Below, piece after piece: positions 1 to 62,804 of a DNA stretch of 62,804 nucleotides. Origin of the DNA: Haloimpatiens lingqiaonensis (GTDB taxonomy: Bacteria > Bacillota > Clostridia > Clostridiales > Clostridiaceae); the NCBI RefSeq assembly GCF_901447495.1, contig NZ_CABDWS010000007.1, forward strand, positions 1 through 62,804. The letters run 5' to 3'. Numbering within the stretch: position 1 is the first letter of the stretch; every line of letters starts with the position of its first letter. The notes under the pieces were generated by a model. The model was given only the letters and a program-made list of their open reading frames with translations, did not search any database and had not been told where the DNA came from. The position numbers were made by a program, and so were the translations under genes.

Positions 1-48
1 CTTAACTGCCTGGACTTTATAATCCTGGTCATAACGTTTTTGTGCCAT
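1..48 (-). CDS. IS3-like transposase OrfA, N-terminal fragment (runs off window)
   Basis: An ATG at 48-46 on the minus strand opens a frame that reads MAQKRYDQDYKVQAVK and leaves the window. A GGAGGTG ribosome site lies just upstream (about 55-61). The K-R-Y-D-x-x-[YF]-K-x-x-A-V pattern is typical of the start of IS3-family OrfA proteins, which carry a helix-turn-helix that binds the element's ends. Only 16 codons are visible, so neither the family nor whether the element is intact can be settled. The same frame should continue outside the window, followed by a frameshifted OrfB integrase if this is a true IS3 element. Confidence 0.55.
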   Translation of the reverse strand, partial: MAQKRYDQDYKVQAVK

Positions 49-60
49 GATAAGCACCTC

Positions 61-100
61 CTTATTCTCTTAATTATATTTTGAATTATACGAGAATAAG
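61..100. repeat. 9-bp inverted repeat upstream of the transposase fragment
   Basis: CTTATTCTC at 61-69 and GAGAATAAG at 92-100 form a perfect 9-bp inverted repeat. It spans the ribosome-site side of the transposase start. A minus-strand TTGACA occurs at 107-102 and TATAAT-like boxes at 90-85 and 78-73, but the spacings (11 and 23 bp) are poor for a promoter. The IS end probably lies within 100-125. Confidence 0.4.
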
Positions 101-109
101 GTGTCAACT

Positions 110-367
110 TTATTTATACAACATCATTGATTTTTTGTCAAAAATATCACGCAAATTATCTTCGATCGATTCCTCTCCATACTCCACTTTATATATTAGT
201 TCTGCTATCATCCTTTTTAATTGACCAATATTAGTAGCCAGATAACCATCCATCTGTGCTCTAGACAACTCATAGATCCTTCCTTGTTCCAGCTGATTAA
301 GTTTATTTTTGATCTCCAATATTTCACGATTATATTTCTGAGTAATATCTATTTTCTTTTCAGGCAT
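110..367 (-). CDS. Hypothetical 85-aa protein, last gene of the type I R-M operon
   Basis: I do not recognise this protein. It is charged and predicted mostly helical, with a coiled-coil-like stretch around residues 10-30 (regularly spaced I/L and K/E) and no membrane segment or signal peptide. A GGAGGATTAAGAA site precedes the ATG, and its start lies 12 bp after the hsdR stop, so it is very likely co-transcribed with hsd. Its stop at 110-112 is within about 60 bp of the IS fragment at the left edge, so the insertion may have removed whatever followed. Being an IS accessory gene is possible but less likely given the spacing to hsdR. Confidence 0.6.
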   Translation of the reverse strand: MPEKKIDITQKYNREILEIKNKLNQLEQGRIYELSRAQMDGYLATNIGQLKRMIAELIYKVEYGEESIEDNLRDIFDKKSMMLYK

Positions 368-379
368 TTCTTAATCCTC

Positions 380-3300
380 CTATCTCAAAATGTAATCTTG
401 CTTTTCTTCCGCCACTTTATTATACTGGATGTCTTCTACGTTGACATTGCCACACATCTTTTCTGCCTGTCTCATAACAACTTTAAGTGCATTTTTTGCC
501 TGTTCTGGTGGATAATCATATTTTTTAAGAAGTCTTTTTATGATCCTTCTCATGCCTGCTTGAGCACTTTTTCTTACACTCCAGTCAATGGTAATGTTAT
601 TTTTAATAGCAAAAGTTAATTCTTGAGCAATCTTTTTTAAGGTCTCATCCTCCATAAAATCTTTCACAACCTCGTCGGCTGTTAATGCGTCATAGAAAGC
701 AATCTCATCTTCATTTAACCCTAAATCCTTTTCCTCTTCCCTTGCTCTTTTCATTTCGTGAGCCATCCTGATTAGTTCTTCTATAACCTCTGCATTGGTA
801 ATGGCTTGGTTTCTATATTTATTTAAGGCTTTTTTCAACTTCTCAGAAAATCTTTCAGATTTTACTAAATTTCTTTTTTCCATTGATTTAATATTGCCCT
901 CTAATAACTTCTTAAGCATTTCTACTGCTAAGTTTTTATGTTTCATTTCTCTTACTTCATCTAAAAATTCCTCTGACAAAATAGAAACATCTGGTCTTTT
1001 CAGTCCCATTGCATCAAAAACATCAATGACATCTTCTGAAATAATAGAACGCTCCAACATCTGATTTACTCTTGCTTCTATTTCTTTCTTAGACTTTTTA
1101 ACCGCATCTTTTTCTTTTAACTTTGCTAAACTTGCCTTTACTGCTTTGAAATAACTAACTTCCAATGCCTTTGCTTTCCCATCCTCAGTAGCTGCACATA
1201 AGGAGTGAGCCTTTGCCAATTCTACAGATATTTTTTTGAATTCCTTTTGGTCTTCTTCTGGCTTTCCAAGAATAAAGTCCATACCGCCTGTAATTGCTCT
1301 GATTCTTTCTTTTTGAGATGTTCCCATATACTTGGAGTAATCGAATCCATACATCATTCCTTGTAGTATTTCAAGTTTTTCAAGCATAATGGAAATGGCA
1401 ACAGAAGTATCAATTCCTGTATTTTTCTTATCTCCATCTGTATATTCTTTTAGTGCATTCTTTAAGCTTTCTAAAATTCCTAGATAATCAACTACTACAC
1501 CGCCTGATTTATCTTTGAATACCCTATTTACTCTCGCAATCGCCTGCATAAGATTATGACCTTTCATAGGCTTATCAATATACATGGTATGCATAGAAGG
1601 CACATCAAAACCAGTAAGCCACATATCACGAACAATAACGATTTTTAATTCATCAGCATTATCTTTCATTCTTTTCGCCAATGTATCTCTTCGTTGCTTT
1701 CCACCAACATGCTTTTGTAATCTTTCATTATCTGAGGCACTTCCAGTCATGACTACTTTGATTTTCCCTTTATTTACATCATCATCATGCCAGTCAGGTC
1801 TTAGTTTAATAATCTCATCATAAAGGTCTACACAAATTCTTCGACTCATGCAAACAATCATGGCTTTACCATCTATGGTCTTAGACTTCTCTTCATAGTG
1901 ATTTACAATATCTTCAGCAAGCTTTTTCACTCTATTTGGAGAACCGACAATGGCTTCTAACCTTGACCATTTGGTCTTGTTTTTTTCTCTTTCAAAATCC
2001 TCTTGACCCTCTGTAACTTCTTCAAATTCCTCATCAATTTTAATCAATTCTTCTTCATCGGTTTCCAGTTTAATGATCCTATTTTCATAGTAAATCTTCA
2101 CAGTAGCTTCATCTTCCACTGCTCGTGTCATATCATAGGTATCTATGCAATGACCAAACACAGCAGTTGTAGAACGGTCTTCTAAGTCAATGGGTGTACC
2201 TGTAAAACCGATAAAAGAGGCATTTGGAAGAGCATCTCTTAAATATTTTGCATAGCCATATTTTACTTCCCCTGTTTTCATATCCGTTTTTGCATCAAGT
2301 CCATATTGACTTCTATGGGCTTCATCGGCGATGATAATAACATTTTTCCGCTTTGTAAGAGCAGGCATTTCCCCTTCTTCTGGTTTGAACTTTTGAATGG
2401 TAGTAAAAATAATGCCACCTGATTCTCGATCATTCAGCAAGTCAAACAGTCCATTGATTTCTTTTGAATTTTCCTTAGCTTGTTGTTTCTTTTGTTCATC
2501 GGTTAACTTTCTAACATCAGCCTGTTTGGGTGTCTGCCTTAATATATCCTGAGATTTTGCAAAAGTACTAAATAATTGGTCATCCAAATCATTTCTATCC
2601 GTAATCACCACAATAGTCGGATTGTTTAACTCCCTCACTAGTCCTGCTGTATAGAAAACCATAGAAAAGCTTTTTCCAGAACCTTGGGTATGCCAGATAA
2701 CACCAATCTTTCTATCTCCATCTTCTCTAGTGGCTTCCTTTGTTTTTTCTATAGCTTTTTTTACAGCAAAATACTGGTGATATGCAGCTAGTATTTTAAT
2801 AATTGTTTTCTTATCTCCAATTTTATTGCCATCAGCATCTTTCTCTTCTTCCTTTGATTCTTGGAACAGAAGAAAATTTTTAATAATATCAAGAAGTCGT
2901 TCCTTTGCAAGCATGCCATAAAACAAGACTTCATATTGTGGCTTGGATAATGGTTCAACAGTTTCTCCATCAATACTTCTCCAATTCATAAATCGTTCTT
3001 CATTAGAAGTAATGGTTCCTGCTTTGGCATTAATACCATCAGATAAGATACAGAAGGCATTATAGTTAAATAAAGATGGAATATCTCTTTTGTATGTTTG
3101 GATTTGATTATAGGCATTTTCAATCCCTACATTTTCATCGCTGGCAGACTTCAACTCAATGACTACTACTGGAATCCCATTGATAAATAAAATTAAGTCG
3201 GGTCTTCTTTCTTCATTTTCAATAATGGTAAATTGATTTACTACTAAGAATTCATTATTGCTTTTCTTTCCGTCCATATCATCAAAATCAATAATATAAG

Positions 3301-3643
3301 CCCGTTTCGTTCTAATGACGTCCTTTTCCTTATAAGATACTTCGATTCCTTCTACCAATAGTTTGTGAAAGTATCGGTTATTTTCTTCTAGCATAGGACT
3401 GTTAAAAGTAATGATCTGCCGATAGGCATCCTCTAAAGCTTCAGCTGGTAAGTCTCTGTTAATTCTGAATAAAGCATCCTTTACTCTTTGCTCCAAAAAC
3501 ACTTCCCGATAATCTTTTCTTTCAGGATATTCTCCATCACATGAGATATCAGGTGCAAATACATACTCATAACCTAATTCTTGTAAGATCTCTATGGCAG
3601 CCTCTTCTAAAAAATCTTCCGTAAAATTCTCGAATAAGCTCAA
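380..3643 (-). CDS. hsdR: Type I restriction enzyme subunit R (HsdR)
   Basis: This is the motor and nuclease subunit that translocates and cuts unmodified DNA when bound to HsdM/HsdS. It has 1087 residues, near the usual size. An N-terminal nuclease domain carries the D149 ... E163-L-K165 signature of the PD-(D/E)xK fold. The SF2 motor follows: Walker A HTQGSGKS at 318-325, DEAH at 440-443, FTGTP at 480-484, LTGFDVP near 676-682 and QAIARVNRV near 700-708. The C-terminal 350 residues are helical and probably contact HsdM. All key residues are present, so it looks active. The start is a TTG preceded by GGGGGAAGGAAC. It follows a 67-aa gene and precedes an 85-aa gene in the same operon. Confidence 0.95.
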
Positions 3644-3668
3644 GTTCCTTCCCCCTTTTGAACTCCAA

Positions 3669-3872
3669 TTATTTGAATAGTTTTTTAATCAGCTTAAAAA
3701 TATCAAAGGATGTTTTGTTATACACCTTATTATACGCATACTTCTTAGGATTTCTAAGCCATCCCAAACCTCTAGGCATTTTTAATCCTGCTCTATGGAT
3801 AACTTGTCTTTTTATGCTAGTTCTTGCGGATATTCGTTTCTTTAAACTTGGTTTTCTAATTCCAAATTTCAT
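3669..3872 (-). CDS. Small basic protein inside the hsd operon
   Basis: A 67-residue protein that I cannot assign to a family with confidence. It is strongly basic, with many Lys and Arg along its whole length. It has a central Gly-Leu-Gly-Trp segment and ends in an amphipathic Lys/Leu/Phe-rich helix ([10 protein letters not shown]). Its ATG overlaps the hsdS stop as ATGA, with an AAGGTGA site inside hsdS, and it ends 25 bp before the hsdR start, so it is translationally coupled to hsdS and part of the operon. The charge suggests nucleic-acid or membrane contact, but that is inference. It is not a component of the standard type I enzyme. Confidence 0.65.
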
Positions 3873-5125
3873 GATACTTCACCTTCTTCATCAAGAGTTA
3901 CTCTGATTTCACCTGACATGAGTTTTGGAAGGAGTGTGTCTCTGATTTCTGTTAACCGCTTAGACTCTATTTTAGTTCCAGTAATTTTATCAAATAAAGG
4001 TTTAAACACCTGAGATGCCTTATCATAAGTTTGTTTACTTGGAATTGCTACTTTTGAATCTGACAAATCTTTTCTTTTTATGTGTCCCATTGTAGTTGCT
4101 TTACTTGCTGCAATTTCAACAAACCTTTTCAAATGATATTCAGTCCAATGATAATAGAACCACTTATCATATTCTTTTGAAGTTACTTTAAATAAATGTT
4201 GATTTAACCCACAAGTTCCACCACACCATATATCCACTAATAAGCTACCTGACCATGAAAATATAATATCTCCATCATGAATAATGTACTTTTTATCAAT
4301 ATTTACTGAGCAAACATCACTACTACTATCTGTAAATCCTTGTCTTAATTCTTTAATTTTAAGAACTGGATATTCCTTTTCATTTTCTTTGGGTCTAAAC
4401 TTTTGCATAGCTAAGCCATTTAAATAGTCTGCTGTTTCATCCAAACCTTTTACTTCCCACCCTTTAGGAATCATCCCAAGTTCACTTTCAACCATCTCAC
4501 CACCACTGGATTTATAGGGTTCTCCATCTTCATTTGGAAATTCAAAATCTACAAACCATTGTTTAAAAATTGCTTGTGCCATGTTTTCAAGGGTTTTATT
4601 GATTTGGTTGTTGACTTCGATTTTTTCATCTAGGGTTGAGAGTACGTGGGCTATGGCTTTTTGTTCTTCTATTGCGGGCAGTGTTATAGAAAAATTTGAG
4701 AAAGTAGTCTTATTAATAATTGGTACCGCAGTAGAAGTTTTGCTTATATAGTTTAATTCTTTTCCTAAAATAGTCATTGCATAGTATATGAAATCAGAAT
4801 CATAATTCTTATTTGGAATTATTGAATTAATCTGTTGATTTGTAACAGTAGGTTCCTTTGTTAAAACTACCTTCCCTAAATCTGATCCAATACAACTAAC
4901 ACAAACAGATTTAGCTGGTAACAAACATTTTTTTACTGAATCAACCCCCAATACAGAAAGTGTTCTTGCAGTTTTATAAACATTTTTTATATTCATGTTA
5001 TCAGAAGGTGTCAGAAATGGAATATTTCCTCCGTAATACTCTCTGATAGCTGTTTTGGGCGTTTTTCCAGTTACAACTTTTCCGATTTCAGAAACTTTAA
5101 CTTCTCTCCACTCACTAAAACTCAT
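3869..5125 (-). CDS. hsdS: Type I R-M specificity subunit S (HsdS)
   Basis: HsdS recognises the two halves of the bipartite target site and forms the methylase with HsdM. The 418-aa protein shows the expected two-fold plan. Target-recognition domain 1 (about 1-150) is followed by the conserved helical spacer ([17 protein letters not shown] and [20 protein letters not shown], about 155-200). Domain 2 (about 225-370) is followed by a second spacer ending [16 protein letters not shown]. Both domains look complete, so this is probably a working two-domain subunit. I chose the ATG at 5125 because GGAGGG lies 7-8 bases upstream; the in-frame TTG at 5131 would sit too close to it. The gene overlaps the end of hsdM. 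Target sequence cannot be read from the protein. Confidence 0.92.
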
Positions 5126-6632
5126 ACCCAATCCCTCCTAGATTCTTTCGTATCTCCTCTTCTAGGCGTCTGGACTTAGCAAATAGTTCTCCTAATTCAC
5201 TGGTCATTTTCTCCATCTTTTCTTCAAAAGGTATGCCATCATCTTCTATATCTTCAATTCCTACATATCTTCCTGGAGTTAATACATATTCATGCTCTCT
5301 TACGTCTTCAAGCTTCGCTGATTTACAGAAACCTTTTATATCTTCATAACTACCATCAACATTTCTCCACTGATGATAGGTATCTGCAATCTTTTTAATA
5401 TCCTCTTCATTTAATTCCCTATGTCTTCTATCTATCATTTCTCCTAAATGTCTGGCATCGATAAAAAGTATTTCATGCTCTCTGCTTCTAAACTTTGGAT
5501 TATCTTTTTTGTTTCTATTTAATATCCATAATGAAACTGGTATTCCTGTAGAATAAAACAACTTATCAGGCAATGCTACAATAGCATCAACCTTATCATC
5601 TTCTAATAGATTTTTTCTGATTTCTCCTTCATTAGAGGTATTGGAACTCAATGCTCCATTGGCAAGTACAACCCCTGCTACACCATTTGGTGCAAGATGA
5701 TAAACCATATGTTGAAGCCATGCATAGTTTGCATTTCCTGTTGGTGGTGTTCCATATTTCCATCTCACATCATCTGTTAATTTATCTCCACCCCAATCAC
5801 TAATATTGAAAGGTGGATTTGCTAAGATATAGTCTGCTTTCAATGTTTTATGCAAATCATTATGGAAGGTGTCATCATGGTGATCTCCTAGATTACTATC
5901 TAAACCTCTGATGGCAAGATTCATTTTGCAAAGCTTCCATGTGGTTGAATTTAATTCTTGACCATATATTGAAAGGTTTTCTATTTTTCCTTGATGTTCT
6001 TCAACAAACTTCTCACTTTGAACGAACATTCCACCTGAACCACAACAAGGGTCATAGATTCTACCTTGATAGGGTTCTATCATTTCAACTAAAGTCTTAA
6101 CAACACTGGTAGGCGTGTAGAACTCTCCACCACCTTTTCCTTCAGCACTAGCAAATTTACCCAAAAAGTATTCGTATACTCTGCCAAGTAAATCTTTTTC
6201 TCCATTTTGATGAAGTCTTATTGTAGAAATTAAATCTATAAGTTCTCCAAGCCTTCTTTTATCAAGCTCTGGTCTTGCATATCTTTTATCCAACACACCT
6301 TTTAAGGTTGGATTTTCTTTTTCAATTAAAATCATTGCATCATCAATATATTGTCCTACTTTAGGGTCTTTGGCATTGTCTTTAATATAATCCCATCTTG
6401 CTTCTTTGGGAACCCAAAAGATATTCTCATAAGTGTATTCATCTCTGTCTTCTTCGAATCCATCTCCTTCTTCTAAAAGTTGATTGTATTTTGTTTCAAA
6501 TTTATCAGAGATGTATTTTAAGAAAATCAACCCCAATACTACGTGTTTGTAATCACTGGCGTCCATACTTCCTCTTAGTTTATCAGCTGCTTTCCATAGT
6601 GTTTCTTCAAATCCAATATTACCTGTTGACAT
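5115..6632 (-). CDS. hsdM: Type I R-M DNA adenine methyltransferase subunit M (HsdM)
   Basis: HsdM transfers a methyl group from SAM to adenine N6 in both halves of the site. In its 505 residues the N-terminal helical domain (about 8-150) is followed by the methylase core: SAM-binding motif DPCCGSGG at 194-201 and catalytic NPPF at 272-275. Both are intact. Length and gene order (M-S-R) resemble the EcoR124I-like IC group, though that assignment is by eye. A clear AAGGGAGG site precedes the ATG. It follows the HTH gene by about 20 bp and overlaps hsdS, so the three are co-transcribed, and the methylase is made before the nuclease. Confidence 0.95.
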
Positions 6633-6651
6633 TTGTTTGTCCTCCCTTTAC

Positions 6652-7245
6652 TTAAAAATTATGATCATCAAATACTTCAAATATTTCTTCTTCAAATTCT
6701 TCTTGCTCAGGTTCACTCACCACCCAGTCTGGTAATACCTCATAATAATGGGCTAATGCTTCAATGGTCTTATGAAGAACCACCTCGTGTTGAACCTTTT
6801 CTAATAACTCTATAATCAGCTTATATGTGTCCATATAAGGATTATTATCAACAATATCTAGTGCTTCTTTAAATCTTGATACAAGTTTTGCCTTTTCGAT
6901 ATTTCGCTCAATGGCATTCATTTCCTCTTTATCATATATCGGTACTTCTACTAAATCATTAATCTCTCCAATCATAAACTGCTGCTCATGGTTTTTTATA
7001 ACAGGTTTCAAATCTTTTTTTAACTTTTCTTTTTGAATTTCCAACTTTTCTATTTCAGTCAACTCTTTAATAAAATACTCTTTATCTATTCCAAAAAGCT
7101 CTTCTAGTACAGGGAGATATTTTTTAGGAATATTTTGTTTTCCTTTAATCCAAAGGTTTATATTTTGCTTTTTTATTCCTAATTTTTCTGCCAGTTCTAT
7201 ATGCTGCATATTATACAAACCTAAAATGTATTCTAATCCTAACAA
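6652..7245 (-). CDS. HTH regulator heading the hsd operon (controller-like)
   Basis: A 197-aa protein whose residues 10-50 fit an XRE-type helix-turn-helix (ELAEKLGIKKQNINLWIKG). A charged coiled-coil stretch (about 60-80) and an acidic C-terminus (EEFEEEIFEVF) follow. It is the first gene of the operon, 20 bp before hsdM, so it most likely controls the system's expression, much as C proteins do, but it is about twice the length of a classical C protein. The in-frame start is TTG at 7245, supported by GGAGGTG seven bases upstream; the first in-frame ATG (residue 13) would cut into the DNA-binding domain. Two identical 15-bp sites flank its own promoter, consistent with autoregulation. Confidence 0.75.
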   Translation of the reverse strand: MLGLEYILGLYNMQHIELAEKLGIKKQNINLWIKGKQNIPKKYLPVLEELFGIDKEYFIKELTEIEKLEIQKEKLKKDLKPVIKNHEQQFMIGEINDLVEVPIYDKEEMNAIERNIEKAKLVSRFKEALDIVDNNPYMDTYKLIIELLEKVQHEVVLHKTIEALAHYYEVLPDWVVSEPEQEEFEEEIFEVFDDHNF

Positions 7246-7264
7246 TCATCCACCTCCCTAAAAA

Positions 7265-7315
7265 ATTGTCTAAGTCAATATAATTATTATAGTACTATTT
7301 ATTGTCTAAGTCAAT
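7265..7315. promoter_or_regulatory. Paired 15-bp operator sites ATTGACTTAGACAAT
   Basis: The minus-strand sequence ATTGACTTAGACAAT occurs exactly twice, at 7315-7301 and 7279-7265, 36 bp apart. Each copy is a near-palindrome (ATTGxC-N3-GxCAAT). One copy covers the -35 box, the other the expected transcription start. This is the arrangement expected for an operator bound by the HTH protein made from the first gene. Confidence 0.65.
7286..7314 (-). promoter_or_regulatory. Promoter of the type I R-M operon
   Basis: On the minus strand TTGACT (7314-7309) and TATAAT (7291-7286) are separated by exactly 17 bp, close to the sigma-A ideal. It lies about 40 bp upstream of the HTH gene. The -35 box is part of the upstream 15-bp repeat, and the predicted transcription start falls at the downstream copy. 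Confidence 0.75.
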
Positions 7316-7365
7316 TACTTTTATGAAATTAATGGAATTATATTGACATTCTGTTATTTACGCAC

Positions 7366-7397
7366 TAAAAAAGCACCTAGCTGTAAAACTAGATGCC
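7366..7397 (-). terminator. Rho-independent terminator after rlmD
   Basis: The 8-bp arms 7373-7380 and 7389-7396 pair (one G-U) around an 8-base loop and are followed on the minus strand by six T residues. It sits about 25 bp after the rlmD stop and separates rlmD from the R-M operon promoter. Confidence 0.85.
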
Positions 7398-7420
7398 CTT
7401 TATAATACATAAATATCGAT

Positions 7421-8851
7421 TTATACTTCCGTCACCACTTCAGCCTTCACTTTCCCCTTAACTTCCTTCTCGTAATATTCTTTATTATATAGTAGTACGC
7501 ACGTCTCAACATGCGAGGTCTGGCTAAACATATCCACTGGCTGCACCTCTTCTGTTTCGTACCCAAGCTCCTTAAAAATTGCTAAATCCCTAGCCAAGGT
7601 GCCTGGATCACAGGAAACATAAACTACCCTTTTGGGATTACTTTTACATATAGATTCTATAAGTATTTTTTCGCAGCCTTTCCTTGGTGGATCTACTACC
7701 ACTACATCTGGTATTATGCCTTTTGAAATAAGCTTTGGTATTTCCTCTTCAGATTTACCCACTATAAACTCCGCATTTTGTATATTGTTTATTTTGCTAT
7801 TTTCTATGGCATTTTCTATGGCTTCATTAATTATCTCTACACCATATACCTTATTGCTCTTTTGAGATAGAAATAAAGAAATAGTTCCTGTACCACAATA
7901 GGCATCAAACACCACTTCATCTCCCTTTAAATCTGCATACTCTAAAACTTTTCCATATAATACTTCTGTTTGCACAGGGTTTACTTGAAAAAATGAAAGA
8001 GGTGATATATTAAATTTAAATTTTCCTATGTAATCAGTTATGTGGTCTTGTCCCCATAAGGTTTTGCACTTAGTATCTAATATTACATTGGTTCTTTTGC
8101 TATTTACATTTTGAATTATACTGTGAATTCCCCCTATGTTATCCACAAGAGATTTAATTAATTCATCTTTATTAGGCAACTTATCCCCATTAGTCACAAT
8201 AACTACCATGACTTCACCAGTTTTAAAGCCTTTTCTCACCATTATATGTCTCACTAAGCCAGTGTGTTTTTCTTCATTATAAGGCTTTATGCGGTATTTA
8301 TTCATCCACTGTTTTAATAACTGCACTACTTTGTGAGAAATCTCTTCTTGAATAAAACATTTATCTATATCTATTATATTGTGACTTCTTGGAGCATAAA
8401 ATCCTATTACTATATTACCATCTTTATCTTCTCCCACTGGAAGCTGAACTTTATTTCTGTAATTATAGGGATTATCCATACCTATAGTATTATGTACTTT
8501 AACTCCCTCAAGCTTTCCTATTCTTTCTAAGGCATCTTGTACTCTTTTTCTTTTAATTTGAAGCTGATAATTATAATCTAAGTGTTGAATACTACATCCG
8601 CCGCATTTTCCAAAGGAAGGACAAACTGGAGCAACTCTTTTCTCTGAAGGCTTTATTATCTCCATAAGTTTTCCGTAACCATAATTCTTTTTAACACTTA
8701 ATATTTTAACCTTTGCAGTTTCTCCTTCTATAGCTCCAGGAATGAACACTGTAAAATTTTCTACTTTTCCTATACCTTCTCCATCATGTCCCATGCCTGA
8801 TATATCTATTATGTATTCTTCATTTTTCTTTATTGGAATTTCTCTATTCAT
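7421..8851 (-). CDS. rlmD: 23S rRNA (uracil-C5)-methyltransferase, RumA/RlmD-type
   Basis: It methylates a uracil at C5 in 23S rRNA using SAM. The 476-aa protein begins with a TRAM RNA-binding domain (about 1-65), then a Cys cluster (CPSFGKCGGCS, near 77-87) of the iron-sulfur type. The SAM fold follows, with FDAYCGTGT near 315, DPPRKGCE near 390, and the catalytic loop VSCDPGTLARDL near 415. Everything needed is present. Gram-positive members may modify one or two positions (RlmD versus RlmCD), and this cannot be told from sequence alone. A strong terminator follows the gene; a 750-bp gene-free region lies upstream. It is the chromosomal neighbour of the R-M island. Confidence 0.88.
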   Translation of the reverse strand: MNREIPIKKNEEYIIDISGMGHDGEGIGKVENFTVFIPGAIEGETAKVKILSVKKNYGYGKLMEIIKPSEKRVAPVCPSFGKCGGCSIQHLDYNYQLQIKRKRVQDALERIGKLEGVKVHNTIGMDNPYNYRNKVQLPVGEDKDGNIVIGFYAPRSHNIIDIDKCFIQEEISHKVVQLLKQWMNKYRIKPYNEEKHTGLVRHIMVRKGFKTGEVMVVIVTNGDKLPNKDELIKSLVDNIGGIHSIIQNVNSKRTNVILDTKCKTLWGQDHITDYIGKFKFNISPLSFFQVNPVQTEVLYGKVLEYADLKGDEVVFDAYCGTGTISLFLSQKSNKVYGVEIINEAIENAIENSKINNIQNAEFIVGKSEEEIPKLISKGIIPDVVVVDPPRKGCEKILIESICKSNPKRVVYVSCDPGTLARDLAIFKELGYETEEVQPVDMFSQTSHVETCVLLYNKEYYEKEVKGKVKAEVVTEV

Positions 8852-8959
8852 CTTATCAACCTTTCAATAAATTTAATTTATTCATTTTTAATATTCCCAA
8901 ATTTATACCGTTATTAATTCACATTTAGTTGATTAATATTATTATTAGTTTATAACCAA

Positions 8960-9165
8960 AATTTCACAACTATAAACTAAAAAATAAGGCTCTTTTAAAA
9001 ATTAATTATAAAAAAACTCCTTGAGTTTTATCCTTCTCTTTTACTTCTTACTTTTTACCTCTTACTTGACATAACTTACAAATTCTTATTTTACATTATA
9101 AATTTTAAATTAAGAACGTTTATTCATCTAATGTAGCACTTAAAATTTATATGCGAAAGTTAAAT
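8960..9165 (-). repeat. Dispersed intergenic repeat, copy A (MITE-like)
   Basis: The reverse complement of this stretch aligns in order with the repeat at 47950-48236: an end reading AACTTTCGCATATAAATTTT, a TAAGTGCTACA block, a run of seven-base units (AAGTAAGAAGTAAAAG-like), GGATAAAACTC and TTTTTATAATTAATTT. No coding capacity. The terminal AACTTTCGCA and its mate suggest a small non-autonomous mobile element. Confidence 0.6.
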
Positions 9166-9321
9166 TTATAATTAATATCATAATTATAAACTAATAATGA
9201 TAAATGGGCAATTCACCCATGAAATACTTTGTAAATCATTGCTAATTCACGAAAGTTTAATAACTTATATATACTATTAGTTTGATACATTGCAAATATT
9301 TTATTCAGATATTTTGTGCAA

Positions 9322-9344
9322 AAAAAATACACCCAATAGGGTGC
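9322..9344 (-). terminator. Second terminator-like hairpin downstream of pyk
   Basis: CACCC (9330-9334) pairs with GGGTG (9339-9343) around a 4-base loop. The minus strand continues as TATTTTTTTT. It is about 260 bp past the pyk stop, with no gene between, so it may back up the first pyk hairpin. Confidence 0.45.
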
Positions 9345-9481
9345 AAAATCGTAAAATCAGTTGCCAGTATTTTCTATTATACTAGTATATCCTAAAAGAA
9401 AGCAAATATACATATGAAATATAATTTTACAACAAAAACATTATTTATTCAATAGTTTTTATTAAAAAACTTTTATATTAA

Positions 9482-9543
9482 AGAAAAATCATACTAAATC
9501 TATACAAAATTGAATTTTTATTAGATTAAAGTATGATTTTTCT
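9482..9543 (-). terminator. Long AT-rich hairpin after pyk
   Basis: AGAAAAATCATACT at 9482-9495 and its exact complement at 9530-9543 form a 14-bp perfect stem that extends inward with a bulge (AATCTA/TAGATT). It lies about 60 bp after the pyk stop, where a terminator is expected, but it is G+C-poor with a weak T-run, so it could also be an RNA-stabilising 3' structure. Confidence 0.55.
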
Positions 9544-9604
9544 AATGTATTTTGTTAAAACTGTCTACACTTGCTTACATTAAAGTAATAATCTTATTTA
9601 GATA

Positions 9605-11359
9605 TTATCTTACATTAGCTCTTCCGCTATATACTACACCTCTAGCTGTATCCATAGTTATAAAAGAACCTGTTTTTATAATACTTGTAGCATTTTCAGC
9701 ACCACAAATTATTGGAATTTCTCTAGATATACATTCAATAGCCATGTGTGATGTAAGTCCACCATTTTCTGCTATTATTCCTACAACCCTGTCTAGTACA
9801 TCTATATAATCTTTATTTAAATCTTTTACTATAAGGATTTCTCCATCTTGAACTATTCTGTTTGCTTCTTCTGGTGAGTTAACCACATGAGCAACACCAT
9901 ATCCTGCTTTGTTTCCTGCTCCATTACCTTGCACTAGTATATCTCCAGCTATATGAACTTTTAACATATTTGTAGTTCCTGAATATTGTACTGGGATACC
10001 TGCTGCTATTATTACTAGTTCACCTTTGTTTATATATCCTTCTTCTAAAGCTATATTTACAGATTGCTCTATAAGCTCATCTGTAGATTTATATTGAGAA
10101 GTAACTAGTGGAAATACTCCCCAGTTAAGTGCCAATTTTCTAGCCACTTTTTCATTTGGAGTTACTGCTATTATTGGACAATTTGGTCTATAAGTAGAAA
10201 CTCTTTTTGCAGTACTTCCACTTTGTGTTGCTGTAATTATAGCAGAGGCATTTAATTGTTCTGCGGTAGTAACAGCACTTAAGCTTATAGCATTAGCAAC
10301 ATTTGGTATATGGGTTTCCATTATTTTTTGTAATTTTTTATTATGATCTAGTGTCTCTTCAGCTCTCATAGCTATTTTAGCCATAGTTGTAACTGCTTCT
10401 ACCGGCCACTTTCCTTTAGCTGTTTCACCACTTAACATTATAGCATCTGTACCATCAAATATGGCATTAGCTACGTCTGAAGCTTCTGCTCTTGTTGGTC
10501 TTGGGTTTCTTATCATAGAGTCTAGCATTTGAGTAGCTGTAATTACTGGCTTGCCTGCTCTATTACATTTTTCTATTATCATCTTTTGTACCACTGGCAC
10601 TTCTTCTGTAGGTATTTCTACACCTAGATCTCCTCTAGCTACCATTATTCCATCAGAGAACTTTATTATGTCATCTATATTGCTTACACCTTCAGCATTC
10701 TCAACCTTAGAGAAAATCTGAATATCACTTCCGCCGTTTTTAGCTAATAATTTTCTTATTTCTAAAACGTCTGATGCTTTTCTTATAAATGAAGCAGCTA
10801 TTATATCTACTCCCTGTTCTATACCAAATAATAAATCTGACTTGTCCTTATCAGTTAATGCTGGCAGATTTATAGAAACTCCTGGTACATTCACGCCCTT
10901 ATGACTAGAAACTTCTCCGCTATTTTTAACTATACAGTGTATTTTATTTTTTTCTATACTTTCTACTTCTAATCCAACTAAACCGTCATCTATTAATATA
11001 GTATCTCCAGAATTTACATCTTCGCATAACTCACTATAGGTTACAGAGCACTTTGTTTCATCACCTATAACTTCTTCACCGCAGTATATGGTAAATTTTT
11101 GTCCTTGTTTTAATTGTACATCACTTGAAAAATTACCTGTTCTTATTTCTGGTCCCTTTGTGTCAAGAATTATAGCGATTTGCTTTTTATATTCTTCTCT
11201 TAATTTCTTTACAAAATCCATTCTTTCTTTATGTTCTTCATGGTCTCCGTGAGAAAAATTATGTCTGGAAGCATTCATTCCCGCTTCCATTAATTTTGAT
11301 AAAACTTCTCTATTATCACTTGCAGGTCCTATGGTACATATAATTTTTGTTTTTTTCAT
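9605..11359 (-). CDS. pyk: Pyruvate kinase with C-terminal phosphohistidine-like domain
   Basis: It converts PEP and ADP to pyruvate and ATP, the last step of glycolysis, in the cytoplasm. At 584 aa it is about 110 residues longer than E. coli PykF. The core carries IGPAS near 11, LDTKGPEIRTGNF near 66 and the catalytic segment IFSKVENAEGV near 217. The extra domain (about 475-584) resembles the phosphohistidine swivel of PEP synthase and PTS enzyme I, with TSHMAIE. This extension is usual in Bacillus and Clostridium pyruvate kinases, and its His is not known to be needed for catalysis. It lies 87 bp after pfkA on the same strand, the common pfkA-pyk operon. An AAGGAGAG site precedes the ATG. 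Confidence 0.96.
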   Translation of the reverse strand: MKKTKIICTIGPASDNREVLSKLMEAGMNASRHNFSHGDHEEHKERMDFVKKLREEYKKQIAIILDTKGPEIRTGNFSSDVQLKQGQKFTIYCGEEVIGDETKCSVTYSELCEDVNSGDTILIDDGLVGLEVESIEKNKIHCIVKNSGEVSSHKGVNVPGVSINLPALTDKDKSDLLFGIEQGVDIIAASFIRKASDVLEIRKLLAKNGGSDIQIFSKVENAEGVSNIDDIIKFSDGIMVARGDLGVEIPTEEVPVVQKMIIEKCNRAGKPVITATQMLDSMIRNPRPTRAEASDVANAIFDGTDAIMLSGETAKGKWPVEAVTTMAKIAMRAEETLDHNKKLQKIMETHIPNVANAISLSAVTTAEQLNASAIITATQSGSTAKRVSTYRPNCPIIAVTPNEKVARKLALNWGVFPLVTSQYKSTDELIEQSVNIALEEGYINKGELVIIAAGIPVQYSGTTNMLKVHIAGDILVQGNGAGNKAGYGVAHVVNSPEEANRIVQDGEILIVKDLNKDYIDVLDRVVGIIAENGGLTSHMAIECISREIPIICGAENATSIIKTGSFITMDTARGVVYSGRANVR

Positions 11360-11446
11360 ATGCTACTCTCCTTATTAAATATTAATTTTACATAACAGAA
11401 GATAATTATTTATATTAGTTTACCCAATATGCTATAATTTAATATT

Positions 11447-12406
11447 CTAGTAAGATAGGGCTCTTGCTATATCGAATAACTCTTCATCAAATTCTCTCTT
11501 TGTTGATAATGCCTCATTTATATCTTGATCAATTACTTTTCCATCTCTAATTCCTACTACTCTTGCTTTTTTACCTTCTAAAAGCACTTCTATAGCTTTT
11601 GCTCCTAACCTAGCTGCTAATACTCTATCAAAGGCTGAAGGACTTCCTCCTCTTTGTATATGGCCAAGAATAGTGGCTCTTGTGATTATTCCAGTAACTT
11701 CTTCTATTTTTTTTGCTAACTCTTCAGCTCCTCCAACGCCTTCTGCCAAGACTATTAGATTGTGCATTTTTCCTCTTAATTTACCCTCTAATATATTTCT
11801 GCATAATTCGTTTAAATTGTATCCCTTTTCTGGTATTATAACACTTTCAGCTCCACCAGCTAATCCAGCATACAATGCTATATCTCCACAGTTTCTTCCC
11901 ATTACTTCTACTACGCTTACTCTTTCATGAGAAGTAGAGGTATCTCTTATTTTATTTATAGCGTCCAATACTGTATTTAGAGCTGTATCAAATCCTATGG
12001 TATATTGTGTATAAGCTAAATCATTATCTATAGTTCCAGGAATTCCCACTGCTGACACTCCTAGCTCTGACAATAATCTTGCACCTGTAAAGGAGCCATC
12101 ACCTCCTATAACTACTAGACCATCTATTCCAAATACCTTTAAAACCTTAGCAGCTCTTTTTCTACCCTCTTCTGTTCTAAATTCTTCACATCTAGCAGTT
12201 CTAAGAATAGTTCCTCCTCTATGTATTATATCTGACACACTATGTCTATTCATTTCAAATATTTCTCCATTTATAAGCCCGCTGTATCCACGTTGAATTC
12301 CCATTACTTTTAAGCCTTTGTCTAATGCAGTTCTAACCACTGCTCTTATGGCAGCATTCATTCCTGGTGCATCTCCACCACTTGTTAATATACCTATAGT
12401 TTTCAT
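11447..12406 (-). CDS. pfkA: ATP-dependent 6-phosphofructokinase
   Basis: It phosphorylates fructose 6-phosphate to the 1,6-bisphosphate, the committed step of glycolysis. The 319-aa length is standard for PfkA. ATP-binding [10 protein letters not shown] is at 10-19 and GGDGSF at 101-106. The catalytic loop TIDND is at 125-129, with R162 and MGR at 169-171 for substrate binding. GGD and Gly rather than the PPi-type substitutions indicate use of ATP. AAAGGAGGTAGGAG precedes the ATG. It is the first gene of a probable pfkA-pyk operon. Confidence 0.97.
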
Positions 12407-12751
12407 AAGCTCCTACCTCCTTTGACCACTAGGACATACTCCGTCCCACTATTGTTAAAATTCTATGGTAAAACACACGTCTTTTGACAACTTCCTACAC
12501 ATTTTTTATTATATCATTTCATTAGATATTTTTCACTATTAAAATATAATTATTCATTTGTTTTCTTATCTAATTTTAGTTTAATAAAAAAATAAAATTT
12601 ATTCAAACTATTTAAAAAGTATTATCCGTAATAATTCGAAAATTTAAACCTTTTCTTAAGCATTTTCCCAAGTTATACATAATTATATTAAAATTTATAG
12701 AGGTTTTTACATAAAGAATTTTATTCTAATGCAAAAGCCTCTATAAATTTT
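12407..12751. other. dnaE-pfkA intergenic region
   Basis: The pfkA promoter should be here: minus-strand TTGTCA at 12489-12484 and TAGAAT at 12464-12459 are candidates, but with a long 19-bp spacer. A short imperfect palindrome (GGAC...GTCC) lies at 12431-12445. The middle is featureless and AT-rich. The far end contains the dnaE hairpin described separately. Confidence 0.4.
12690..12751 (-). terminator. Hairpin terminator after dnaE
   Basis: The 13-bp perfect arms 12691-12703 and 12738-12750 (AAATTTATAGAGG and complement) extend inward through a TTTT/AAAA block. The hairpin begins at the dnaE stop codon. On the minus strand it ends in TTTTAATATAATT, a weak T-tract. Confidence 0.65.
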
Positions 12752-15700
12752 TTATTGTTTTTTTACATTCTCATAAGAAAATATTTGTATAAGCCTACTA
12801 ATGACCTCTGGCTCATCACTTAACCATAACTCTCTACTCACCCTATATTTTTTTCTCTCTTTGCTAGTACATATATAAACTGGTATATTTCCACTAAATT
12901 CTTCAGCCAATTTTCTTATACTGCTTGAAGCTAACTTGATTTTGCTCTCATCCTCCACAAGCACATATATTTTACTACTATTTATCTTTACAAGTGGCTC
13001 AATTGTATCACAAAGTATTTTAGGCTGCTCATCTTCTCTTATAGTAACTCTTCCTTTAACTATGATTAACTCATCTTCATTTATAAGGCTCTTATACTTA
13101 TCTAATACTTTTGGAAATACCACTACTTCTATAGTACCATATAAGTCTTCTAAAGCCATAAAGCACATCATAGTGTTACTTCTAGTTACTTTCTTACTTA
13201 AACTAGAAATGATTCCACCTATAATTACCCTGTCTCCATCCTTTACCTTTAAGTCATTTTCACTTACTGTTACATTTTCTTCTATATTTTCATTTATAAT
13301 TATATCTGTAGTTTTAGTATCTGTAATTGCCTTTAAAGATTCTGCATATTCATCTAGTGGATGACCTGATATATACAAACCTGTCATTTCCTTTTCCATA
13401 GACAAAATATATTTTTTATCGAATTCTTGTATATTGGGATAAACTACCCCTAAATCCATTATTGGTTCCTCTGCAGTATCAAACAAGCTCATCTGTCCCT
13501 TTATATTTTTCTTATTTCTACTATTTATTCCTTCTAAAACCTTCTCGTAAACTGCTAAAAGCTTAGATCTGTATACAGAAAAATTATCAAAGGCTCCACA
13601 TTTTATAAGACTTTCCACTGCCCTTTTGTTAACAGAGCTTAAGTCTATCTTATTGCAAAAATCCATAAAATCATTAAATTTTCCATTTTCTTCTCTAGAT
13701 TTTACTATACTATCTACTACATTTACTCCTATATTTTTTATTGCAGACATGCCAAATCTTATTTTGCCATTTTCAACTGTAAAATCAGTGAAACTTTCAT
13801 TTATATCCGGTGGCAGTACCTTTATACCCGCTTCCTTGGCAAATCTTATATAATGGGCTACTTTATCATTGTCACCCTTAACACTATTTAACATAGCTGC
13901 TATAAATTCTGTAGGATAGTAGCACATTAAGTATGCTGTGTGATACCCCACCACTGCATAGGCAGCGGCATGGGATTTATTGAAGGCATAGGATGCAAAA
14001 TCCATCATAAGATCAAATATTTTGTTTGCTCTATCTTCACTTATGCCATTTCTAACACATCCAGGTACCAATACCTTGCCATCTTCATCCACTATTCCAT
14101 GTATAAAATTCTGCCTCTCCTGAAGCATTACATCATGCTTTTTCTTAGACATAGCACGTCTAACCAAATCACTTCTGCCCATGGAATACCCAGCTAACTT
14201 TCTAACAATTTCCATAACCTGCTCTTGATAAACCATACATCCATAAGTCACGTTTAATATAGGCTCTAATTCTGGAGTTAAGTACTGAATTTCCTTTGGT
14301 TTTTTCTTATTCTTTAAGTAGTTTGGTATTTCTGCCATAGGACCTGGTCTATAAAGACTTATACCCGCTATTATGTCCTCTAGCGAGTCAGGCTTTAAGT
14401 CTTTCATAAAGCTAGTCATGCCCGGTGACTCTAGCTGAAACACCCCTGTGGTTTTGCCTTCGCCAATCATGCGATACACATTTTCATCTTCAAAATCTAA
14501 TTTATCTAAATCAATGTCTATATTTTTAGTTTTCTTTATTATATTAAGAGCATCTCTTATTACCGTTAGAGTACGTAGTCCCAAGAAGTCCATCTTTAAA
14601 AGTCCAAGTTCCTCCAAAGTTCCCATAGGAAACTGTGCCACTATATTGTCATCATTTTTTTGAAGTGGTACGTAATTCACTAACGGTTTAGATGCTATAA
14701 CTACACCAGCTGCATGGGTAGATGTATGCCTAGGAAGTCCTTCTAGGTTTCTGGCTATATCAATAAGCTCTTTTACCCTATCGTCATCTTCATACACCAG
14801 TTTAAGCTCTGGATTCATATTCAAGGCTTTATCTATGGTTATGCCTCCCTGTACTATAGGTATCATCTTAGCTATTTTATCCACCTCAGCATAGGAATAA
14901 TTTAAAGCTCTCCCTACGTCCCTAATACAAGCCCTAGCTGCCATAGTACCAAAGGTTATTATTTGAGATACGTTACTTTCTCCATACTTATCAACTACGT
15001 AGTCAATTACCTCTTGCCTTCTTTCATAGCAAAAATCGCTATCTATATCTGGCATAGATACACGCTCTGGATTAAGGAATCTTTCAAATATAAGTCCATA
15101 TTTGATTGGATCTATTTTTGTTATTCCCAAGGTATAAGCCACTAATGACCCTGCTCCACTACCTCTTCCCGGGCCTGTCATTATGCCATTTTCTCTAGCA
15201 AATCTTATAAAATCCCAAACTATAAGAAAATAGTCCACATAACCCATTTGATTTATTATGCCCAACTCGTATTCTAATCTCTCTTTTAATTCTTCCCCTA
15301 TTTCTTTATATCTTTCCTCTAGTCCCTTATAACATAAATCTCTTAAATATTCATAATGATTCTGCCCTTTTTCCAATGGGAATTCAGGCAATTTAGACAC
15401 ATGAAATTCATAATCAAAGTTACATTGTTCTGCTATTTTCACCGTATTTTCCAATGCCTCTTTAGCATAGGAAAATTGATTGTACATTTCCTCTGGGGAT
15501 CTTAAATAAAATTGTCCAGAAGGATACCTCATTCTATTTTCATCATCCACCGTCTTACCTGTTTGAATACATAAAAGTACATCATGAGCTTTAGTATCCT
15601 CTTTGTTTATATAATGCACGTCATTACTTGCAATCAATGGTATATCCAACTCTTTTGATAGTTCTATAAGTTCATCATTTACCTTTAGCTGGTCTTGAAG

Positions 15701-16228
15701 TCCATGATACTGAAGTTCTAAATAAAAACCTTCTTTAAATATATCTTTATACAAAAGCGCAACTTTTTTTGCCTTTTCTATATTTCCTTTTAATATATTT
15801 GATTGAACCTCTCCGCCTAAACATGCACTAGTTGCTATAAGTCCTTCACTATGTTCTTTTAGGTATTCATGATCTACCCTAGGTTTATAGTAAAAACCTT
15901 CTATAGATGCTGTGGAAACTATCTTCATTAAATTTTCATAGCCCTTTTCATTTTTTACTAAAAGTACTAGGTGGTATATGTTATTTTCTTTATTATCTTT
16001 TAATTCCATAGACTTTTCAGATACATATATTTCACAACCTATTATAGGCTTTATTCCTTGCTTTTTAGCTTCCTTATAAAATTCTACACATCCATACATA
16101 GTTCCGTGATCCGTTATGGCCAAACTGTGCATTCCTAATTCTTTAGCCCTAGCTATAAGTTTATCAACTTTACCCGAACCATCCAAGAGACTGTACTCTG
16201 TATGCACATGAAGATGAACAAAATCCAT
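12752..16228 (-). CDS. dnaE: DNA polymerase III alpha subunit DnaE
   Basis: Catalytic replicative polymerase subunit of the DnaE class (1158 aa). In order: PHP domain (HLHVHTEYS at 5-13), palm with GPGRGSGAGS at 352-361 and the catalytic PDIDSDF at 393-399, then fingers, tandem helix-hairpin-helix, and an OB fold near 990-1050 (GDRVIIGGIISSL). There is no embedded exonuclease, so it is not PolC; Firmicutes normally have both, with DnaE extending primers on the lagging strand. AAAGGAGGATGTGAG precedes the ATG. It sits alone between ytoI and pfkA, with its own terminator. Confidence 0.97.
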   Translation of the reverse strand: MDFVHLHVHTEYSLLDGSGKVDKLIARAKELGMHSLAITDHGTMYGCVEFYKEAKKQGIKPIIGCEIYVSEKSMELKDNKENNIYHLVLLVKNEKGYENLMKIVSTASIEGFYYKPRVDHEYLKEHSEGLIATSACLGGEVQSNILKGNIEKAKKVALLYKDIFKEGFYLELQYHGLQDQLKVNDELIELSKELDIPLIASNDVHYINKEDTKAHDVLLCIQTGKTVDDENRMRYPSGQFYLRSPEEMYNQFSYAKEALENTVKIAEQCNFDYEFHVSKLPEFPLEKGQNHYEYLRDLCYKGLEERYKEIGEELKERLEYELGIINQMGYVDYFLIVWDFIRFARENGIMTGPGRGSGAGSLVAYTLGITKIDPIKYGLIFERFLNPERVSMPDIDSDFCYERRQEVIDYVVDKYGESNVSQIITFGTMAARACIRDVGRALNYSYAEVDKIAKMIPIVQGGITIDKALNMNPELKLVYEDDDRVKELIDIARNLEGLPRHTSTHAAGVVIASKPLVNYVPLQKNDDNIVAQFPMGTLEELGLLKMDFLGLRTLTVIRDALNIIKKTKNIDIDLDKLDFEDENVYRMIGEGKTTGVFQLESPGMTSFMKDLKPDSLEDIIAGISLYRPGPMAEIPNYLKNKKKPKEIQYLTPELEPILNVTYGCMVYQEQVMEIVRKLAGYSMGRSDLVRRAMSKKKHDVMLQERQNFIHGIVDEDGKVLVPGCVRNGISEDRANKIFDLMMDFASYAFNKSHAAAYAVVGYHTAYLMCYYPTEFIAAMLNSVKGDNDKVAHYIRFAKEAGIKVLPPDINESFTDFTVENGKIRFGMSAIKNIGVNVVDSIVKSREENGKFNDFMDFCNKIDLSSVNKRAVESLIKCGAFDNFSVYRSKLLAVYEKVLEGINSRNKKNIKGQMSLFDTAEEPIMDLGVVYPNIQEFDKKYILSMEKEMTGLYISGHPLDEYAESLKAITDTKTTDIIINENIEENVTVSENDLKVKDGDRVIIGGIISSLSKKVTRSNTMMCFMALEDLYGTIEVVVFPKVLDKYKSLINEDELIIVKGRVTIREDEQPKILCDTIEPLVKINSSKIYVLVEDESKIKLASSSIRKLAEEFSGNIPVYICTSKERKKYRVSRELWLSDEPEVISRLIQIFSYENVKKQ

Positions 16229-16265
16229 CTCACATCCTCCTTTCCCTTATATTGGTTATATTTTA

Positions 16266-16317
16266 CAAAAACTTGCCTACTCATAATTTCTATAAACTAT
16301 TGAGAAAGCAAGTTTTG
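16266..16317 (-). terminator. Terminator after ytoI
   Basis: AAAACTTGC (16267-16276 region) pairs with GCAAGTTTT (16308-16316) around a long, partly paired loop, and the minus strand continues in T-rich TTTTTGTAAAAT. It follows the ytoI stop by a few bases and precedes dnaE. Confidence 0.7.
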
Positions 16318-16322
16318 AAATT

Positions 16323-17621
16323 TTAATTTAGTATTTTAGCTGATAATATAGTCTTTGCAATTAAATCTTTAGTTTTATTATACATGCTAACTTCCACTTT
16401 ACATGAATTTCTACCCATGTCCACAATTTCTGTATATATATCTATATGTCTATTCATTTGCACTGGTCGCATAAAATAAGTTACTATATTATCCACATAT
16501 ATATTAACATTATTTTTATTTCTAACAGTAATTTCAGCTGTAGTAGAAAGAAGCATATTTAAAGCTCCACTAGAAGCTGTACCTAATTCATTCAGCATTT
16601 CAGGAATTATTTCTCCATAAAAATGCATTTTTCCATCTTCATTATTGTATTTAAAATTCTCTAAAATTAAATCTTCCATGGTTTCTTTTACATGATCTTG
16701 TCTTGATACATATTTAAGTGCCTTAATTACATCCTGCCTGGTTATAACTCCTAAAAGCTTCTTTTTATGCACTACAGGACACATTTTTATGTTTTCCCAA
16801 ACCATTATATGAGCAGCATAAGCTATAGTAGTTTTAGAAAAAACTGTTATAGGATTTTTGGTCATTACATTACTTATAAGTTCCTCATTACTAACCCCAT
16901 CACTGATATCTCTTAAGGTCACTATACCCACTAGCTTGTTCTCTTTGTCTAATACAGGAAATCTTTCATGTTTGGTATCTTTAACCAAATCCTTAAACTT
17001 TTTCACATTATCAGTATCTAAAATATATTCCGCCTCAGTCATTATATCTTCTGCTAATATTATATCCTTTTTAATTATATTTTCAGAAAGAGCCCTATTT
17101 ATCATACTAGCTATAGTGAAGGTATCATAACTGGAAGATATAATAGGCAAACATTTTTCGTCTCCTAATTTTTTAATTTCTTCACTACACTGAAATCCAC
17201 CTGCTATGAGCACTCCACATTCATTCATTAATGCTAATCTTTGAAGTTCTTCTCTATTTCCAACTATAACCAAAGACGATTTTTCAATAAACCTGGCCGC
17301 AGCATCCTCCGTCATTGCTCCTATAAAAAAATTACTCAAGGTTTTATGTATTCCCTTTTTTCCTCCATAAATATTCCCTTCTACTATATTCACAACTTCC
17401 GCATAGGTCAAAAGCTCTCTACTTTTCTTTTCAACCTTTTCAACCCTCACTGTTCCAACTCTAGGAATTGTTGACACTATACCTGAGTCCTCTGCTTCTT
17501 TTATTGCTCTATAAGCAGTACCCTCACTTACATTTAAGCTCGATGCAATACCTCTAACTGAAATTCGTGTCCCTGGTATCAATGAGTTAATATAATTTAT
17601 TATTTTCTCATGCTTAGACAT
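16323..17621 (-). CDS. ytoI: HTH - DRTGG - CBS pair - hotdog regulator, YtoI family
   Basis: A 432-aa multidomain protein matching Bacillus YtoI in order. It has an N-terminal winged helix (ISVRGIASSLNVSEGTAYRA, about 18-40), a DRTGG-like domain (about 65-180), two CBS motifs (about 190-305, with EDIMTEAEYIL and VTLRDI), and a C-terminal hotdog/thioesterase-like domain (about 310-432). CBS pairs usually sense adenosine nucleotides, but the ligand and target are not known to me. The ATG at 17621 gives the start seen in relatives (MSKHEKI); an in-frame GTG overlapping the whiA stop is the alternative. It is the fourth gene of the rapZ-yvcK-whiA run and has its own terminator. Confidence 0.85.
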   Translation of the reverse strand: MSKHEKIINYINSLIPGTRISVRGIASSLNVSEGTAYRAIKEAEDSGIVSTIPRVGTVRVEKVEKKSRELLTYAEVVNIVEGNIYGGKKGIHKTLSNFFIGAMTEDAAARFIEKSSLVIVGNREELQRLALMNECGVLIAGGFQCSEEIKKLGDEKCLPIISSSYDTFTIASMINRALSENIIKKDIILAEDIMTEAEYILDTDNVKKFKDLVKDTKHERFPVLDKENKLVGIVTLRDISDGVSNEELISNVMTKNPITVFSKTTIAYAAHIMVWENIKMCPVVHKKKLLGVITRQDVIKALKYVSRQDHVKETMEDLILENFKYNNEDGKMHFYGEIIPEMLNELGTASSGALNMLLSTTAEITVRNKNNVNIYVDNIVTYFMRPVQMNRHIDIYTEIVDMGRNSCKVEVSMYNKTKDLIAKTILSAKILN

Positions 17622-17629
17622 AAAATTCA

Positions 17630-18580
17630 CTACCTGCCTTCTTTTCTTAATTCTTCAGCTATTTTTTCTATTTTTCTAAGTCTGTGATTTACTCCTGATT
17701 TTCCAACTTTAGGATTCAACATTTCTCCCAGCTCCTTTAGGGATTCATCTGGAAACTTTAGTCTAAGTTCAGCTATCTCTCTTAAATTCTTAGGAAGTCT
17801 TTTTAAACCAATCTCATTTTCAATTAATTTTATGCTCTCTACTTGTCTAACTGCTGCATTTACAGTTTTACTTAAATTAGCAGTTTCGCAATTTACCAAT
17901 CTATTAACATTATTTCTCATTTCCTTCATTATTCTTATATTCTCTAAATAAAATAAAGAACTATGAGCTCCTATAATACTCAACAAATCAGAAATTTGCT
18001 CTCCTTCTTTAATGTATATTACATAGCTGTTTTTTCTTTGTATAACCTTTGAATTTAATCCATAGGTATTAATTAGGGAGCTAAGCTCTTCTGCGTAATT
18101 ATTATCATGAGTTACAAATTCTAAATGATAAGTCTTTTCAGGATTGCTAATACTTCCTCCCCCTAAAAATGATCCTCTTATAAATGCCTTTTTAGTTATG
18201 TCGTCATAAGCTAAACTTGAAGGCACTCCAAATTCTAATGAAAAACCATCCTCTTTTTTTAAAACACCAACTTCTTTTAGCAAAGCTTTAACTCCCATAT
18301 CTTCATTTATGAGTATTACATAAACATTATTTTTCTTTAGGGAATTATTTTTTTTAACCATTATTTTAGCATGTATATCAAAGTGGGCTTTTAAAAGCTT
18401 AAATACTAATCTTGCAATACTAGGATTCTCGGTGGTTACCTTAAAACTTAATTGTTTATTTGATGCTAAAGCTATGGTGCCGCTTACCTTCATCACTCCA
18501 GATAATATAGCTATAGCCTCTTCTTTAGAAACATCCACATATCTACAAACTTCACTTTTAACCTTTGACGAAAACGACAT
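17630..18580 (-). CDS. whiA: WhiA, LAGLIDADG-like DNA-binding protein
   Basis: WhiA combines an inactive homing-endonuclease fold (about 1-210) with a C-terminal helix-turn-helix (about 225-310, SLKELGEMLNPKVGKSGVNH). It is a sporulation regulator in Streptomyces and affects cell division and chromosome segregation in Bacillus. The 316-aa length is normal. It lies 1 bp after yvcK and touches ytoI, in the classical rapZ-yvcK-whiA order, which makes the call very safe. Its role in Clostridium is not well known. Confidence 0.96.
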   Translation of the reverse strand: MSFSSKVKSEVCRYVDVSKEEAIAILSGVMKVSGTIALASNKQLSFKVTTENPSIARLVFKLLKAHFDIHAKIMVKKNNSLKKNNVYVILINEDMGVKALLKEVGVLKKEDGFSLEFGVPSSLAYDDITKKAFIRGSFLGGGSISNPEKTYHLEFVTHDNNYAEELSSLINTYGLNSKVIQRKNSYVIYIKEGEQISDLLSIIGAHSSLFYLENIRIMKEMRNNVNRLVNCETANLSKTVNAAVRQVESIKLIENEIGLKRLPKNLREIAELRLKFPDESLKELGEMLNPKVGKSGVNHRLRKIEKIAEELRKEGR

Positions 18581-18581
18581 C

Positions 18582-19919
18582 TTAACTTCTTTCCCTTCTA
18601 TTTTCCTTTAATCTTTCAGATAAGTAGAAGTATTCAAGTATCTTCTTCCTATCATAGAATAATTGTTTATCCATAATTGTTTCTATCAATATTGAGGATA
18701 ACTTCTCTGCATCATGCCTTATGAGACCTTTTCTTACTTTTATAAAATCACCTTTAACTACGTTAATATTCATATTTTTCAATTCCTCATCATCACAACT
18801 TACAATATGTGATGTTTTAAGCTTATATTTACCTATAAGTTCATCAGTAATTTCACCATTATTTACCACAGTGTAATTAACCATACCCTCTCCCACGTGT
18901 TTATGCACAGCCTTAATGTGGTCAGATACAGAAAATTCGTCCGTTTCTCCAGGCTGAGTCATTATATTACACACATAAATTTTTAATGCCTTTGTCTTTT
19001 TTATTGCATTAGATATATCTTTTACAAGAAGATTAGGCATTATACTTGTATAAAGACTTCCTGGCCCTAGTATTATGGCATCTGCTTCCTTTATAGATTG
19101 TACCGCTTCCCTAAGAGCTTTAGCATTCTCCGGTTCTATAAAAATTCTATCTATTTTACTATTCTGCTTTAACGCTTCCCTAGGGATATTAGATTCACCC
19201 TCTACCACAGTTCCATTTTCCAATTTAGCTTTTAAAATCATATCATCCAAAGTCACTGGCAACACTTTACCTGTTACTGCTAAAACAGAGCTCATCTTTT
19301 GAATAGCATCTTCAAAGTTATCAGATATTCCATCCATAGCTGCTAAAAATAAATTTCCAAAACTCTGTCCCTTGAGCCTTCCCTCAAGAAATCTATATTG
19401 CAAAAGATCCTCCATTAGAGGTTCTGTGTCTGCTAAAGCTAAAATACAGTTTCTTATATCTCCAGGAGGTAATATGCCAAGATCTTCTCTTAAGGCACCA
19501 GATCCGCCTCCATCATCACCTACTGTAACTATAGCTGTAATATTTGATGTATAGTATTTAAGCCCCCTTAGCATTGTAGACAAACCTGTTCCTCCACCTA
19601 TTACTACTATTTTAGGACCTTTTACTAACAATCTTTTTTCATATATCAAATTTCCTAATTTTTTTGAGTCAAAGGATAGCTTTAAATATCCTTGATTTAT
19701 CAAGGCTATAACTGACTTCATTCCTTGATTTATAGAAATATAAAGAGTAAATATACCACATACTATTAAAAATATAAAAAATGTTATATAGTATACATTA
19801 TAGTACATCTTATTTAAAAACTCTATTATTCCAAATACTATTAAAAGAATACCCATTATTCCAAAAAGTATCCATCTTTTAACCTTTATTCCGGGTTTGA
19901 GCCATTGAGTCATCTTCAT
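18582..19919 (-). CDS. yvcK: YvcK/GlmR family protein with N-terminal membrane segments
   Basis: A Rossmann-like protein of the CofD/YvcK superfamily that binds UDP-sugars and adjusts carbon flow into peptidoglycan precursors, required on gluconeogenic carbon in Bacillus. GGGTG at 108-112 begins the fold; PPGDIRN and [13 protein letters not shown] are also present. Unlike Bacillus GlmR (about 317 aa), this 445-aa form has about 100 extra N-terminal residues with two membrane helices (about 16-36 and 43-63), so it is probably membrane-tethered. The long form is common in Clostridia. The ATG overlaps the end of rapZ by 4 bp, and whiA follows at once. Confidence 0.95.
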
Positions 19920-20800
19920 ATTTTCGTCCCACCCTTGTTAACATCCTCATTTATATCTCTGTGGTCTATAGCTACATTATGACCCTTATCTCTTAATTTT
20001 TGGTATATAGCGTTGGCTATGGTTACAGACCTATGTCTTCCACCAGTACATCCAATAGATATGATCAACTGTCTTTTTCCCTCCTTAATATAATTTGGTA
20101 TTAAAAAGTTAAGCATATCCTCAAGCTTATCTATAAAATCTGTAGTTTCCTTAAAATCCATAACATAATCCCTTACAGAGCTATCATTACCAGAATATTG
20201 CTTTAGCTCTGGTATATAGTATGGATTAGGTAAAAACCTTACATCAAATACTAAGTCTGAATCTAAAGGTATTCCATATTTAAATCCAAAAGATAAAACA
20301 TTTATCATTAATTTATTTTCTATTTGATCTTTATCTCCATATATATTTGTTATCTTTTGTCTCAACTCTCTAGTAGAAAGCTTAGTTGTATCTATAATAT
20401 GATTAGCCTTTTCTCTTACTTCTTTTAATCTTTCTCTTTCAGAGGCTATACCGGTTAAAATTCTTCCTTCAGGTGCTAAAGGATGTTTTCTTCTTGATTC
20501 CTTATATCTTTTTATTAAAACCTCATCACTAGCTTCTAAAAATAAAATTTCATAATGATATCCTTCAGCTTTAAAATAACTTAAACTGCTAAATAAATCA
20601 TCAAAGAATTTTCCACCTCTGATATCTATTACTAATGCTATTTTATCTATCTTACCTTCTGTTTGAAAACACGCCTCTGCAAACTTAGGTATTAAAGTAG
20701 TTGGTAGATTATCTACACAAAAATATCCCAAATCCTCCAAGCATCTTATAGCTTGTGTTTTTCCTGCTCCAGACAATCCTGTAACTATTACAAATTTCAT
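19916..20800 (-). CDS. rapZ: RapZ/YvcJ nucleotide-binding protein
   Basis: A P-loop protein that in E. coli guides decay of the GlmZ small RNA and so controls glucosamine-6-phosphate synthase; Bacillus YvcJ hydrolyses GTP. Walker A GLSGAGKT is at 8-15. The conserved C-terminal [12 protein letters not shown] block (about 250-261) marks the domain that binds RNA or metabolite. The 294 residues match the family. It is first in rapZ-yvcK-whiA-ytoI, and an AAGGTG site precedes the ATG. Its link here to glmM (60.6 kb) and murB is functional rather than positional. Confidence 0.96.
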
Positions 20801-20919
20801 ATAAGAGCACCTTCCTATCTTTATTACTATTACAGTTTTATTTTATTATTATAACACAAAATATACTACTGTAACTACTGTATTACTTTCCCTGTTCACA
20901 CACATGGCAAACCAAAATA

Positions 20920-20955
20920 AAAAAGTACCACTAGAATATTGATGCATTCTAGTGG
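20920..20955 (-). terminator. Rho-independent terminator after hisC
   Basis: CCACTAGAAT (20928-20937) and ATTCTAGTGG (20946-20955) form a perfect 10-bp stem with an 8-base loop. On the minus strand ACTTTTTTATTTT follows. It starts 9 bp after the hisC stop and closes the transcript before rapZ. Confidence 0.9.
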
Positions 20956-20964
20956 TTTCTTTTA

Positions 20965-22053
20965 CTATTGTAAACTGTTTTTTAAAGCTTCTATGAATTT
21001 TTTATTCTGTTCCATAGTTCCTATAGTAACTCTCATCCAACCTGGCATACCTAATAAGTATCCTGGTCTAATTATTAAGCCTTGCTTTAATAATTTATCA
21101 AATACTTCCTTATCATCAGTCTTAGTGTCAACCATTATAAAGTTAGCATTAGTTTTCTCGTATGGAAGTCCTAGTTTTTCAAATTCCCCGTAAAGATATT
21201 CTTTTCCAGCTTTATTTTCTTCATAAACTTTGTTTAGGAATTCTTGATCCTTAACAGCTGCTGTAGCTGCCCTTTGAGCAAATAAGTTTACATCAAATGG
21301 TCCTATTACCCTATTAAAATATCCTACCAATTCTTCATGAGCTATTCCATATCCACATCTTAATGAAGCTAGTCCATATGCCTTTGAAAAAGTTCTCAAT
21401 ACTATCATATTTGGATATTTATTAAAGTAATTTAAGGCATCTGGGAAATCTTTGTCTGTAACATATTCTATATATGCCTCATCCATTATTATAATAACAT
21501 GCTCTGGTATTTTATCTAGAATTTTTTCAAACTCTTCCTTAGTAAATATAGTTCCTGTTGGATTGTTTGGATTGCAGAACCATATTATTTTTGTCTTATC
21601 CGTTATGGCTCCCACCATTTTTTCTATATCTAAAGCATTATTCTTCATAGGTATCGATATAGCTTTAGCACCCATTAATTTAGCCCCTGCTTCATAACGT
21701 GGAAAAGTAACTTGTCCCATTATGCATTCATCCCCTGGGTTTAATAGGGTGTTGCATATAATTCTTATTAATGAATCTGAACCTGTACCTAGAAATACTT
21801 CTTCTGGTTTAACATTTAATTTTGCTGCTATAGCATGTTTTAATTCATAGTTAGATGCATCAGGATACATTTGTGGTTCTTCTAAGGTCTTTATTATTGC
21901 TTCTTTAGCCTTTGGCGAACATCCTAATGGATTTTCATTAGAAGCTAGTTTTATAACTTCTTCTAAACCAAGTTCCCTTTTCACCTCACTTATAGGTTTA
22001 CCAGCCTTATACATATTTAAGCTCAGTATTTCTTCTCTTATTTCGTATTTCAT
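20965..22053 (-). CDS. hisC: Histidinol-phosphate aminotransferase (class I/II PLP enzyme)
   Basis: A fold-type I PLP aminotransferase that usually makes histidinol phosphate from imidazole acetol phosphate. FCNPNNPTGT (about 155-164), MDEAYIEY and the PLP-lysine segment RTFSKAYGLASLRCGYG (about 217-233) are present. I set the start at the ATG at 22053 because GGGGGG lies five bases upstream and residues from there (MKYEIREEIL) fit the family; the longer frame starting at 22104 would run through a hairpin. No other his genes are nearby, so it may act on another substrate, for example aromatic or cobamide-related amino acids. It has its own terminator. Confidence 0.82.
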   Translation of the reverse strand: MKYEIREEILSLNMYKAGKPISEVKRELGLEEVIKLASNENPLGCSPKAKEAIIKTLEEPQMYPDASNYELKHAIAAKLNVKPEEVFLGTGSDSLIRIICNTLLNPGDECIMGQVTFPRYEAGAKLMGAKAISIPMKNNALDIEKMVGAITDKTKIIWFCNPNNPTGTIFTKEEFEKILDKIPEHVIIIMDEAYIEYVTDKDFPDALNYFNKYPNMIVLRTFSKAYGLASLRCGYGIAHEELVGYFNRVIGPFDVNLFAQRAATAAVKDQEFLNKVYEENKAGKEYLYGEFEKLGLPYEKTNANFIMVDTKTDDKEVFDKLLKQGLIIRPGYLLGMPGWMRVTIGTMEQNKKFIEALKNSLQ

Positions 22054-22099
22054 AACAAACCCCCCATTTATTTTAATAAAATTTTGAATTATCAAACTT

Positions 22100-22159
22100 T
22101 TCAATATAAAATTAATGGTTATTTACACTTATGTAAATATCCATTAATTTTATATTGAA
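22100..22159. repeat. Perfect 19-bp inverted repeat between murB and hisC
   Basis: TTCAATATAAAATTAATGG (22100-22118) is exactly complementary to 22141-22159. Inside, ATTTACA (22121-22127) pairs with TGTAAAT (22133-22139), giving a hairpin of about 27 bp. It begins 5 bp after the murB stop and ends about 46 bp before the hisC start. The lack of a T-run makes it an unusual terminator. Confidence 0.8.
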
Positions 22160-22163
22160 CTTA

Positions 22164-23078
22164 TTATTCTTCTCCAATTATTCTAACCTCTGGTTGAAGC
22201 TCTACACCAAAGTTTTCTTTCACTGTTTTCTGAACCACCTGAATAAGATCTAATATATCCTTAGCAGTAGCTTCTCCTTTATTTATCACAAAGCCTGCAT
22301 GCTTTTCTGATACCTGTGCCCCACCTACGGATACACCTTTCAAATTACTTTCTTCAATTAATCTACCAGCAAAATATCCCTCAGGTCTTTTAAATGTACT
22401 TCCTGCAGAGGGGTATTCTAAAGGTTGCTTTTCCTTTCTTTTAGAAGCTAATTCAGAAATTCTATTCATTATCTTTTCTTTATCACCCATATGTAATCTA
22501 AAAGTAACTTTTAAAACTATATATCCATATTTAAGTATACCACTTTTTCTATAGCCTAGCTCTAATTCTTCCTTAGAAAACTCTAATATTTCTCCATCTT
22601 TATTTAAAACTACTGCACTTTCTATCACTTTGGATATTTCTCCATCATAGGCTCCAGCATTCATTGCTACAGCTCCGCCAATACTTCCTGGAATTCCACT
22701 GCTGAATTCTAGTCCTGTAAGCCCAGCCTTTGCTGCCTTATTACTAACACTACATAGAACTGCTCCACTTTCTGCAACTACACGCTCTCCTGTAATCTCA
22801 ATGTTGTTTAATTTAGAAGTTTTAATTACTACTCCCCTTATTCCACCATCTTTAACAAGAAGATTAGATCCATTTCCAATTATATAATAAGGTAATTCAT
22901 GCTCTTTACAAAGCTTTATTATATTAATAATTTCATCACATTTTTTTGGTGTTACTAATATATCACAAGGTCCTCCTACTTTGAAGGATGTATGATTTTT
23001 CATAGGCTCATCTAATAATATATCTTCTGGTTCTAATATAGATTTTATTAAAAAGCTAAAATCTTTGTATTCATTCAT
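22164..23078 (-). CDS. murB: UDP-N-acetylenolpyruvoylglucosamine reductase
   Basis: It reduces enolpyruvyl-UDP-GlcNAc to UDP-MurNAc with NADPH and FAD, in the cytoplasm, for peptidoglycan. FAD-binding [11 protein letters not shown] lies near 59-69 and [21 protein letters not shown]-like residues near 128-148 (the key GSIGG and NAGAY are clear). The type IIa active-site segment [10 protein letters not shown] lies near 224-233 with its catalytic Ser, and the C-terminal Glu is in QPEVRIIGE. The 304-aa length fits. AAAAGGAGATAT precedes the ATG. It follows the PHP gene by about 60 bp and is probably in the uvrC-PHP-murB transcript. Confidence 0.96.
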
Positions 23079-23137
23079 ATTATATCTCCTTTTAGCATTT
23101 TATATTGATACATATAGTATAATTTATATAATATGCG

Positions 23138-23872
23138 TTAATCAATAACTATGTCAATAGCTTTTCCCTTTTGCTTTAAATAATCTAACAAATCCTTTTG
23201 CTTTCTATTTATAATCAATTCCTCTGGCATTCCCACTGATTCCAATATTAACTCTGCTTCTTTAAAATCACCTATGGCTGTGGCAAAATGTGCATCACTA
23301 TTTATTATTATTCTTGTACCATACTTTTTACAAAGTGCAGCTATTTTTGAACAAGTATCCTTACTTCCTATCCTTGAACTTACAAAGGAGCTATTATTTA
23401 TTTCTAATAATATATTTTTCTCCTTAGCTTTTTTTACTATTTCCTCTTCATAAATAGGAAAGGACGGGTTACCTGGGTGCCCAATTATATCTACATAGGG
23501 ATTATCCATAACTTTTATCACCGCATTAGTATTTTCCTCTATACTACCTGGTTCTATACACACATCGTGTAAGCTGGCTATTACAAAGTCTAAATTCTTC
23601 AATATTCTCTCAGGTATATCTAAATTTCCTTCAAAATCAATTATATTGGCTTCGCAGCCTCTTAATATTTTTACCCCTTGCATTTCCCTAGGTATTACCT
23701 TTAAATTTGCAAAATAAAATATATGAGGGCCTCCTGGCATTTTAGGACCATGTTCTGCAGAACCAAGTATTTTCAACCCTTTTTTACTAGCTTCATTTAT
23801 ATTTTCTAATAATGTACTATATGCATGACCACTTACAATTGTATGGGTATGAAGATCTGATATATACTTCAT
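23138..23872 (-). CDS. PHP-domain phosphoesterase, YcdX-like
   Basis: A stand-alone PHP (polymerase and histidinol phosphatase) domain protein of about 244 aa with the metal-binding set DLHTHT near 6-11, the His in [18 protein letters not shown] and SDAHF. The pattern matches the YcdX group of three-zinc phosphatases; the natural substrate is uncertain. I place the start at the ATG at 23872: AAAGGAAG lies upstream, and this leaves one base after the uvrC stop. The GTG three codons earlier overlaps uvrC. It is translationally coupled to uvrC, but any role in repair is only a guess from position. Confidence 0.85.
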
Positions 23873-23873
23873 A

Positions 23874-25760
23874 TTATACACTTCCTTTGCTTTTTTTAAA
23901 GTATTCCAGTATGCTATCTGCTACCTGAGAATTTATAGATGGTGTGCTAATAAGCTCTTCATAGGATGCTTTCTTAATGTTTTCTACGCTTCCAAACTTC
24001 TTTAAAAGTTCCTTTCTCCTAGTTGACCCTACTAGCGGTATGTCTTCTAGCACAGAATGTAATACTCTTTTTTCTCTTAAACTTCTATGATAAGTAATGG
24101 CAAATCTATGAACTTCATCCTGTATTCTAGTTATGAGTTTCATAACACTAGAATCTCTTTTTAAAATTATCTCCTCTTCCCTGAATATTAAACCTCTTGT
24201 ACGATGTTTATCATCTTTAACCATTCCACATACAGGAATTTTCAAATTAAATTCCCTCAAAACTTCATAGGCTACATTTACCTGTCCTATGCCGCCATCC
24301 ATTAGTATTAAATCTGGAAAAACACAAAATTTTCCTACACTATACTCTAAATTTTTTTCTTTTATGTGTTCTATTTCTTTAAATCCATGAGAAAACCTTC
24401 TTGAAAGAATTTCTCTCATACTGTCATAGTCATTAGGTCCTACTACTTCTTTTATTTTAAATCTTCTATAATCACTAGATTTAGGCTTTCCATTTTCAAA
24501 AACCACCATACTTCCTACGGAATCCACCCCCTGAATATTTGATATATCATAGGCCTCTATTCTTTCTGGGGTTCTTTCTAAATGGAGAATTTCTGTAAGT
24601 TCCTCTAAGGTTTTATTATTCATCTCTTTATCCATTATGTATTTCAGCTTAAAGCCTTCTAGTGTTATTTTAGCATTTTTCATAACCATTTGCATTAATT
24701 GGTATCTTTTACCTTTGGATGGGGTTTTTATTTCTACCTTTCCTTGTTTTTTTAATGAAAGCCATTCTTCCAAAAGCTCTCTTTCCTCTATGTCCGGTAC
24801 TAAAATATTTTTAGGTATAAAGGCTGTTCCACCATAAAATTCTTTTATAAAGGTGCTTATTATATTTCCTTGGCTGCTTCCTGAGGTTTCCTCAAATATA
24901 AAGTGTTCCCTTCCTATAATCTTACCATTTCTTAAAAAGAAAACCTGAACACAAGTATCCTTTTCATCCATGTAAAGATTTATGTAATCTTCATTTTCAA
25001 AATTTCCAAATATTATCTTTTGTTTTTCAGAAACCTTGTTTACTGCTTCTAATTTATCCCTTAAGGAAGCTGCCTTTTCAAACTCTAAATTTTCAGCAGC
25101 TTTCATCATTTCATTTTGCAATTGATTCTTTAAAGTTTTATCTTTTCCCAGTAATAATTCTATTACATCGTCAACTATTTTTCCATATTGATCTTTAGAA
25201 ATATATGCTGCACAGGGTGCTTTACAAATACCTATATGATAATTCAAACAAGGCCTTATATTAGATTTAAATTCTACGTCCTCACTTTTTATTATTTTTT
25301 TACAAGTTCTAAGGGGAAATATTTTTTTTATTAATAAAGTTATCTCTTTTACCACGGAATACTCAGGATAAGGTCCAAAATACTTTGCCCCATCTTTAAC
25401 TTTATTTCTAGCTATAATTACCCTTGGAAAATCCTCATTTAAAGTTACCTTTATAAAGGGATATCCCTTGTCATCCTTTAACAATATGTTATATTTAGGT
25501 TTATATTTTTTTATTAAATTACATTCTAATATCAACGCTTCCATTTCAGAGTCAGTAATAATATACTCAAATTCGCTTATGTGTTTCACCATTTGTTTAA
25601 CCTTTTCAGGATGATTTTTAGAACTCTGAAAATATTGTCTCACTCTATTTTTTAAAATTTTTGCTTTTCCCACATATATAACTGTACCTACAGAATTTTT
25701 CATTATATATACTCCAGGTTTTTCTGGAAGCATCTTCAAATGGTATTTAAAATCAAACAT
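23874..25760 (-). CDS. uvrC: Excinuclease ABC subunit C
   Basis: The dual-incision nuclease of nucleotide excision repair. The N-terminal GIY-YIG domain ([21 protein letters not shown], residues about 12-32, quoted here by its ends KPGVYIM and VIYVGKAK) makes the 3' cut. A UvrB-binding UVR motif lies near 200-235, the RNase H-like domain for the 5' cut is at about 380-540 with [15 protein letters not shown], and a helix-hairpin-helix pair is at the end. It is complete at 628 aa. GGAGGAAGTT precedes the ATG at 25760; an upstream in-frame TTG is part of the ribosome site. No LexA box was seen here, unlike uvrB. Confidence 0.96.
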
Positions 25761-25823
25761 AACTTCCTCCAAAGCAACAGTAAATTTTATTTTAAATAGC
25801 TCATAAAAATAATATGCAACTTT

Positions 25824-26429
25824 CTAGAATAGTATAAAAGGAAGCCTATATATTACATACATAAGTCCCACCATCATTATTATTTCCTCTACTATTATTC
25901 CTACCTTTGAACCAGTAGAAAAATTTACCGGAGTTTTATATTTCTTATTTTTAAAGGGATAAAAAATGGGAACTCCTCTTTTTGTAAACATATCACATAT
26001 CAAATGCATACCATATCCTATTAAAAAATAATATGTAATTTGATGTATTCCATACATTTTTCCTAAATAAGAAGCTATTAAGGTAAATAACACCATACCT
26101 ACTATACTGTGGGTTATTCCCTCTCTATGTGAAGAAAAACCTATCATTATCAGTATAAATCCTAATACCTTGACTATAGGCTTATTAAAGCAAAAATGAT
26201 CTAATAAGAGAGTAATTAAACCCATACCTACATAAACAGCAACCTTTGTAGCCTTGTTTTTAAAAGGCAGGATATACTTATTTAGTATACCCTTAGGATG
26301 ATCTGCATCCGGCAATAGTGAAGCTATTCCCACTACTACTATGCCTATATAACTAAACTTGCCAGGTAACTTATCACATAAACCTATATAAGTTACTATT
26401 CCTATGCCAGCATGAGTTTTTCCAGTCAT
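25824..26429 (-). CDS. YdjM-type inner-membrane hydrolase-like protein
   Basis: A 201-aa polytopic membrane protein of the YdjM/DUF457 group (LexA-regulated or 'metal-dependent hydrolase' proteins). It begins MTGKTHAGIG and carries the conserved PDADHPKG, SHREGITHS and GYGMHLICDMFTKRGV segments, whose His and Asp residues resemble a metal site. Four to five hydrophobic helices are visible. The family's reaction is not established. AGGAGGATAGTAC precedes the ATG. It lies 28 bp after the PBP gene and about 60 bp before uvrC on the same strand; YdjM relatives in E. coli are SOS-induced, but no LexA box is visible here. Confidence 0.8.
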   Translation of the reverse strand: MTGKTHAGIGIVTYIGLCDKLPGKFSYIGIVVVGIASLLPDADHPKGILNKYILPFKNKATKVAVYVGMGLITLLLDHFCFNKPIVKVLGFILIMIGFSSHREGITHSIVGMVLFTLIASYLGKMYGIHQITYYFLIGYGMHLICDMFTKRGVPIFYPFKNKKYKTPVNFSTGSKVGIIVEEIIMMVGLMYVIYRLPFILF

Positions 26430-26456
26430 GTACTATCCTCCTATAACTTAATAAAA

Positions 26457-27884
26457 TTACTTATTCACAGCTTCATTTATTACCCCTGTAGCTACTCTAG
26501 TGGCAATTCCTCCTCCAGTTCCTCCATTTTCCACAATTACAGCTATGGCAATTTGGGGGTTTTGGTATGGAGCAAATCCTATGAACCAAGAATGAGGTGT
26601 AGAATTCTCTGAACCATCATCCTTATGATCTGCTGTTCCTGTTTTTCCACATATAGCTACCTTTGAATTTTTAGCTGCCCTTGCAGTACCTTGTTGTACT
26701 GTTTTTCTCATAAATTCTTCTATTGTATCAGCATTTTCTTTGCTGGTAATTTGTCCAATACTCTCTGCGGAAATATTCTTGATGGTTTTATTATTAGAAT
26801 TAGTTATTTTGTTCACTATTTTAGGCTTCATCATTACCCCGTCATTGGCTATAGTTGAAGCTACAAGCGCCATTTGCATAGGCGTAGCTAACACACCACT
26901 TTGACCTATAGCACTTTGAGCTATATTTCCCTTTTCGTAGTTTTTATATTTTGGAAATTTACTATTATCTATAGTAACTCCTATAGAAGGTATATTTTTA
27001 TTAAAAAAGAATTTTTCTGCTGTTTCCCTGAGTTTATCATTGCCAAGTTCCATACCTAATGTTCCAAAATACACATTACTTGAGTGCACAAAAGCCTGTT
27101 GAAAATCTATATTTCCAAGTACTTCTCCATTATAGTTTGATAACTTTTCTTTGCTATTAAACATTATTTTACCCTTATCTTGAATCCTCTTGTTCATTAT
27201 TCCATCTATATTTTCCAACGCGCTTACAGATGTAAGTGTTTTAAACACTGAGCCTGGAGGATACATTCCTGAAACAGCCCTATTTATAAGGGGAAAGTTT
27301 CCATCTGTACTTATTTTTTTCCAATTCACCTCCGATAATCCATTGGGGTTAAAGCCTGGTTTAGAAACCATGGCTAATATTTCTCCAGTCTTAGGATTCA
27401 ATGCCACTACTGCACCCTTGTTGTCACCTAATAAGTCATATGCCTTCTTTTGGATATTATAATCTAAAGAAGTTATTAAATTATATCCTTTTTTTTCTGC
27501 TTCTTTGCTTTTAAAATTAAATACACTGTATATATCTATACTATCTAATGCCATTAATTCTTTATCATATCTTTTTTCCATACCTGTTAATCCGTACTTT
27601 TCATCTTCATATCCTAAGGCATGAACAAATAAATCATTATATAAATATTTTCTAGTTTGCTTATCTCCATTTTTAGAGCTTTCTGCAAGGGATTTCATAT
27701 TTTTATCATATATAGTTCCCCTTAATATAGCATTTCTCTTAGCCCACAATCTTCTATTATCTGCTCTAGTTACCAATTTAGGTCCTAAAAATATTTCAAA
27801 ATATGTTATATAAACCACTAAACCTAAAAAAAGCAATAGAAAAATTATCATTACCTTTTTAATATTTTGTGAAATATCCTTCAT
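26457..27884 (-). CDS. Class B penicillin-binding protein (peptidoglycan transpeptidase)
   Basis: A 475-aa monofunctional transpeptidase that cross-links peptidoglycan outside the membrane. It has a short cytoplasmic tail, one membrane anchor (about 10-32) and a small dimerisation region. The penicillin-binding domain carries SxxK (S212-V-F-K215), SSN at 268-270 and KTGT at 414-417. All catalytic residues are intact. It is short for class B proteins, like the PbpA/SpoVD-related set found next to RodA/FtsW in Clostridia and Actinobacteria. It follows the RodA/FtsW gene by 2 bp, so the pair probably form a glycosyltransferase-transpeptidase complex. Whether it acts in elongation, division or sporulation cannot be read here. 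Confidence 0.93.
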   Translation of the reverse strand: MKDISQNIKKVMIIFLLLFLGLVVYITYFEIFLGPKLVTRADNRRLWAKRNAILRGTIYDKNMKSLAESSKNGDKQTRKYLYNDLFVHALGYEDEKYGLTGMEKRYDKELMALDSIDIYSVFNFKSKEAEKKGYNLITSLDYNIQKKAYDLLGDNKGAVVALNPKTGEILAMVSKPGFNPNGLSEVNWKKISTDGNFPLINRAVSGMYPPGSVFKTLTSVSALENIDGIMNKRIQDKGKIMFNSKEKLSNYNGEVLGNIDFQQAFVHSSNVYFGTLGMELGNDKLRETAEKFFFNKNIPSIGVTIDNSKFPKYKNYEKGNIAQSAIGQSGVLATPMQMALVASTIANDGVMMKPKIVNKITNSNNKTIKNISAESIGQITSKENADTIEEFMRKTVQQGTARAAKNSKVAICGKTGTADHKDDGSENSTPHSWFIGFAPYQNPQIAIAVIVENGGTGGGIATRVATGVINEAVNK

Positions 27885-27886
27885 TT

Positions 27887-29089
27887 TTACACTCCCTCTT
27901 CAGAAATCTTTTGTAATATACCCAAGGAGAAAAATGTTATTATCATTGAACTTCCCCCATAGCTAACAAGGGGTAGTGTTATTCCAGTAAGAGGTATGAT
28001 GCTCATAACACCACCTATTATTACTAGAACCTGAGAAGCTATGGTTGCACTGTACCCTACTGCTAGTAACCTGGAAAAATTATTATTAGCTCTTAAAGCA
28101 GCCCTGCTACATCTATAAAACAATATAAAATACAATATGATAATTGCTATGCCTGTGAGTAAACCAAGTTCTTCACATATGGCAGCAAATATAAAGTCCG
28201 TTTGATTTATTGGCACAAAATTAGGATATCCTAATCCCAATCCTGATCCAAATAATCCTCCACTGGCTATAGCTATTAAAGATTGTACTATCTGCATGGA
28301 TTCATTAGATGCATATTTTAAAGGATCTTTCCATATCATTATTCTAAGTCTTACGTGGCCAAAAAGCTTATAACTTATAAATCCACCTATTATGAATAAT
28401 CCTATGCAGGTAGCTACATACTTAAATTTAGAAGTAGCTATATAAAGCATAGTAACTGAAATTCCAAAAAATATTAGTGCAGATCCTAAATCCTTCTGAA
28501 GAACCATAAATCCTAGTGAAATCATAACCACTATGGCTGGTTCTATAAGATTTTTGAAGCTTTCGTATTCTTTTAATGCAGAAGCTAAGTATGCAACTAA
28601 AAATAATTTCCCGAATTCCGATGGCTGAAATTTAACACCAAATACAGTAATCCAGTTTTTTGAACCAAATTGTTCTGGTGCAAACAAAGTTCCTAAAGAC
28701 ATGACTACTACAGTGACAACTAGATATAAATATCTTAAATTTTTAAATCTTTCTAAGTCAGGTAAAAGCACTACTATAAATATAAAACCTGCTACTCCCA
28801 TAGAAAACCATATTAACTGTTTTATAGCCACTGTATTGTCTAATCTATATAAAACCCCTATGCCTATAATAGATAATATGCTGCTTATAATAAGTATAAA
28901 TTTATCTCCATCAGGAAAAAATCTTCTTATAATAAAATGTGAGTAGCCTATAAGTATAATTATAAGTACTGCCATTATTATTGCACCCTTATCAAAGGTT
29001 TTTTTTATTAAAAACAAATCTAAAAAAATTATACAACATAGTAAATAAGTATATCTTAAAAGCTTTTTTTCATCGGCTAAATAATTCAT
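27887..29089 (-). CDS. SEDS peptidoglycan glycosyltransferase (FtsW/RodA family)
   Basis: A 400-aa integral membrane protein with about ten hydrophobic helices and SEDS hallmarks: the periplasmic loop with FGSKNWI and QPSEFGKL, the DLGSALIF region, and PLTGITLPLVSYGGSSM near the C-terminus. SEDS proteins polymerise lipid II and work with a partner class B PBP, which here is the next gene. It belongs to the group encoded with FHA-domain proteins, common in Clostridia. Distinguishing RodA from FtsW by eye is unsafe. The gene lies 17 bp after the FHA gene. Confidence 0.93.
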   Translation of the reverse strand: MNYLADEKKLLRYTYLLCCIIFLDLFLIKKTFDKGAIIMAVLIIILIGYSHFIIRRFFPDGDKFILIISSILSIIGIGVLYRLDNTVAIKQLIWFSMGVAGFIFIVVLLPDLERFKNLRYLYLVVTVVVMSLGTLFAPEQFGSKNWITVFGVKFQPSEFGKLFLVAYLASALKEYESFKNLIEPAIVVMISLGFMVLQKDLGSALIFFGISVTMLYIATSKFKYVATCIGLFIIGGFISYKLFGHVRLRIMIWKDPLKYASNESMQIVQSLIAIASGGLFGSGLGLGYPNFVPINQTDFIFAAICEELGLLTGIAIIILYFILFYRCSRAALRANNNFSRLLAVGYSATIASQVLVIIGGVMSIIPLTGITLPLVSYGGSSMIITFFSLGILQKISEEGV

Positions 29090-29106
29090 GGAGAATGCCC
29101 CCTATA

Positions 29107-29550
29107 TTATCCTATAATTTTGAACATAGAGTTGCCTATTTTTACTATATCTCCTGCACTCAAATAGGTTTTTTCTTCTATGGCTTCATCATTTACAAAA
29201 GTACCATTAGTACTATTTAAATCTTCTATTACACAACTATTATTCTTTAAAAATATTTTTGCATGATATCCTGAAACATATTCATCTGCTAAAACCAAGG
29301 TGTTGTCCTCTTTTCTTCCAATGGTTATCCAATCTCCCATAGGAATCACACTACCCTCTTTCAAAACTTCATTTCCCTTTATCTCTATAACCTCTAATCC
29401 ATATTTCTTTCTTCTTCCTTTTTTCCTGCGCCCTGTATCTTTTATATCCTTGTACATTATTTTTAGAATAAAAAAGATTATTACGTATATTATAGCTATT
29501 ATGGCTATAGTAAATATTTTAGATATAAAACTAAATTTACTTAGATCCAT
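29107..29550 (-). CDS. Membrane-anchored FHA-domain protein
   Basis: About 147 aa: one N-terminal membrane helix (about 8-30), a basic linker (RRKKGRRKK), and a C-terminal forkhead-associated domain (about 65-145) with the phosphothreonine-binding GRKEDN, SGYHAKI and NSTNGTFVN signatures. FHA domains bind phosphothreonine made by Ser/Thr kinases such as PrkC. Placed first in an operon with RodA/FtsW and a PBP, it probably links such signalling to wall synthesis, as FhaB-type proteins do in Actinobacteria. No kinase or phosphatase gene is in the window. The ATG at 29550 has AAGGTGA five bases upstream, better than the GTG at 29559. Confidence 0.9.
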   Translation of the reverse strand: MDLSKFSFISKIFTIAIIAIIYVIIFFILKIMYKDIKDTGRRKKGRRKKYGLEVIEIKGNEVLKEGSVIPMGDWITIGRKEDNTLVLADEYVSGYHAKIFLKNNSCVIEDLNSTNGTFVNDEAIEEKTYLSAGDIVKIGNSMFKIIG

Positions 29551-29570
29551 GAAACTCACCTTCTTTTTAC

Positions 29571-29606
29571 AAAATACAATAGACTAGGCTATACTAGTCT
29601 ATTGTA
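29571..29606 (-). terminator. Terminator after uvrA
   Basis: TACAATAGACTAG (29575-29587) pairs perfectly with CTAGTCTATTGTA (29594-29606) around a 6-base loop, and the minus strand continues TTTTGTAAAAAG. It begins three bases after the uvrA stop and separates uvrBA from the FHA operon. Confidence 0.85.
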
Positions 29607-29608
29607 AA

Positions 29609-32431
29609 TTATAACATCTTTTTTAAGTATTGTCCTGTATAAGAGCTTTTCTTATTAGCCACTTGTTCAGGAGTACCAAAGGTAACTATAGTGCCACCCT
29701 TTTCCCCGCCTTCTGGCCCTAAATCTATTATGTGGTCAGCACACTTTATAACATCTAAGTTGTGTTCTATAACAACTACAGTATTACCTGCCTCCACTAA
29801 CCTTTGTAAAATTTTTATTAATTTATTTACATCATCCATATGAAGCCCTGTAGTAGGCTCATCCAATATGTATAAAGTTCTTCCTGTGCTTCTCTTTGAA
29901 AGTTCATATGCTAGCTTTATTCTTTGAGCTTCTCCTCCTGACAACTGAGTAGATGGCTGACCTAATCTTATATATCCTAAACCTACATCCTCAAGAGTAT
30001 CTAGTTTATTTTTTATTCTAGGTATATTCTCAAAAAACTCCCTTGCCTCTTTCACAGTCATATTCAGAACTTCATCTATATTTTTACCCTTATATTTTAC
30101 TTCTAAGGTTTCTCTGTTATATCTTTTTCCTTTGCAAACTTCACAAGGTACATAAACATCGGATAAAAATTGCATCTCTATTTTTATTATGCCGTCACCC
30201 TTACACGCTTCACATCTACCGCCCTTTACATTAAAACTAAATCTACCTGGTTTATATCCTCTCATCTTAGATTCAGGAGTAGCAGAATATACTTCTCTAA
30301 TAATATCAAATACCCCTGTATAAGTAGCAGGGTTGGACCTTGGGGTTCTTCCTATAGGACTCTGATCTATATTTATTATTTTATCTATATTTTCTACTCC
30401 CTCTATAAGTTTATGCTTACCTGGGTTAGCTTTAGAATTATTTAATATTTTATTTACTCCCTTGTACAATATTTCGTTAACCAAAGTACTTTTACCAGAG
30501 CCTGAAACTCCAGTAACACAAGTAAATAATCCCATTGGTACTTCTACATCTATATTTTTTAAATTATTCTCACTAGCTCCTATTATTTTAATGCTTTTTT
30601 CTAATAATTCTCTTCTCTTTAAAGGTAATTGTATTTTCTTTTTTCCTGTTAAATATTGTCCTGTTATAGATTCTTCACAATTCATTATGGCATTTATATC
30701 TCCACAAGCAACTATTTCTCCGCCGTACTCACCTGCCCTAGGTCCTACATCCACTATATAATCAGCAGCCTTCATGGTGTCCTCATCATGTTCTACCACC
30801 ACTAGGGTATTTCCTAAATCTCTAAGATGTTTTAATGTATCTATAAGCTTATCATTATCTCTTTGATGCAGTCCTATACTTGGTTCATCTAGTATATATA
30901 AAACTCCAACTAAGCTAGAACCGATTTGTGTTGCCAACCTTATTCTTTGGGCTTCTCCACCAGATAAAGTTCCCGCAGTTCTAGTTAAGTTAAGATAATC
31001 TAATCCCACATCAATTAGGAATTTAAGTCTGCTTTTTATTTCTTTTAGTATTTGTTCCGCAATAGCCCCTTCTTTATCACTTAATACCAGCTCATCTAAA
31101 AATTTTATTTCGTCTTTAATAGCCATATTACAAAATTCAAATATATTTTTGCCACCTACTGTAACTCCTAAAACTTCTTCCCTTAACCTAGTTCCATGAC
31201 ACTTTGGACAGGGATTATTACTCATGTACTGTTCAATTTCCCTTTTTATATAGTCGGAAGAAGTTTCTAAGTACCTTCTTTTCAAATTATTTATAAGCCC
31301 CTCGAAAGTATGATTATAAACTCCTTCTCTATCTTCTTTTACATAATGTACTCTTAATTTTTCCCCATTCATACCATATAAAATTATATTTAAAACTTTA
31401 GGATCCAATTTTTCTATAGGAGTTTCTAAAGAAAATTCATATTTTTCACTTAACGCCTTTAATATGCAGTAAGTCCAGGATTCTTCCTTTAAGCTTCCCT
31501 CGCCCAAAGAAATAATAGCTCCCTCCAAAATGCTCTTACTCCTATCGGGTATTATCAAATCCTCATCTATCTCTAAAAGCGTTCCAAGTCCATCACAATG
31601 ATCACACTTCCCAAAAGGTGAGTTAAAAGAAAAAGACCTTGGCTCTAATTCTTCTATACTTATACCACATTCTGCACAAGCAAATTTTTCACTAAATAAA
31701 ATCTCCTGTTCCCCTATTACATCTACAATAACAATTCCATCTGTAGATTGTAATGCAGTTTCTAATGAATCTGCTATTCTTCCTTCCATGCCCTCTTTCA
31801 CTATTATTCTGTCAATTACTATTTCTATATTATGTTTTTTATTTTTTTCTAACTTAATTTCATCCTCAACTATATCAAATATTTCTCCATCTATCCTTAC
31901 CCTAACATATCCATCTTTTTTTATTTTATCTAAAGTCTTAAGGTGTTCTCCCTTTCTTCCTCTAACCACTGGAGCTAATACCTGTAATTTTGTCCTGTCT
32001 GGTAAACTCATAATTTTGTCTACCATTTGATCTACTGTTTGCTGCTTTATTTCTTTTCCACATTTAGGGCAATGTGGGCGACCTATTCTTGCATAAAGCA
32101 GTCTTAAATAATCATATATTTCTGTAACAGTACCTACAGTAGATCTAGGATTTCTACTGGTGGTCTTTTGATCTATAGAAATAGCTGGTGATAACCCTTC
32201 AATGTATTCTACATCTGGCTTATCCATTTGACCTAAAAATTGTCTTGCATAAGCAGACAATGATTCCACATACCTTCTTTGCCCCTCTGCATATAAAGTA
32301 TCAAATGCCAAGGAAGATTTGCCAGAACCTGAAAGCCCTGTAAATACAACGAACTTGTCTCTTGGTATTTCCAAACTTACATTTTTTAAATTATGAACCT
32401 TTGCTCCTTTTATAAATATCTTATCCTTCAT
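29609..32431 (-). CDS. uvrA: Excinuclease ABC subunit A
   Basis: Damage-sensing ATPase of nucleotide excision repair, 940 aa. It has two ABC ATPase modules: Walker [10 protein letters not shown] near 32-40 and GVSGSGKST near 640-648, each with its LSGGEAQRI signature (about 487 and 827). The zinc-binding Cys sets include CAECG/CDHCDG and [16 protein letters not shown]. It overlaps uvrB by 11 bp, so it is translated in a coupled way from the SOS-controlled uvrBA transcript. Length and motifs are complete. Confidence 0.97.
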
Positions 32432-34418
32432 TTTTCCTCTCCATTTTCTCCTTTAATTTTGTTATTTTATCCCTTAAATCTGCAGCTCTTTCAAACTCTA
32501 AGTTTTTAGCTGCTTCTTTCATTTCTTTTTCATATTTCTTAATCAATTTAGCAAATTCATCTTTTGTAAGTATTGTATTTTCAGGTAAAACCTCATATTT
32601 TTCTTCAATATCCTCTGCTATGGCCGTAGCCTCTATAACTTCTCTTATATCCTTTATAACCGTTTTAGGCGTTATGCCATGAATTCTATTGTACTCCTTT
32701 TGTATTTCTCTTCTTCTATTTGTTTCACTTATAGCCCTTTCCATGGATCCAGTTATATTATCTGCGTACATAATAACCTTGCTTTCTGAATTTCTTGCTG
32801 CCCTTCCTATTGTCTGTATTAAAGAGGTTTCAGACCTTAAAAATCCCTCTTTGTCTGCATCCAGTATAGCTACTAATGCTACTTCAGGTATATCAAGCCC
32901 TTCTCTTAAAAGATTTATTCCAACCAATACATGAAATTCTCCTTTTCTTAAATCCCTTATTAGTTTCATTCTTTCCATAGTATCTACATCTGAGTGCATA
33001 TAATTGACTTTTATACCTATTTCCCTAAAATAATCTGTCAAATTTTCTGCCATTTTCTTAGTTAAAGTAGTTACCAAAACCCTAAAGCCTTTATCTATAG
33101 TATCCTTTATTCTTGAATATAAATTATCTATTTGTCCCTGTGTTTTTTCTATTATTATCTCTGGGTCCAATAGCCCTGTTGGTCTTATTATTTGTTCAGC
33201 TATATTTTTTGAATGTTCTTTTTCATAATCTGATGGTGTAGCACTTACAAATACTACTTGGTTTAATTTTTTCTCAAATTCTTGGAATTTAAGAGGTCTG
33301 TTGTCAAAAGCTGATGGAAGTCTAAAACCGTATTGAACAAGACTCTCTTTTCTAGATTTATCTCCACCATACATAGCTCTTATTTGAGGAACAGTTACAT
33401 GACTTTCATCTATAAATAGCAGAAAATCCTTTGGAAAATAATCCAGCAATGTTTGTGGCGGTGTACCCGGTTCCCTTCCATCAAATATTCTTGAATAATT
33501 TTCTATACCAGTACAATATCCCATTTCCCTTATCATTTCAATGTCAAAATTAGTCCTTTGTTTAAGTCTTTGAGCTTCTAATAATTTATCCTCTTTTTTA
33601 AACTCCTGAAGCCTCTGTTCTAATTCTCTTTCTATAACCGTAATAGCCCCATCAATCTTATCTTTGGATGTGGCAAAGTGGGATGCTGGAAATATGGATA
33701 CATGTTTTCTTACCCCTATTATTTCCCCGGTAATGACATCAAATTCCCTTATACGATCTATCTCGTCTCCAAAAAACTCTATTCTTATGCCCCTATTGGT
33801 AGATGAAGCTGGAAATATGTCTAAAACATCTCCCCTAACTCTAAAAGTTCCCCTTATAAAATTTATATCATTTCTTTCATATTGTATATCTATAAGCTTT
33901 CTAATTATTTCATCTCTTTCCTTAAGCATTCCCTCTCTTATAGAAACTGTTAATTTTTTGTATTCCTCTGGATTACCCAGACCATATATACATGATACAG
34001 ATGCCACTACAATTACATCTTTTCTCTCTAAAAGGGCTGAAGTGGCTGAGTGTCTCAATTTATCTATTTCATCATTTATAGATGCATCTTTTTCAATATA
34101 TGTATCAGTTTGTGCCACATAAGCTTCTGGCTGATAATAATCATAATAAGATACAAAATATTCTACAGAATTCTCTGGGAAAAACTCTCTGAATTCTGAG
34201 CATAACTGTGCTGCTAATGTTTTATTATGGGCTAAAACCAGTGTAGGCTTTTGTATTTTTTCGATTATATTTGCCATAGTGAAAGTTTTTCCTGAACCTG
34301 TTACCCCTAAAAGAGTTTGAAAATCATGTCCTTTATTTATACCATCTATCAAACTTTTTATAGCCCCTGGTTGATCCCCAGTAGGTTTAAATTTAGAATG
34401 TATTTTAAAACTCCCCAT
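32421..34418 (-). CDS. uvrB: Excinuclease ABC subunit B
   Basis: Helicase-like subunit that verifies damage and recruits UvrC, 665 aa. Walker A GVTGSGKT lies near 36-43, with the beta-hairpin tyrosine-rich loop [10 protein letters not shown] near 90-100. DESH lies in [11 protein letters not shown], motifs V/VI are in [12 protein letters not shown] and QTIGRAARN, and a C-terminal UVR motif ([17 protein letters not shown]) binds UvrC. I chose the ATG at 34418 because GAGGTGA lies five bases upstream; the GTG at 34427 is the alternative. The promoter and LexA box just upstream show SOS control. Confidence 0.97.
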
Positions 34419-34435
34419 ATCATTCACCTCTCATT

Positions 34436-34447
34436 GAACATTAGTTC
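34436..34447. promoter_or_regulatory. LexA (SOS) box upstream of uvrB
   Basis: GAAC-ATTA-GTTC, followed by G, matches the Gram-positive LexA consensus CGAAC-N4-GTTCG on nine of ten fixed bases. It lies immediately after the predicted transcription start and before the uvrB ribosome site, so bound LexA would block uvrBA transcription until DNA damage. Confidence 0.88.
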
Positions 34448-34456
34448 GATACTTTA

Positions 34457-34485
34457 ATTCTAGACCTTATTTTTACCATTGTCAA
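34457..34485 (-). promoter_or_regulatory. uvrBA promoter
   Basis: Minus-strand TTGACA (34485-34480) and TAGAAT (34462-34457) are separated by 17 bp. The start of transcription would be near 34450, just in front of the LexA box. Confidence 0.85.
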
Positions 34486-34794
34486 CTATATTACATATAT
34501 ATTATATCCTATTCCATCAATTTAAAAAATCATACTACAACTTTACAAATACTAATATAAACAAAAGCTTTTCAAAACTGAAGAATCAATATGTTTCAAT
34601 AGTATATCACATATATCGTATTTTATATAATTAATGTATAATATTTAAATAAATATATTGCATTTATAATTTATAAGTGCTACAATCATATTGTAAATAA
34701 GGAACATAAATTTATTATATAGATAATTTACTACATATTTTATTGAAAAATTAATTAAAGCTTTCTAGTTTCATGTATGGGGGAGGATTGTATA
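34486..34794. other. AT-rich divergent region between uvrB and the Cys-rich gene
   Basis: No reading frame or clear repeat. It must hold the plus-strand promoter of the small Cys-rich gene; several TATAAT-like boxes exist in the 34620-34740 stretch, but none has an unambiguous -35 partner. Confidence 0.4.
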
Positions 34795-34983
34795 ATGGGA
34801 AATATTTATGAAATTATGTGCGTAGCTTCAAATTGTTCTTCTTTTAAATCTCAAGACTCTGTGGTAATGTCTTCTATAGGAACTCACTTAAGCAAAAGTT
34901 GTTCTAAATGTTCACATTGTAAAAATTGCAAATGTGAGTTAGATTTATATGACAAAGTTATTTCTAGTATTGATGAAAAATAA
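34795..34983 (+). CDS. Small cysteine-rich protein, function unknown
   Basis: A 62-aa protein with no recognised family. It has seven cysteines, five of them in the tight run C-x2-C-x2-C-x2-C-x-C (CSKCSHCKNCKC, about 36-47), plus C9 and C14. No signal peptide or membrane helix. The spacing suggests a metal site (zinc or iron-sulfur) or a redox peptide; that is inference. The ATG at 34795 has GGGGGAGG about 7 bases upstream; a frame-internal ATG at 34777 is itself part of the ribosome site. It is alone on the plus strand between minus-strand operons, and a strong hairpin terminator follows, so it is a real single-gene unit. Confidence 0.7.
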   Translation: MGNIYEIMCVASNCSSFKSQDSVVMSSIGTHLSKSCSKCSHCKNCKCELDLYDKVISSIDEK

Positions 34984-35024
34984 AATTTAAATAAATCACC
35001 CTAACAATAAACAACTAACCACCT

Positions 35025-35072
35025 AAAAAGTTAAAAGCATAAGGATATATATCCCTATGCTTTTAACTTTTT
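35025..35072 (+). terminator. Bidirectional terminator after the Cys-rich gene
   Basis: AAAAAGTTAAAAGCATA (35025-35041) is exactly complementary to 35056-35072, with GGAT/ATCC pairing inside. The plus strand ends in TTTTTATTATATT and the minus strand also has a T-run, so it can stop transcription from either side. Confidence 0.85.
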
Positions 35073-35090
35073 ATTATATTAATATAAACA

Positions 35091-35220
35091 GATCTCTAAC
35101 CTTCACATGGAGTTTTTACTCCAACTGAAGGTTAGAGATCGTTATCCAGGGACGTAGCTGCCGTTAACTCCCGCTTTGTTAGAAGTGGTAGTGTTACGGC
35201 AGGTAGTCATCGGATAAACC
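35091..35220 (+). ncRNA. Candidate structured RNA (class not identified)
   Basis: The stretch is far richer in G+C than its surroundings and folds almost completely. A 15-bp perfect hairpin 35091-35105/35126-35140 has an inner GGAG/CTCC stem. A closing stem TTATCC/GGATAA (35142-35147/35212-35217) encloses CTGCCGT/ACGGCAG (35158-35164/35196-35202), extended by AAC/GTT, and CCGCTT/AAGTGG (35171-35176/35183-35188). That last stem needs a G-U pair on the plus strand but would have an A-C mismatch on the minus strand, which favours plus; TATTTTTTCT follows at about 35228. The minus strand cannot be excluded, since the 15-bp hairpin could be its terminator. No open frame. I cannot name the RNA family. 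Confidence 0.6.
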
Positions 35221-35259
35221 TATGCAATATTTTTTCTAATTTATATTTAGTCATACAAC

Positions 35260-36552
35260 TTATTGATTGTCCTCTTCCCTTTTCTTGGCTTCATCTAAAT
35301 ATTTTTTAAATTCCTTACCCTTTAACTTAATCACAGCATTATCTTCTGGTACAACTTTGGGCACCATTAAAGCCCCCAAATCATTCTTACTCACTAAATT
35401 ATCATATTTTAATTCTTTTAACTCACCGGAAATTTTTCTAGCAGTAAGCTTTATATAGTTTGGTGCATCTCTAAGTACATCTAGTATATCATTTTCCTCA
35501 TTTATTTTATTATTGTTAATATTCATAAGCAAATCTCCACTTTTAATTCCCATTTCATCAGCTAAAGAGTTAGGTATTACCTCCAGTACCATAATTCCTT
35601 CTTCTCCGCTAGCATATATAGCCTTACCCTTAATCTCCATGAACCTTTGAATTAAAATCATTGCTTCGTGACCTAGTGGAGCAAATATTATAAGAAGCAA
35701 TTGAGCAAATTCGTTATTTGAACTCACCTGGGAAAATAAAAATAAAACTATAGAGTACAATATTACCCATATTCCTGAAGAAACGGTTTTTTCTTCTTTA
35801 CTTCTTGTAAACGTAACGGATTCATACCCTAATATTCCGTAAAATGTTATAGCTGATATTATTAAATTTTTTATAGTGTTAAAGGGTATATTTTGCTTAA
35901 CTATAGGCCACCAATTAGGGAAATTTATGCTTATTCCCTCAAAAGAATTAGGATTCATTATAAAAAGTAACGCCACTGGCAAAATCCAATATCTTTTTAA
36001 TAAAAATCCTCCAAATATTGTACCCTTATCATTTTTAAATACTGGAATGGCACCTCTTTTGCCATCCAGTATTATCATAATTCCCTCTACAAAATGAAGC
36101 ACTGCCACTAAAGACATTAGCGCTACTATATCTATTTTAAATAAGTCCAGTGAAGGCTTATTTAAAATTATAGATATTTTTTCAAATATAAAACTCAATA
36201 ATCCTAAGGCTGCTCCCGAATATGCAAAACATACAAATCTAGGTTTTATAAACATAAATATTATAGATAATATAAATATAAAATCTATTAAAGAGTCTTC
36301 TCTAAAGGTTATTCCTAAACAAGCTATTATTAAACTTGCTAAAACCGCACCAAATATTCCTATTACTATTTGTGATATGGTTAGCTCTAAAGGAGAGTTT
36401 ATGCTTTTTCCTACTACTATTTTCTGCATCAATGTGATTTTTTTATTCTGCTTGTAAAACATAGCACCTATTAATATTAATACTAAAAGGGACATAGGTT
36501 CTACTAAGGCTTTAGCCACAGCTCTAAGCACATAAAGTATTAATGTCAACAT
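35260..36552 (-). CDS. Membrane protein with C-terminal PDZ domain
   Basis: A 430-aa protein with about eight hydrophobic helices in residues 1-315 and a PDZ domain near 320-390 (GIMVLEVIPNSLADEMGIKSGDLLMNINN). No protease motif is visible, so it is not itself a recognisable peptidase; the PDZ may bind substrate or regulator tails. It is the last gene of ftsE-ftsX-ctpA-PDZ, 39 bp after ctpA, which suggests help for or control of that protease at the membrane. The function is unknown to me. Confidence 0.75.
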   Translation of the reverse strand: MLTLILYVLRAVAKALVEPMSLLVLILIGAMFYKQNKKITLMQKIVVGKSINSPLELTISQIVIGIFGAVLASLIIACLGITFREDSLIDFIFILSIIFMFIKPRFVCFAYSGAALGLLSFIFEKISIILNKPSLDLFKIDIVALMSLVAVLHFVEGIMIILDGKRGAIPVFKNDKGTIFGGFLLKRYWILPVALLFIMNPNSFEGISINFPNWWPIVKQNIPFNTIKNLIISAITFYGILGYESVTFTRSKEEKTVSSGIWVILYSIVLFLFSQVSSNNEFAQLLLIIFAPLGHEAMILIQRFMEIKGKAIYASGEEGIMVLEVIPNSLADEMGIKSGDLLMNINNNKINEENDILDVLRDAPNYIKLTARKISGELKELKYDNLVSKNDLGALMVPKVVPEDNAVIKLKGKEFKKYLDEAKKREEDNQ

Positions 36553-36591
36553 TACCCCCCCTTACTAAAATTAATGTATTAAAACGTCTAA

Positions 36592-37788
36592 CTACTTACT
36601 TTGCATTTTTTCTTTTATGATCTCTAATGCCTTTTGGAATTGCGGATCCTTACTTCTATTATATCCACTCTTTGCGGTTTCTTCCTTTAACTCCTCTGAA
36701 TACTTAACTTCTATATCTGGATTTATACCTATTTTATGTATATTTTTCCCAGATGGAGTGTAATATTTTGCTATAGTCACCTTAAGTGCTGTGCCATCTT
36801 TTGTGTCTAGCATTGTTTGAACTACACCTTTTCCAAAAGTCTTTTCTCCTATTAAAGTTCCCAATTTATAATCTTTTACAGCCCCAGAAACTATTTCAGA
36901 TGCACTGGCAGTTCCCCCATCAGTTAATACTACTAAAGGCATTCCTATAGCTTCTCCACCTTCTGAAGTATATTCTATCTTCTTTTTATTTTTATCAACA
37001 GTAGATACTATGGTTGATTTTTTAGGTACAAAATTAGAAGCTACTTCCACGCAAGTTTTTAATGAACCACCTGGATTTCCCCTTAAATCTAGTATTATAC
37101 TTTTCATTCCTTTACTTTTTAATTCTTTTAATTTTTTATTAAAGTCCTTAGAAGTATTTTCATCAAACATACTTATTTCTATATATCCAATACCACCTTC
37201 AAGAACCTCTCCCTTTACTGTTTGAAATTCTATCTTTTCTGCTTTTAAATTCAAACTAAATTCGCCTTTTTTCTCTCTAAACAAAGTTAACTGAATTTCT
37301 CTTCCTACCTTACCTTTCATCATAGACACTGCTTTTTCCAACTGCTCTCCATTTACTGATACACCATTAACTTTTTCTATAATATCACCACTTACAATTC
37401 CCGCCTTTTTAGCTGGTGAATTATCAAAAGCACTTATTATTACTATCTTATTATCCTTAACTCCCACCTGTATTCCTATGCCTACATAGCTACCTTCTAT
37501 CTGGCTATTAAATTCTTCAAACTCTTTTTTGTTCATGAATACTGTATAGGGATCCTTAAGAGCAGCAGTCATTCCTTTAATTGCACCCTCCACTAAAACC
37601 TCATCGTCTATTGCACCATCGTAATATTTGTACAACCTATCTCTTACCAAAAACAACTTATTGAACGTAGCTACAGTATCATCTTTAACCACTACATTAT
37701 TTTTTCTGCTAAATATGAATCCTGTAAATAAATTAGTTACTATTAACAATGCCGCAGTAACTGATATCCACTTTTTCTTATTTGTCAT
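36592..37788 (-). CDS. ctpA: Carboxy-terminal processing protease (S41A, CtpA/CtpB-like)
   Basis: A secreted or membrane-anchored serine peptidase of 398 aa. A signal/anchor helix (about 7-27) is followed by a PDZ domain (about 100-160) and the S41 catalytic domain. The latter has LRGNPGGSL near 235-243, the Ser segment GGTASASE at 291-298 and the Lys segment TFGKG at 317-321. In Bacillus, CtpB acts in sporulation signalling and its gene follows ftsEX, as here. It may process an envelope or sporulation protein. It has a long AT-rich upstream gap that also contains the ftsX terminator, so it probably has its own promoter. Confidence 0.92.
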   Translation of the reverse strand: MTNKKKWISVTAALLIVTNLFTGFIFSRKNNVVVKDDTVATFNKLFLVRDRLYKYYDGAIDDEVLVEGAIKGMTAALKDPYTVFMNKKEFEEFNSQIEGSYVGIGIQVGVKDNKIVIISAFDNSPAKKAGIVSGDIIEKVNGVSVNGEQLEKAVSMMKGKVGREIQLTLFREKKGEFSLNLKAEKIEFQTVKGEVLEGGIGYIEISMFDENTSKDFNKKLKELKSKGMKSIILDLRGNPGGSLKTCVEVASNFVPKKSTIVSTVDKNKKKIEYTSEGGEAIGMPLVVLTDGGTASASEIVSGAVKDYKLGTLIGEKTFGKGVVQTMLDTKDGTALKVTIAKYYTPSGKNIHKIGINPDIEVKYSEELKEETAKSGYNRSKDPQFQKALEIIKEKMQSK

Positions 37789-38190
37789 AATTTACACCTC
37801 TTATCTCCACACTTTTAAATACATTACTATATATGAGCAAATTTAATTACATATATTTACGCATACCCCACCAAAAATCCATTCCCTAGTTCCTAATCCC
37901 CAAAAGATAGTATAAAATCTACACTTAGAAATTGATAATTGGGTTTTATATATTTGTAAAATTATGTTACGATTTTTACTCATTTATAATATATTATACT
38001 ATTATATATTATTATTAGTATTATAATTTAATATTATTATTATTTTATTATACCATTTTAACATAATTGTAATAAAGCACCCTTTGTACTTAACTACAGT
38101 TATTCTATATTTCAAATTAAAAATATTATAATTTTTCAAATTTCTAGGCAAGAATTAAGCAAATAGTATACTTTTACATATATAATAATT
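37789..38190. other. AT-rich gap between ftsX and ctpA
   Basis: About 400 bp with no open frame, no repeat in common with the other intergenic elements and no clear hairpin. The ctpA promoter must lie here, near 37800-37860, but no convincing -35/-10 pair was found. Confidence 0.4.
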
Positions 38191-38217
38191 ATAAAAACCC
38201 TGGGTTTCCCCAGGGTT
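38191..38217 (-). terminator. Rho-independent terminator after ftsX
   Basis: AACCCTGGG (38196-38204) and CCCAGGGTT (38209-38217) form a perfect 9-bp stem with a TTTC loop, followed on the minus strand by TTTTTAT. It lies 8 bp after the ftsX stop. Confidence 0.93.
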
Positions 38218-38224
38218 ATATTCA

Positions 38225-39130
38225 TTATACTTGTAAAAACTTTCTAATGGATAATATACTACCCATTGAACCTATTAAAATTCCAGCTAATATAAATTTC
38301 CAAGCCATTACATTGAACACATACGCAGGTGATATTAAATGCATTAACATAGCCATTACACCACCGGCATTAATTCTAATATACATAAACTTGTAAGAAT
38401 AATACAATACTATAATTGCTATTAATGCTCCTAAAATACCTATTATAACTCCTTCAATTATAAAAGGCCATCTTATGAACCAATCTGTAGCTCCTACATA
38501 CTTCATTATATTTATTTCTCTTCTTCTAGAGTAAACAGTAAGCTTGATAGTATTTCCTATTAGGAATAGAGATACTATAAGACATATAATGAAAAGCACT
38601 ATACCAATCCATTTTAAAGCTTTAGTTATTTTTATAATTTGATTTACTATTTTTCTTCCATCTTTAATTTGTTCTATTCCAGGCATACCCTTTATTTTTG
38701 ATGCTACAGAAGCTGCATCCTCAGGTGATTTTAATTTAACTATATATGAGTTTGGCATAGGATTTTGTTTTTCTAATCCTTGAGCTAATGATGCATTTTC
38801 TTCTCCTAATTGTTTTTTCCACTTTTCTAAAGCCTTTTCTTTAGTTTCAAATTCTATCTCTTTAACTCCCGGTGTATCTTTTAAAGTATTTTCTACTTTA
38901 CTTTTTTCATCTGCTTTTATACTATCCTTTAAAATAACCTTTATTTGCACTTGATCTTCTACGCTCTCTACTCCTTGACCTACATTTAAAATAGCAATTA
39001 AAAATATTCCCATTAAAAATAAGGAAGCTGCTACAGTAAGCATGGATGCTAAACTTACTGTTTTATTTCTTCTTAAACTTTTTAAAGCATCCACAATAAA
39101 ATATTTAAACGCACTAATCCTCATAACCAT
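38225..39130 (-). CDS. ftsX: Cell-division ABC permease FtsX
   Basis: Membrane partner of FtsE; together they open extracellular peptidoglycan hydrolases in an ATP-dependent way during division, elongation or sporulation. About 302 aa, with one N-terminal helix (about 20-42), an extracellular domain (about 45-160) and three C-terminal helices, as in all FtsX proteins. It overlaps ftsE. I prefer the ATG at 39130 because AAAGGGG lies five bases before it; ATGs at 39148 and 39124 are alternatives. A perfect terminator follows. Confidence 0.93.
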   Translation of the reverse strand: MVMRISAFKYFIVDALKSLRRNKTVSLASMLTVAASLFLMGIFLIAILNVGQGVESVEDQVQIKVILKDSIKADEKSKVENTLKDTPGVKEIEFETKEKALEKWKKQLGEENASLAQGLEKQNPMPNSYIVKLKSPEDAASVASKIKGMPGIEQIKDGRKIVNQIIKITKALKWIGIVLFIICLIVSLFLIGNTIKLTVYSRRREINIMKYVGATDWFIRWPFIIEGVIIGILGALIAIIVLYYSYKFMYIRINAGGVMAMLMHLISPAYVFNVMAWKFILAGILIGSMGSILSIRKFLQV

Positions 39131-39800
39131 ATCTACCCCTTTGCTCATCTCTCGCTACAGTACCTTTTTCTATGGCAATAACTCTTTTCTTCATATTATC
39201 TACAATATCCTTAGCATGTGTAGCCATTACTATTGTAGTTCCTGCTCTATTTATATCTTGAAGTATATCCATTATCTCCAAAGTAGTTTCTGGATCTAGA
39301 TTTCCCGTAGGTTCATCTGCTATTAAAAGAGAAGGATTGTTCACTATAGCTCTAGCCAAGGAAACCCTCTGCTGCTCTCCCCCTGAAAGTTCATTAGGGA
39401 AAGCTTTATATTTTTTAGATAATCCTACAAGAGATAAAACTGTAGGAACCTTTTTTCTTATTTCTCTGCTGGATGCCCCTATAACTCTCATGGCAAAGGC
39501 AACATTCTCATAAACATTCAATGAAGGTATCAATCTAAAATCTTGGAATACAACACCTATTTTACGTCTATAATAAGGTACTTCGCCTCTCTTAATTTCT
39601 GTTAAATTAGTATCATTAACAATCACTGTTCCACTAGAAGGTTCAACTTCTTTTAAGAGTATTTTAATAAAGGTAGATTTACCTGCTCCACTTGGTCCAA
39701 CTAGGAACACAAATTCTCCATTATCAATTTCTATATTTACATTAGATAAAGCTAAAACATTATTGTTATAAACTTTAGTTACATTCTCAAATTTAATCAT
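39114..39800 (-). CDS. ftsE: Cell-division ABC ATPase FtsE
   Basis: A 228-aa cytoplasmic ABC ATPase with Walker A GPSGAGKST (about 35-43), Q-loop VFQDFRLIP, signature LSGGEQQRVSLARAI near 138-152, Walker B LLIADEPTGNLDP and the switch His in MATHAKD. It drives FtsX. The VFQDFRL and DEPTGNLD wording is typical for FtsE rather than LolD, and the following ftsX confirms it. It is first of ftsE-ftsX with ctpA and the PDZ gene after. Confidence 0.96.
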   Translation of the reverse strand: MIKFENVTKVYNNNVLALSNVNIEIDNGEFVFLVGPSGAGKSTFIKILLKEVEPSSGTVIVNDTNLTEIKRGEVPYYRRKIGVVFQDFRLIPSLNVYENVAFAMRVIGASSREIRKKVPTVLSLVGLSKKYKAFPNELSGGEQQRVSLARAIVNNPSLLIADEPTGNLDPETTLEIMDILQDINRAGTTIVMATHAKDIVDNMKKRVIAIEKGTVARDEQRGRYGYED

Positions 39801-39910
39801 TATACTGTACTCCTATTCCTCGTAGGTTTTATTTATATATTATAACACAATTGAAGTGTTTTTTGTAACGTATACTGTAATGTTTTTAATATGTTAATTT
39901 TTATTAAAAT

Positions 39911-39946
39911 AGAAAAATTTCCACATAAATAAAATATGTGGAAATT
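39911..39946 (-). terminator. Terminator after the YitT gene
   Basis: AATTTCCACATA (39916-39927) pairs exactly with TATGTGGAAATT (39935-39946); the minus strand continues TTTTTCTATTTT. It lies 9 bp after the stop of the YitT-family gene. Confidence 0.88.
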
Positions 39947-39955
39947 AAACGTTTT

Positions 39956-40831
39956 CTAATCTTCTATTATATCTTTGAAACCTTCACCTAAAACCTCTCT
40001 AGCATCACTAACTGTAATAAACGCTCTTGGGTCTACTTCTTTTATAAATATTTTTAATCTAATGAATTGTTTTCTATCTAAAACCGTATACAGTATATTG
40101 GTATCTTGTCCACTAAATCCACCTTTTCCATGAAAGATAGTGCAACCTCTTCCCAATTCATTTATTATAAATTTACTAATCTTGTCCCTCTCCATGCTTA
40201 TAACCATAACTGATTTACACATGTTCAATCCATTTATTACTGAATCTATAGTAGTGCAGTTTATTATTACAGATAGCAAAGAATACATTCCAACTTCAGC
40301 ATTAAATGTAACTCCAGCCGCTACTGTAACTAAAAAATCTACCATAAGTAGTGCTTTACCTAAATCTATATGTATAAATTTATTCATTATTTTTGCCAGT
40401 ATGTCAGTACCACCTGTAGAAGCATTTTGATTAAATACTAATCCCATACCAACTCCTGATAATAAAGTTCCAAATATAGTTGCTAAAAGCAAGTTATCTG
40501 TTACTACCCAAGCAGGATCGATTAATCTATCCATTATCCAAATTGAACCCGCTAAAGCAAAACTAGAATAAATTGTTTTTGCTCCAAATTGTGGTCCTAT
40601 TACTATAAAAGCAATTATAAATAATATAATATTCATTAAAGCTGTTAGAAGACCTACAGATATTGGTATGTAATGGTGTAATACTATAGCTATACCCAAA
40701 ACGCCTCCACCAGCTATATGATTGGGTTCCAGAAAAGCTCTTGTGGCAATTGCTAAAATTAAAACTCCAACTGTTGCTAATACCCATTCCTTGACTACTA
40801 CTCCTTTGTTATTCTTCTTCACTTTTTCCAT
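39956..40831 (-). CDS. YitT family membrane protein (DUF161/DUF2179)
   Basis: A 291-aa protein with five or six hydrophobic helices (about 15-205), including the family's GGVLGIAIVLHH and NQNASTGGTDILAKI segments. A soluble C-terminal DUF2179 domain (about 215-285, GRGCTIFHGKGGFSG) resembles a small ligand-binding fold. Its physiological role is not established. I use the ATG at 40831 because GGGGGG lies five bases upstream and relatives begin nearby; the frame extends nine codons further with no ribosome site. It is a single-gene unit with its own terminator. Confidence 0.85.
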   Translation of the reverse strand: MEKVKKNNKGVVVKEWVLATVGVLILAIATRAFLEPNHIAGGGVLGIAIVLHHYIPISVGLLTALMNIILFIIAFIVIGPQFGAKTIYSSFALAGSIWIMDRLIDPAWVVTDNLLLATIFGTLLSGVGMGLVFNQNASTGGTDILAKIMNKFIHIDLGKALLMVDFLVTVAAGVTFNAEVGMYSLLSVIINCTTIDSVINGLNMCKSVMVISMERDKISKFIINELGRGCTIFHGKGGFSGQDTNILYTVLDRKQFIRLKIFIKEVDPRAFITVSDAREVLGEGFKDIIED

Positions 40832-40901
40832 AATATCCCCCCGTATAATATTGTACAAATATATAAACCCTATTAGGCTTATTGCCGATACTTATTAATT
40901 G

Positions 40902-40965
40902 AAGTTTAGTACATAATTTTAAACATTATACTACCAGTGATTAAAATCACTGGTGTACTAAACTT
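40902..40965. repeat. Nested double palindrome (cruciform-like) upstream of the YitT gene
   Basis: Outer arms AAGTTTAGTACA (40902-40913) and TGTACTAAACTT (40954-40965) enclose an inner perfect hairpin, ACCAGTGATT (40933-40942) with AATCACTGGT (40945-40954). Inner and outer right arms share one base, so RNA would form a stem with a side hairpin. It sits about 45 bp after the stop of the 118-aa gene; the plus strand continues TTTTATTT. Confidence 0.7.
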
Positions 40966-41009
40966 TTATTTGAATATAAATTTATTTAACAGATTTTATT
41001 TAACAAATT

Positions 41010-41366
41010 CTATTTAAAATAAAATAAAATTGAGTTTACCGCCAATGAAATAATCAAAGTAAATATAGATACAAAAAATATAACCTGAGCTAAATTTAAT
41101 CTTATAAAATAGGTTTTCCATTGTTTTTCATAATTTAATGGTCTCATTAAGTCTTTTTTAGTAAATGATACTGCTGCCATAAATAACCCAAAGCATGCAG
41201 CATAAGTTATAACTCTTCCACCCCACTCTAGTATGTACACTGCATCAAATGCACCTTTTATTGCAGAACCTATTAAACCTACTAATAGACCTAATAAAAA
41301 GCTTATTAAAATTATTTTAATAGATATTTTTACACATTCTTTTATGTCTACAAAAAAATTATTCAT
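41010..41366 (-). CDS. Small membrane protein with three helices, unknown
   Basis: A 118-aa protein I do not recognise. Three hydrophobic segments lie at about 13-38, 47-66 and 92-115. The loop between helices 2 and 3 is basic (KKDLMRPLNYEKQWK). No signal-peptide cleavage site or enzyme motif. AGGAGTGATAGTCGT precedes the ATG. It lies between the transketolase pair and YitT on the same strand but is separated from both by hairpins, so it is probably expressed alone. Confidence 0.7.
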   Translation of the reverse strand: MNNFFVDIKECVKISIKIILISFLLGLLVGLIGSAIKGAFDAVYILEWGGRVITYAACFGLFMAAVSFTKKDLMRPLNYEKQWKTYFIRLNLAQVIFFVSIFTLIISLAVNSILFYFK

Positions 41367-41417
41367 ACGACTATCACTCCTACATTACAGATTATATCAT
41401 AAAGGTTTTGAAAAATC

Positions 41418-41465
41418 TTTATTTATGCAAAAATGAATAAAAAATTTCATTTTTGCATAAATAAA
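41418..41465. repeat. Perfect 20-bp hairpin upstream of the 118-aa gene
   Basis: TTTATTTATGCAAAAATGAA (41418-41437) is exactly complementary to 41446-41465, with an 8-base AT loop. It lies between the transketolase terminator and the 118-aa gene start at 41366, where a promoter is expected. It is too AT-rich for a typical terminator. Confidence 0.75.
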
Positions 41466-41471
41466 AAGGTT

Positions 41472-41506
41472 TAATAAAAGGAAGGAGCTATTTACTCCTT
41501 CCTTTT
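41472..41506 (-). terminator. Terminator after the transketolase genes
   Basis: AAAAGGAAGGAG (41476-41487) and CTCCTTCCTTTT (41495-41506) form a perfect 12-bp stem with a 7-base loop, and minus-strand TTTTATTAAA follows. It starts 18 bp after the stop. Confidence 0.9.
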
Positions 41507-41524
41507 ATCATTAACTAGCTTTTT

Positions 41525-42463
41525 CTATTTTAAGCTCATACCTTTTTTAACTGCTTTAACTATATCTTTTGCTGTTAAACCATACTTTTCTAAAAGCTCT
41601 GCTGGCTTTCCGCTTTCTCCGAAGGTATCTTTAACTCCAATTTTTAATACTGGCACAGGATAATTTTCTGTTACAACCTCTGCAACTGCTGAACCTAATC
41701 CACCTATTACACTGTGCTCTTCAGCTGTTACTATAACTCCTGTTTCTCTTGCAGCATTAACTATTATTTGCTCATCTATTGGTTTTATTGTATGTATATT
41801 TATAACATTAACCTTTATTCCTTCTTCTGCTAGCATATTATATGCTTCTAATGCAGCATCTACCATTATTCCAGTAGCTATTATTGTGGCATCTTTACCT
41901 TCTCTTAAAGTAACACCTTTTCCTATTTGGAACTTATAGTCCGCATTATCATTTATTACTGGCACCGCTGATCTACCAAGTCTAACATAACAAGGTCCAT
42001 GATATTCTGCTACAGCTTTTATGGCCTCTTCTGCCTCAATTCCATCACTTGGAGATATTACAACCATATTTGGTATACTTCTCATTAATGATATATCTTC
42101 TATAGCTTGGTGAGATGCTCCATCTTCGCCAACTGTTAAACCCGCATGAGTTGCACATACCTTAACATTTAATTTTGGGTAACATATAGAGTTTCTTATT
42201 TGTTCGAATCCTCTACCAGCAGCAAACATAGCAAAAGTACTTACAAACGGTATTTTTCCGCAAGCTGCTAATCCAGCTGCAACAACCATCATATTTCCCT
42301 CAGCAATTCCCATATTTATAAATCTTTCTGGAAATACTTTCTTAAAATCTGCTGTTTTAGTTGATTTTGATAAATCTGCATCAAGAACTACTACGTTTGA
42401 TTTTTCTTCTCCTAATTTAGCAAGAGCTTTTCCATAAGCCTCTCTAGTAGCTATCTTTGCCAT
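41525..42463 (-). CDS. Transketolase, C-terminal subunit
   Basis: The pyrimidine-binding and C-terminal half of a split transketolase, 312 aa. It carries the conserved GIAEGNMMVVAAGLAACG region near 51-68 (the Glu that activates thiamine diphosphate), FVSTFAMFAAGRGFEQIR and THAGLTVGEDGASHQ. The C-terminal domain includes EEHSVIGGLGSAV. Transketolase moves two-carbon units between sugar phosphates in the pentose phosphate pathway. The ATG shares one base with the stop of the N-terminal subunit gene and has GGAGGTG upstream, so the two are translated in a coupled way. Confidence 0.94.
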   Translation of the reverse strand: MAKIATREAYGKALAKLGEEKSNVVVLDADLSKSTKTADFKKVFPERFINMGIAEGNMMVVAAGLAACGKIPFVSTFAMFAAGRGFEQIRNSICYPKLNVKVCATHAGLTVGEDGASHQAIEDISLMRSIPNMVVISPSDGIEAEEAIKAVAEYHGPCYVRLGRSAVPVINDNADYKFQIGKGVTLREGKDATIIATGIMVDAALEAYNMLAEEGIKVNVINIHTIKPIDEQIIVNAARETGVIVTAEEHSVIGGLGSAVAEVVTENYPVPVLKIGVKDTFGESGKPAELLEKYGLTAKDIVKAVKKGMSLK

Positions 42464-43287
42464 TAATTTTCACCTCCTATTTCTTTTAAAGCCTCTTCAC
42501 ATTGTTCCTTACTAGGAGCTGAACCATGCCATCCAGCTTGGTTTTCCATGAATGATACGCCTTTTCCTTTTACTGTTTTACATATAACAGCTGTTGGCTT
42601 ATCCTTAGTATTTTTTGCTTCTTCAATAGCATTTATTATTTGTTCGAAATCATGTCCATCTATAGTTATAACATTCCATCCAAAGGCTTTAAACTTTTCA
42701 TCTATAGGATTTGGATTCATAACTTCTTCACATTTTCCATCTATTTGTAATCCATTAAAATCTACAAATGCTGTTAAATTGTCTAGTTTATAGTGAGCTG
42801 CAGACATTGACGCCTCCCATACTTCACCTTCACCTAATTCTCCATCTCCAAGTAAAGCATATACTCTATAAGCTTTTTTGTCTAACTTTCCAGCTAGAGC
42901 CATTCCTACTGCAGCTGAAATTCCCTGTCCTAATGAACCTGTAGACATATCTATTCCAGGAACATAGTTCATATTTGGATGCCCTTGAAGTATTGAACCT
43001 AATTTTCTTAAATTATTTAATTCGCTTACATCAAAAAATCCTTTTCTAGCTAATATACTGTAAAGCCCTGGAGCACCGTGTCCTTTAGAAAGAACAAATC
43101 TATCTCTATCTGGATCCTGTGGTTTTTGAGGATTTACATTCATTTCTTTAAAATATAAAGCTGTTAAAATTTCAACTTCTGATAATGATCCTCCTGGGTG
43201 ACCTGAAGCTGATTGAGTTATCATAGTTACTATGTCTTTTCTTACAGTTTTCGCAACAGCTTGAAGTTCTTTTGTATTAACTTCCAT
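42463..43287 (-). CDS. Transketolase, N-terminal subunit
   Basis: The diphosphate-binding half, 274 aa: SGHPGGSLS near 27-35, RDRFVLSKGHGAPGLY near 60-75 and GDGELGEGEVWEA near 145-157. The thiamine-diphosphate metal site is GDG with a downstream Asn in VDFNGLQIDG. Paired with the next gene it forms the complete enzyme; the split form is common in Clostridia, Thermotoga and archaea. A related alternative is the DXP-synthase-like or dihydroxyacetone-type enzyme, but the motifs fit transketolase. GGAGGGATAAGA precedes the ATG. Confidence 0.94.
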   Translation of the reverse strand: MEVNTKELQAVAKTVRKDIVTMITQSASGHPGGSLSEVEILTALYFKEMNVNPQKPQDPDRDRFVLSKGHGAPGLYSILARKGFFDVSELNNLRKLGSILQGHPNMNYVPGIDMSTGSLGQGISAAVGMALAGKLDKKAYRVYALLGDGELGEGEVWEASMSAAHYKLDNLTAFVDFNGLQIDGKCEEVMNPNPIDEKFKAFGWNVITIDGHDFEQIINAIEEAKNTKDKPTAVICKTVKGKGVSFMENQAGWHGSAPSKEQCEEALKEIGGEN

Positions 43288-43394
43288 TCTTATCCCTCCT
43301 AAACTTACTCATATTAATATTATATCAATTACTTTAATAAGTAAAAAGCCTTTGTATAAATTTTTTGCATTTTTTTAAATATTATTTATTAAAA

Positions 43395-43433
43395 TTAAAA
43401 TAAGGGTTATATAAAAGCTATATAACCCTTATT
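43395..43433 (-). terminator. Terminator after ndoA
   Basis: AATAAGGGTTATATA (43399-43413) and TATATAACCCTTATT (43419-43433) pair over 15 bp with a 5-base loop; TTTTAATTTT follows on the minus strand. It begins 3 bp after the ndoA stop. Confidence 0.9.
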
Positions 43434-43436
43434 TTT

Positions 43437-43790
43437 CTACTGTTTTAACCCAATACTTATTAAAATCGACTCATTGACCTTCTCCATGTCATCATCTGTC
43501 ATGTGTCCAATCTTTTCCTTAAGTCGTCTTTTGTCTAAAGTTCTTATTTGTTCTAATAGAACAACAGAGTCCTTATTAAGACCATATTCCTCTGAAGAAA
43601 TTTCCACATGAGTTGGCAGCTTGGCCTTATTAATTTGCGACGTAATAGCTGCCACTATTACTGTAGGACTATATTTATTACCCACGTCATTTTGTATTAT
43701 AATAACTGGCCTCACTCCGCCCTGCTCTGAACCTACTACGGGGCTGAGATCAGCATAAAATATATCCCCTCGTTTTACTATCGGTGTCAT
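43437..43790 (-). CDS. ndoA: MazF-family mRNA interferase NdoA (EndoA/PemK)
   Basis: A 117-aa endoribonuclease toxin very close in wording to Bacillus subtilis NdoA, which cleaves at UACAU sites. [20 protein letters not shown] at the start, RPVIIIQND, the catalytic Thr/Ser region in [13 protein letters not shown] and [10 protein letters not shown] are all present, so it looks active. The start is the ATG at 43790, giving MTPIVKRGD as in relatives; it overlaps the antitoxin gene by 41 bp, so the pair is strictly coupled. The position directly downstream of alr is the usual one in Firmicutes. The toxin has its own terminator. Confidence 0.95.
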
Positions 43791-44067
43791 CAGGCATATC
43801 ACTCTCCGAAAGCATAGCTTCATATTCTTCTAACTCTTTTATATCCCTTTCAAAGCCACATTCACATAATTCAAGGTTTAGCTGAGCCATTTCTATATAC
43901 CCTTTTTGCATCTCTTCATAGCCCAACTTTTTTTTCTCCTCAATATATAATACTATGGCTTCCCTTATAAATTCACTTCTTTTTTTGGAATCTTTTTTTA
44001 AAGTTTCATTAAATTCATTAAAAAGTTTTTCTGAGAGGTTTACTACAAATCTCTTTGAGCCTGACAT
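43750..44067 (-). CDS. ndoAI: Antitoxin of the NdoA system (ribbon-helix-helix, NdoAI/EndoAI)
   Basis: A 105-aa CopG/MetJ-type protein. The N-terminal ribbon ([16 protein letters not shown]) and helices (about 5-50) bind DNA; the acidic C-terminus (about 75-100, [16 protein letters not shown]) should wrap the toxin. It normally represses its own promoter and neutralises NdoA by contact. AGGAGGTATCGATTATCGT precedes the ATG. It is first of the pair, with a good promoter in the gap after alr. Confidence 0.92.
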
Positions 44068-44119
44068 ACGATAATCGATACCTCCTATTTATTAAAACGA
44101 AATATGTATCTACTCTTTA

Positions 44120-44147
44120 ATTATAACCTTATTTGTCAATATGTCAA
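44120..44147 (-). promoter_or_regulatory. Promoter of ndoAI-ndoA
   Basis: Minus-strand TTGACA (44147-44142) and TATAAT (44125-44120) with 16-bp spacing, about 50 bp upstream of ndoAI. A second TTGACA overlaps the spacer. Confidence 0.7.
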
Positions 44148-44208
44148 AGATTTTGCGCTATTAAACCCCCATTTTTCTACAAGTATATTATTCAAAATTG
44201 TATAATTC

Positions 44209-45369
44209 CTATACGTAGTTTCTTATTTTTACAATTTTCCCATCTTTTATGTATACTCTTGGTACTCTTTTACTTATCATACAAACTACCTCATAACTGA
44301 TAGTACCCAGCATATCTGCTGCATCTTCTGCATTAAATTTTATTTCTTCTGTTTCCCCTATAAGTATAACATCTGTACCTACTTTTACGTCCTTTATATC
44401 TGTAATGTCTATCATGCATTGATCCATGCATATTCTCCCCACCACTGGCGCAAATTCATTGTTTATAATTACTTTTCCCTTACCAAAGAGAAGCCTTGTG
44501 TAACCATCAGCATATCCCACTGGTAAAGTTGCTATCACACTATCTCTAGTAGTTTTGAACCTTCTTCCATATCCTATGTACTCTCCCGCTGGAATTTTCT
44601 TAATGTGAACCACATTTGTCTTAAGCTGCATAGCAGGTTTTATATTTATATTTTCCTTAGAAACTTCTTCTGAAGGATAGTATCCATATTGTATTATTCC
44701 TGGTCTAACCCCTTCAAAATGAGTTTCAGGTAAATCTATAATAGCTGCGCTATTAGCTACATGCCTTATGTTTATTTTTACTCCTCTATCTTTTAACTTG
44801 TTATAAAACCAATTAAATCTTTCTAATTGATTATAGGTATATTCCTTATCTTTTTCATCTGCAGCAGAAAAGTGTGAAAATATACCCTCTATTACTATAT
44901 TAGACAACTTACTTATTTTATATACCTGCTCTACACTATCTTCATTAGGTAAAAAACCTATCCTACCCATGCCTGTATCTACAGCTATATGTATTTTAGC
45001 TATTTTTTTGTTTTTAACTGCCATGTTAGATATTTCTTCTGCAAAATCATAGGAGTAAACTGTTTGCTCAATATCATATCTTAGTAAATTATCAATTAAA
45101 TTAGGTGGAGTAAAACCTAATATCATTATGGGACATTCTATTCCTCCCCTTCTTAACTCCACTGCCTCACTTATTACTGCTACTGCTAGTCTATTTGCTC
45201 CATTTTCCAAAAATACCGGCGCTACATCCAATGCTCCATGACCATAGGCATCTGCTTTAACTACTGCTATTATATCCTTACTTTTTGCAACTCTTCTTAT
45301 TTCCTTCATATTGCTAGCTAATTTATCTAAATTTATTTCAGCCCAAACTGGTCTTAAGTGCCTAAACAC
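44209..45369 (-). CDS. alr: Alanine racemase
   Basis: A PLP enzyme that makes D-alanine for peptidoglycan (and germination control in spores). 386 aa. The PLP-lysine is in VVKADAYGHGA near 36-46, phosphate-binding residues lie in HVANSAA and GIIQYGYYP, and the catalytic Tyr is in EYIGYGRRF near 262-270. Substrate residues are in CMDQCMID. I prefer the GTG at 45369: GGAGGTGGAT lies eight bases before it, while the upstream TTG at 45384 is part of that site. It follows the lipoprotein gene by about 20 bp and precedes the NdoAI promoter. Confidence 0.95.
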   Translation of the reverse strand: MFRHLRPVWAEINLDKLASNMKEIRRVAKSKDIIAVVKADAYGHGALDVAPVFLENGANRLAVAVISEAVELRRGGIECPIMILGFTPPNLIDNLLRYDIEQTVYSYDFAEEISNMAVKNKKIAKIHIAVDTGMGRIGFLPNEDSVEQVYKISKLSNIVIEGIFSHFSAADEKDKEYTYNQLERFNWFYNKLKDRGVKINIRHVANSAAIIDLPETHFEGVRPGIIQYGYYPSEEVSKENINIKPAMQLKTNVVHIKKIPAGEYIGYGRRFKTTRDSVIATLPVGYADGYTRLLFGKGKVIINNEFAPVVGRICMDQCMIDITDIKDVKVGTDVILIGETEEIKFNAEDAADMLGTISYEVVCMISKRVPRVYIKDGKIVKIRNYV

Positions 45370-45389
45370 TTTATCCACCTCCAAATATA

Positions 45390-45971
45390 CTAAAAGGATT
45401 TAAAGTTCTTATAAACTATATTTACCTTTTCTTCATGTTTTTCGCTATATATTACTACTTTGTATGGCTTCTTTTCCTCGTAATTTAAATATAAATGAAT
45501 TTCATTTAAATTTCTATTGTTATAAGGCAAATCCAATACTACTATTAAATACTCCTGTCCATCTATTTGTTTATACTTGTATTTAATTTTTTCATTATTA
45601 TAAATAAGTTTTATATATTCATCCATAAAACTCAATTTATATATACTATCAAAACTTTCATGTACTGAATATTTATTGTCACTTTCTAAATCGTCTATTT
45701 GTATTTTTTCACCTTTGTATACAAGTTGTCTTCCACCATCTATTTCTAATTTAGCTACTTCCCCTTTTACATATGTTTGCTTCCCTTTAAGTTGTATTTT
45801 CTCCCTAGAATTTACTATATTTATTTCCACATCTGAATTATATTTTTCTATAGATTTTACTATATCTATAACTTCATTTTCCTTTTTTGGTTTCTTATTT
45901 CCACAAGCGGTTAAAGATAAAAAGAAAAATATAGATAGCATTAAAGTAACTATTTTATTTAATTTTTTCAT
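45390..45971 (-). CDS. Putative lipoprotein, LolA/YdcC-like
   Basis: A 193-aa exported lipoprotein: basic N-terminus, hydrophobic stretch, and lipobox LTACG with Cys near 23. The rest is rich in charged beta-strand-like stretches (KGKQTYVKGEVAKLEIDGG, QEYLIVVLDLPYN), resembling the outer-membrane-lipoprotein sorting fold seen in Bacillus YdcC, whose gene also lies before alr. The family function in Gram-positives is unknown. GGGGGAGTAAT precedes the ATG. It lies between nnr and alr in the acpS-nnr-lipoprotein-alr-ndo order common in Firmicutes. Confidence 0.8.
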   Translation of the reverse strand: MKKLNKIVTLMLSIFFFLSLTACGNKKPKKENEVIDIVKSIEKYNSDVEINIVNSREKIQLKGKQTYVKGEVAKLEIDGGRQLVYKGEKIQIDDLESDNKYSVHESFDSIYKLSFMDEYIKLIYNNEKIKYKYKQIDGQEYLIVVLDLPYNNRNLNEIHLYLNYEEKKPYKVVIYSEKHEEKVNIVYKNFKSF

Positions 45972-46034
45972 ATTACTCCCCCAAACAATACTATATTTTA
46001 TTAATATTGTTTTAGAGAAATTAATATTCTAATT

Positions 46035-47534
46035 TTACTCTATTATTTCTTTTATTGCATAAGGAATATACTCCATTACATGCTTTGCATTTACACAAAA
46101 CATTTCATTGCTTAATTTTTCTCCACAATATCCATGAATATATGCAGATATACAAGTTGCTTCTAATGGTTCATATCCTTGGGCTATGAATGAAGTTATA
46201 AGACCTGTTAAACAATCCCCCATTCCCCCATTAGCCATAGCACTGTTTCCTGTAGAATTTATAAATGTAGTCTTCCCATCTGTTATAACAGTATTATAGC
46301 CTTTCAATAACAATATTACATTGTTTTCTAAAGCAAATTCCTTAGCAACCTTTATCCTATTTTCGTTAATATAGTCTATATCCAAACCTGTAAGTCTAGA
46401 CATTTCTCCTGGATGTGGTGTAAGTACTAATGTGTTAGAGGATTTTTTTATAATATCTTTATGATCTTGAAGCACATTTATAGCATCTGCATCTAATACC
46501 ATTGGGCATTTAGACTTTTCAATTACTTGCTCTAAAATGCTAAAAGTCCATAAGTTATTACCCATACCTGGTCCTATGGCAATGGCCCTTGCTTTACACA
46601 TAACTTCTTCTATTTTTTCCTTTTGTGTAAAATTTATAGTCATTGCCTCGGTAAGTTTACAACTCAATATATTTTGAATATCCTTAGGACAAAGTACTGT
46701 TACAAGTCCAGCTCCACTTCTAACTGCTGTTTCAGTGCTTATATATGCTGCTCCTGTAAAACCCTCTGTACCGGATATTATTAACGCTCTGCCAAAATCC
46801 CCTTTATTAGAATGTTTATCTCTAGGTTTTATGGCTTTTTTAATAAAGTCTTCATGTAATACAAACTCCTTAGGACATATTTCTTCAATAACTTCTTTAG
46901 GAATTCCTATGTCCTCCACAACTACCTTTCCTATAAATTTATTAGATGAATATTTTAAAAACCCTCTTTTATAAAGTTGAAAAGATACGGTGTTATGTGC
47001 ATTTATACATATTCCCATTACCTCTCCATCATCAGAATTAATTCCTGAAGGTACATCTACAGAAAGAGTATTGCGGCTATTTTCATTTATTATTCCTATA
47101 ACCTGTTCGTATATGCCTTCAACTTTTCTCGTAAGTCCTGTGCCAAATATACAATCTATAACCATTTCACTTGCACTTATACAGCTTCTAAAATAATCTA
47201 AATCCTCTATATTATTTAATTTACATATTTTAATACCTAGATTAGATGCTATAATGTAGTTTGTTTTGCAATCACCACTTAATGCTTCAGGATTTCCTAT
47301 GAAAAATACTTGAACTTTCTTATCTTTAATATGGAGATGCCTAGCAATGGCAAAACCATCTCCGCCATTATTTCCTTTGCCGCATACTATTACAAAAGAA
47401 TTTATTTCTGACATTTTTATGTTGTTTATAACTTTTAGTGCTGCATTTTCCATTAAAACTATACCTGGTATTTTAAGCTTTTCAATGCACACTTTATCTA
47501 TTTCCCTACTTACTTTGGCTGTACCTATCCTCAA
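46035..47534 (-). CDS. nnr: Bifunctional NAD(P)H-hydrate epimerase/dehydratase
   Basis: A metabolite-repair enzyme that converts damaged NADHX/NADPHX back to NAD(P)H. Of its 499 aa, the N-terminal epimerase (YjeF_N, about 1-210) has GKGNNGGDGFAIARHL near 52-67 and the Asp in IDCIFGTG. The C-terminal ADP-dependent dehydratase (about 225-499) has GTEGFTGAAYI, GPGMGNN, LTPHPGEM and NGGMGDCLTG. The start is a TTG at 47534 preceded by GGGAGGTGAATAAC; it overlaps acpS by 29 bp. Both halves look intact. Confidence 0.94.
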   Translation of the reverse strand: MRIGTAKVSREIDKVCIEKLKIPGIVLMENAALKVINNIKMSEINSFVIVCGKGNNGGDGFAIARHLHIKDKKVQVFFIGNPEALSGDCKTNYIIASNLGIKICKLNNIEDLDYFRSCISASEMVIDCIFGTGLTRKVEGIYEQVIGIINENSRNTLSVDVPSGINSDDGEVMGICINAHNTVSFQLYKRGFLKYSSNKFIGKVVVEDIGIPKEVIEEICPKEFVLHEDFIKKAIKPRDKHSNKGDFGRALIISGTEGFTGAAYISTETAVRSGAGLVTVLCPKDIQNILSCKLTEAMTINFTQKEKIEEVMCKARAIAIGPGMGNNLWTFSILEQVIEKSKCPMVLDADAINVLQDHKDIIKKSSNTLVLTPHPGEMSRLTGLDIDYINENRIKVAKEFALENNVILLLKGYNTVITDGKTTFINSTGNSAMANGGMGDCLTGLITSFIAQGYEPLEATCISAYIHGYCGEKLSNEMFCVNAKHVMEYIPYAIKEIIE

Positions 47535-47910
47535 AGTTATTCACCTCCCAAACTGCATAGGCTATAGCATTCTCCCTACTGTGGGATATACTTAAATGCA
47601 TTTTATATTTGCCATGTTGCTCTGCTATTTGCTTAGCTGGATTTTTCAGTTCCACCATAGGTTTTCCTAAATCATCACTTTTAATTATTATATCTTTAAA
47701 AGAAAAACCCGTAAATCCTGTGCCTAAGGCTTTTGCCACCGCTTCTTTTGCTGCAAATCTTCCTGCTACGTATTCGTATCTTAAATTCCTGTTCTTTAAA
47801 TATACTATTTCTTCTTCATTAAATATCTTATATAAAAACAAGGAATTATTATTAAGTATACGTTCTATCCTAGATATCTCAACTATATCTGTTCCTACTC
47901 CTGCTATCAT
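47506..47910 (-). CDS. acpS: Holo-[acyl-carrier-protein] synthase
   Basis: It transfers phosphopantetheine from CoA to apo-ACP, activating fatty-acid synthesis. 134 aa. The Mg-binding Asp is in GVGTDIVEI near 4-12, and the Glu and Lys in AAKEAVAKALGTG near 53-65. RFAAKEA and SISHS are also conserved. The start is ATG at 47910 with GAGGTGAG upstream; the GTG three codons earlier is part of the ribosome site. It is first in the acpS-nnr-lipoprotein-alr run. Confidence 0.95.
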   Translation of the reverse strand: MIAGVGTDIVEISRIERILNNNSLFLYKIFNEEEIVYLKNRNLRYEYVAGRFAAKEAVAKALGTGFTGFSFKDIIIKSDDLGKPMVELKNPAKQIAEQHGKYKMHLSISHSRENAIAYAVWEVNNFEDRYSQSK

Positions 47911-47949
47911 TATTCTCACCTCATATACAGCATTAATAAAGTTTCTTAT

Positions 47950-48236
47950 TCAACTTTCGCAATTATAAAATAAAAAATATAAAATTTGTAGATAAGTAAT
48001 AGGTAAAAGGTAAGAAGTAAGAGTTAAGGATAAAACTCTAGGAATTTTTTATAATTAATTTGCAAGTAATAGTTGTGGTGAAAATTCAGCTTTGCTGAAT
48101 TTTTTCAATATCTCTTACTTTTTACCTATTATCCCTTACTTATTACCTAGCACCTAGCACCTAGTACCTAGTACCTTCTCTCTTACTTATTGCCTTGTAT
48201 AGTGTAGCACTTAAAATTTATATGCAAAAGTTGAGT
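47950..48236. repeat. Dispersed intergenic repeat, copy B (MITE-like, with inverted ends)
   Basis: It begins CAACTTTCGCA at about 47951 and ends TGCAAAAGTTGA at about 48222-48233, so the ends are inverted copies. Inside are seven-base unit runs near 47995-48035 and 48115-48190, a GGATAAAACTC block, a hairpin AATTCAGCTTTGCTGAATT near 48083-48101, and a TGTAGCACTTAAAATTTATATGC block near the right end shared with copy A. No coding capacity. It accounts for nearly the whole acpS-upstream gap (47911-48287). Confidence 0.65.
48113..48195. repeat. Heptanucleotide tandem repeat block in copy B
   Basis: Reading in steps of seven, the units TCTCTTA, CTTTTTA, CCTATTA, TCCCTTA, CTTATTA, CCTAGCA (twice), CCTAGTA (twice), CCTTCTC, TCTTACT and TATTGCC follow one another in register. 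The pattern is degenerate at the ends and exact in the middle. Confidence 0.75.
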
Positions 48237-48250
48237 TATAAAATATTTAA

Positions 48251-48281
48251 ATAAAAATGAAGGAATATAATTTCCTTCATT
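48251..48281 (-). terminator. Terminator after the 117-aa gene
   Basis: AATGAAGGAA (48256-48265) and TTCCTTCATT (48272-48281) pair perfectly with a 6-base loop; TTTTTATTT follows on the minus strand. It lies 7 bp after the stop. Confidence 0.87.
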
Positions 48282-48287
48282 AAAAAA

Positions 48288-48641
48288 TTAATTGGTTAAT
48301 ATATTCTTTAGTTCACATTCAAAATCCTCTATACTATAATCCACTTCCTCACCTACCATATCTATAAGGTGGATAGGTGAAACTGTATTTTCGTATAGGA
48401 TTTTCATAAGATTATGTACCTTATGTCTATATGGACTTATAGAACTTACACAATCCCTTTGTATATTAATTACTTTTCCATCTAACATATCCTGTCTTTC
48501 CACTTCTATGCCATAAGCTTGTACTGCTCCGTTGTTCCCTTTAAAATAAAGAGAAATTTCATTTTTTAATAATCTGTAAGAATAAATTCGAGTTAAGTCC
48601 CCATCTTGTAGTCGTCTAATAGAATTTTCTACTACAATCAT
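48288..48641 (-). CDS. Conserved clostridial-type protein, unknown (117 aa)
   Basis: I do not recognise a characterised family; it resembles short Clostridium-specific cytosolic proteins (possibly the DUF6514 group, unverified). It is soluble, with no membrane helix. It reads as a small beta-rich half (IYSYRLLKNEISLYFKG, about 18-34; AVQAYGIEVER, about 39-49) followed by a helical half (HKVHNLMKILYENTV, about 73-87). GGGGGGAAAGTTAA precedes the ATG. It is a single-gene unit with its own terminator, between the acpS operon and the DUF4129 gene. Confidence 0.65.
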   Translation of the reverse strand: MIVVENSIRRLQDGDLTRIYSYRLLKNEISLYFKGNNGAVQAYGIEVERQDMLDGKVINIQRDCVSSISPYRHKVHNLMKILYENTVSPIHLIDMVGEEVDYSIEDFECELKNILTN

Positions 48642-48868
48642 TTAACTTTCCCCCCATATTTTATTTATTAATATAATATCACTGCTTGGGGAAAAAATAT
48701 GTCACTTTATAATAGTTACAAAAAAGTTTTTATCGTTCTAAATTGACACAAAACAAAGTTTTTTCTTACAGATATAGTGATTAACTCTTTTATTTTTCAG
48801 AATATTCCATTAATTTCTTTTTGATTTGTTAAATCTTTGTCGAAATGCTCAAAAATTTATTTTATGAT

Positions 48869-50119
48869 TTATATTTTCTTTTTAATTTTAGTATAATTCT
48901 TTTTAAATTCTTCTGCCATTTCTTCACTTATATTATGATATGAAAATTTAGTTTCATTATATTTGTCCGTAATGTATTCTAGTTCATCTCTTTTAACATT
49001 TCTACTTATTAATATTGAGTTTTCTAATTGAGTTGCCGTCATGTGCTCAGTAAATATATCCTTTTCTTTGGATACTGACTGTATATTTTTGTAAAGATGT
49101 TTTATCTTTTTCTTTGGATCTTTTCCTAAATAAATACTGTTTATAAGCTTATTAAAAAAGCTTTTTTTCTTCTCTTCCATTTCTATTTTTTCTTTTTCTT
49201 CACTTATTACATTCACATTCTCTTGTTTAGATGAATTATAAATTAATTTAGATGCTATTTTATATACAACTATGCATATTGCAACAAATATTAATATTCT
49301 TATGATCATTCTTATAAATCTCATATCACCATGAGCATAAGATACCATTTCCTTTGTTTTATCATCAATAACTTTTTTCTTCAGTGGCTCTAATGGTATT
49401 GAGATTTTATCTTTAAAAAGAGATTTTAAAAATTTTAAAATAGCTGTATATGGTTTATCCAATACCACCATTAAAATCTTTACAACTATATCCACTATAT
49501 ATTCAAAGGCAGTTTTTAATAACATTAATCCCTTAAAAAATATTTCATAAAACTTTTCAATTGATAAGCTAAAAATTAAAGTAGCTGTTATTCCATCTAT
49601 AAGTAATGATTTTTTATTTATCACATTATAGCTATAATCCCTTATCTCCCTTAAATATATTATACCTATAGTAAAATACATTATATAAAATCTGAAAAAA
49701 GCTTTATTATTGCTACCCTTAAATAACATGGTAATCATCCACAATAACACCAATATTATCAGGGATTTTTTAAACATTTCTCTACTAGAATAGTAATTTA
49801 CATAATTTTTTTCCAAATTATAACCATAGAAAATTATAAAAATTAAATAGGCATAATTTAATGTAAAAGATATATAACTTCTATATAACAAAGCATTTAC
49901 TACTAAGCCTATTAACGCTGGAATCCCCACGGACAACCACTTATTGTCCTTCTTGTAATTTATATATTCCATTAAAAACATAGAAATTAAAAGATAAAAA
50001 AAAGTCATAGTACTTATGTGTTTTCTAATAACTATAAAGTTCAAGCTAGACCAAACTATATAAGAAAATATTACAATCTGAATTGTAAATAAACATTTTA
50101 TTCTCCTATACCAACTCAT
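48869..50119 (-). CDS. Membrane protein with C-terminal DUF4129 domain
   Basis: A 416-aa protein with about eight hydrophobic helices (residues 8-300, last at about 272-292) and a cytoplasmic C-terminal domain of DUF4129 type (about 335-410, LYKNIQSVSKEK and the MTATQLE motif). Such proteins, often fused to transglutaminase cores, accompany MoxR and DUF58 genes; here the transglutaminase part is missing. Its ATG shares a base with the DUF58 stop (TAATG), so the two are coupled. The role of the trio is not established; complex assembly or envelope function is the usual suggestion. Confidence 0.8.
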   Translation of the reverse strand: MSWYRRIKCLFTIQIVIFSYIVWSSLNFIVIRKHISTMTFFYLLISMFLMEYINYKKDNKWLSVGIPALIGLVVNALLYRSYISFTLNYAYLIFIIFYGYNLEKNYVNYYSSREMFKKSLIILVLLWMITMLFKGSNNKAFFRFYIMYFTIGIIYLREIRDYSYNVINKKSLLIDGITATLIFSLSIEKFYEIFFKGLMLLKTAFEYIVDIVVKILMVVLDKPYTAILKFLKSLFKDKISIPLEPLKKKVIDDKTKEMVSYAHGDMRFIRMIIRILIFVAICIVVYKIASKLIYNSSKQENVNVISEEKEKIEMEEKKKSFFNKLINSIYLGKDPKKKIKHLYKNIQSVSKEKDIFTEHMTATQLENSILISRNVKRDELEYITDKYNETKFSYHNISEEMAEEFKKNYTKIKKKI

Positions 50120-51210
50120 TAATTCCCGTCCCCTCCATACACTATTTTTTCAACTCCCCTTATGTCTGGTAAGTTCCCCTTGTCTGATACATCCACAATT
50201 TTCAAATTAATTCCTTTATTTCTTAAATAGTATATTATATTTTGATCCTCCTCAGTAAAAAAGGAACTTATTATTACATAAGTGTTGTTGGGCTTAAAAT
50301 GTTTTATATACTTGTTTAAAAAATCACTAAAACTAGTTTTAGGCATATAATCCATTCTTGCACATAGTTCTAATACTTCTTTTAATGAGTTACAAGGAGT
50401 AGTGATGCTTCTAACTTCATTTGAGTAACTAATTATATTTGCATTAGTCCAAGCTGCTGCCTTTACTCCTTCTTTTAAAGCACTATCTGTTATAGAAACC
50501 GTAACTTTTATAGCTCTATCTATAGCTTTTTTATTTACATATCTCCAATAAATTTCATGACACTGAATATTTACTATAGTTATAAATTCTCTTTCAGAGG
50601 TATAGTCATATTCTTTAACCATTAGCTTGTTCATTTTTAGGCTGGATTTCCAATGTATATCCTTCATTCTATCTTCAATGTTATATTCCCTTATTCCTTT
50701 AATATACAGTGGATCTTTATAAATCCATCTTTTTATCAATGCATCCCCTAGATTACTAGTGCTATCAAATTTCAAATCTATTAAATTAACTATTTTCGGA
50801 TAAACTACTATTTCCATATAGTTCTCTATTTCTTTATTAGTAGTAAAAAATCCAAACAAGTCTCCTACAATAACTTCCATTTTCCTTAAAAGATACACTC
50901 CCCTAACTTCCATGGGGATGGCATATGTTTTCTTAATTTTTTCATAGCCGCCTATAGAATATTGGGTTGTATTTACATAACTTTTATTCATAATTTCATA
51001 AGGAATTTCTTCTTTTATTAACATGAAAAATATGGGCATTTTCTTTTTATTCTCTACTATTATAGATACTTTAACCTTTTCACCTTCAACCACACTATTT
51101 CTATCTAAATCTCTATACACTAATAATTTATCAAATCCCTTTTTCTTAGTATAATCCGATATGCCATACACCAAAGCTATGATAAATAAAAATACCAAAA
51201 AAGATATCAT
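50119..51210 (-). CDS. DUF58 domain protein
   Basis: A 363-aa protein with one N-terminal membrane helix (about 1-17), an Ig-like beta region (about 25-125) and the DUF58 core. The core has IKGIREYNIEDRMKDIHWK near 163-181 with R, D and H-W positions typical of the family, and a von Willebrand A-like end. DUF58 proteins are usually encoded beside MoxR ATPases, as here (11 bp after the ATPase gene), and may be its partner. No transmembrane pair at the N-terminus beyond the single helix, which is slightly reduced compared with many relatives. Confidence 0.88.
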   Translation of the reverse strand: MISFLVFLFIIALVYGISDYTKKKGFDKLLVYRDLDRNSVVEGEKVKVSIIVENKKKMPIFFMLIKEEIPYEIMNKSYVNTTQYSIGGYEKIKKTYAIPMEVRGVYLLRKMEVIVGDLFGFFTTNKEIENYMEIVVYPKIVNLIDLKFDSTSNLGDALIKRWIYKDPLYIKGIREYNIEDRMKDIHWKSSLKMNKLMVKEYDYTSEREFITIVNIQCHEIYWRYVNKKAIDRAIKVTVSITDSALKEGVKAAAWTNANIISYSNEVRSITTPCNSLKEVLELCARMDYMPKTSFSDFLNKYIKHFKPNNTYVIISSFFTEEDQNIIYYLRNKGINLKIVDVSDKGNLPDIRGVEKIVYGGDGN

Positions 51211-51221
51211 TTAAACCACCT

Positions 51222-52172
51222 CTATACCTCTTCTAAAGGGGTTTTTACAGTATTTAGAATCTCTTCCACTATGTATTCACCCTTATTATCCATAACACTG
51301 TTTTCACTTTTTAATACTAATCTATGTGTTATAATAGGTACAGCCATGGCCTTTACATCCTCAGGTATCATGTAGTCTCTTCCCTTTACCGCTGCATGGG
51401 CTTGACTTCCTTTCATAAGTGCTAAAGTAGCTCTTGGAGAACAACCCACTTCCACTTTATTGTGCTTTCTTGTAGCAATTATTACATTTAGTATATACTC
51501 TCTCATTTCATCACTTACATAAACTTTACTATAGTTATCCTGTACATAATTTATTTCCTCCATAGTAACCACTGATTCTAATTCTTCTATTGGATCTTTT
51601 TCTATAAATCTATCCATCATCTTTTTCTCATCCATATATTCTGGATAACCCATGGATAACCTTATAAAAAATCTATCTAATTGAGCTTCTGGAAGAGGAA
51701 ATGTTCCAAACTGCTCTATAGGATTTTGCGTTGCCATTACAAAGAAAGGCCTATTTAACTTTATAGTATTTCCTTCCACTGTAACTTGTCTTTCTTCCAT
51801 GCTCTCCAATAATGCTGATTGAGTTCTAGGTGTGGCTCTATTTATTTCATCACCCAATACAAATTGACTTAATATAGGGCCTGGTTTAAACTGAAATTCT
51901 TGCTCTTTTGCATTATAATAATAAATACCTGTCAAATCTGAAGGAAGCAAATCTGGCGTAAACTGTATTCTTTTAAAAGAACAATTCATAGATTTAGACA
52001 TAGCTTTTACCAATTTAGTTTTTCCTACCCCCGGTACATCTTCCAAAAGTACATGCCCTCCACATATGAAAGCTACTATTATTTTATCTATCTTTTCTTC
52101 TTTCCCCACTATAACTTTACTTACATTATCATTTACCTTTTTTCTGAAATCCTTAAAAATCTCCACATTCAT
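51222..52172 (-). CDS. MoxR-family AAA+ ATPase
   Basis: A 316-aa chaperone-like ATPase. Walker A is GVGKTK at 48-53, Walker B is DEINRA near 112-117, sensor 1 is in MATQNPIEQFGTFPLPEAQLDRF, and the arginine finger region follows. It is the first gene of MoxR-DUF58-DUF4129. MoxR proteins are thought to help assemble or activate partner complexes, often with vWA-like proteins; the client here is unknown. The start ATG has GGGGGAAATAAC upstream. Confidence 0.93.
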   Translation of the reverse strand: MNVEIFKDFRKKVNDNVSKVIVGKEEKIDKIIVAFICGGHVLLEDVPGVGKTKLVKAMSKSMNCSFKRIQFTPDLLPSDLTGIYYYNAKEQEFQFKPGPILSQFVLGDEINRATPRTQSALLESMEERQVTVEGNTIKLNRPFFVMATQNPIEQFGTFPLPEAQLDRFFIRLSMGYPEYMDEKKMMDRFIEKDPIEELESVVTMEEINYVQDNYSKVYVSDEMREYILNVIIATRKHNKVEVGCSPRATLALMKGSQAHAAVKGRDYMIPEDVKAMAVPIITHRLVLKSENSVMDNKGEYIVEEILNTVKTPLEEV

Positions 52173-52406
52173 GTTATTTCCCCCTAATTTAAGAATTTAT
52201 TTTATTATATAAAAACCGCATATTATCATTATATCACTTTCATAATTATTTTTAAAATTTAAGTTACCCACTTTTGCAAATAGAAATCTTATATTAATTA
52301 ATAATAATTAAAAATTGGCATTGAATTTTTTTCTAAAATATGAAAGAATAATATTATAATTTATGTACTATATTCTAATATATATTTTTAGAAGGGAGTT
52401 ATTAAT

Positions 52407-53921
52407 ATGGGTAAAAAATGGGTATGTAAAGTATGTGGCTATGTCCATGAAGGTGATACTCCTCCAGAAATATGTCCCCTTTGCGGAGTTGGCCCAGATA
52501 TGTTTGAAGAAATGATTCAATCCTCTGAAAATATCAATGTTCCTAATTCCAATGATAATTCTAATATACATGAGGATAATAATATAAAAATATGGGAATG
52601 TACAATTTGCGGATACATCTATGAAGGAGTACAACCACCTGAATATTGTCCTATCTGCGGTGTTGGACCAGAATTATTTCAGGAAGTAAAAAAATCCTCT
52701 AATGGTGATGAAGAAAAAGAAATAACATTTACATCTAATTCAAAGGAAAATATATTGATAATAGGCAACGGTATAGCTGGAATCTCCGCAGCTAAGGCTA
52801 TAAGACAGCGTAATAAAAATTGTAAAATAACCATTATATCAGCTGAAAAATATATAACCTATTATAGACCTCAACTTACAGGTTTAATAGGCAGTTCTAT
52901 AGAAAATGATAAATTATATTTATATAACGAACAGTGGTATAAAGATAATGATATAAATCTTAAATTAGATACTAAAGTAAATTCCATAAACACTGAATCC
53001 CACTACTTAACTTTAGAATCTGGGGAAGAATTAACCTATGACAAGCTAATTTTAGCTAACGGCAGCAGCAGTTTTGTTCCTCCTATACCTGGCAATGATA
53101 AAGAAGGAGCTTTTACATTAAGAAATTTAAACGACTTAATAGATATTAAAAATTATATTAAAGTAAATTCTTGCACCAAAGTAGCTATAATAGGTGGTGG
53201 TCTTTTAGGCTTAGAAGCTGCTGAAAGTTTTCAAAATCTAGGCCTTAAAGTGACTATTTTAGAAAGGTCATCTGGGCTTTTAAAAAGACAACTAGATGAT
53301 ACAGGTTCTAAGTTATTTGAAAATATAGTTGAAAACACTGGAATAAAAGTATTAAAAAATGCAAATGCTGAAGAAGTGTTAGGTGATACTAAGGTTACTG
53401 GACTTAAATTATCTAGTGGTGAAGTTTTAAACACAGACTTAGTTTTATTCTCCGTTGGCATTACTCCTAATATAAATTTATTTAAAGACACAACTCTAGA
53501 AATGAACAGAGGCGTGGTAGTAAACGATAAAATGGAAACAAATACAAAAGATGTTTATGCTTGTGGAGACATAGCGGAACTAAATGGCTTAGTTTTTGGA
53601 ACTTGGACAGCTGCAGATCAAATGGGAACTACTGCTGGAGCCAATTGTTTAGGCGATAATTTAGTATTTAAAAACTTTGTTGCATCCACTATGTTGCAAG
53701 CTTTAAATACTACGATATTCTCCTGTGGAAATATAACTGAAGATGAATCTACTACTACAGTTATACTAAACAATACTCTTAAGAAAATTTATAAAAAACT
53801 CTTCTTTAAGGATGAAAAAATTGTTGGTTGTATATTAATAGGTGATTCTTCAAAATCTATAAATATAATTAACTATATTAAAGAAGAGAAAGAAATAAAT
53901 GATATAATAAATAATTTCTAA
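52407..53921 (+). CDS. Double rubredoxin - NADH:rubredoxin reductase fusion
   Basis: A 504-aa three-part protein. Two rubredoxin-like iron domains lie at about 4-38 (CKVCGY and CPLCGVGP) and about 62-96 (CTICGY and CPICGVGP). An asparagine-rich linker (about 46-60) separates them. From about 112 there is an FAD/NAD(P)H reductase of the NROR/nitrite-reductase type: GNGIAGISAA, TYYRPQLTGLIG, the second nucleotide site IGGGLLGLEAAESF near 253, and CGDIAE near 388. Both rubredoxin domains keep all four cysteines. In Clostridium, NROR feeds electrons to rubredoxin and on to oxygen- or peroxide-reducing flavodiirons or rubrerythrin, so this fusion probably carries electron donor and carrier on one chain. 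It is a single gene with its own terminator, divergent from MoxR. Confidence 0.9.
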   Translation: MGKKWVCKVCGYVHEGDTPPEICPLCGVGPDMFEEMIQSSENINVPNSNDNSNIHEDNNIKIWECTICGYIYEGVQPPEYCPICGVGPELFQEVKKSSNGDEEKEITFTSNSKENILIIGNGIAGISAAKAIRQRNKNCKITIISAEKYITYYRPQLTGLIGSSIENDKLYLYNEQWYKDNDINLKLDTKVNSINTESHYLTLESGEELTYDKLILANGSSSFVPPIPGNDKEGAFTLRNLNDLIDIKNYIKVNSCTKVAIIGGGLLGLEAAESFQNLGLKVTILERSSGLLKRQLDDTGSKLFENIVENTGIKVLKNANAEEVLGDTKVTGLKLSSGEVLNTDLVLFSVGITPNINLFKDTTLEMNRGVVVNDKMETNTKDVYACGDIAELNGLVFGTWTAADQMGTTAGANCLGDNLVFKNFVASTMLQALNTTIFSCGNITEDESTTTVILNNTLKKIYKKLFFKDEKIVGCILIGDSSKSINIINYIKEEKEINDIINNF

Positions 53922-53937
53922 TATTCACGTTTTTATT

Positions 53938-53978
53938 GCAATCTTGTTGTATTTAGGCAAGATTGCTTTCATTTTTTA
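53938..53978 (+). terminator. Terminator after the rubredoxin fusion gene
   Basis: GCAATCTTG (53938-53946) and CAAGATTGC (53958-53966) pair over 9 bp and are followed by TTTCATTTTTTATATTTT on the plus strand. It lies 16 bp after the stop. Confidence 0.9.
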
Positions 53979-54059
53979 TATTTTATATAATTGAATTAGA
54001 AGTAGAAAAATAGTATAATAACTTTATATTGTAAAAATTATGCATAAGGAGATGAATTT

Positions 54060-55280
54060 ATGTCAAAAGTTGTTGAAAGATTTTTAAAATACATAAAGTA
54101 TGACACAAAATCAGATGAAGATTCTAATACTGTGCCAAGTACTAGTAAACAATTAATACTTGGTAAAGATTTAGTAGAAGAATTAAAAGCTATAGGTTTA
54201 CAAGACGCTTCCATGGATGAAAACGGATACATTATGGCTACATTGCCATCAAATTTAGAAAAATCCGTTCCTACTATTGGATTTATAGCGCATATGGATA
54301 CTTCTCCAGAAATATCTGGTGAAAATGTCAATGCTCAATTTGTAGAAAATTATGACGGTGGAGATATTGTATTAAACAAAGAAAATAATGTAGTTCTTTC
54401 TCCATCTGAGTTCCCAGAGTTAAAAAATTATGTAGGAAAAACCCTAATAACTACTGATGGAACAACTCTTTTAGGTGCCGATGATAAAGCTGGTATTGCT
54501 GAAATCATGTCTGCTGTAGAGCATTTAGCAGTTCATCCAGAAATTAAACATGGAACTATTAAAGTTGGATTTACACCAGATGAAGAAGTTGGAAGAGGTG
54601 CTGATCACTTCGACGTAAAAAAATTCAATGCTGACTTTGCTTATACTGTAGATGGCGGTACCATTGGAGAATTAGAATATGAAAACTTCAATGCCGCTGG
54701 TGTAAAAATTAAAATTTCAGGAAGAAATGTTCACCCTGGTTCTGCAAAAAATAAAATGATAAACTCTGCACTTATAGGTTGTGAACTTGTAAATATGCTT
54801 CCAGCAGTTGAAACTCCAGGACACACTGAACATTATGAAGGTTTCTATCATTTATGCTCCTTCCAAGGTGATGTAGAAGAAACTAAACTTTCTTTTATAA
54901 TAAGAGATCATAATAGAGAAATATTTGAACAAAGAAAAATCAATATGGAAAAGCTAGTTGAAGAACTAAATAAAAAATATGGCAATGTAATACACCTAGA
55001 AATTAAAGATCAATACTACAATATGAAAGAAAAAATAGAACCAGTTAAACATATAGTAGATACTGCTTATAAAGCTATGAAGGAAGTAGGCATAGAGCCA
55101 GCAGTAGTTCCTATTAGAGGTGGTACTGACGGTGCTAGACTTTCTTTCGAAGGTCTTCCAACTCCAAACCTATTTACAGGCGGCCACAATTTCCACGGCA
55201 AATTCGAGTATATTCCAACTTTCGCTATGGAAAAAGCAGTAGACGTAGTTCTTAAAATAGTAGAACTATATGCTAAATAG
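54060..55280 (+). CDS. pepT: Peptidase T (tripeptidase)
   Basis: A two-zinc M20 aminotripeptidase of 406 aa. Metal-binding HMDTSPE lies near 78-84, GADDKAG near 140-146, the catalytic EE in TPDEEVGRG near 172-180, VDGG near 196-199, and the late His in [11 protein letters not shown] near 377-387. It cleaves the N-terminal residue from tripeptides, useful for peptide-fermenting growth. AAGGAGATGAATTT precedes the ATG. It is monocistronic; a 578-bp gap full of foldback DNA follows. Confidence 0.95.
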
Positions 55281-55304
55281 GAAAATTGTGAAGTAATAGC
55301 ATAG

Positions 55305-55538
55305 GAAAAATGTGATTTTAAGTCCACAATAAATATATTTTTTTAGCCTGTTCGCAGTACGCTAAAAAATTCTAATGTTTTCAAATTTGAATACCCTAAA
55401 GCTTTCAAACTCACTCGTTCCTCGTTCAGGCAATGAAAGCTTCTTAACGGGTATTCAAATTTGAAAACAAAGAATTTCTAAAGCTAGCTCAATAGTCTAA
55501 AAAAATATATTTATTGTTCCCTTAAAATCACATTTTTC
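55305..55538. repeat. Long foldback element 1 (234 bp)
   Basis: A near-complete palindrome built of perfect blocks. They are GAAAAATGTGATTTTAAG (55305-55322) with 55521-55538, CAATAAATATATTTTTTTAG (55327-55346) with 55497-55516, TTTTCAAATTTGAATACCC (55378-55396) with 55449-55467, and GCTTTCA (55401-55407) with 55434-55440. Interior loops are imperfect. It starts 25 bp after the pepT stop. No open frame, so it resembles a MITE or other non-coding foldback. Confidence 0.8.
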
Positions 55539-55581
55539 AGTTCATGCGTATATAGTCACGGGGAGAGGGTAGCCTACTAAA

Positions 55582-55761
55582 GGATGATTTTCCTCCACTT
55601 CGTTACGGAAAATCTTTAATTAAATAAATGGTATAGTTTGAAAGGGCTTAAAAGAAAAGGTATAACCACTTCGTTTAATGAATCAGTTATACCTTTTCCT
55701 ACTATACCATTTCTTATATTCAATTAAAGATTTCCCGTAACGCAGTGGAGGAAAATCCTCC
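55582..55761. repeat. Long foldback element 2 (180 bp)
   Basis: A second large imperfect palindrome 43 bp after the first, unrelated in sequence. Paired blocks are GATTTTCCTCCACT (55586-55599) with 55744-55757, CGTTACGG (55601-55608) with 55735-55742, AATCTTTAATT (55611-55621) with 55722-55732, AATGGTATAGT (55627-55637) with 55701-55711, and GAAAAGGTATAAC (55654-55666) with 55686-55698. The loop is about 19 bases. No open frame. Confidence 0.8.
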
Positions 55762-55775
55762 TTTTCTAGCACCTA

Positions 55776-55858
55776 GTACCCAGTACCTAATCTTTTACTT
55801 CTTACTTAATTGTCAATTGTCAATTGTCCATTGTCACTTGTCCATTGTCACTTGTCAC
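55776..55858. repeat. Heptanucleotide repeat block abutting yihY
   Basis: Seven units of seven bases (TTGTCAA twice, TTGTCCA, TTGTCAC, TTGTCCA, TTGTCAC twice) run from 55810 to 55858 and end exactly at the yihY stop codon. They are preceded in register by ACCTAGT, ACCCAGT, ACCTAAT, CTTTTAC and TTCTTAC units, the same kind as in repeat copy B. Confidence 0.8.
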
Positions 55859-56671
55859 TTAGTTCTTGGCGTTGTTGTAAGAGAGTACTGCATTAAGTTC
55901 TCCGCCAATCAATATTATAACTGAAGTTATATAAAGCCATAAAATTATCACTATAACTGCTCCTATACTTCCATATACTCTAGAATAATTATTAAAATTG
56001 TTCACATAATAAGAAAATAACAAGGAGGATATTAACCATCCTAAAGCAGTAAAAGTAGCTCCTGGCATTACTTCCTTCCATCCCATTCTTTTACTTGGTA
56101 TAAAGTGATACATCGCTGCAAAAGCAAATATCATAAATACAACCATTATTACATATCTAAGAGAATTCCAAAAATAAAAAAAGTTATTTGTAAGATTAAA
56201 CCATCTATATATGTAGCCTCCTAATATATCTCCAAATATTATCAATAAAAATGCACTCATAATAATTAAAATTAGTCCAAAAATACATAAAACTGATATA
56301 CCAAATACTCTCCAGTAAGGCCTTTTTTCTTCTTCGTCATAGGCTCTGTTTAATCCTCTTATTACCGCTCTAAATCCTGTAGATGCTGCCCATATAGTAC
56401 CTATTAAACCAAAAGATAACAAATTCCCTTGCCTATAATCTACTACTTCTATAACTGTAGATTTTATTAGTTCAAAGGCATTTGTAGGTAATATAAGTTG
56501 TATACTGGATAATATATCCGCACTATTCACAGAGCTATATCCCACTATAGTTAATAAAAATATTAAAAATGGAAAAAAAGATAATATGAATCCATATGCC
56601 AATTGTGCCCCCAATGCAAATACATCATCATCTATTATTCTTTTTATAAGCAAAGTTATATCTTCTAACAA
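55859..56671 (-). CDS. YihY/BrkB family membrane protein
   Basis: A 270-aa integral membrane protein with about six helices and the family marks GAQLAYGFILSFFPFLIF near 19-36, IWAASTGFRAVIRGLNRAYDEEEKRPYWR near 90-118 (by its ends IWAASTG and RPYWR), PGATFTALGW and the C-terminal IGGELNAVL. It was once called ribonuclease BN in error; its function is unknown. The start is TTG at 56671 with AAAGGAAG seven bases upstream. The stop codon is directly followed by seven-base repeats, so no terminator hairpin can be seen there unless foldback 2 acts as one. Confidence 0.87.
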   Translation of the reverse strand: MLEDITLLIKRIIDDDVFALGAQLAYGFILSFFPFLIFLLTIVGYSSVNSADILSSIQLILPTNAFELIKSTVIEVVDYRQGNLLSFGLIGTIWAASTGFRAVIRGLNRAYDEEEKRPYWRVFGISVLCIFGLILIIMSAFLLIIFGDILGGYIYRWFNLTNNFFYFWNSLRYVIMVVFMIFAFAAMYHFIPSKRMGWKEVMPGATFTALGWLISSLLFSYYVNNFNNYSRVYGSIGAVIVIILWLYITSVIILIGGELNAVLSYNNAKN

Positions 56672-56791
56672 AATAATCTTCCTTTCTATTTACTACATGA
56701 AATCGTTATTTAATTGAGATATATTTATTATAACCATTTTCCATTATATATTCAAATAATGGAATTTGTTTAGTAAATTTCCTAAAACTTA

Positions 56792-56820
56792 TTGACTTAA
56801 TAGGTAATAAATGATAAATT
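56792..56820 (+). promoter_or_regulatory. Probable promoter of the GntR-ABC operon
   Basis: TTGACT (56792-56797) and TAAATT (56815-56820) with a 17-bp spacer place the start near 56827, inside the palindromic operator. A TATAAT in the centre of the palindrome (56833-56838) is an alternative -10, but it lacks a good -35. Confidence 0.55.
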
Positions 56821-56822
56821 AT

Positions 56823-56849
56823 ATGTGTACTATATAATATAGTACACAT
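56823..56849. promoter_or_regulatory. Palindromic operator of the GntR-ABC operon
   Basis: ATGTGTACTATA (56823-56834) and TATAGTACACAT (56838-56849) are perfect 12-bp arms around TAA. The GTGTACTATATAATATAGT-like core is the type bound by YtrA-group GntR repressors. It lies 30 bp before the regulator gene and overlaps the promoter, so the regulator most likely represses its own operon. Confidence 0.82.
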
Positions 56850-56879
56850 AATACACATTCGTATTTAGGAGGTGAGATT

Positions 56880-57251
56880 TTGATTGAAATCAATAGCAAA
56901 AGTAGTACACCCATATATGAGCAAATAATCAATGAAATAAAAGAGTGTATTTTAAAAGGCATATTAAAGCCTGGAGACAAGTTGCCTTCCGTACGAGAGC
57001 TTTCTACCATGATTACTGCCAATCCAAATACAGTGGCTAAGGCGTATAAAGAATTGGAAAGGAGTAAAACCATAGAAGTTATACGGGGAAAAGGAACTTT
57101 CGTAGCAGAAAACTACACTCCTTCACCCACAGATGATAAATTAGAAGAATTAAAGGAACTTATGAAAAAGATAGTGATAGAAGCTCATTACATGGGTTTA
57201 GACAAAAACTATTTATCAAATCTTTTAAATGATATATATAATGAATTTTAG
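56880..57251 (+). CDS. GntR-family regulator, YtrA type
   Basis: A 123-aa protein with a GntR winged helix (about 9-78: PIYEQIINEIKECILKG, LPSVRELST, NPNTVAKAYKELE) and only a short helical C-terminus, the YtrA layout. It usually represses an adjoining ABC transporter until cell-wall-active compounds appear. The start is TTG at 56880, with GGAGGTGAG seven bases upstream. It is followed 12 bp later by the ATPase gene. Confidence 0.9.
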   Translation: MIEINSKSSTPIYEQIINEIKECILKGILKPGDKLPSVRELSTMITANPNTVAKAYKELERSKTIEVIRGKGTFVAENYTPSPTDDKLEELKELMKKIVIEAHYMGLDKNYLSNLLNDIYNEF

Positions 57252-57262
57252 GGGGTGTACTC

Positions 57263-58165
57263 GTGATAGAAATAACTAATCTTTATAAAAACATAGGAGA
57301 AAATAAAATATTAAAAAATATAAATTTGAAGGTTCCAAAAGGAAGTATATTTGGTCTTATTGGGGAAAACGGTGCTGGTAAAACCACTTTGATTAAATGC
57401 TTAACGGGTATCTATCAGGTTGACAGTGGTGCTGTCCTTATAGATAATAAGGATGTTTTTGAAAATGTAGAAGTTAAAAGTTGTATTGGATATGTTTCCG
57501 ATGAAAATTCCCTTTTATCTTATTTTAAAGTAAAAGAACTCTTGGACTTTTACAATATGACTTATACCAAATTTTCTATAGAAAAGTTTAACAAGCTAAA
57601 TAATATATTCAAAATACCTATAGAAAAAAGGATAAGAGAACTTTCTAAGGGAATGAAAACTAAAGTTTCTTTAATGCTTAGTTTAAGTATTAATCCTAAG
57701 GTTGTAATTTTAGATGAGCCTACCACCGGCTTAGATCCAGTGGCTAAAAAAAATTTTATGAATATACTTATGGATGAAGTGGCTGAAAATGAAACTACAG
57801 TATTTATATCTTCTCACAATCTAGCTGATATAGAAAGGATTTGTGACAGCATTGCTCTAATAAAAAATGGTGAAATTATAGTATCTTCATCCCTAGATAA
57901 CATTAAAGAAAAAACAAGAAAGATTCAAATAATATTCAAAGATAGTGAAAAAGCTATTAATTCTATAAAAAATTGGAATAGTATTTTGAATTTTAAAAAT
58001 ATAGGTAGAGTTTATTATTTGGTAACTAATGATTTTTCTCAAAAGTTCCAAGATGATTTAGAAAACCTAGGTGTAGAATTTATGGAATTTTTAGATTTAG
58101 ACTTAGAAGAAATATTCATATGTTCAGTGGAGGATGGTGATAAAAATGAAATTCAAGCTAAATAA
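57263..58165 (+). CDS. ABC transporter ATPase
   Basis: A 300-aa ABC ATPase: Walker A GENGAGKTT near 33-41, signature LSKGMKTKVSL near 132-142 (a LSGGQ variant), Walker [14 protein letters not shown] near 152-164 and the switch His in SSHNL. The C-terminal 90 residues resemble YtrB/BcrA-type exporters. It probably drives export of, or resistance to, an envelope-active compound together with the next gene. The start is GTG at 57263 with GGGGGTG upstream. Confidence 0.92.
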   Translation: MIEITNLYKNIGENKILKNINLKVPKGSIFGLIGENGAGKTTLIKCLTGIYQVDSGAVLIDNKDVFENVEVKSCIGYVSDENSLLSYFKVKELLDFYNMTYTKFSIEKFNKLNNIFKIPIEKRIRELSKGMKTKVSLMLSLSINPKVVILDEPTTGLDPVAKKNFMNILMDEVAENETTVFISSHNLADIERICDSIALIKNGEIIVSSSLDNIKEKTRKIQIIFKDSEKAINSIKNWNSILNFKNIGRVYYLVTNDFSQKFQDDLENLGVEFMEFLDLDLEEIFICSVEDGDKNEIQAK

Positions 58166-59207
58166 ATCACTGTTATATAAGGATTGGAAAACTACCAAAT
58201 GGGTGGCTATGCTCATGTTATTTTGCATATTATACACTAAACTTTTCAAACTTATGTCTGCATTAAACTTACAGAAATCATATTTAACACAGCATGGCCA
58301 AATGCTTGCCGTAAGATGGTTTAATAACTCATTATTGTATGGTTCTTTATACTTTGCAGCTATGACAGCTCTTGTATGCCTATTGAGTTTAGCTTTATTT
58401 TTAAATGAAAAAAGCACTCAATCCTATGGTTTAATTTTTTCAATGCCTTTTACTAAAAAAGATATTATTAAAAATAAATGGTTCTTAGGTATTGTTATTA
58501 TAATTGGAAGTTTTCTTATAAATGCCTTGTTGATATCTTTGTTTTATCTAGCTAATTTAAAATGGATAGATACTTCTTTAAACCCATTTTCCGATATATT
58601 AAAATGGCTTCTTATGGATTCTACTGTGTATATACTACTTTTTACTATATTCTTATTCTTTCAAACTATTATGGGAAATGTTATATTTTCTAGTATTACA
58701 TGTGCACTAACTCTCTTAGTACCTAGATTTTTAATATTAATAATATCTGATATACTTACAATTTCTTTTAACCTTGCTTATGACAGTAAACTACTTGTTA
58801 AACTTAATGATATAGGAAATTATTTATATATATACAGCTACAATTTTCCTAATTCCCAATGGTATAACACCAATGCTAAAAATGCATGTGATGTATACCA
58901 AATCCTCTCATACCCAAATTTATCATTAAAACTATTAATATGTTGGATTTTAATTATTCTATTCTCTGCATTATCTTTATATTGTTTTTCTAATAGAAAA
59001 TTAGAGTTCAATAATAAAATAATATGTAACTCAAAATTAGAAACAGTTTTTAAATGGTGTGTTTCCATATGTGCTGGACTTATGATAGGTGCTTTTGTAG
59101 GACTTGGTTATTTTAATGAAAATATATTTGTGTTCTCCTTATCTGCAATTTTAGCTGCCATGGTTGCATATTATATATTGAATAAAATTATCAACGTAAT
59201 GGCATAA
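58146..59207 (+). CDS. ABC transporter permease
   Basis: A 353-aa membrane protein with about seven hydrophobic helices (around 20-40, 75-100, 120-145, 160-185, 190-215, 270-290 and 310-350) and no ATP-binding motif. It resembles ABC-2/YtrC-type permeases; the pairing with a GntR-controlled ATPase supports that. The substrate is unknown. The ATG at 58146 gives the best ribosome site (GGTGAT, five bases upstream); an ATG at 58134 in the same frame is possible. The gene overlaps the end of the ATPase. A bidirectional terminator follows. Confidence 0.82.
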   Translation: MKFKLNKSLLYKDWKTTKWVAMLMLFCILYTKLFKLMSALNLQKSYLTQHGQMLAVRWFNNSLLYGSLYFAAMTALVCLLSLALFLNEKSTQSYGLIFSMPFTKKDIIKNKWFLGIVIIIGSFLINALLISLFYLANLKWIDTSLNPFSDILKWLLMDSTVYILLFTIFLFFQTIMGNVIFSSITCALTLLVPRFLILIISDILTISFNLAYDSKLLVKLNDIGNYLYIYSYNFPNSQWYNTNAKNACDVYQILSYPNLSLKLLICWILIILFSALSLYCFSNRKLEFNNKIICNSKLETVFKWCVSICAGLMIGAFVGLGYFNENIFVFSLSAILAAMVAYYILNKIINVMA

Positions 59208-59212
59208 TGTGT

Positions 59213-59260
59213 TAAAAAAGATGGAGTGCTTTATGCATTTTAAATCACTCCATCTTTCCT
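59213..59260. terminator. Bidirectional terminator between the ABC operon and galU
   Basis: AAAGATGGAGTG (59217-59228) and CACTCCATCTTT (59246-59257) pair perfectly over 12 bp; A- and T-rich flanks on both sides suit both converging transcripts. Confidence 0.88.
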
Positions 59261-59271
59261 AATAATAAAGC

Positions 59272-60186
59272 TTACTCTTCCTTACTATTTATCGTTTCTT
59301 CATAAATCTCTTTAAATTTAGGATTATCCTTTATGCTCAATAAATATTTCATAAAATCAGCTTTTAATTCATCTCTCTTTAATGCATACTCCACTGTAGC
59401 TTCTAAAAATCCTAGCTTATCTCCTACGTCATATCTTCTTCCCTCAAAATTATAAGCATACATAGCTTCTTCTTTCACAAGAGTTTTTAGGGCATCGGTA
59501 AGCTGTATTTCGCCGCCTTTACCTGGTGTCGTATTCTGTAATATGTCAAAAATTCTAGGAGTTATTATATATCTCCCTAATATAGCTACATTAGATGGTG
59601 CCTCTTCTTTTTTAGGTTTTTCAATTAAATCCTTTACTTTGTAAACTCTATCTTCTATATGCATTCCTTTTACTATACCATATTTTGATACGTCATTATA
59701 ATCTACTTCCTGCACTCCTAAAATAGTTGTTTTATACTCGTTATAGCAATCTATAAGTTGTTTTAGACATGGTTTATTGCTATCCACCACATCGTCTCCA
59801 AGCATAACTGCAAAAGGCTCATTGCCTACAAAAGTTCTAGCACAGTTTATTGCATGGCCTAATCCCTTAGGTTCTTTCTGTCTTATATAATATATATTCA
59901 CCATGTTAGTTATGTCTCTAACCATCTCTAGCATTTCGTCTTTACCTTTTTTCTCTAATTCGTTCTCCAATTCCACGGATTTATCGAAGTGATCCTCTAT
60001 GGCTCTTTTATTACGTCCAGTTATTATTAGTATTTCTTCTATACCAGAAGCCACCGCTTCTTCTATTATGTATTGAATAGTAGGCTTATCTACTATAGGA
60101 AGCATTTCCTTAGGTTGTGCCTTTGTGGCAGGCAAAAATCTAGTACCCAGTCCCGCTGCGGGAATTATAGCTTTTTTTACTTTCAT
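59272..60186 (-). CDS. galU: UTP-glucose-1-phosphate uridylyltransferase
   Basis: It makes UDP-glucose for glycolipids, teichoic or exopolysaccharide synthesis. 304 aa. The nucleotidyltransferase signature PAAGLGTRFLPATKAQPKEM (about 9-28), MLGDDVVD near 127-134 and the sugar-binding GGEIQLTDAL near 223-232 are complete. AAGGAGGATGAATTTAC precedes the ATG. It is monocistronic here, converging with the ABC operon. Confidence 0.95.
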   Translation of the reverse strand: MKVKKAIIPAAGLGTRFLPATKAQPKEMLPIVDKPTIQYIIEEAVASGIEEILIITGRNKRAIEDHFDKSVELENELEKKGKDEMLEMVRDITNMVNIYYIRQKEPKGLGHAINCARTFVGNEPFAVMLGDDVVDSNKPCLKQLIDCYNEYKTTILGVQEVDYNDVSKYGIVKGMHIEDRVYKVKDLIEKPKKEEAPSNVAILGRYIITPRIFDILQNTTPGKGGEIQLTDALKTLVKEEAMYAYNFEGRRYDVGDKLGFLEATVEYALKRDELKADFMKYLLSIKDNPKFKEIYEETINSKEE

Positions 60187-60339
60187 GTAAATTCATCCTC
60201 CTTAGTCCTATAGTTTTTGCTATAGTTTTTATTTTACATATGTAATTACCACATAATTCTATTTTACCACATTTACGGATTTTTAACATATAGCTATCTA
60301 ATAATGTAATTATATTTGTATCTGCAATTGATAATCTAT
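60187..60339. other. galU upstream region
   Basis: AT-rich with no gene. CTATAGTTTTTGCTATAG near 60209-60226 is a small inverted repeat close to the galU ribosome site. No clear promoter was found. The rest of the gap, up to glmM, is occupied by repeat copy C and the glmM terminator. Confidence 0.4.
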
Positions 60340-60538
60340 AATTCAACTTTCTCAGGTAAAAAATATAAAATCTGCAGGTAAGTAAAAGGTAAGAGGTAAG
60401 AAGTAAGCGTTAAAGATAAAACCCTCAGTAATTTATGTTCAATGTATAAATGCTGAAAAATCAATAAAACCTTCAATCTTCATCTATATTTTTACTATAC
60501 ATGAACTACTTTATACATACGCTTTTATATGCAAAAAA
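60340..60538. repeat. Dispersed intergenic repeat, copy C (MITE-like, diverged)
   Basis: It begins ATTCAACTTTCTCAGG and continues AAAAAATATAAAAT and a run of seven-base units (GGTAAGA twice, AGTAAGC, GTTAAAG), then GATAAAACCCTC, paralleling copy B in order. It ends near TTTTATATGCAAAA. The middle differs from the other copies. Confidence 0.55.
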
Positions 60539-60572
60539 CAGGATACTTAAACATCTGCTTTTAAGTATCCTG
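60533..60572 (-). terminator. Terminator after glmM
   Basis: CAGGATACTTAA (60539-60550) and TTAAGTATCCTG (60561-60572) pair perfectly; six T residues follow on the minus strand. It lies about 60 bp after the glmM stop. Confidence 0.92.
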
Positions 60573-60634
60573 CTATTACACTCTTTTTCCACTTACCCAT
60601 AGTTAAATGGTACTTCTTGGTTGAAATTTATATA

Positions 60635-61984
60635 TTAATTATTTGCTTTTTCTTCTATTAACTTAGCAAGATTATGTGCAAGTTCATCTAATTCCTTTTG
60701 ATTCTTACCCTCAAGCATAACTCTTACAAGTGGTTCTGTTCCAGAAGGTCTTATAAGTACTCTGCCACATCCATGTAATTTTTCTTCTATAGCCTTTATT
60801 TCATCTATTATATCCTGGTCTTCATTATATATATTCTTTTTGTTATTTGGCACTGTAGCATTAACTAATACCTGTGGAAGTTCTGTCATAGCTGAAGCTA
60901 ATTCTGAAAGAGATTTTCCACTTTCTTTAACTATTTTTGAAATTTGAAGTCCTGTTACAAGACCATCTCCTGTAGTATTGTAATCTAAAAATATAATATG
61001 TCCTGATTGCTCTCCACCTAGTTTATAGCCTTCTTTAAGCATTTCTTCTAACACATATCTATCTCCAACTTTAGTTTTAACTGTAGATATATTAGCTTCT
61101 TTTAATGCTATATCCAATCCTAGATTACTCATTACTGTTACTACCACTACATCGTTGTCTAATTTTCTTTGCTCTTTTAGATACTTTCCACAGATAGCCA
61201 TTATGAAATCTCCATTTATAAGATTTCCTTTTTCATCCACTGCAAGACATCTGTCCGCATCACCATCGAAAGCAAGTCCTAAGTCACAACCCTTTCTAAC
61301 TACATAATCCATAAGTTCTTCTGGATGAGTTGAGCCACAGTTTTTATTTATATTAACTCCATCTGGATCGTTGTTTATAACCACAACTTCTGCACCTAAT
61401 TCTCTAAAAGTTTCTACAGCTGTTTGGAAAGATGCTCCATTAGCACAATCCAATGCTATCTTCATTCCTTTTAAATCTCCATCTATAGTAGCTTTTGCAA
61501 ATTCTATATAATCTTCTAAAGCAGATTCCTCTACTATTTTTCTTCCTAAATTTTCTCCAGTAGGAAGTGGTACTCCCTCCATATTATTTTCTATAATAGC
61601 TTGAATTCTGTCTTCTAATTCATCCTTAAGTTTATATCCATTTCTATTGAAGAATTTTATTCCGTTGTATTCTACTGGGTTATGTGATGCTGATATCATT
61701 ACCCCCGCATCTGCTTTATATTGTCTTGTTAAATAAGCTATAGCTGGTGTTGGCACGATACCCACACATATTGCCTCCGCTCCTACAGATAGTATTCCAG
61801 CTACTAAAGCAGCTTCTAGCATGTCACCAGATATTCTAGTATCCATTCCTACTAATATCTTAGGCTTGTGAGCTCCCTCAGTTAAAACATACGCTCCAGC
61901 TCTGCCTAATTTGTATGCTAGTTCTGCTGTAAGTTCGCTATTAGCAATCCCTCTTACACCATCTGTTCCAAACATTCTACCCAT
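60635..61984 (-). CDS. glmM: Phosphoglucosamine mutase
   Basis: It converts glucosamine 6-phosphate to glucosamine 1-phosphate for UDP-GlcNAc and the cell wall. 449 aa. The phosphoserine is S100 in SASHNP, metal-binding DGDADRC lies near 239-245, and the sugar-binding GEQSGH is followed by the phosphate-binding [12 protein letters not shown] near 412-423. It is complete. A good ribosome site precedes the ATG at 61984. It is monocistronic, while RapZ at 20 kb is a possible regulator of the same pathway. Confidence 0.97.
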
Positions 61985-62110
61985 TTTTCTTCCTCCACTC
62001 TTTACAAAATGTATAAATTAGTAAACTATATTTTTAAGCATAACTTTATTATATTATACTTATAAATTTATAACAACTATTTATACCTATCTACAGAGAT
62101 TTAGCACCTA

Positions 62111-62143
62111 AATTCCAGTAAAAATTTTATTTTTACTGGAATT
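62111..62143. terminator. 14-bp perfect hairpin upstream of glmM
   Basis: AATTCCAGTAAAAA (62111-62124) and its complement (62130-62143) form a hairpin with a 5-base loop; the plus strand continues GTATCTTTTTAC. It lies between the transposase fragment and glmM and may terminate the transposase transcript or shield glmM from read-through. Confidence 0.55.
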
Positions 62144-62164
62144 GTATCTTTTTACACTTACTTA

Positions 62165-62197
62165 AAGGGCTGGTAAGCCCGCAGACCGTTAGGTCGC
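62165..62197. other. Two small G+C-rich hairpins beside the transposase
   Basis: GGGCT-GGTA-AGCCC and GACC-GTTA-GGTC follow each other directly in an otherwise AT-rich gap, about 65 bp after the transposase stop. They are probably part of the IS end or its boundary. Confidence 0.4.
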
Positions 62198-62262
62198 AAA
62201 AATAATTACACTATCCCCTACCCCAAGAAATCTTTAAAATCAATTTCCAGTTTTATATTTGA

Positions 62263-62804
62263 TTAAGTTTTTACAAATAGTGGGTTATGCCAACCATTTT
62301 CTATAATAAATCTTTCATCTCTTATATCTTCAATAACATCTATTTGGAGCATATATTTCTTTCTAAAATTTCTTATACACCTAAAAAAATATAATTGCAT
62401 TAGATTAAATGCTATTATTATAAACATTAATACTGTTTCTATGCCCGTAGGGCTATGAAGAAAACAATGATTCAAATGCCATTCTGTTTTTAACTGATGA
62501 AAAGCATTATTTTCAATGTCCCACCTTTTATGCATTATTTCCCATAAAGTTTCTACCGACGTTAATTTATCCGTCGTTATAATCCATGACTCTTTAATTT
62601 CCATTTTATCTCCATTATATATTTCTTCTATAAACTTTATAAACCTTACTTTTATTTCTGAATCAGCCATTTCAAAATTATCTTCATCCCAAGCTTTTAT
62701 CTTTAAATAATTTTTATTTTTTTTATTAACTATCCATTCTTTATCTGCCTCACGGCACTTAAATAAAGCTAGTGCATCTTTTACAATATGAAGTCGTTCA
62801 TCTT
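62263..62804 (-). CDS. DDE transposase, C-terminal fragment (5' end outside window)
   Basis: The minus-strand frame is open from the window edge to the stop at 62263 (about 180 codons); the ATG at 62670 is internal, since codons before it (ending KAWDEDNFE) are in frame. The stretch RWDIENNAFHQLK near 62500 resembles the IS4-group R-W-x-I-E-...-F-x-x-L-K region that holds the catalytic Glu, and the following hydrophobic segment (FIIIAFNLMQLYFF) is common there. The N-terminal Asp motifs lie outside. Whether the element is intact is unknown, and the family could also be another DDE group. Confidence 0.75.
   Translation of the reverse strand, partial: DERLHIVKDALALFKCREADKEWIVNKKNKNYLKIKAWDEDNFEMADSEIKVRFIKFIEEIYNGDKMEIKESWIITTDKLTSVETLWEIMHKRWDIENNAFHQLKTEWHLNHCFLHSPTGIETVLMFIIIAFNLMQLYFFRCIRNFRKKYMLQIDVIEDIRDERFIIENGWHNPLFVKT

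Follow-up and report, generated by a model that had tools for sequence, protein, structure and literature searches.

Does the strongly folded stretch at 35091–35220 of this Haloimpatiens lingqiaonensis contig encode a new RNA, as a preliminary description made from the letters of the DNA had proposed, or is it something else? In the window (the whole stretch of DNA analysed, 62,804 nt), it is flanked on one side by the stop of a minus-strand PDZ-protein gene and on the other by a palindrome. Both this gene and another one, presumably uvrB judging by its sequence, are antisense to it; given its position past the stop of the PDZ-protein gene, its antisense strand would be included in any transcript reading through from there.

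A folded stretch and its copies

The predicted fold of 35085–35225 has an MFE of −70.4 kcal/mol, compared with a mean of −32.6 for shuffled sequences (z −9.6). As none of 200 shuffles was as good, the strong folding claimed in the preliminary description was borne out, and the stem positions given there were correct to the base. The minus strand is nearly equal in this respect (−62.2, z −8.7). The element is indeed G+C-rich in an AT-rich gap (44% versus 27% in the 500 bp on either side), and, again as described, no open reading frame of 60 aa or more spans it. Domain 1 of the predicted fold is a perfect 15-bp stem (35091–35105/35126–35140) topped by a 6-bp upper stem; domain 2 contains stems 35142–35147/35212–35217, 35158–35164/35196–35202 and 35171–35177/35182–35188. 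The segments GGGACGTAG and GGTAGTCATC, previously regarded as conserved linkers, are conserved, but within domain 2 they mostly form base pairs or small internal loops. No Rfam 15 family, raiA included, matched in the window at its gathering threshold, which agrees with the earlier failure to recognize a known class; the best weak match nearby, Srn266 (39.3 bits versus a threshold of 63), extends over hairpin 1 and the adjacent palindrome. Nor did any Rfam family match the long variants and other subfamilies of the element at the E-value limits used. The features of the locus are as follows.

35084..35218, plus strand: copy of the very probably mobile repeat, both ATAAA included (model match of 160.9 bits; aligned copies; unbiased ends)
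35084..35088, plus strand: left ATAAA, target side (83/84 left ends; single ATAAA at empty sites)
35091..35140, plus strand: domain 1, long hairpin with 15-bp and 6-bp stems (fold; inverted repeat 35091–35113/35118–35140; covariation)
35141..35147, plus strand: GTTATCC between the domains (pairs with GGATAA of the right end in the fold)
35142..35217, plus strand: domain 2, interrupted hairpin with conserved small internal loops (fold; covariation in helices 3, 4 and 5)
35214..35218, plus strand: right ATAAA, element end (82/86 right ends)
35024..35073, no strand assigned: neighbouring palindrome with 25-bp arms, outside the element (inverted repeat)

The true unit thus begins 7 bases to the left of the start first proposed (35084 versus 35091) and measures 130 bp plus one 5-bp ATAAA. 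The palindrome is terminator-like by eye; a terminator scan with a G+C rule did not report it.

A unique non-coding RNA is ruled out by copy number. In the own assembly (G000; 3.29 Mb in 184 contigs), a 22-base core was found at 153 places with up to three mismatches, and its reversed pattern at none. At least 43 places in this assembly, the window included, are near full length (40 of 164 candidates scored, mirror matches aside); model hits of 31–55 bits on the opposite strand of a copy reflect mirror matching of the palindrome and do not enter the copy counts. The flanks are unrelated from copy to copy. When the ends were not used as the query, ATAAA was present at 83 of 84 left ends (ATAGA at the other one) and at 82 of 86 right ends, counts for which 15 of 99 left rows and 1 of 87 right rows had been set aside as mirror matches and which include a few rows from relatives. 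Some copies are arranged head to tail with a step of ∼130 bp and one ATAAA common to neighbours; one such trio, with a 130-bp step, is found at G000:C1:90697-90978 (L172). The stretch is therefore almost certainly one copy of a dispersed interspersed repeat.

In the aligned copies, the arms of hairpin 1 have either of two sequences, GAGCTCTTAGC or GATCTCTAACC, and these are combined in several ways, as if arms had been exchanged via template switching or inversion. A second dispersed palindromic repeat (AAAGATTTTC ... GAAAATCC) seemingly lies beside several copies (in the right flanks in L062, L032 and L077, and in the partner in L073).

Empty sites and distribution

For 126 copies, the two flanks were joined and used to search the retrieved loci, which gave 81 junction-spanning hits, many of them tandem self-hits. 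Among 11 chosen pairs of occupied and empty sites, 6 have a clean single ATAAA at the empty site, including a paralogue and Clostridium sp. KNHs214 (G001), and the remaining 5 an altered 5-mer (ATGAA, TTAAA, AT-AA, AGAAA and ATAAC); no element sequence was found in the empty partners within 45 bp on either side of the junction. The best pairs are L130 versus its paralogue L131 and L130 versus L204 of KNHs214. The KNHs214 interval that matches the window locus is also devoid of the copy, in a poor alignment (77%). In genome G007, a gene that we take to be comM-like from the look of its protein, already fused to a Y1 gene, is interrupted by two copies. Since the paralogue and KNHs214 both show empty sites with one ATAAA, the repeat is very probably mobile. 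Taken as a whole, 35084–35218 is probably best explained as a non-autonomous, non-coding mobile DNA repeat. Weighing against this explanation are the five altered 5-mers, the poor match in distribution of the two Y1 families compared, the lack of a lagging-strand bias, the failed covariation at base 3 of the left target, and an orientation bias that differs between genomes (details below).

A diverged copy (L079:6392-6524; 52 bits) is also present in Clostridium brassicae, again between uvrB and the PDZ-protein gene; it occupies another position within this interval and is thus an independent insertion. The window further contains a 68-aa cysteine-rich ORF (34777–34983), visibly conserved at the equivalent place in KNHs214.

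Within its own genus, the element is present in G000 and G001, and none was seen in G002. With a covariance model (R1), the element was detected at an E-value of 1e-4 in 81 of the 206 family genomes, which represent 22 of the 46 genera; 73 of these genomes were also positive at 1e-10. Model R2 at 1e-6 detected it in 28 of the 393 genomes examined from the class (15 from the own family, 13 from other families), the weakest hits being included as scored; the best copies in G224, G252, G318 and G481 have ATAAA at both ends. Counts of the right-end pattern in 15 genomes ranged from 0 (G015) to 156 (G131) and 185 (G151), compared with 0–4 per strand for controls. BLAST revealed no relatives on plasmids (two queries) or in phages (one query), and the exact 17-base pattern was absent from viral contigs. 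An optional module of ∼51 nt, conserved across genera and without an Rfam match in the examples scanned, is present at the tip of domain 2 in one copy or two in tandem (L118:1429-1617, L112, L122, L184, L249, L263, L274, L282, L352, L353 and L355; doubled in L099/L268, L249, L263, L274 and L282).

Ends and candidate movers

Main-type copies carry equal end 5-mers (ATAAA on both sides), as in target duplication. In the GTG subfamily, the ends are unequal in 13 of 17 copies (12 ATCAA/ATAAA, 1 ATTAA/ATAAA) and equal in the others (3 ATAAA/ATAAA, 1 ATTAA/ATTAA); 17 of 24 rows were counted as elements, 7 having been dropped as chance or main-type matches, and the comparison of subfamilies was made on end 5-mers, type labels being set aside (those of L300, L303, L304 and L314 are among the wrong ones). 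Such unequal ends speak against simple target duplication. The left 5-mer could be derived from the target and the right one encoded by the element, which would fit the GTG subfamily; alternatively, ATCAA could belong to the element. Covariation of the third base of the left target with a neighbouring stretch appeared good in the first copies and was broken by L239, L264 and L266.

An enzyme supplied in trans may recognize the hairpins in folded single-stranded DNA; the likeliest candidate is a Y1/HUH enzyme of the IS200/IS605 type, which would cut at the left ATAAA and at the ATAAA of the right end. Either of these cut sites could be bound by base pairing to GTTAT, located between the domains: in the model, GTTATCC could pair alternatively with the left ATAAAC, the base of domain 1 being folded in three subfamilies. 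In single-sequence folds, the closing pairs of domain 1 differ among these subfamilies (AAC/GTT, AAGT/ACTT and ATG/CAT), so that pairing would adjoin the left cut. Effects at the RNA level (structure in 3′-UTRs) would be secondary. A Y1/HUH mechanism is plausible, if somewhat short of probable; a recombinase would fit too, and Y1/HUH is preferred in view of the hairpins and the absence of inverted ends. Hairpins near both ends, the lack of a terminal inverted repeat and a short fixed left target are also features of non-autonomous palindromic elements derived from IS200/IS605, known as PATEs; the repeat has subterminal hairpins and fixed 5-mers, and in one subfamily most copies have unequal ends. 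Some features of this kind are given in the available part of PMC6006769. In contrast to such elements, no parent with the ends of the repeat was found: the IS605-like L126, the sole tnpA–tnpB element found in the own genome and the only IS compared, is unrelated by sequence and was rejected as its origin.

By analogy with other repeats, a tyrosine or serine recombinase might instead integrate a small circle at ATAAA-like sites. This route, which would account for tandem arrays with one common ATAAA and for the narrow set of 5-mers (ATAAA, ATCAA and ATTAA), appears somewhat unlikely, as the target is only 5 bp without flanking arms, short for enzymes of these classes. It has, however, been suggested for BCRs with TTTAT in the part of PMC6542083 available.

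The 196-aa RAYT-like Y1 protein could move the element as in a REP/RAYT system, which we judge improbable. REP sequences, like the element, are intergenic palindromic high-copy DNA with GTAG in a hairpin (here within domain 2); they are 20–40 bp long according to the accessible part of PMC3733652, whereas the element has ∼130 bp and no firm transposase link. It is close to the gene for this protein in 3 of 30 loci (at 84 bp from the start in G000, at 46 bp beyond the stop in G130 and within the fused ORF in G007), and the two weakly co-occur (30/81 element genomes versus 29/125 others; p 0.04). However, 51 of the 81 element genomes have no such protein at an E-value of 1e-30, including G131 and G151 with their 156 and 185 pattern places, and the copy beside the gene in G000 is an insertion that is missing from the paralogue and KNHs214. 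A 307-aa Y1 protein was rejected as the mover for lack of co-occurrence (26/81 versus 40/125; p 1.0). In G000, a comM/yifB-like gene immediately adjoins the gene for the 196-aa protein (L130:140-1896); in G007, the two are fused (L226:1483-2781).

A classical MITE, with a DDE transposase acting in trans and duplication of a 5-bp ATAAA target, would explain why ATAAA is alike on both sides of main-type copies and single at empty sites, but is improbable: MITEs are defined by terminal inverted repeats of 15–30 bp (PMC3733652, in the part available), whereas the inverted-repeat search reported only the palindrome and hairpin 1 and nothing linking the two element ends, which match at 12 of 25 positions; moreover, the end 5-mer is nearly invariant, and the ends are unequal in most GTG-subfamily copies.

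The preferred Y1/HUH reading can be extended to a transposase-free clostridial family that is not confined to a single family within the class. In its members, GTTAT would pair by turns with the left target and with the right end, letting a host-encoded single-strand enzyme peel and paste a 130-nt DNA, and the optional tip module would be a second functional part; in this full form, the reading is unlikely.

Constraint, orientation and related repeats

A structural alignment was made of 26 distinct sequences, for the most part a single one from each genome. Pairing is kept in 97.2% of its cells, and changes on both sides affect 16 of the 40 pairs, compared with 7.6 in shuffles and 4–7 in slid versions; relatedness inflates the contrast with the shuffles, and the slid controls keep relatedness but favour the alignment-derived structure. 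The preliminary description had named covariation among relatives as a check, and it was found across genera, in helices 1 and 2 (domain 1) as well as 3, 4 and 5 (domain 2). Because pairs covary, the two-domain fold looks constrained, as DNA or RNA. The G-U pair at 35173/35186, which had been taken to favour a plus-strand RNA, is present in the predicted fold, but the hint is weak: G-U and A-C cells number 33 versus 16 on the plus strand, and 21 versus 15 after leaving out one pair, so that the choice of strand from these counts gave no clear answer.

Of the 102 G000 copies read individually (among the 153 places), none has its middle inside a 90-aa ORF (12 unclassed), and one overlaps the end of a 118-aa ORF. 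Between co-directional genes, with ORFs called by a simple script, 46 copies in G000 are antisense and 15 sense (p 9e-5); all groups pooled give 78 versus 39 (p 4e-4). The bias recurs in G151 (12:4) and G001 (5:1), and is absent from G131 (5:4), a mixed set (6:8) and another set (2:5). There is no lagging-strand bias: with the terminus assumed opposite dnaA, exact-pattern places opposed to the fork are 27 of 46 in G151 and 19 of 44 in G131.

A structured RNA, trans-acting or cis-regulatory, might be what is selected, dispersal being secondary, with copies kept, for example, as 3′-UTR or mRNA-stability elements. The covariation, the slight plus-strand G-U excess and the conservation of the optional module argue for this, as do bcr repeats of B. 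cereus, of which 84/165 and 62/155 copies lie within mRNAs (PMC3446304, in the portion available). Empty sites, the high copy number, folding of both strands, the lack of a promoter-like site at 34700–35400 in a simple consensus scan and the mostly antisense orientation in G000 argue against it, and we give it little probability. Thus, the conserved fold outside Rfam stands, whereas the discrete RNA gene first proposed gives way to a high-copy dispersed element with empty sites.

In broad terms, the element is one of the small folded interspersed repeats. By description, it is likened to bcr1 of the group A Bacillus cereus repeats, which is also dispersed, folded, non-coding and similar in size (167 bp; PMC2267715, available part). 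The accessible part of PMC6542083 gives an average of 39 and up to 130 bcr1 copies and links mobility to TTTAT, the complement of the ATAAA found here at nearly all ends; unlike the element, bcr1 is reported there as confined to the B. cereus group. By analogy, the element may work like bcr1. Clop-1 of C. perfringens and Clot-1 of C. tetani are likewise dispersed folded stem-loop families in Clostridium genomes, but differ in size (93 and 74 bp) and copy number (44 and 19; PMC2267715, available part), a comparison by description under which partial overlap with the element is possible. In the literature searched, mostly papers outside subscription, no description of this clostridial repeat family was found.

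The element can pass for a new RNA gene in clostridia, and recognizing the repeat averts false ncRNA calls. This repeat family, found in 81 of the 206 genomes of the bacterial family and reaching 185 pattern places in one of the 15 genomes counted, may influence 3′-UTRs as well as genome rearrangement. In addition, it allows the mover of a transposase-free element to be sought through a comparison of close genomes that have the element (G000 and G001) with one in which none was seen (G002).
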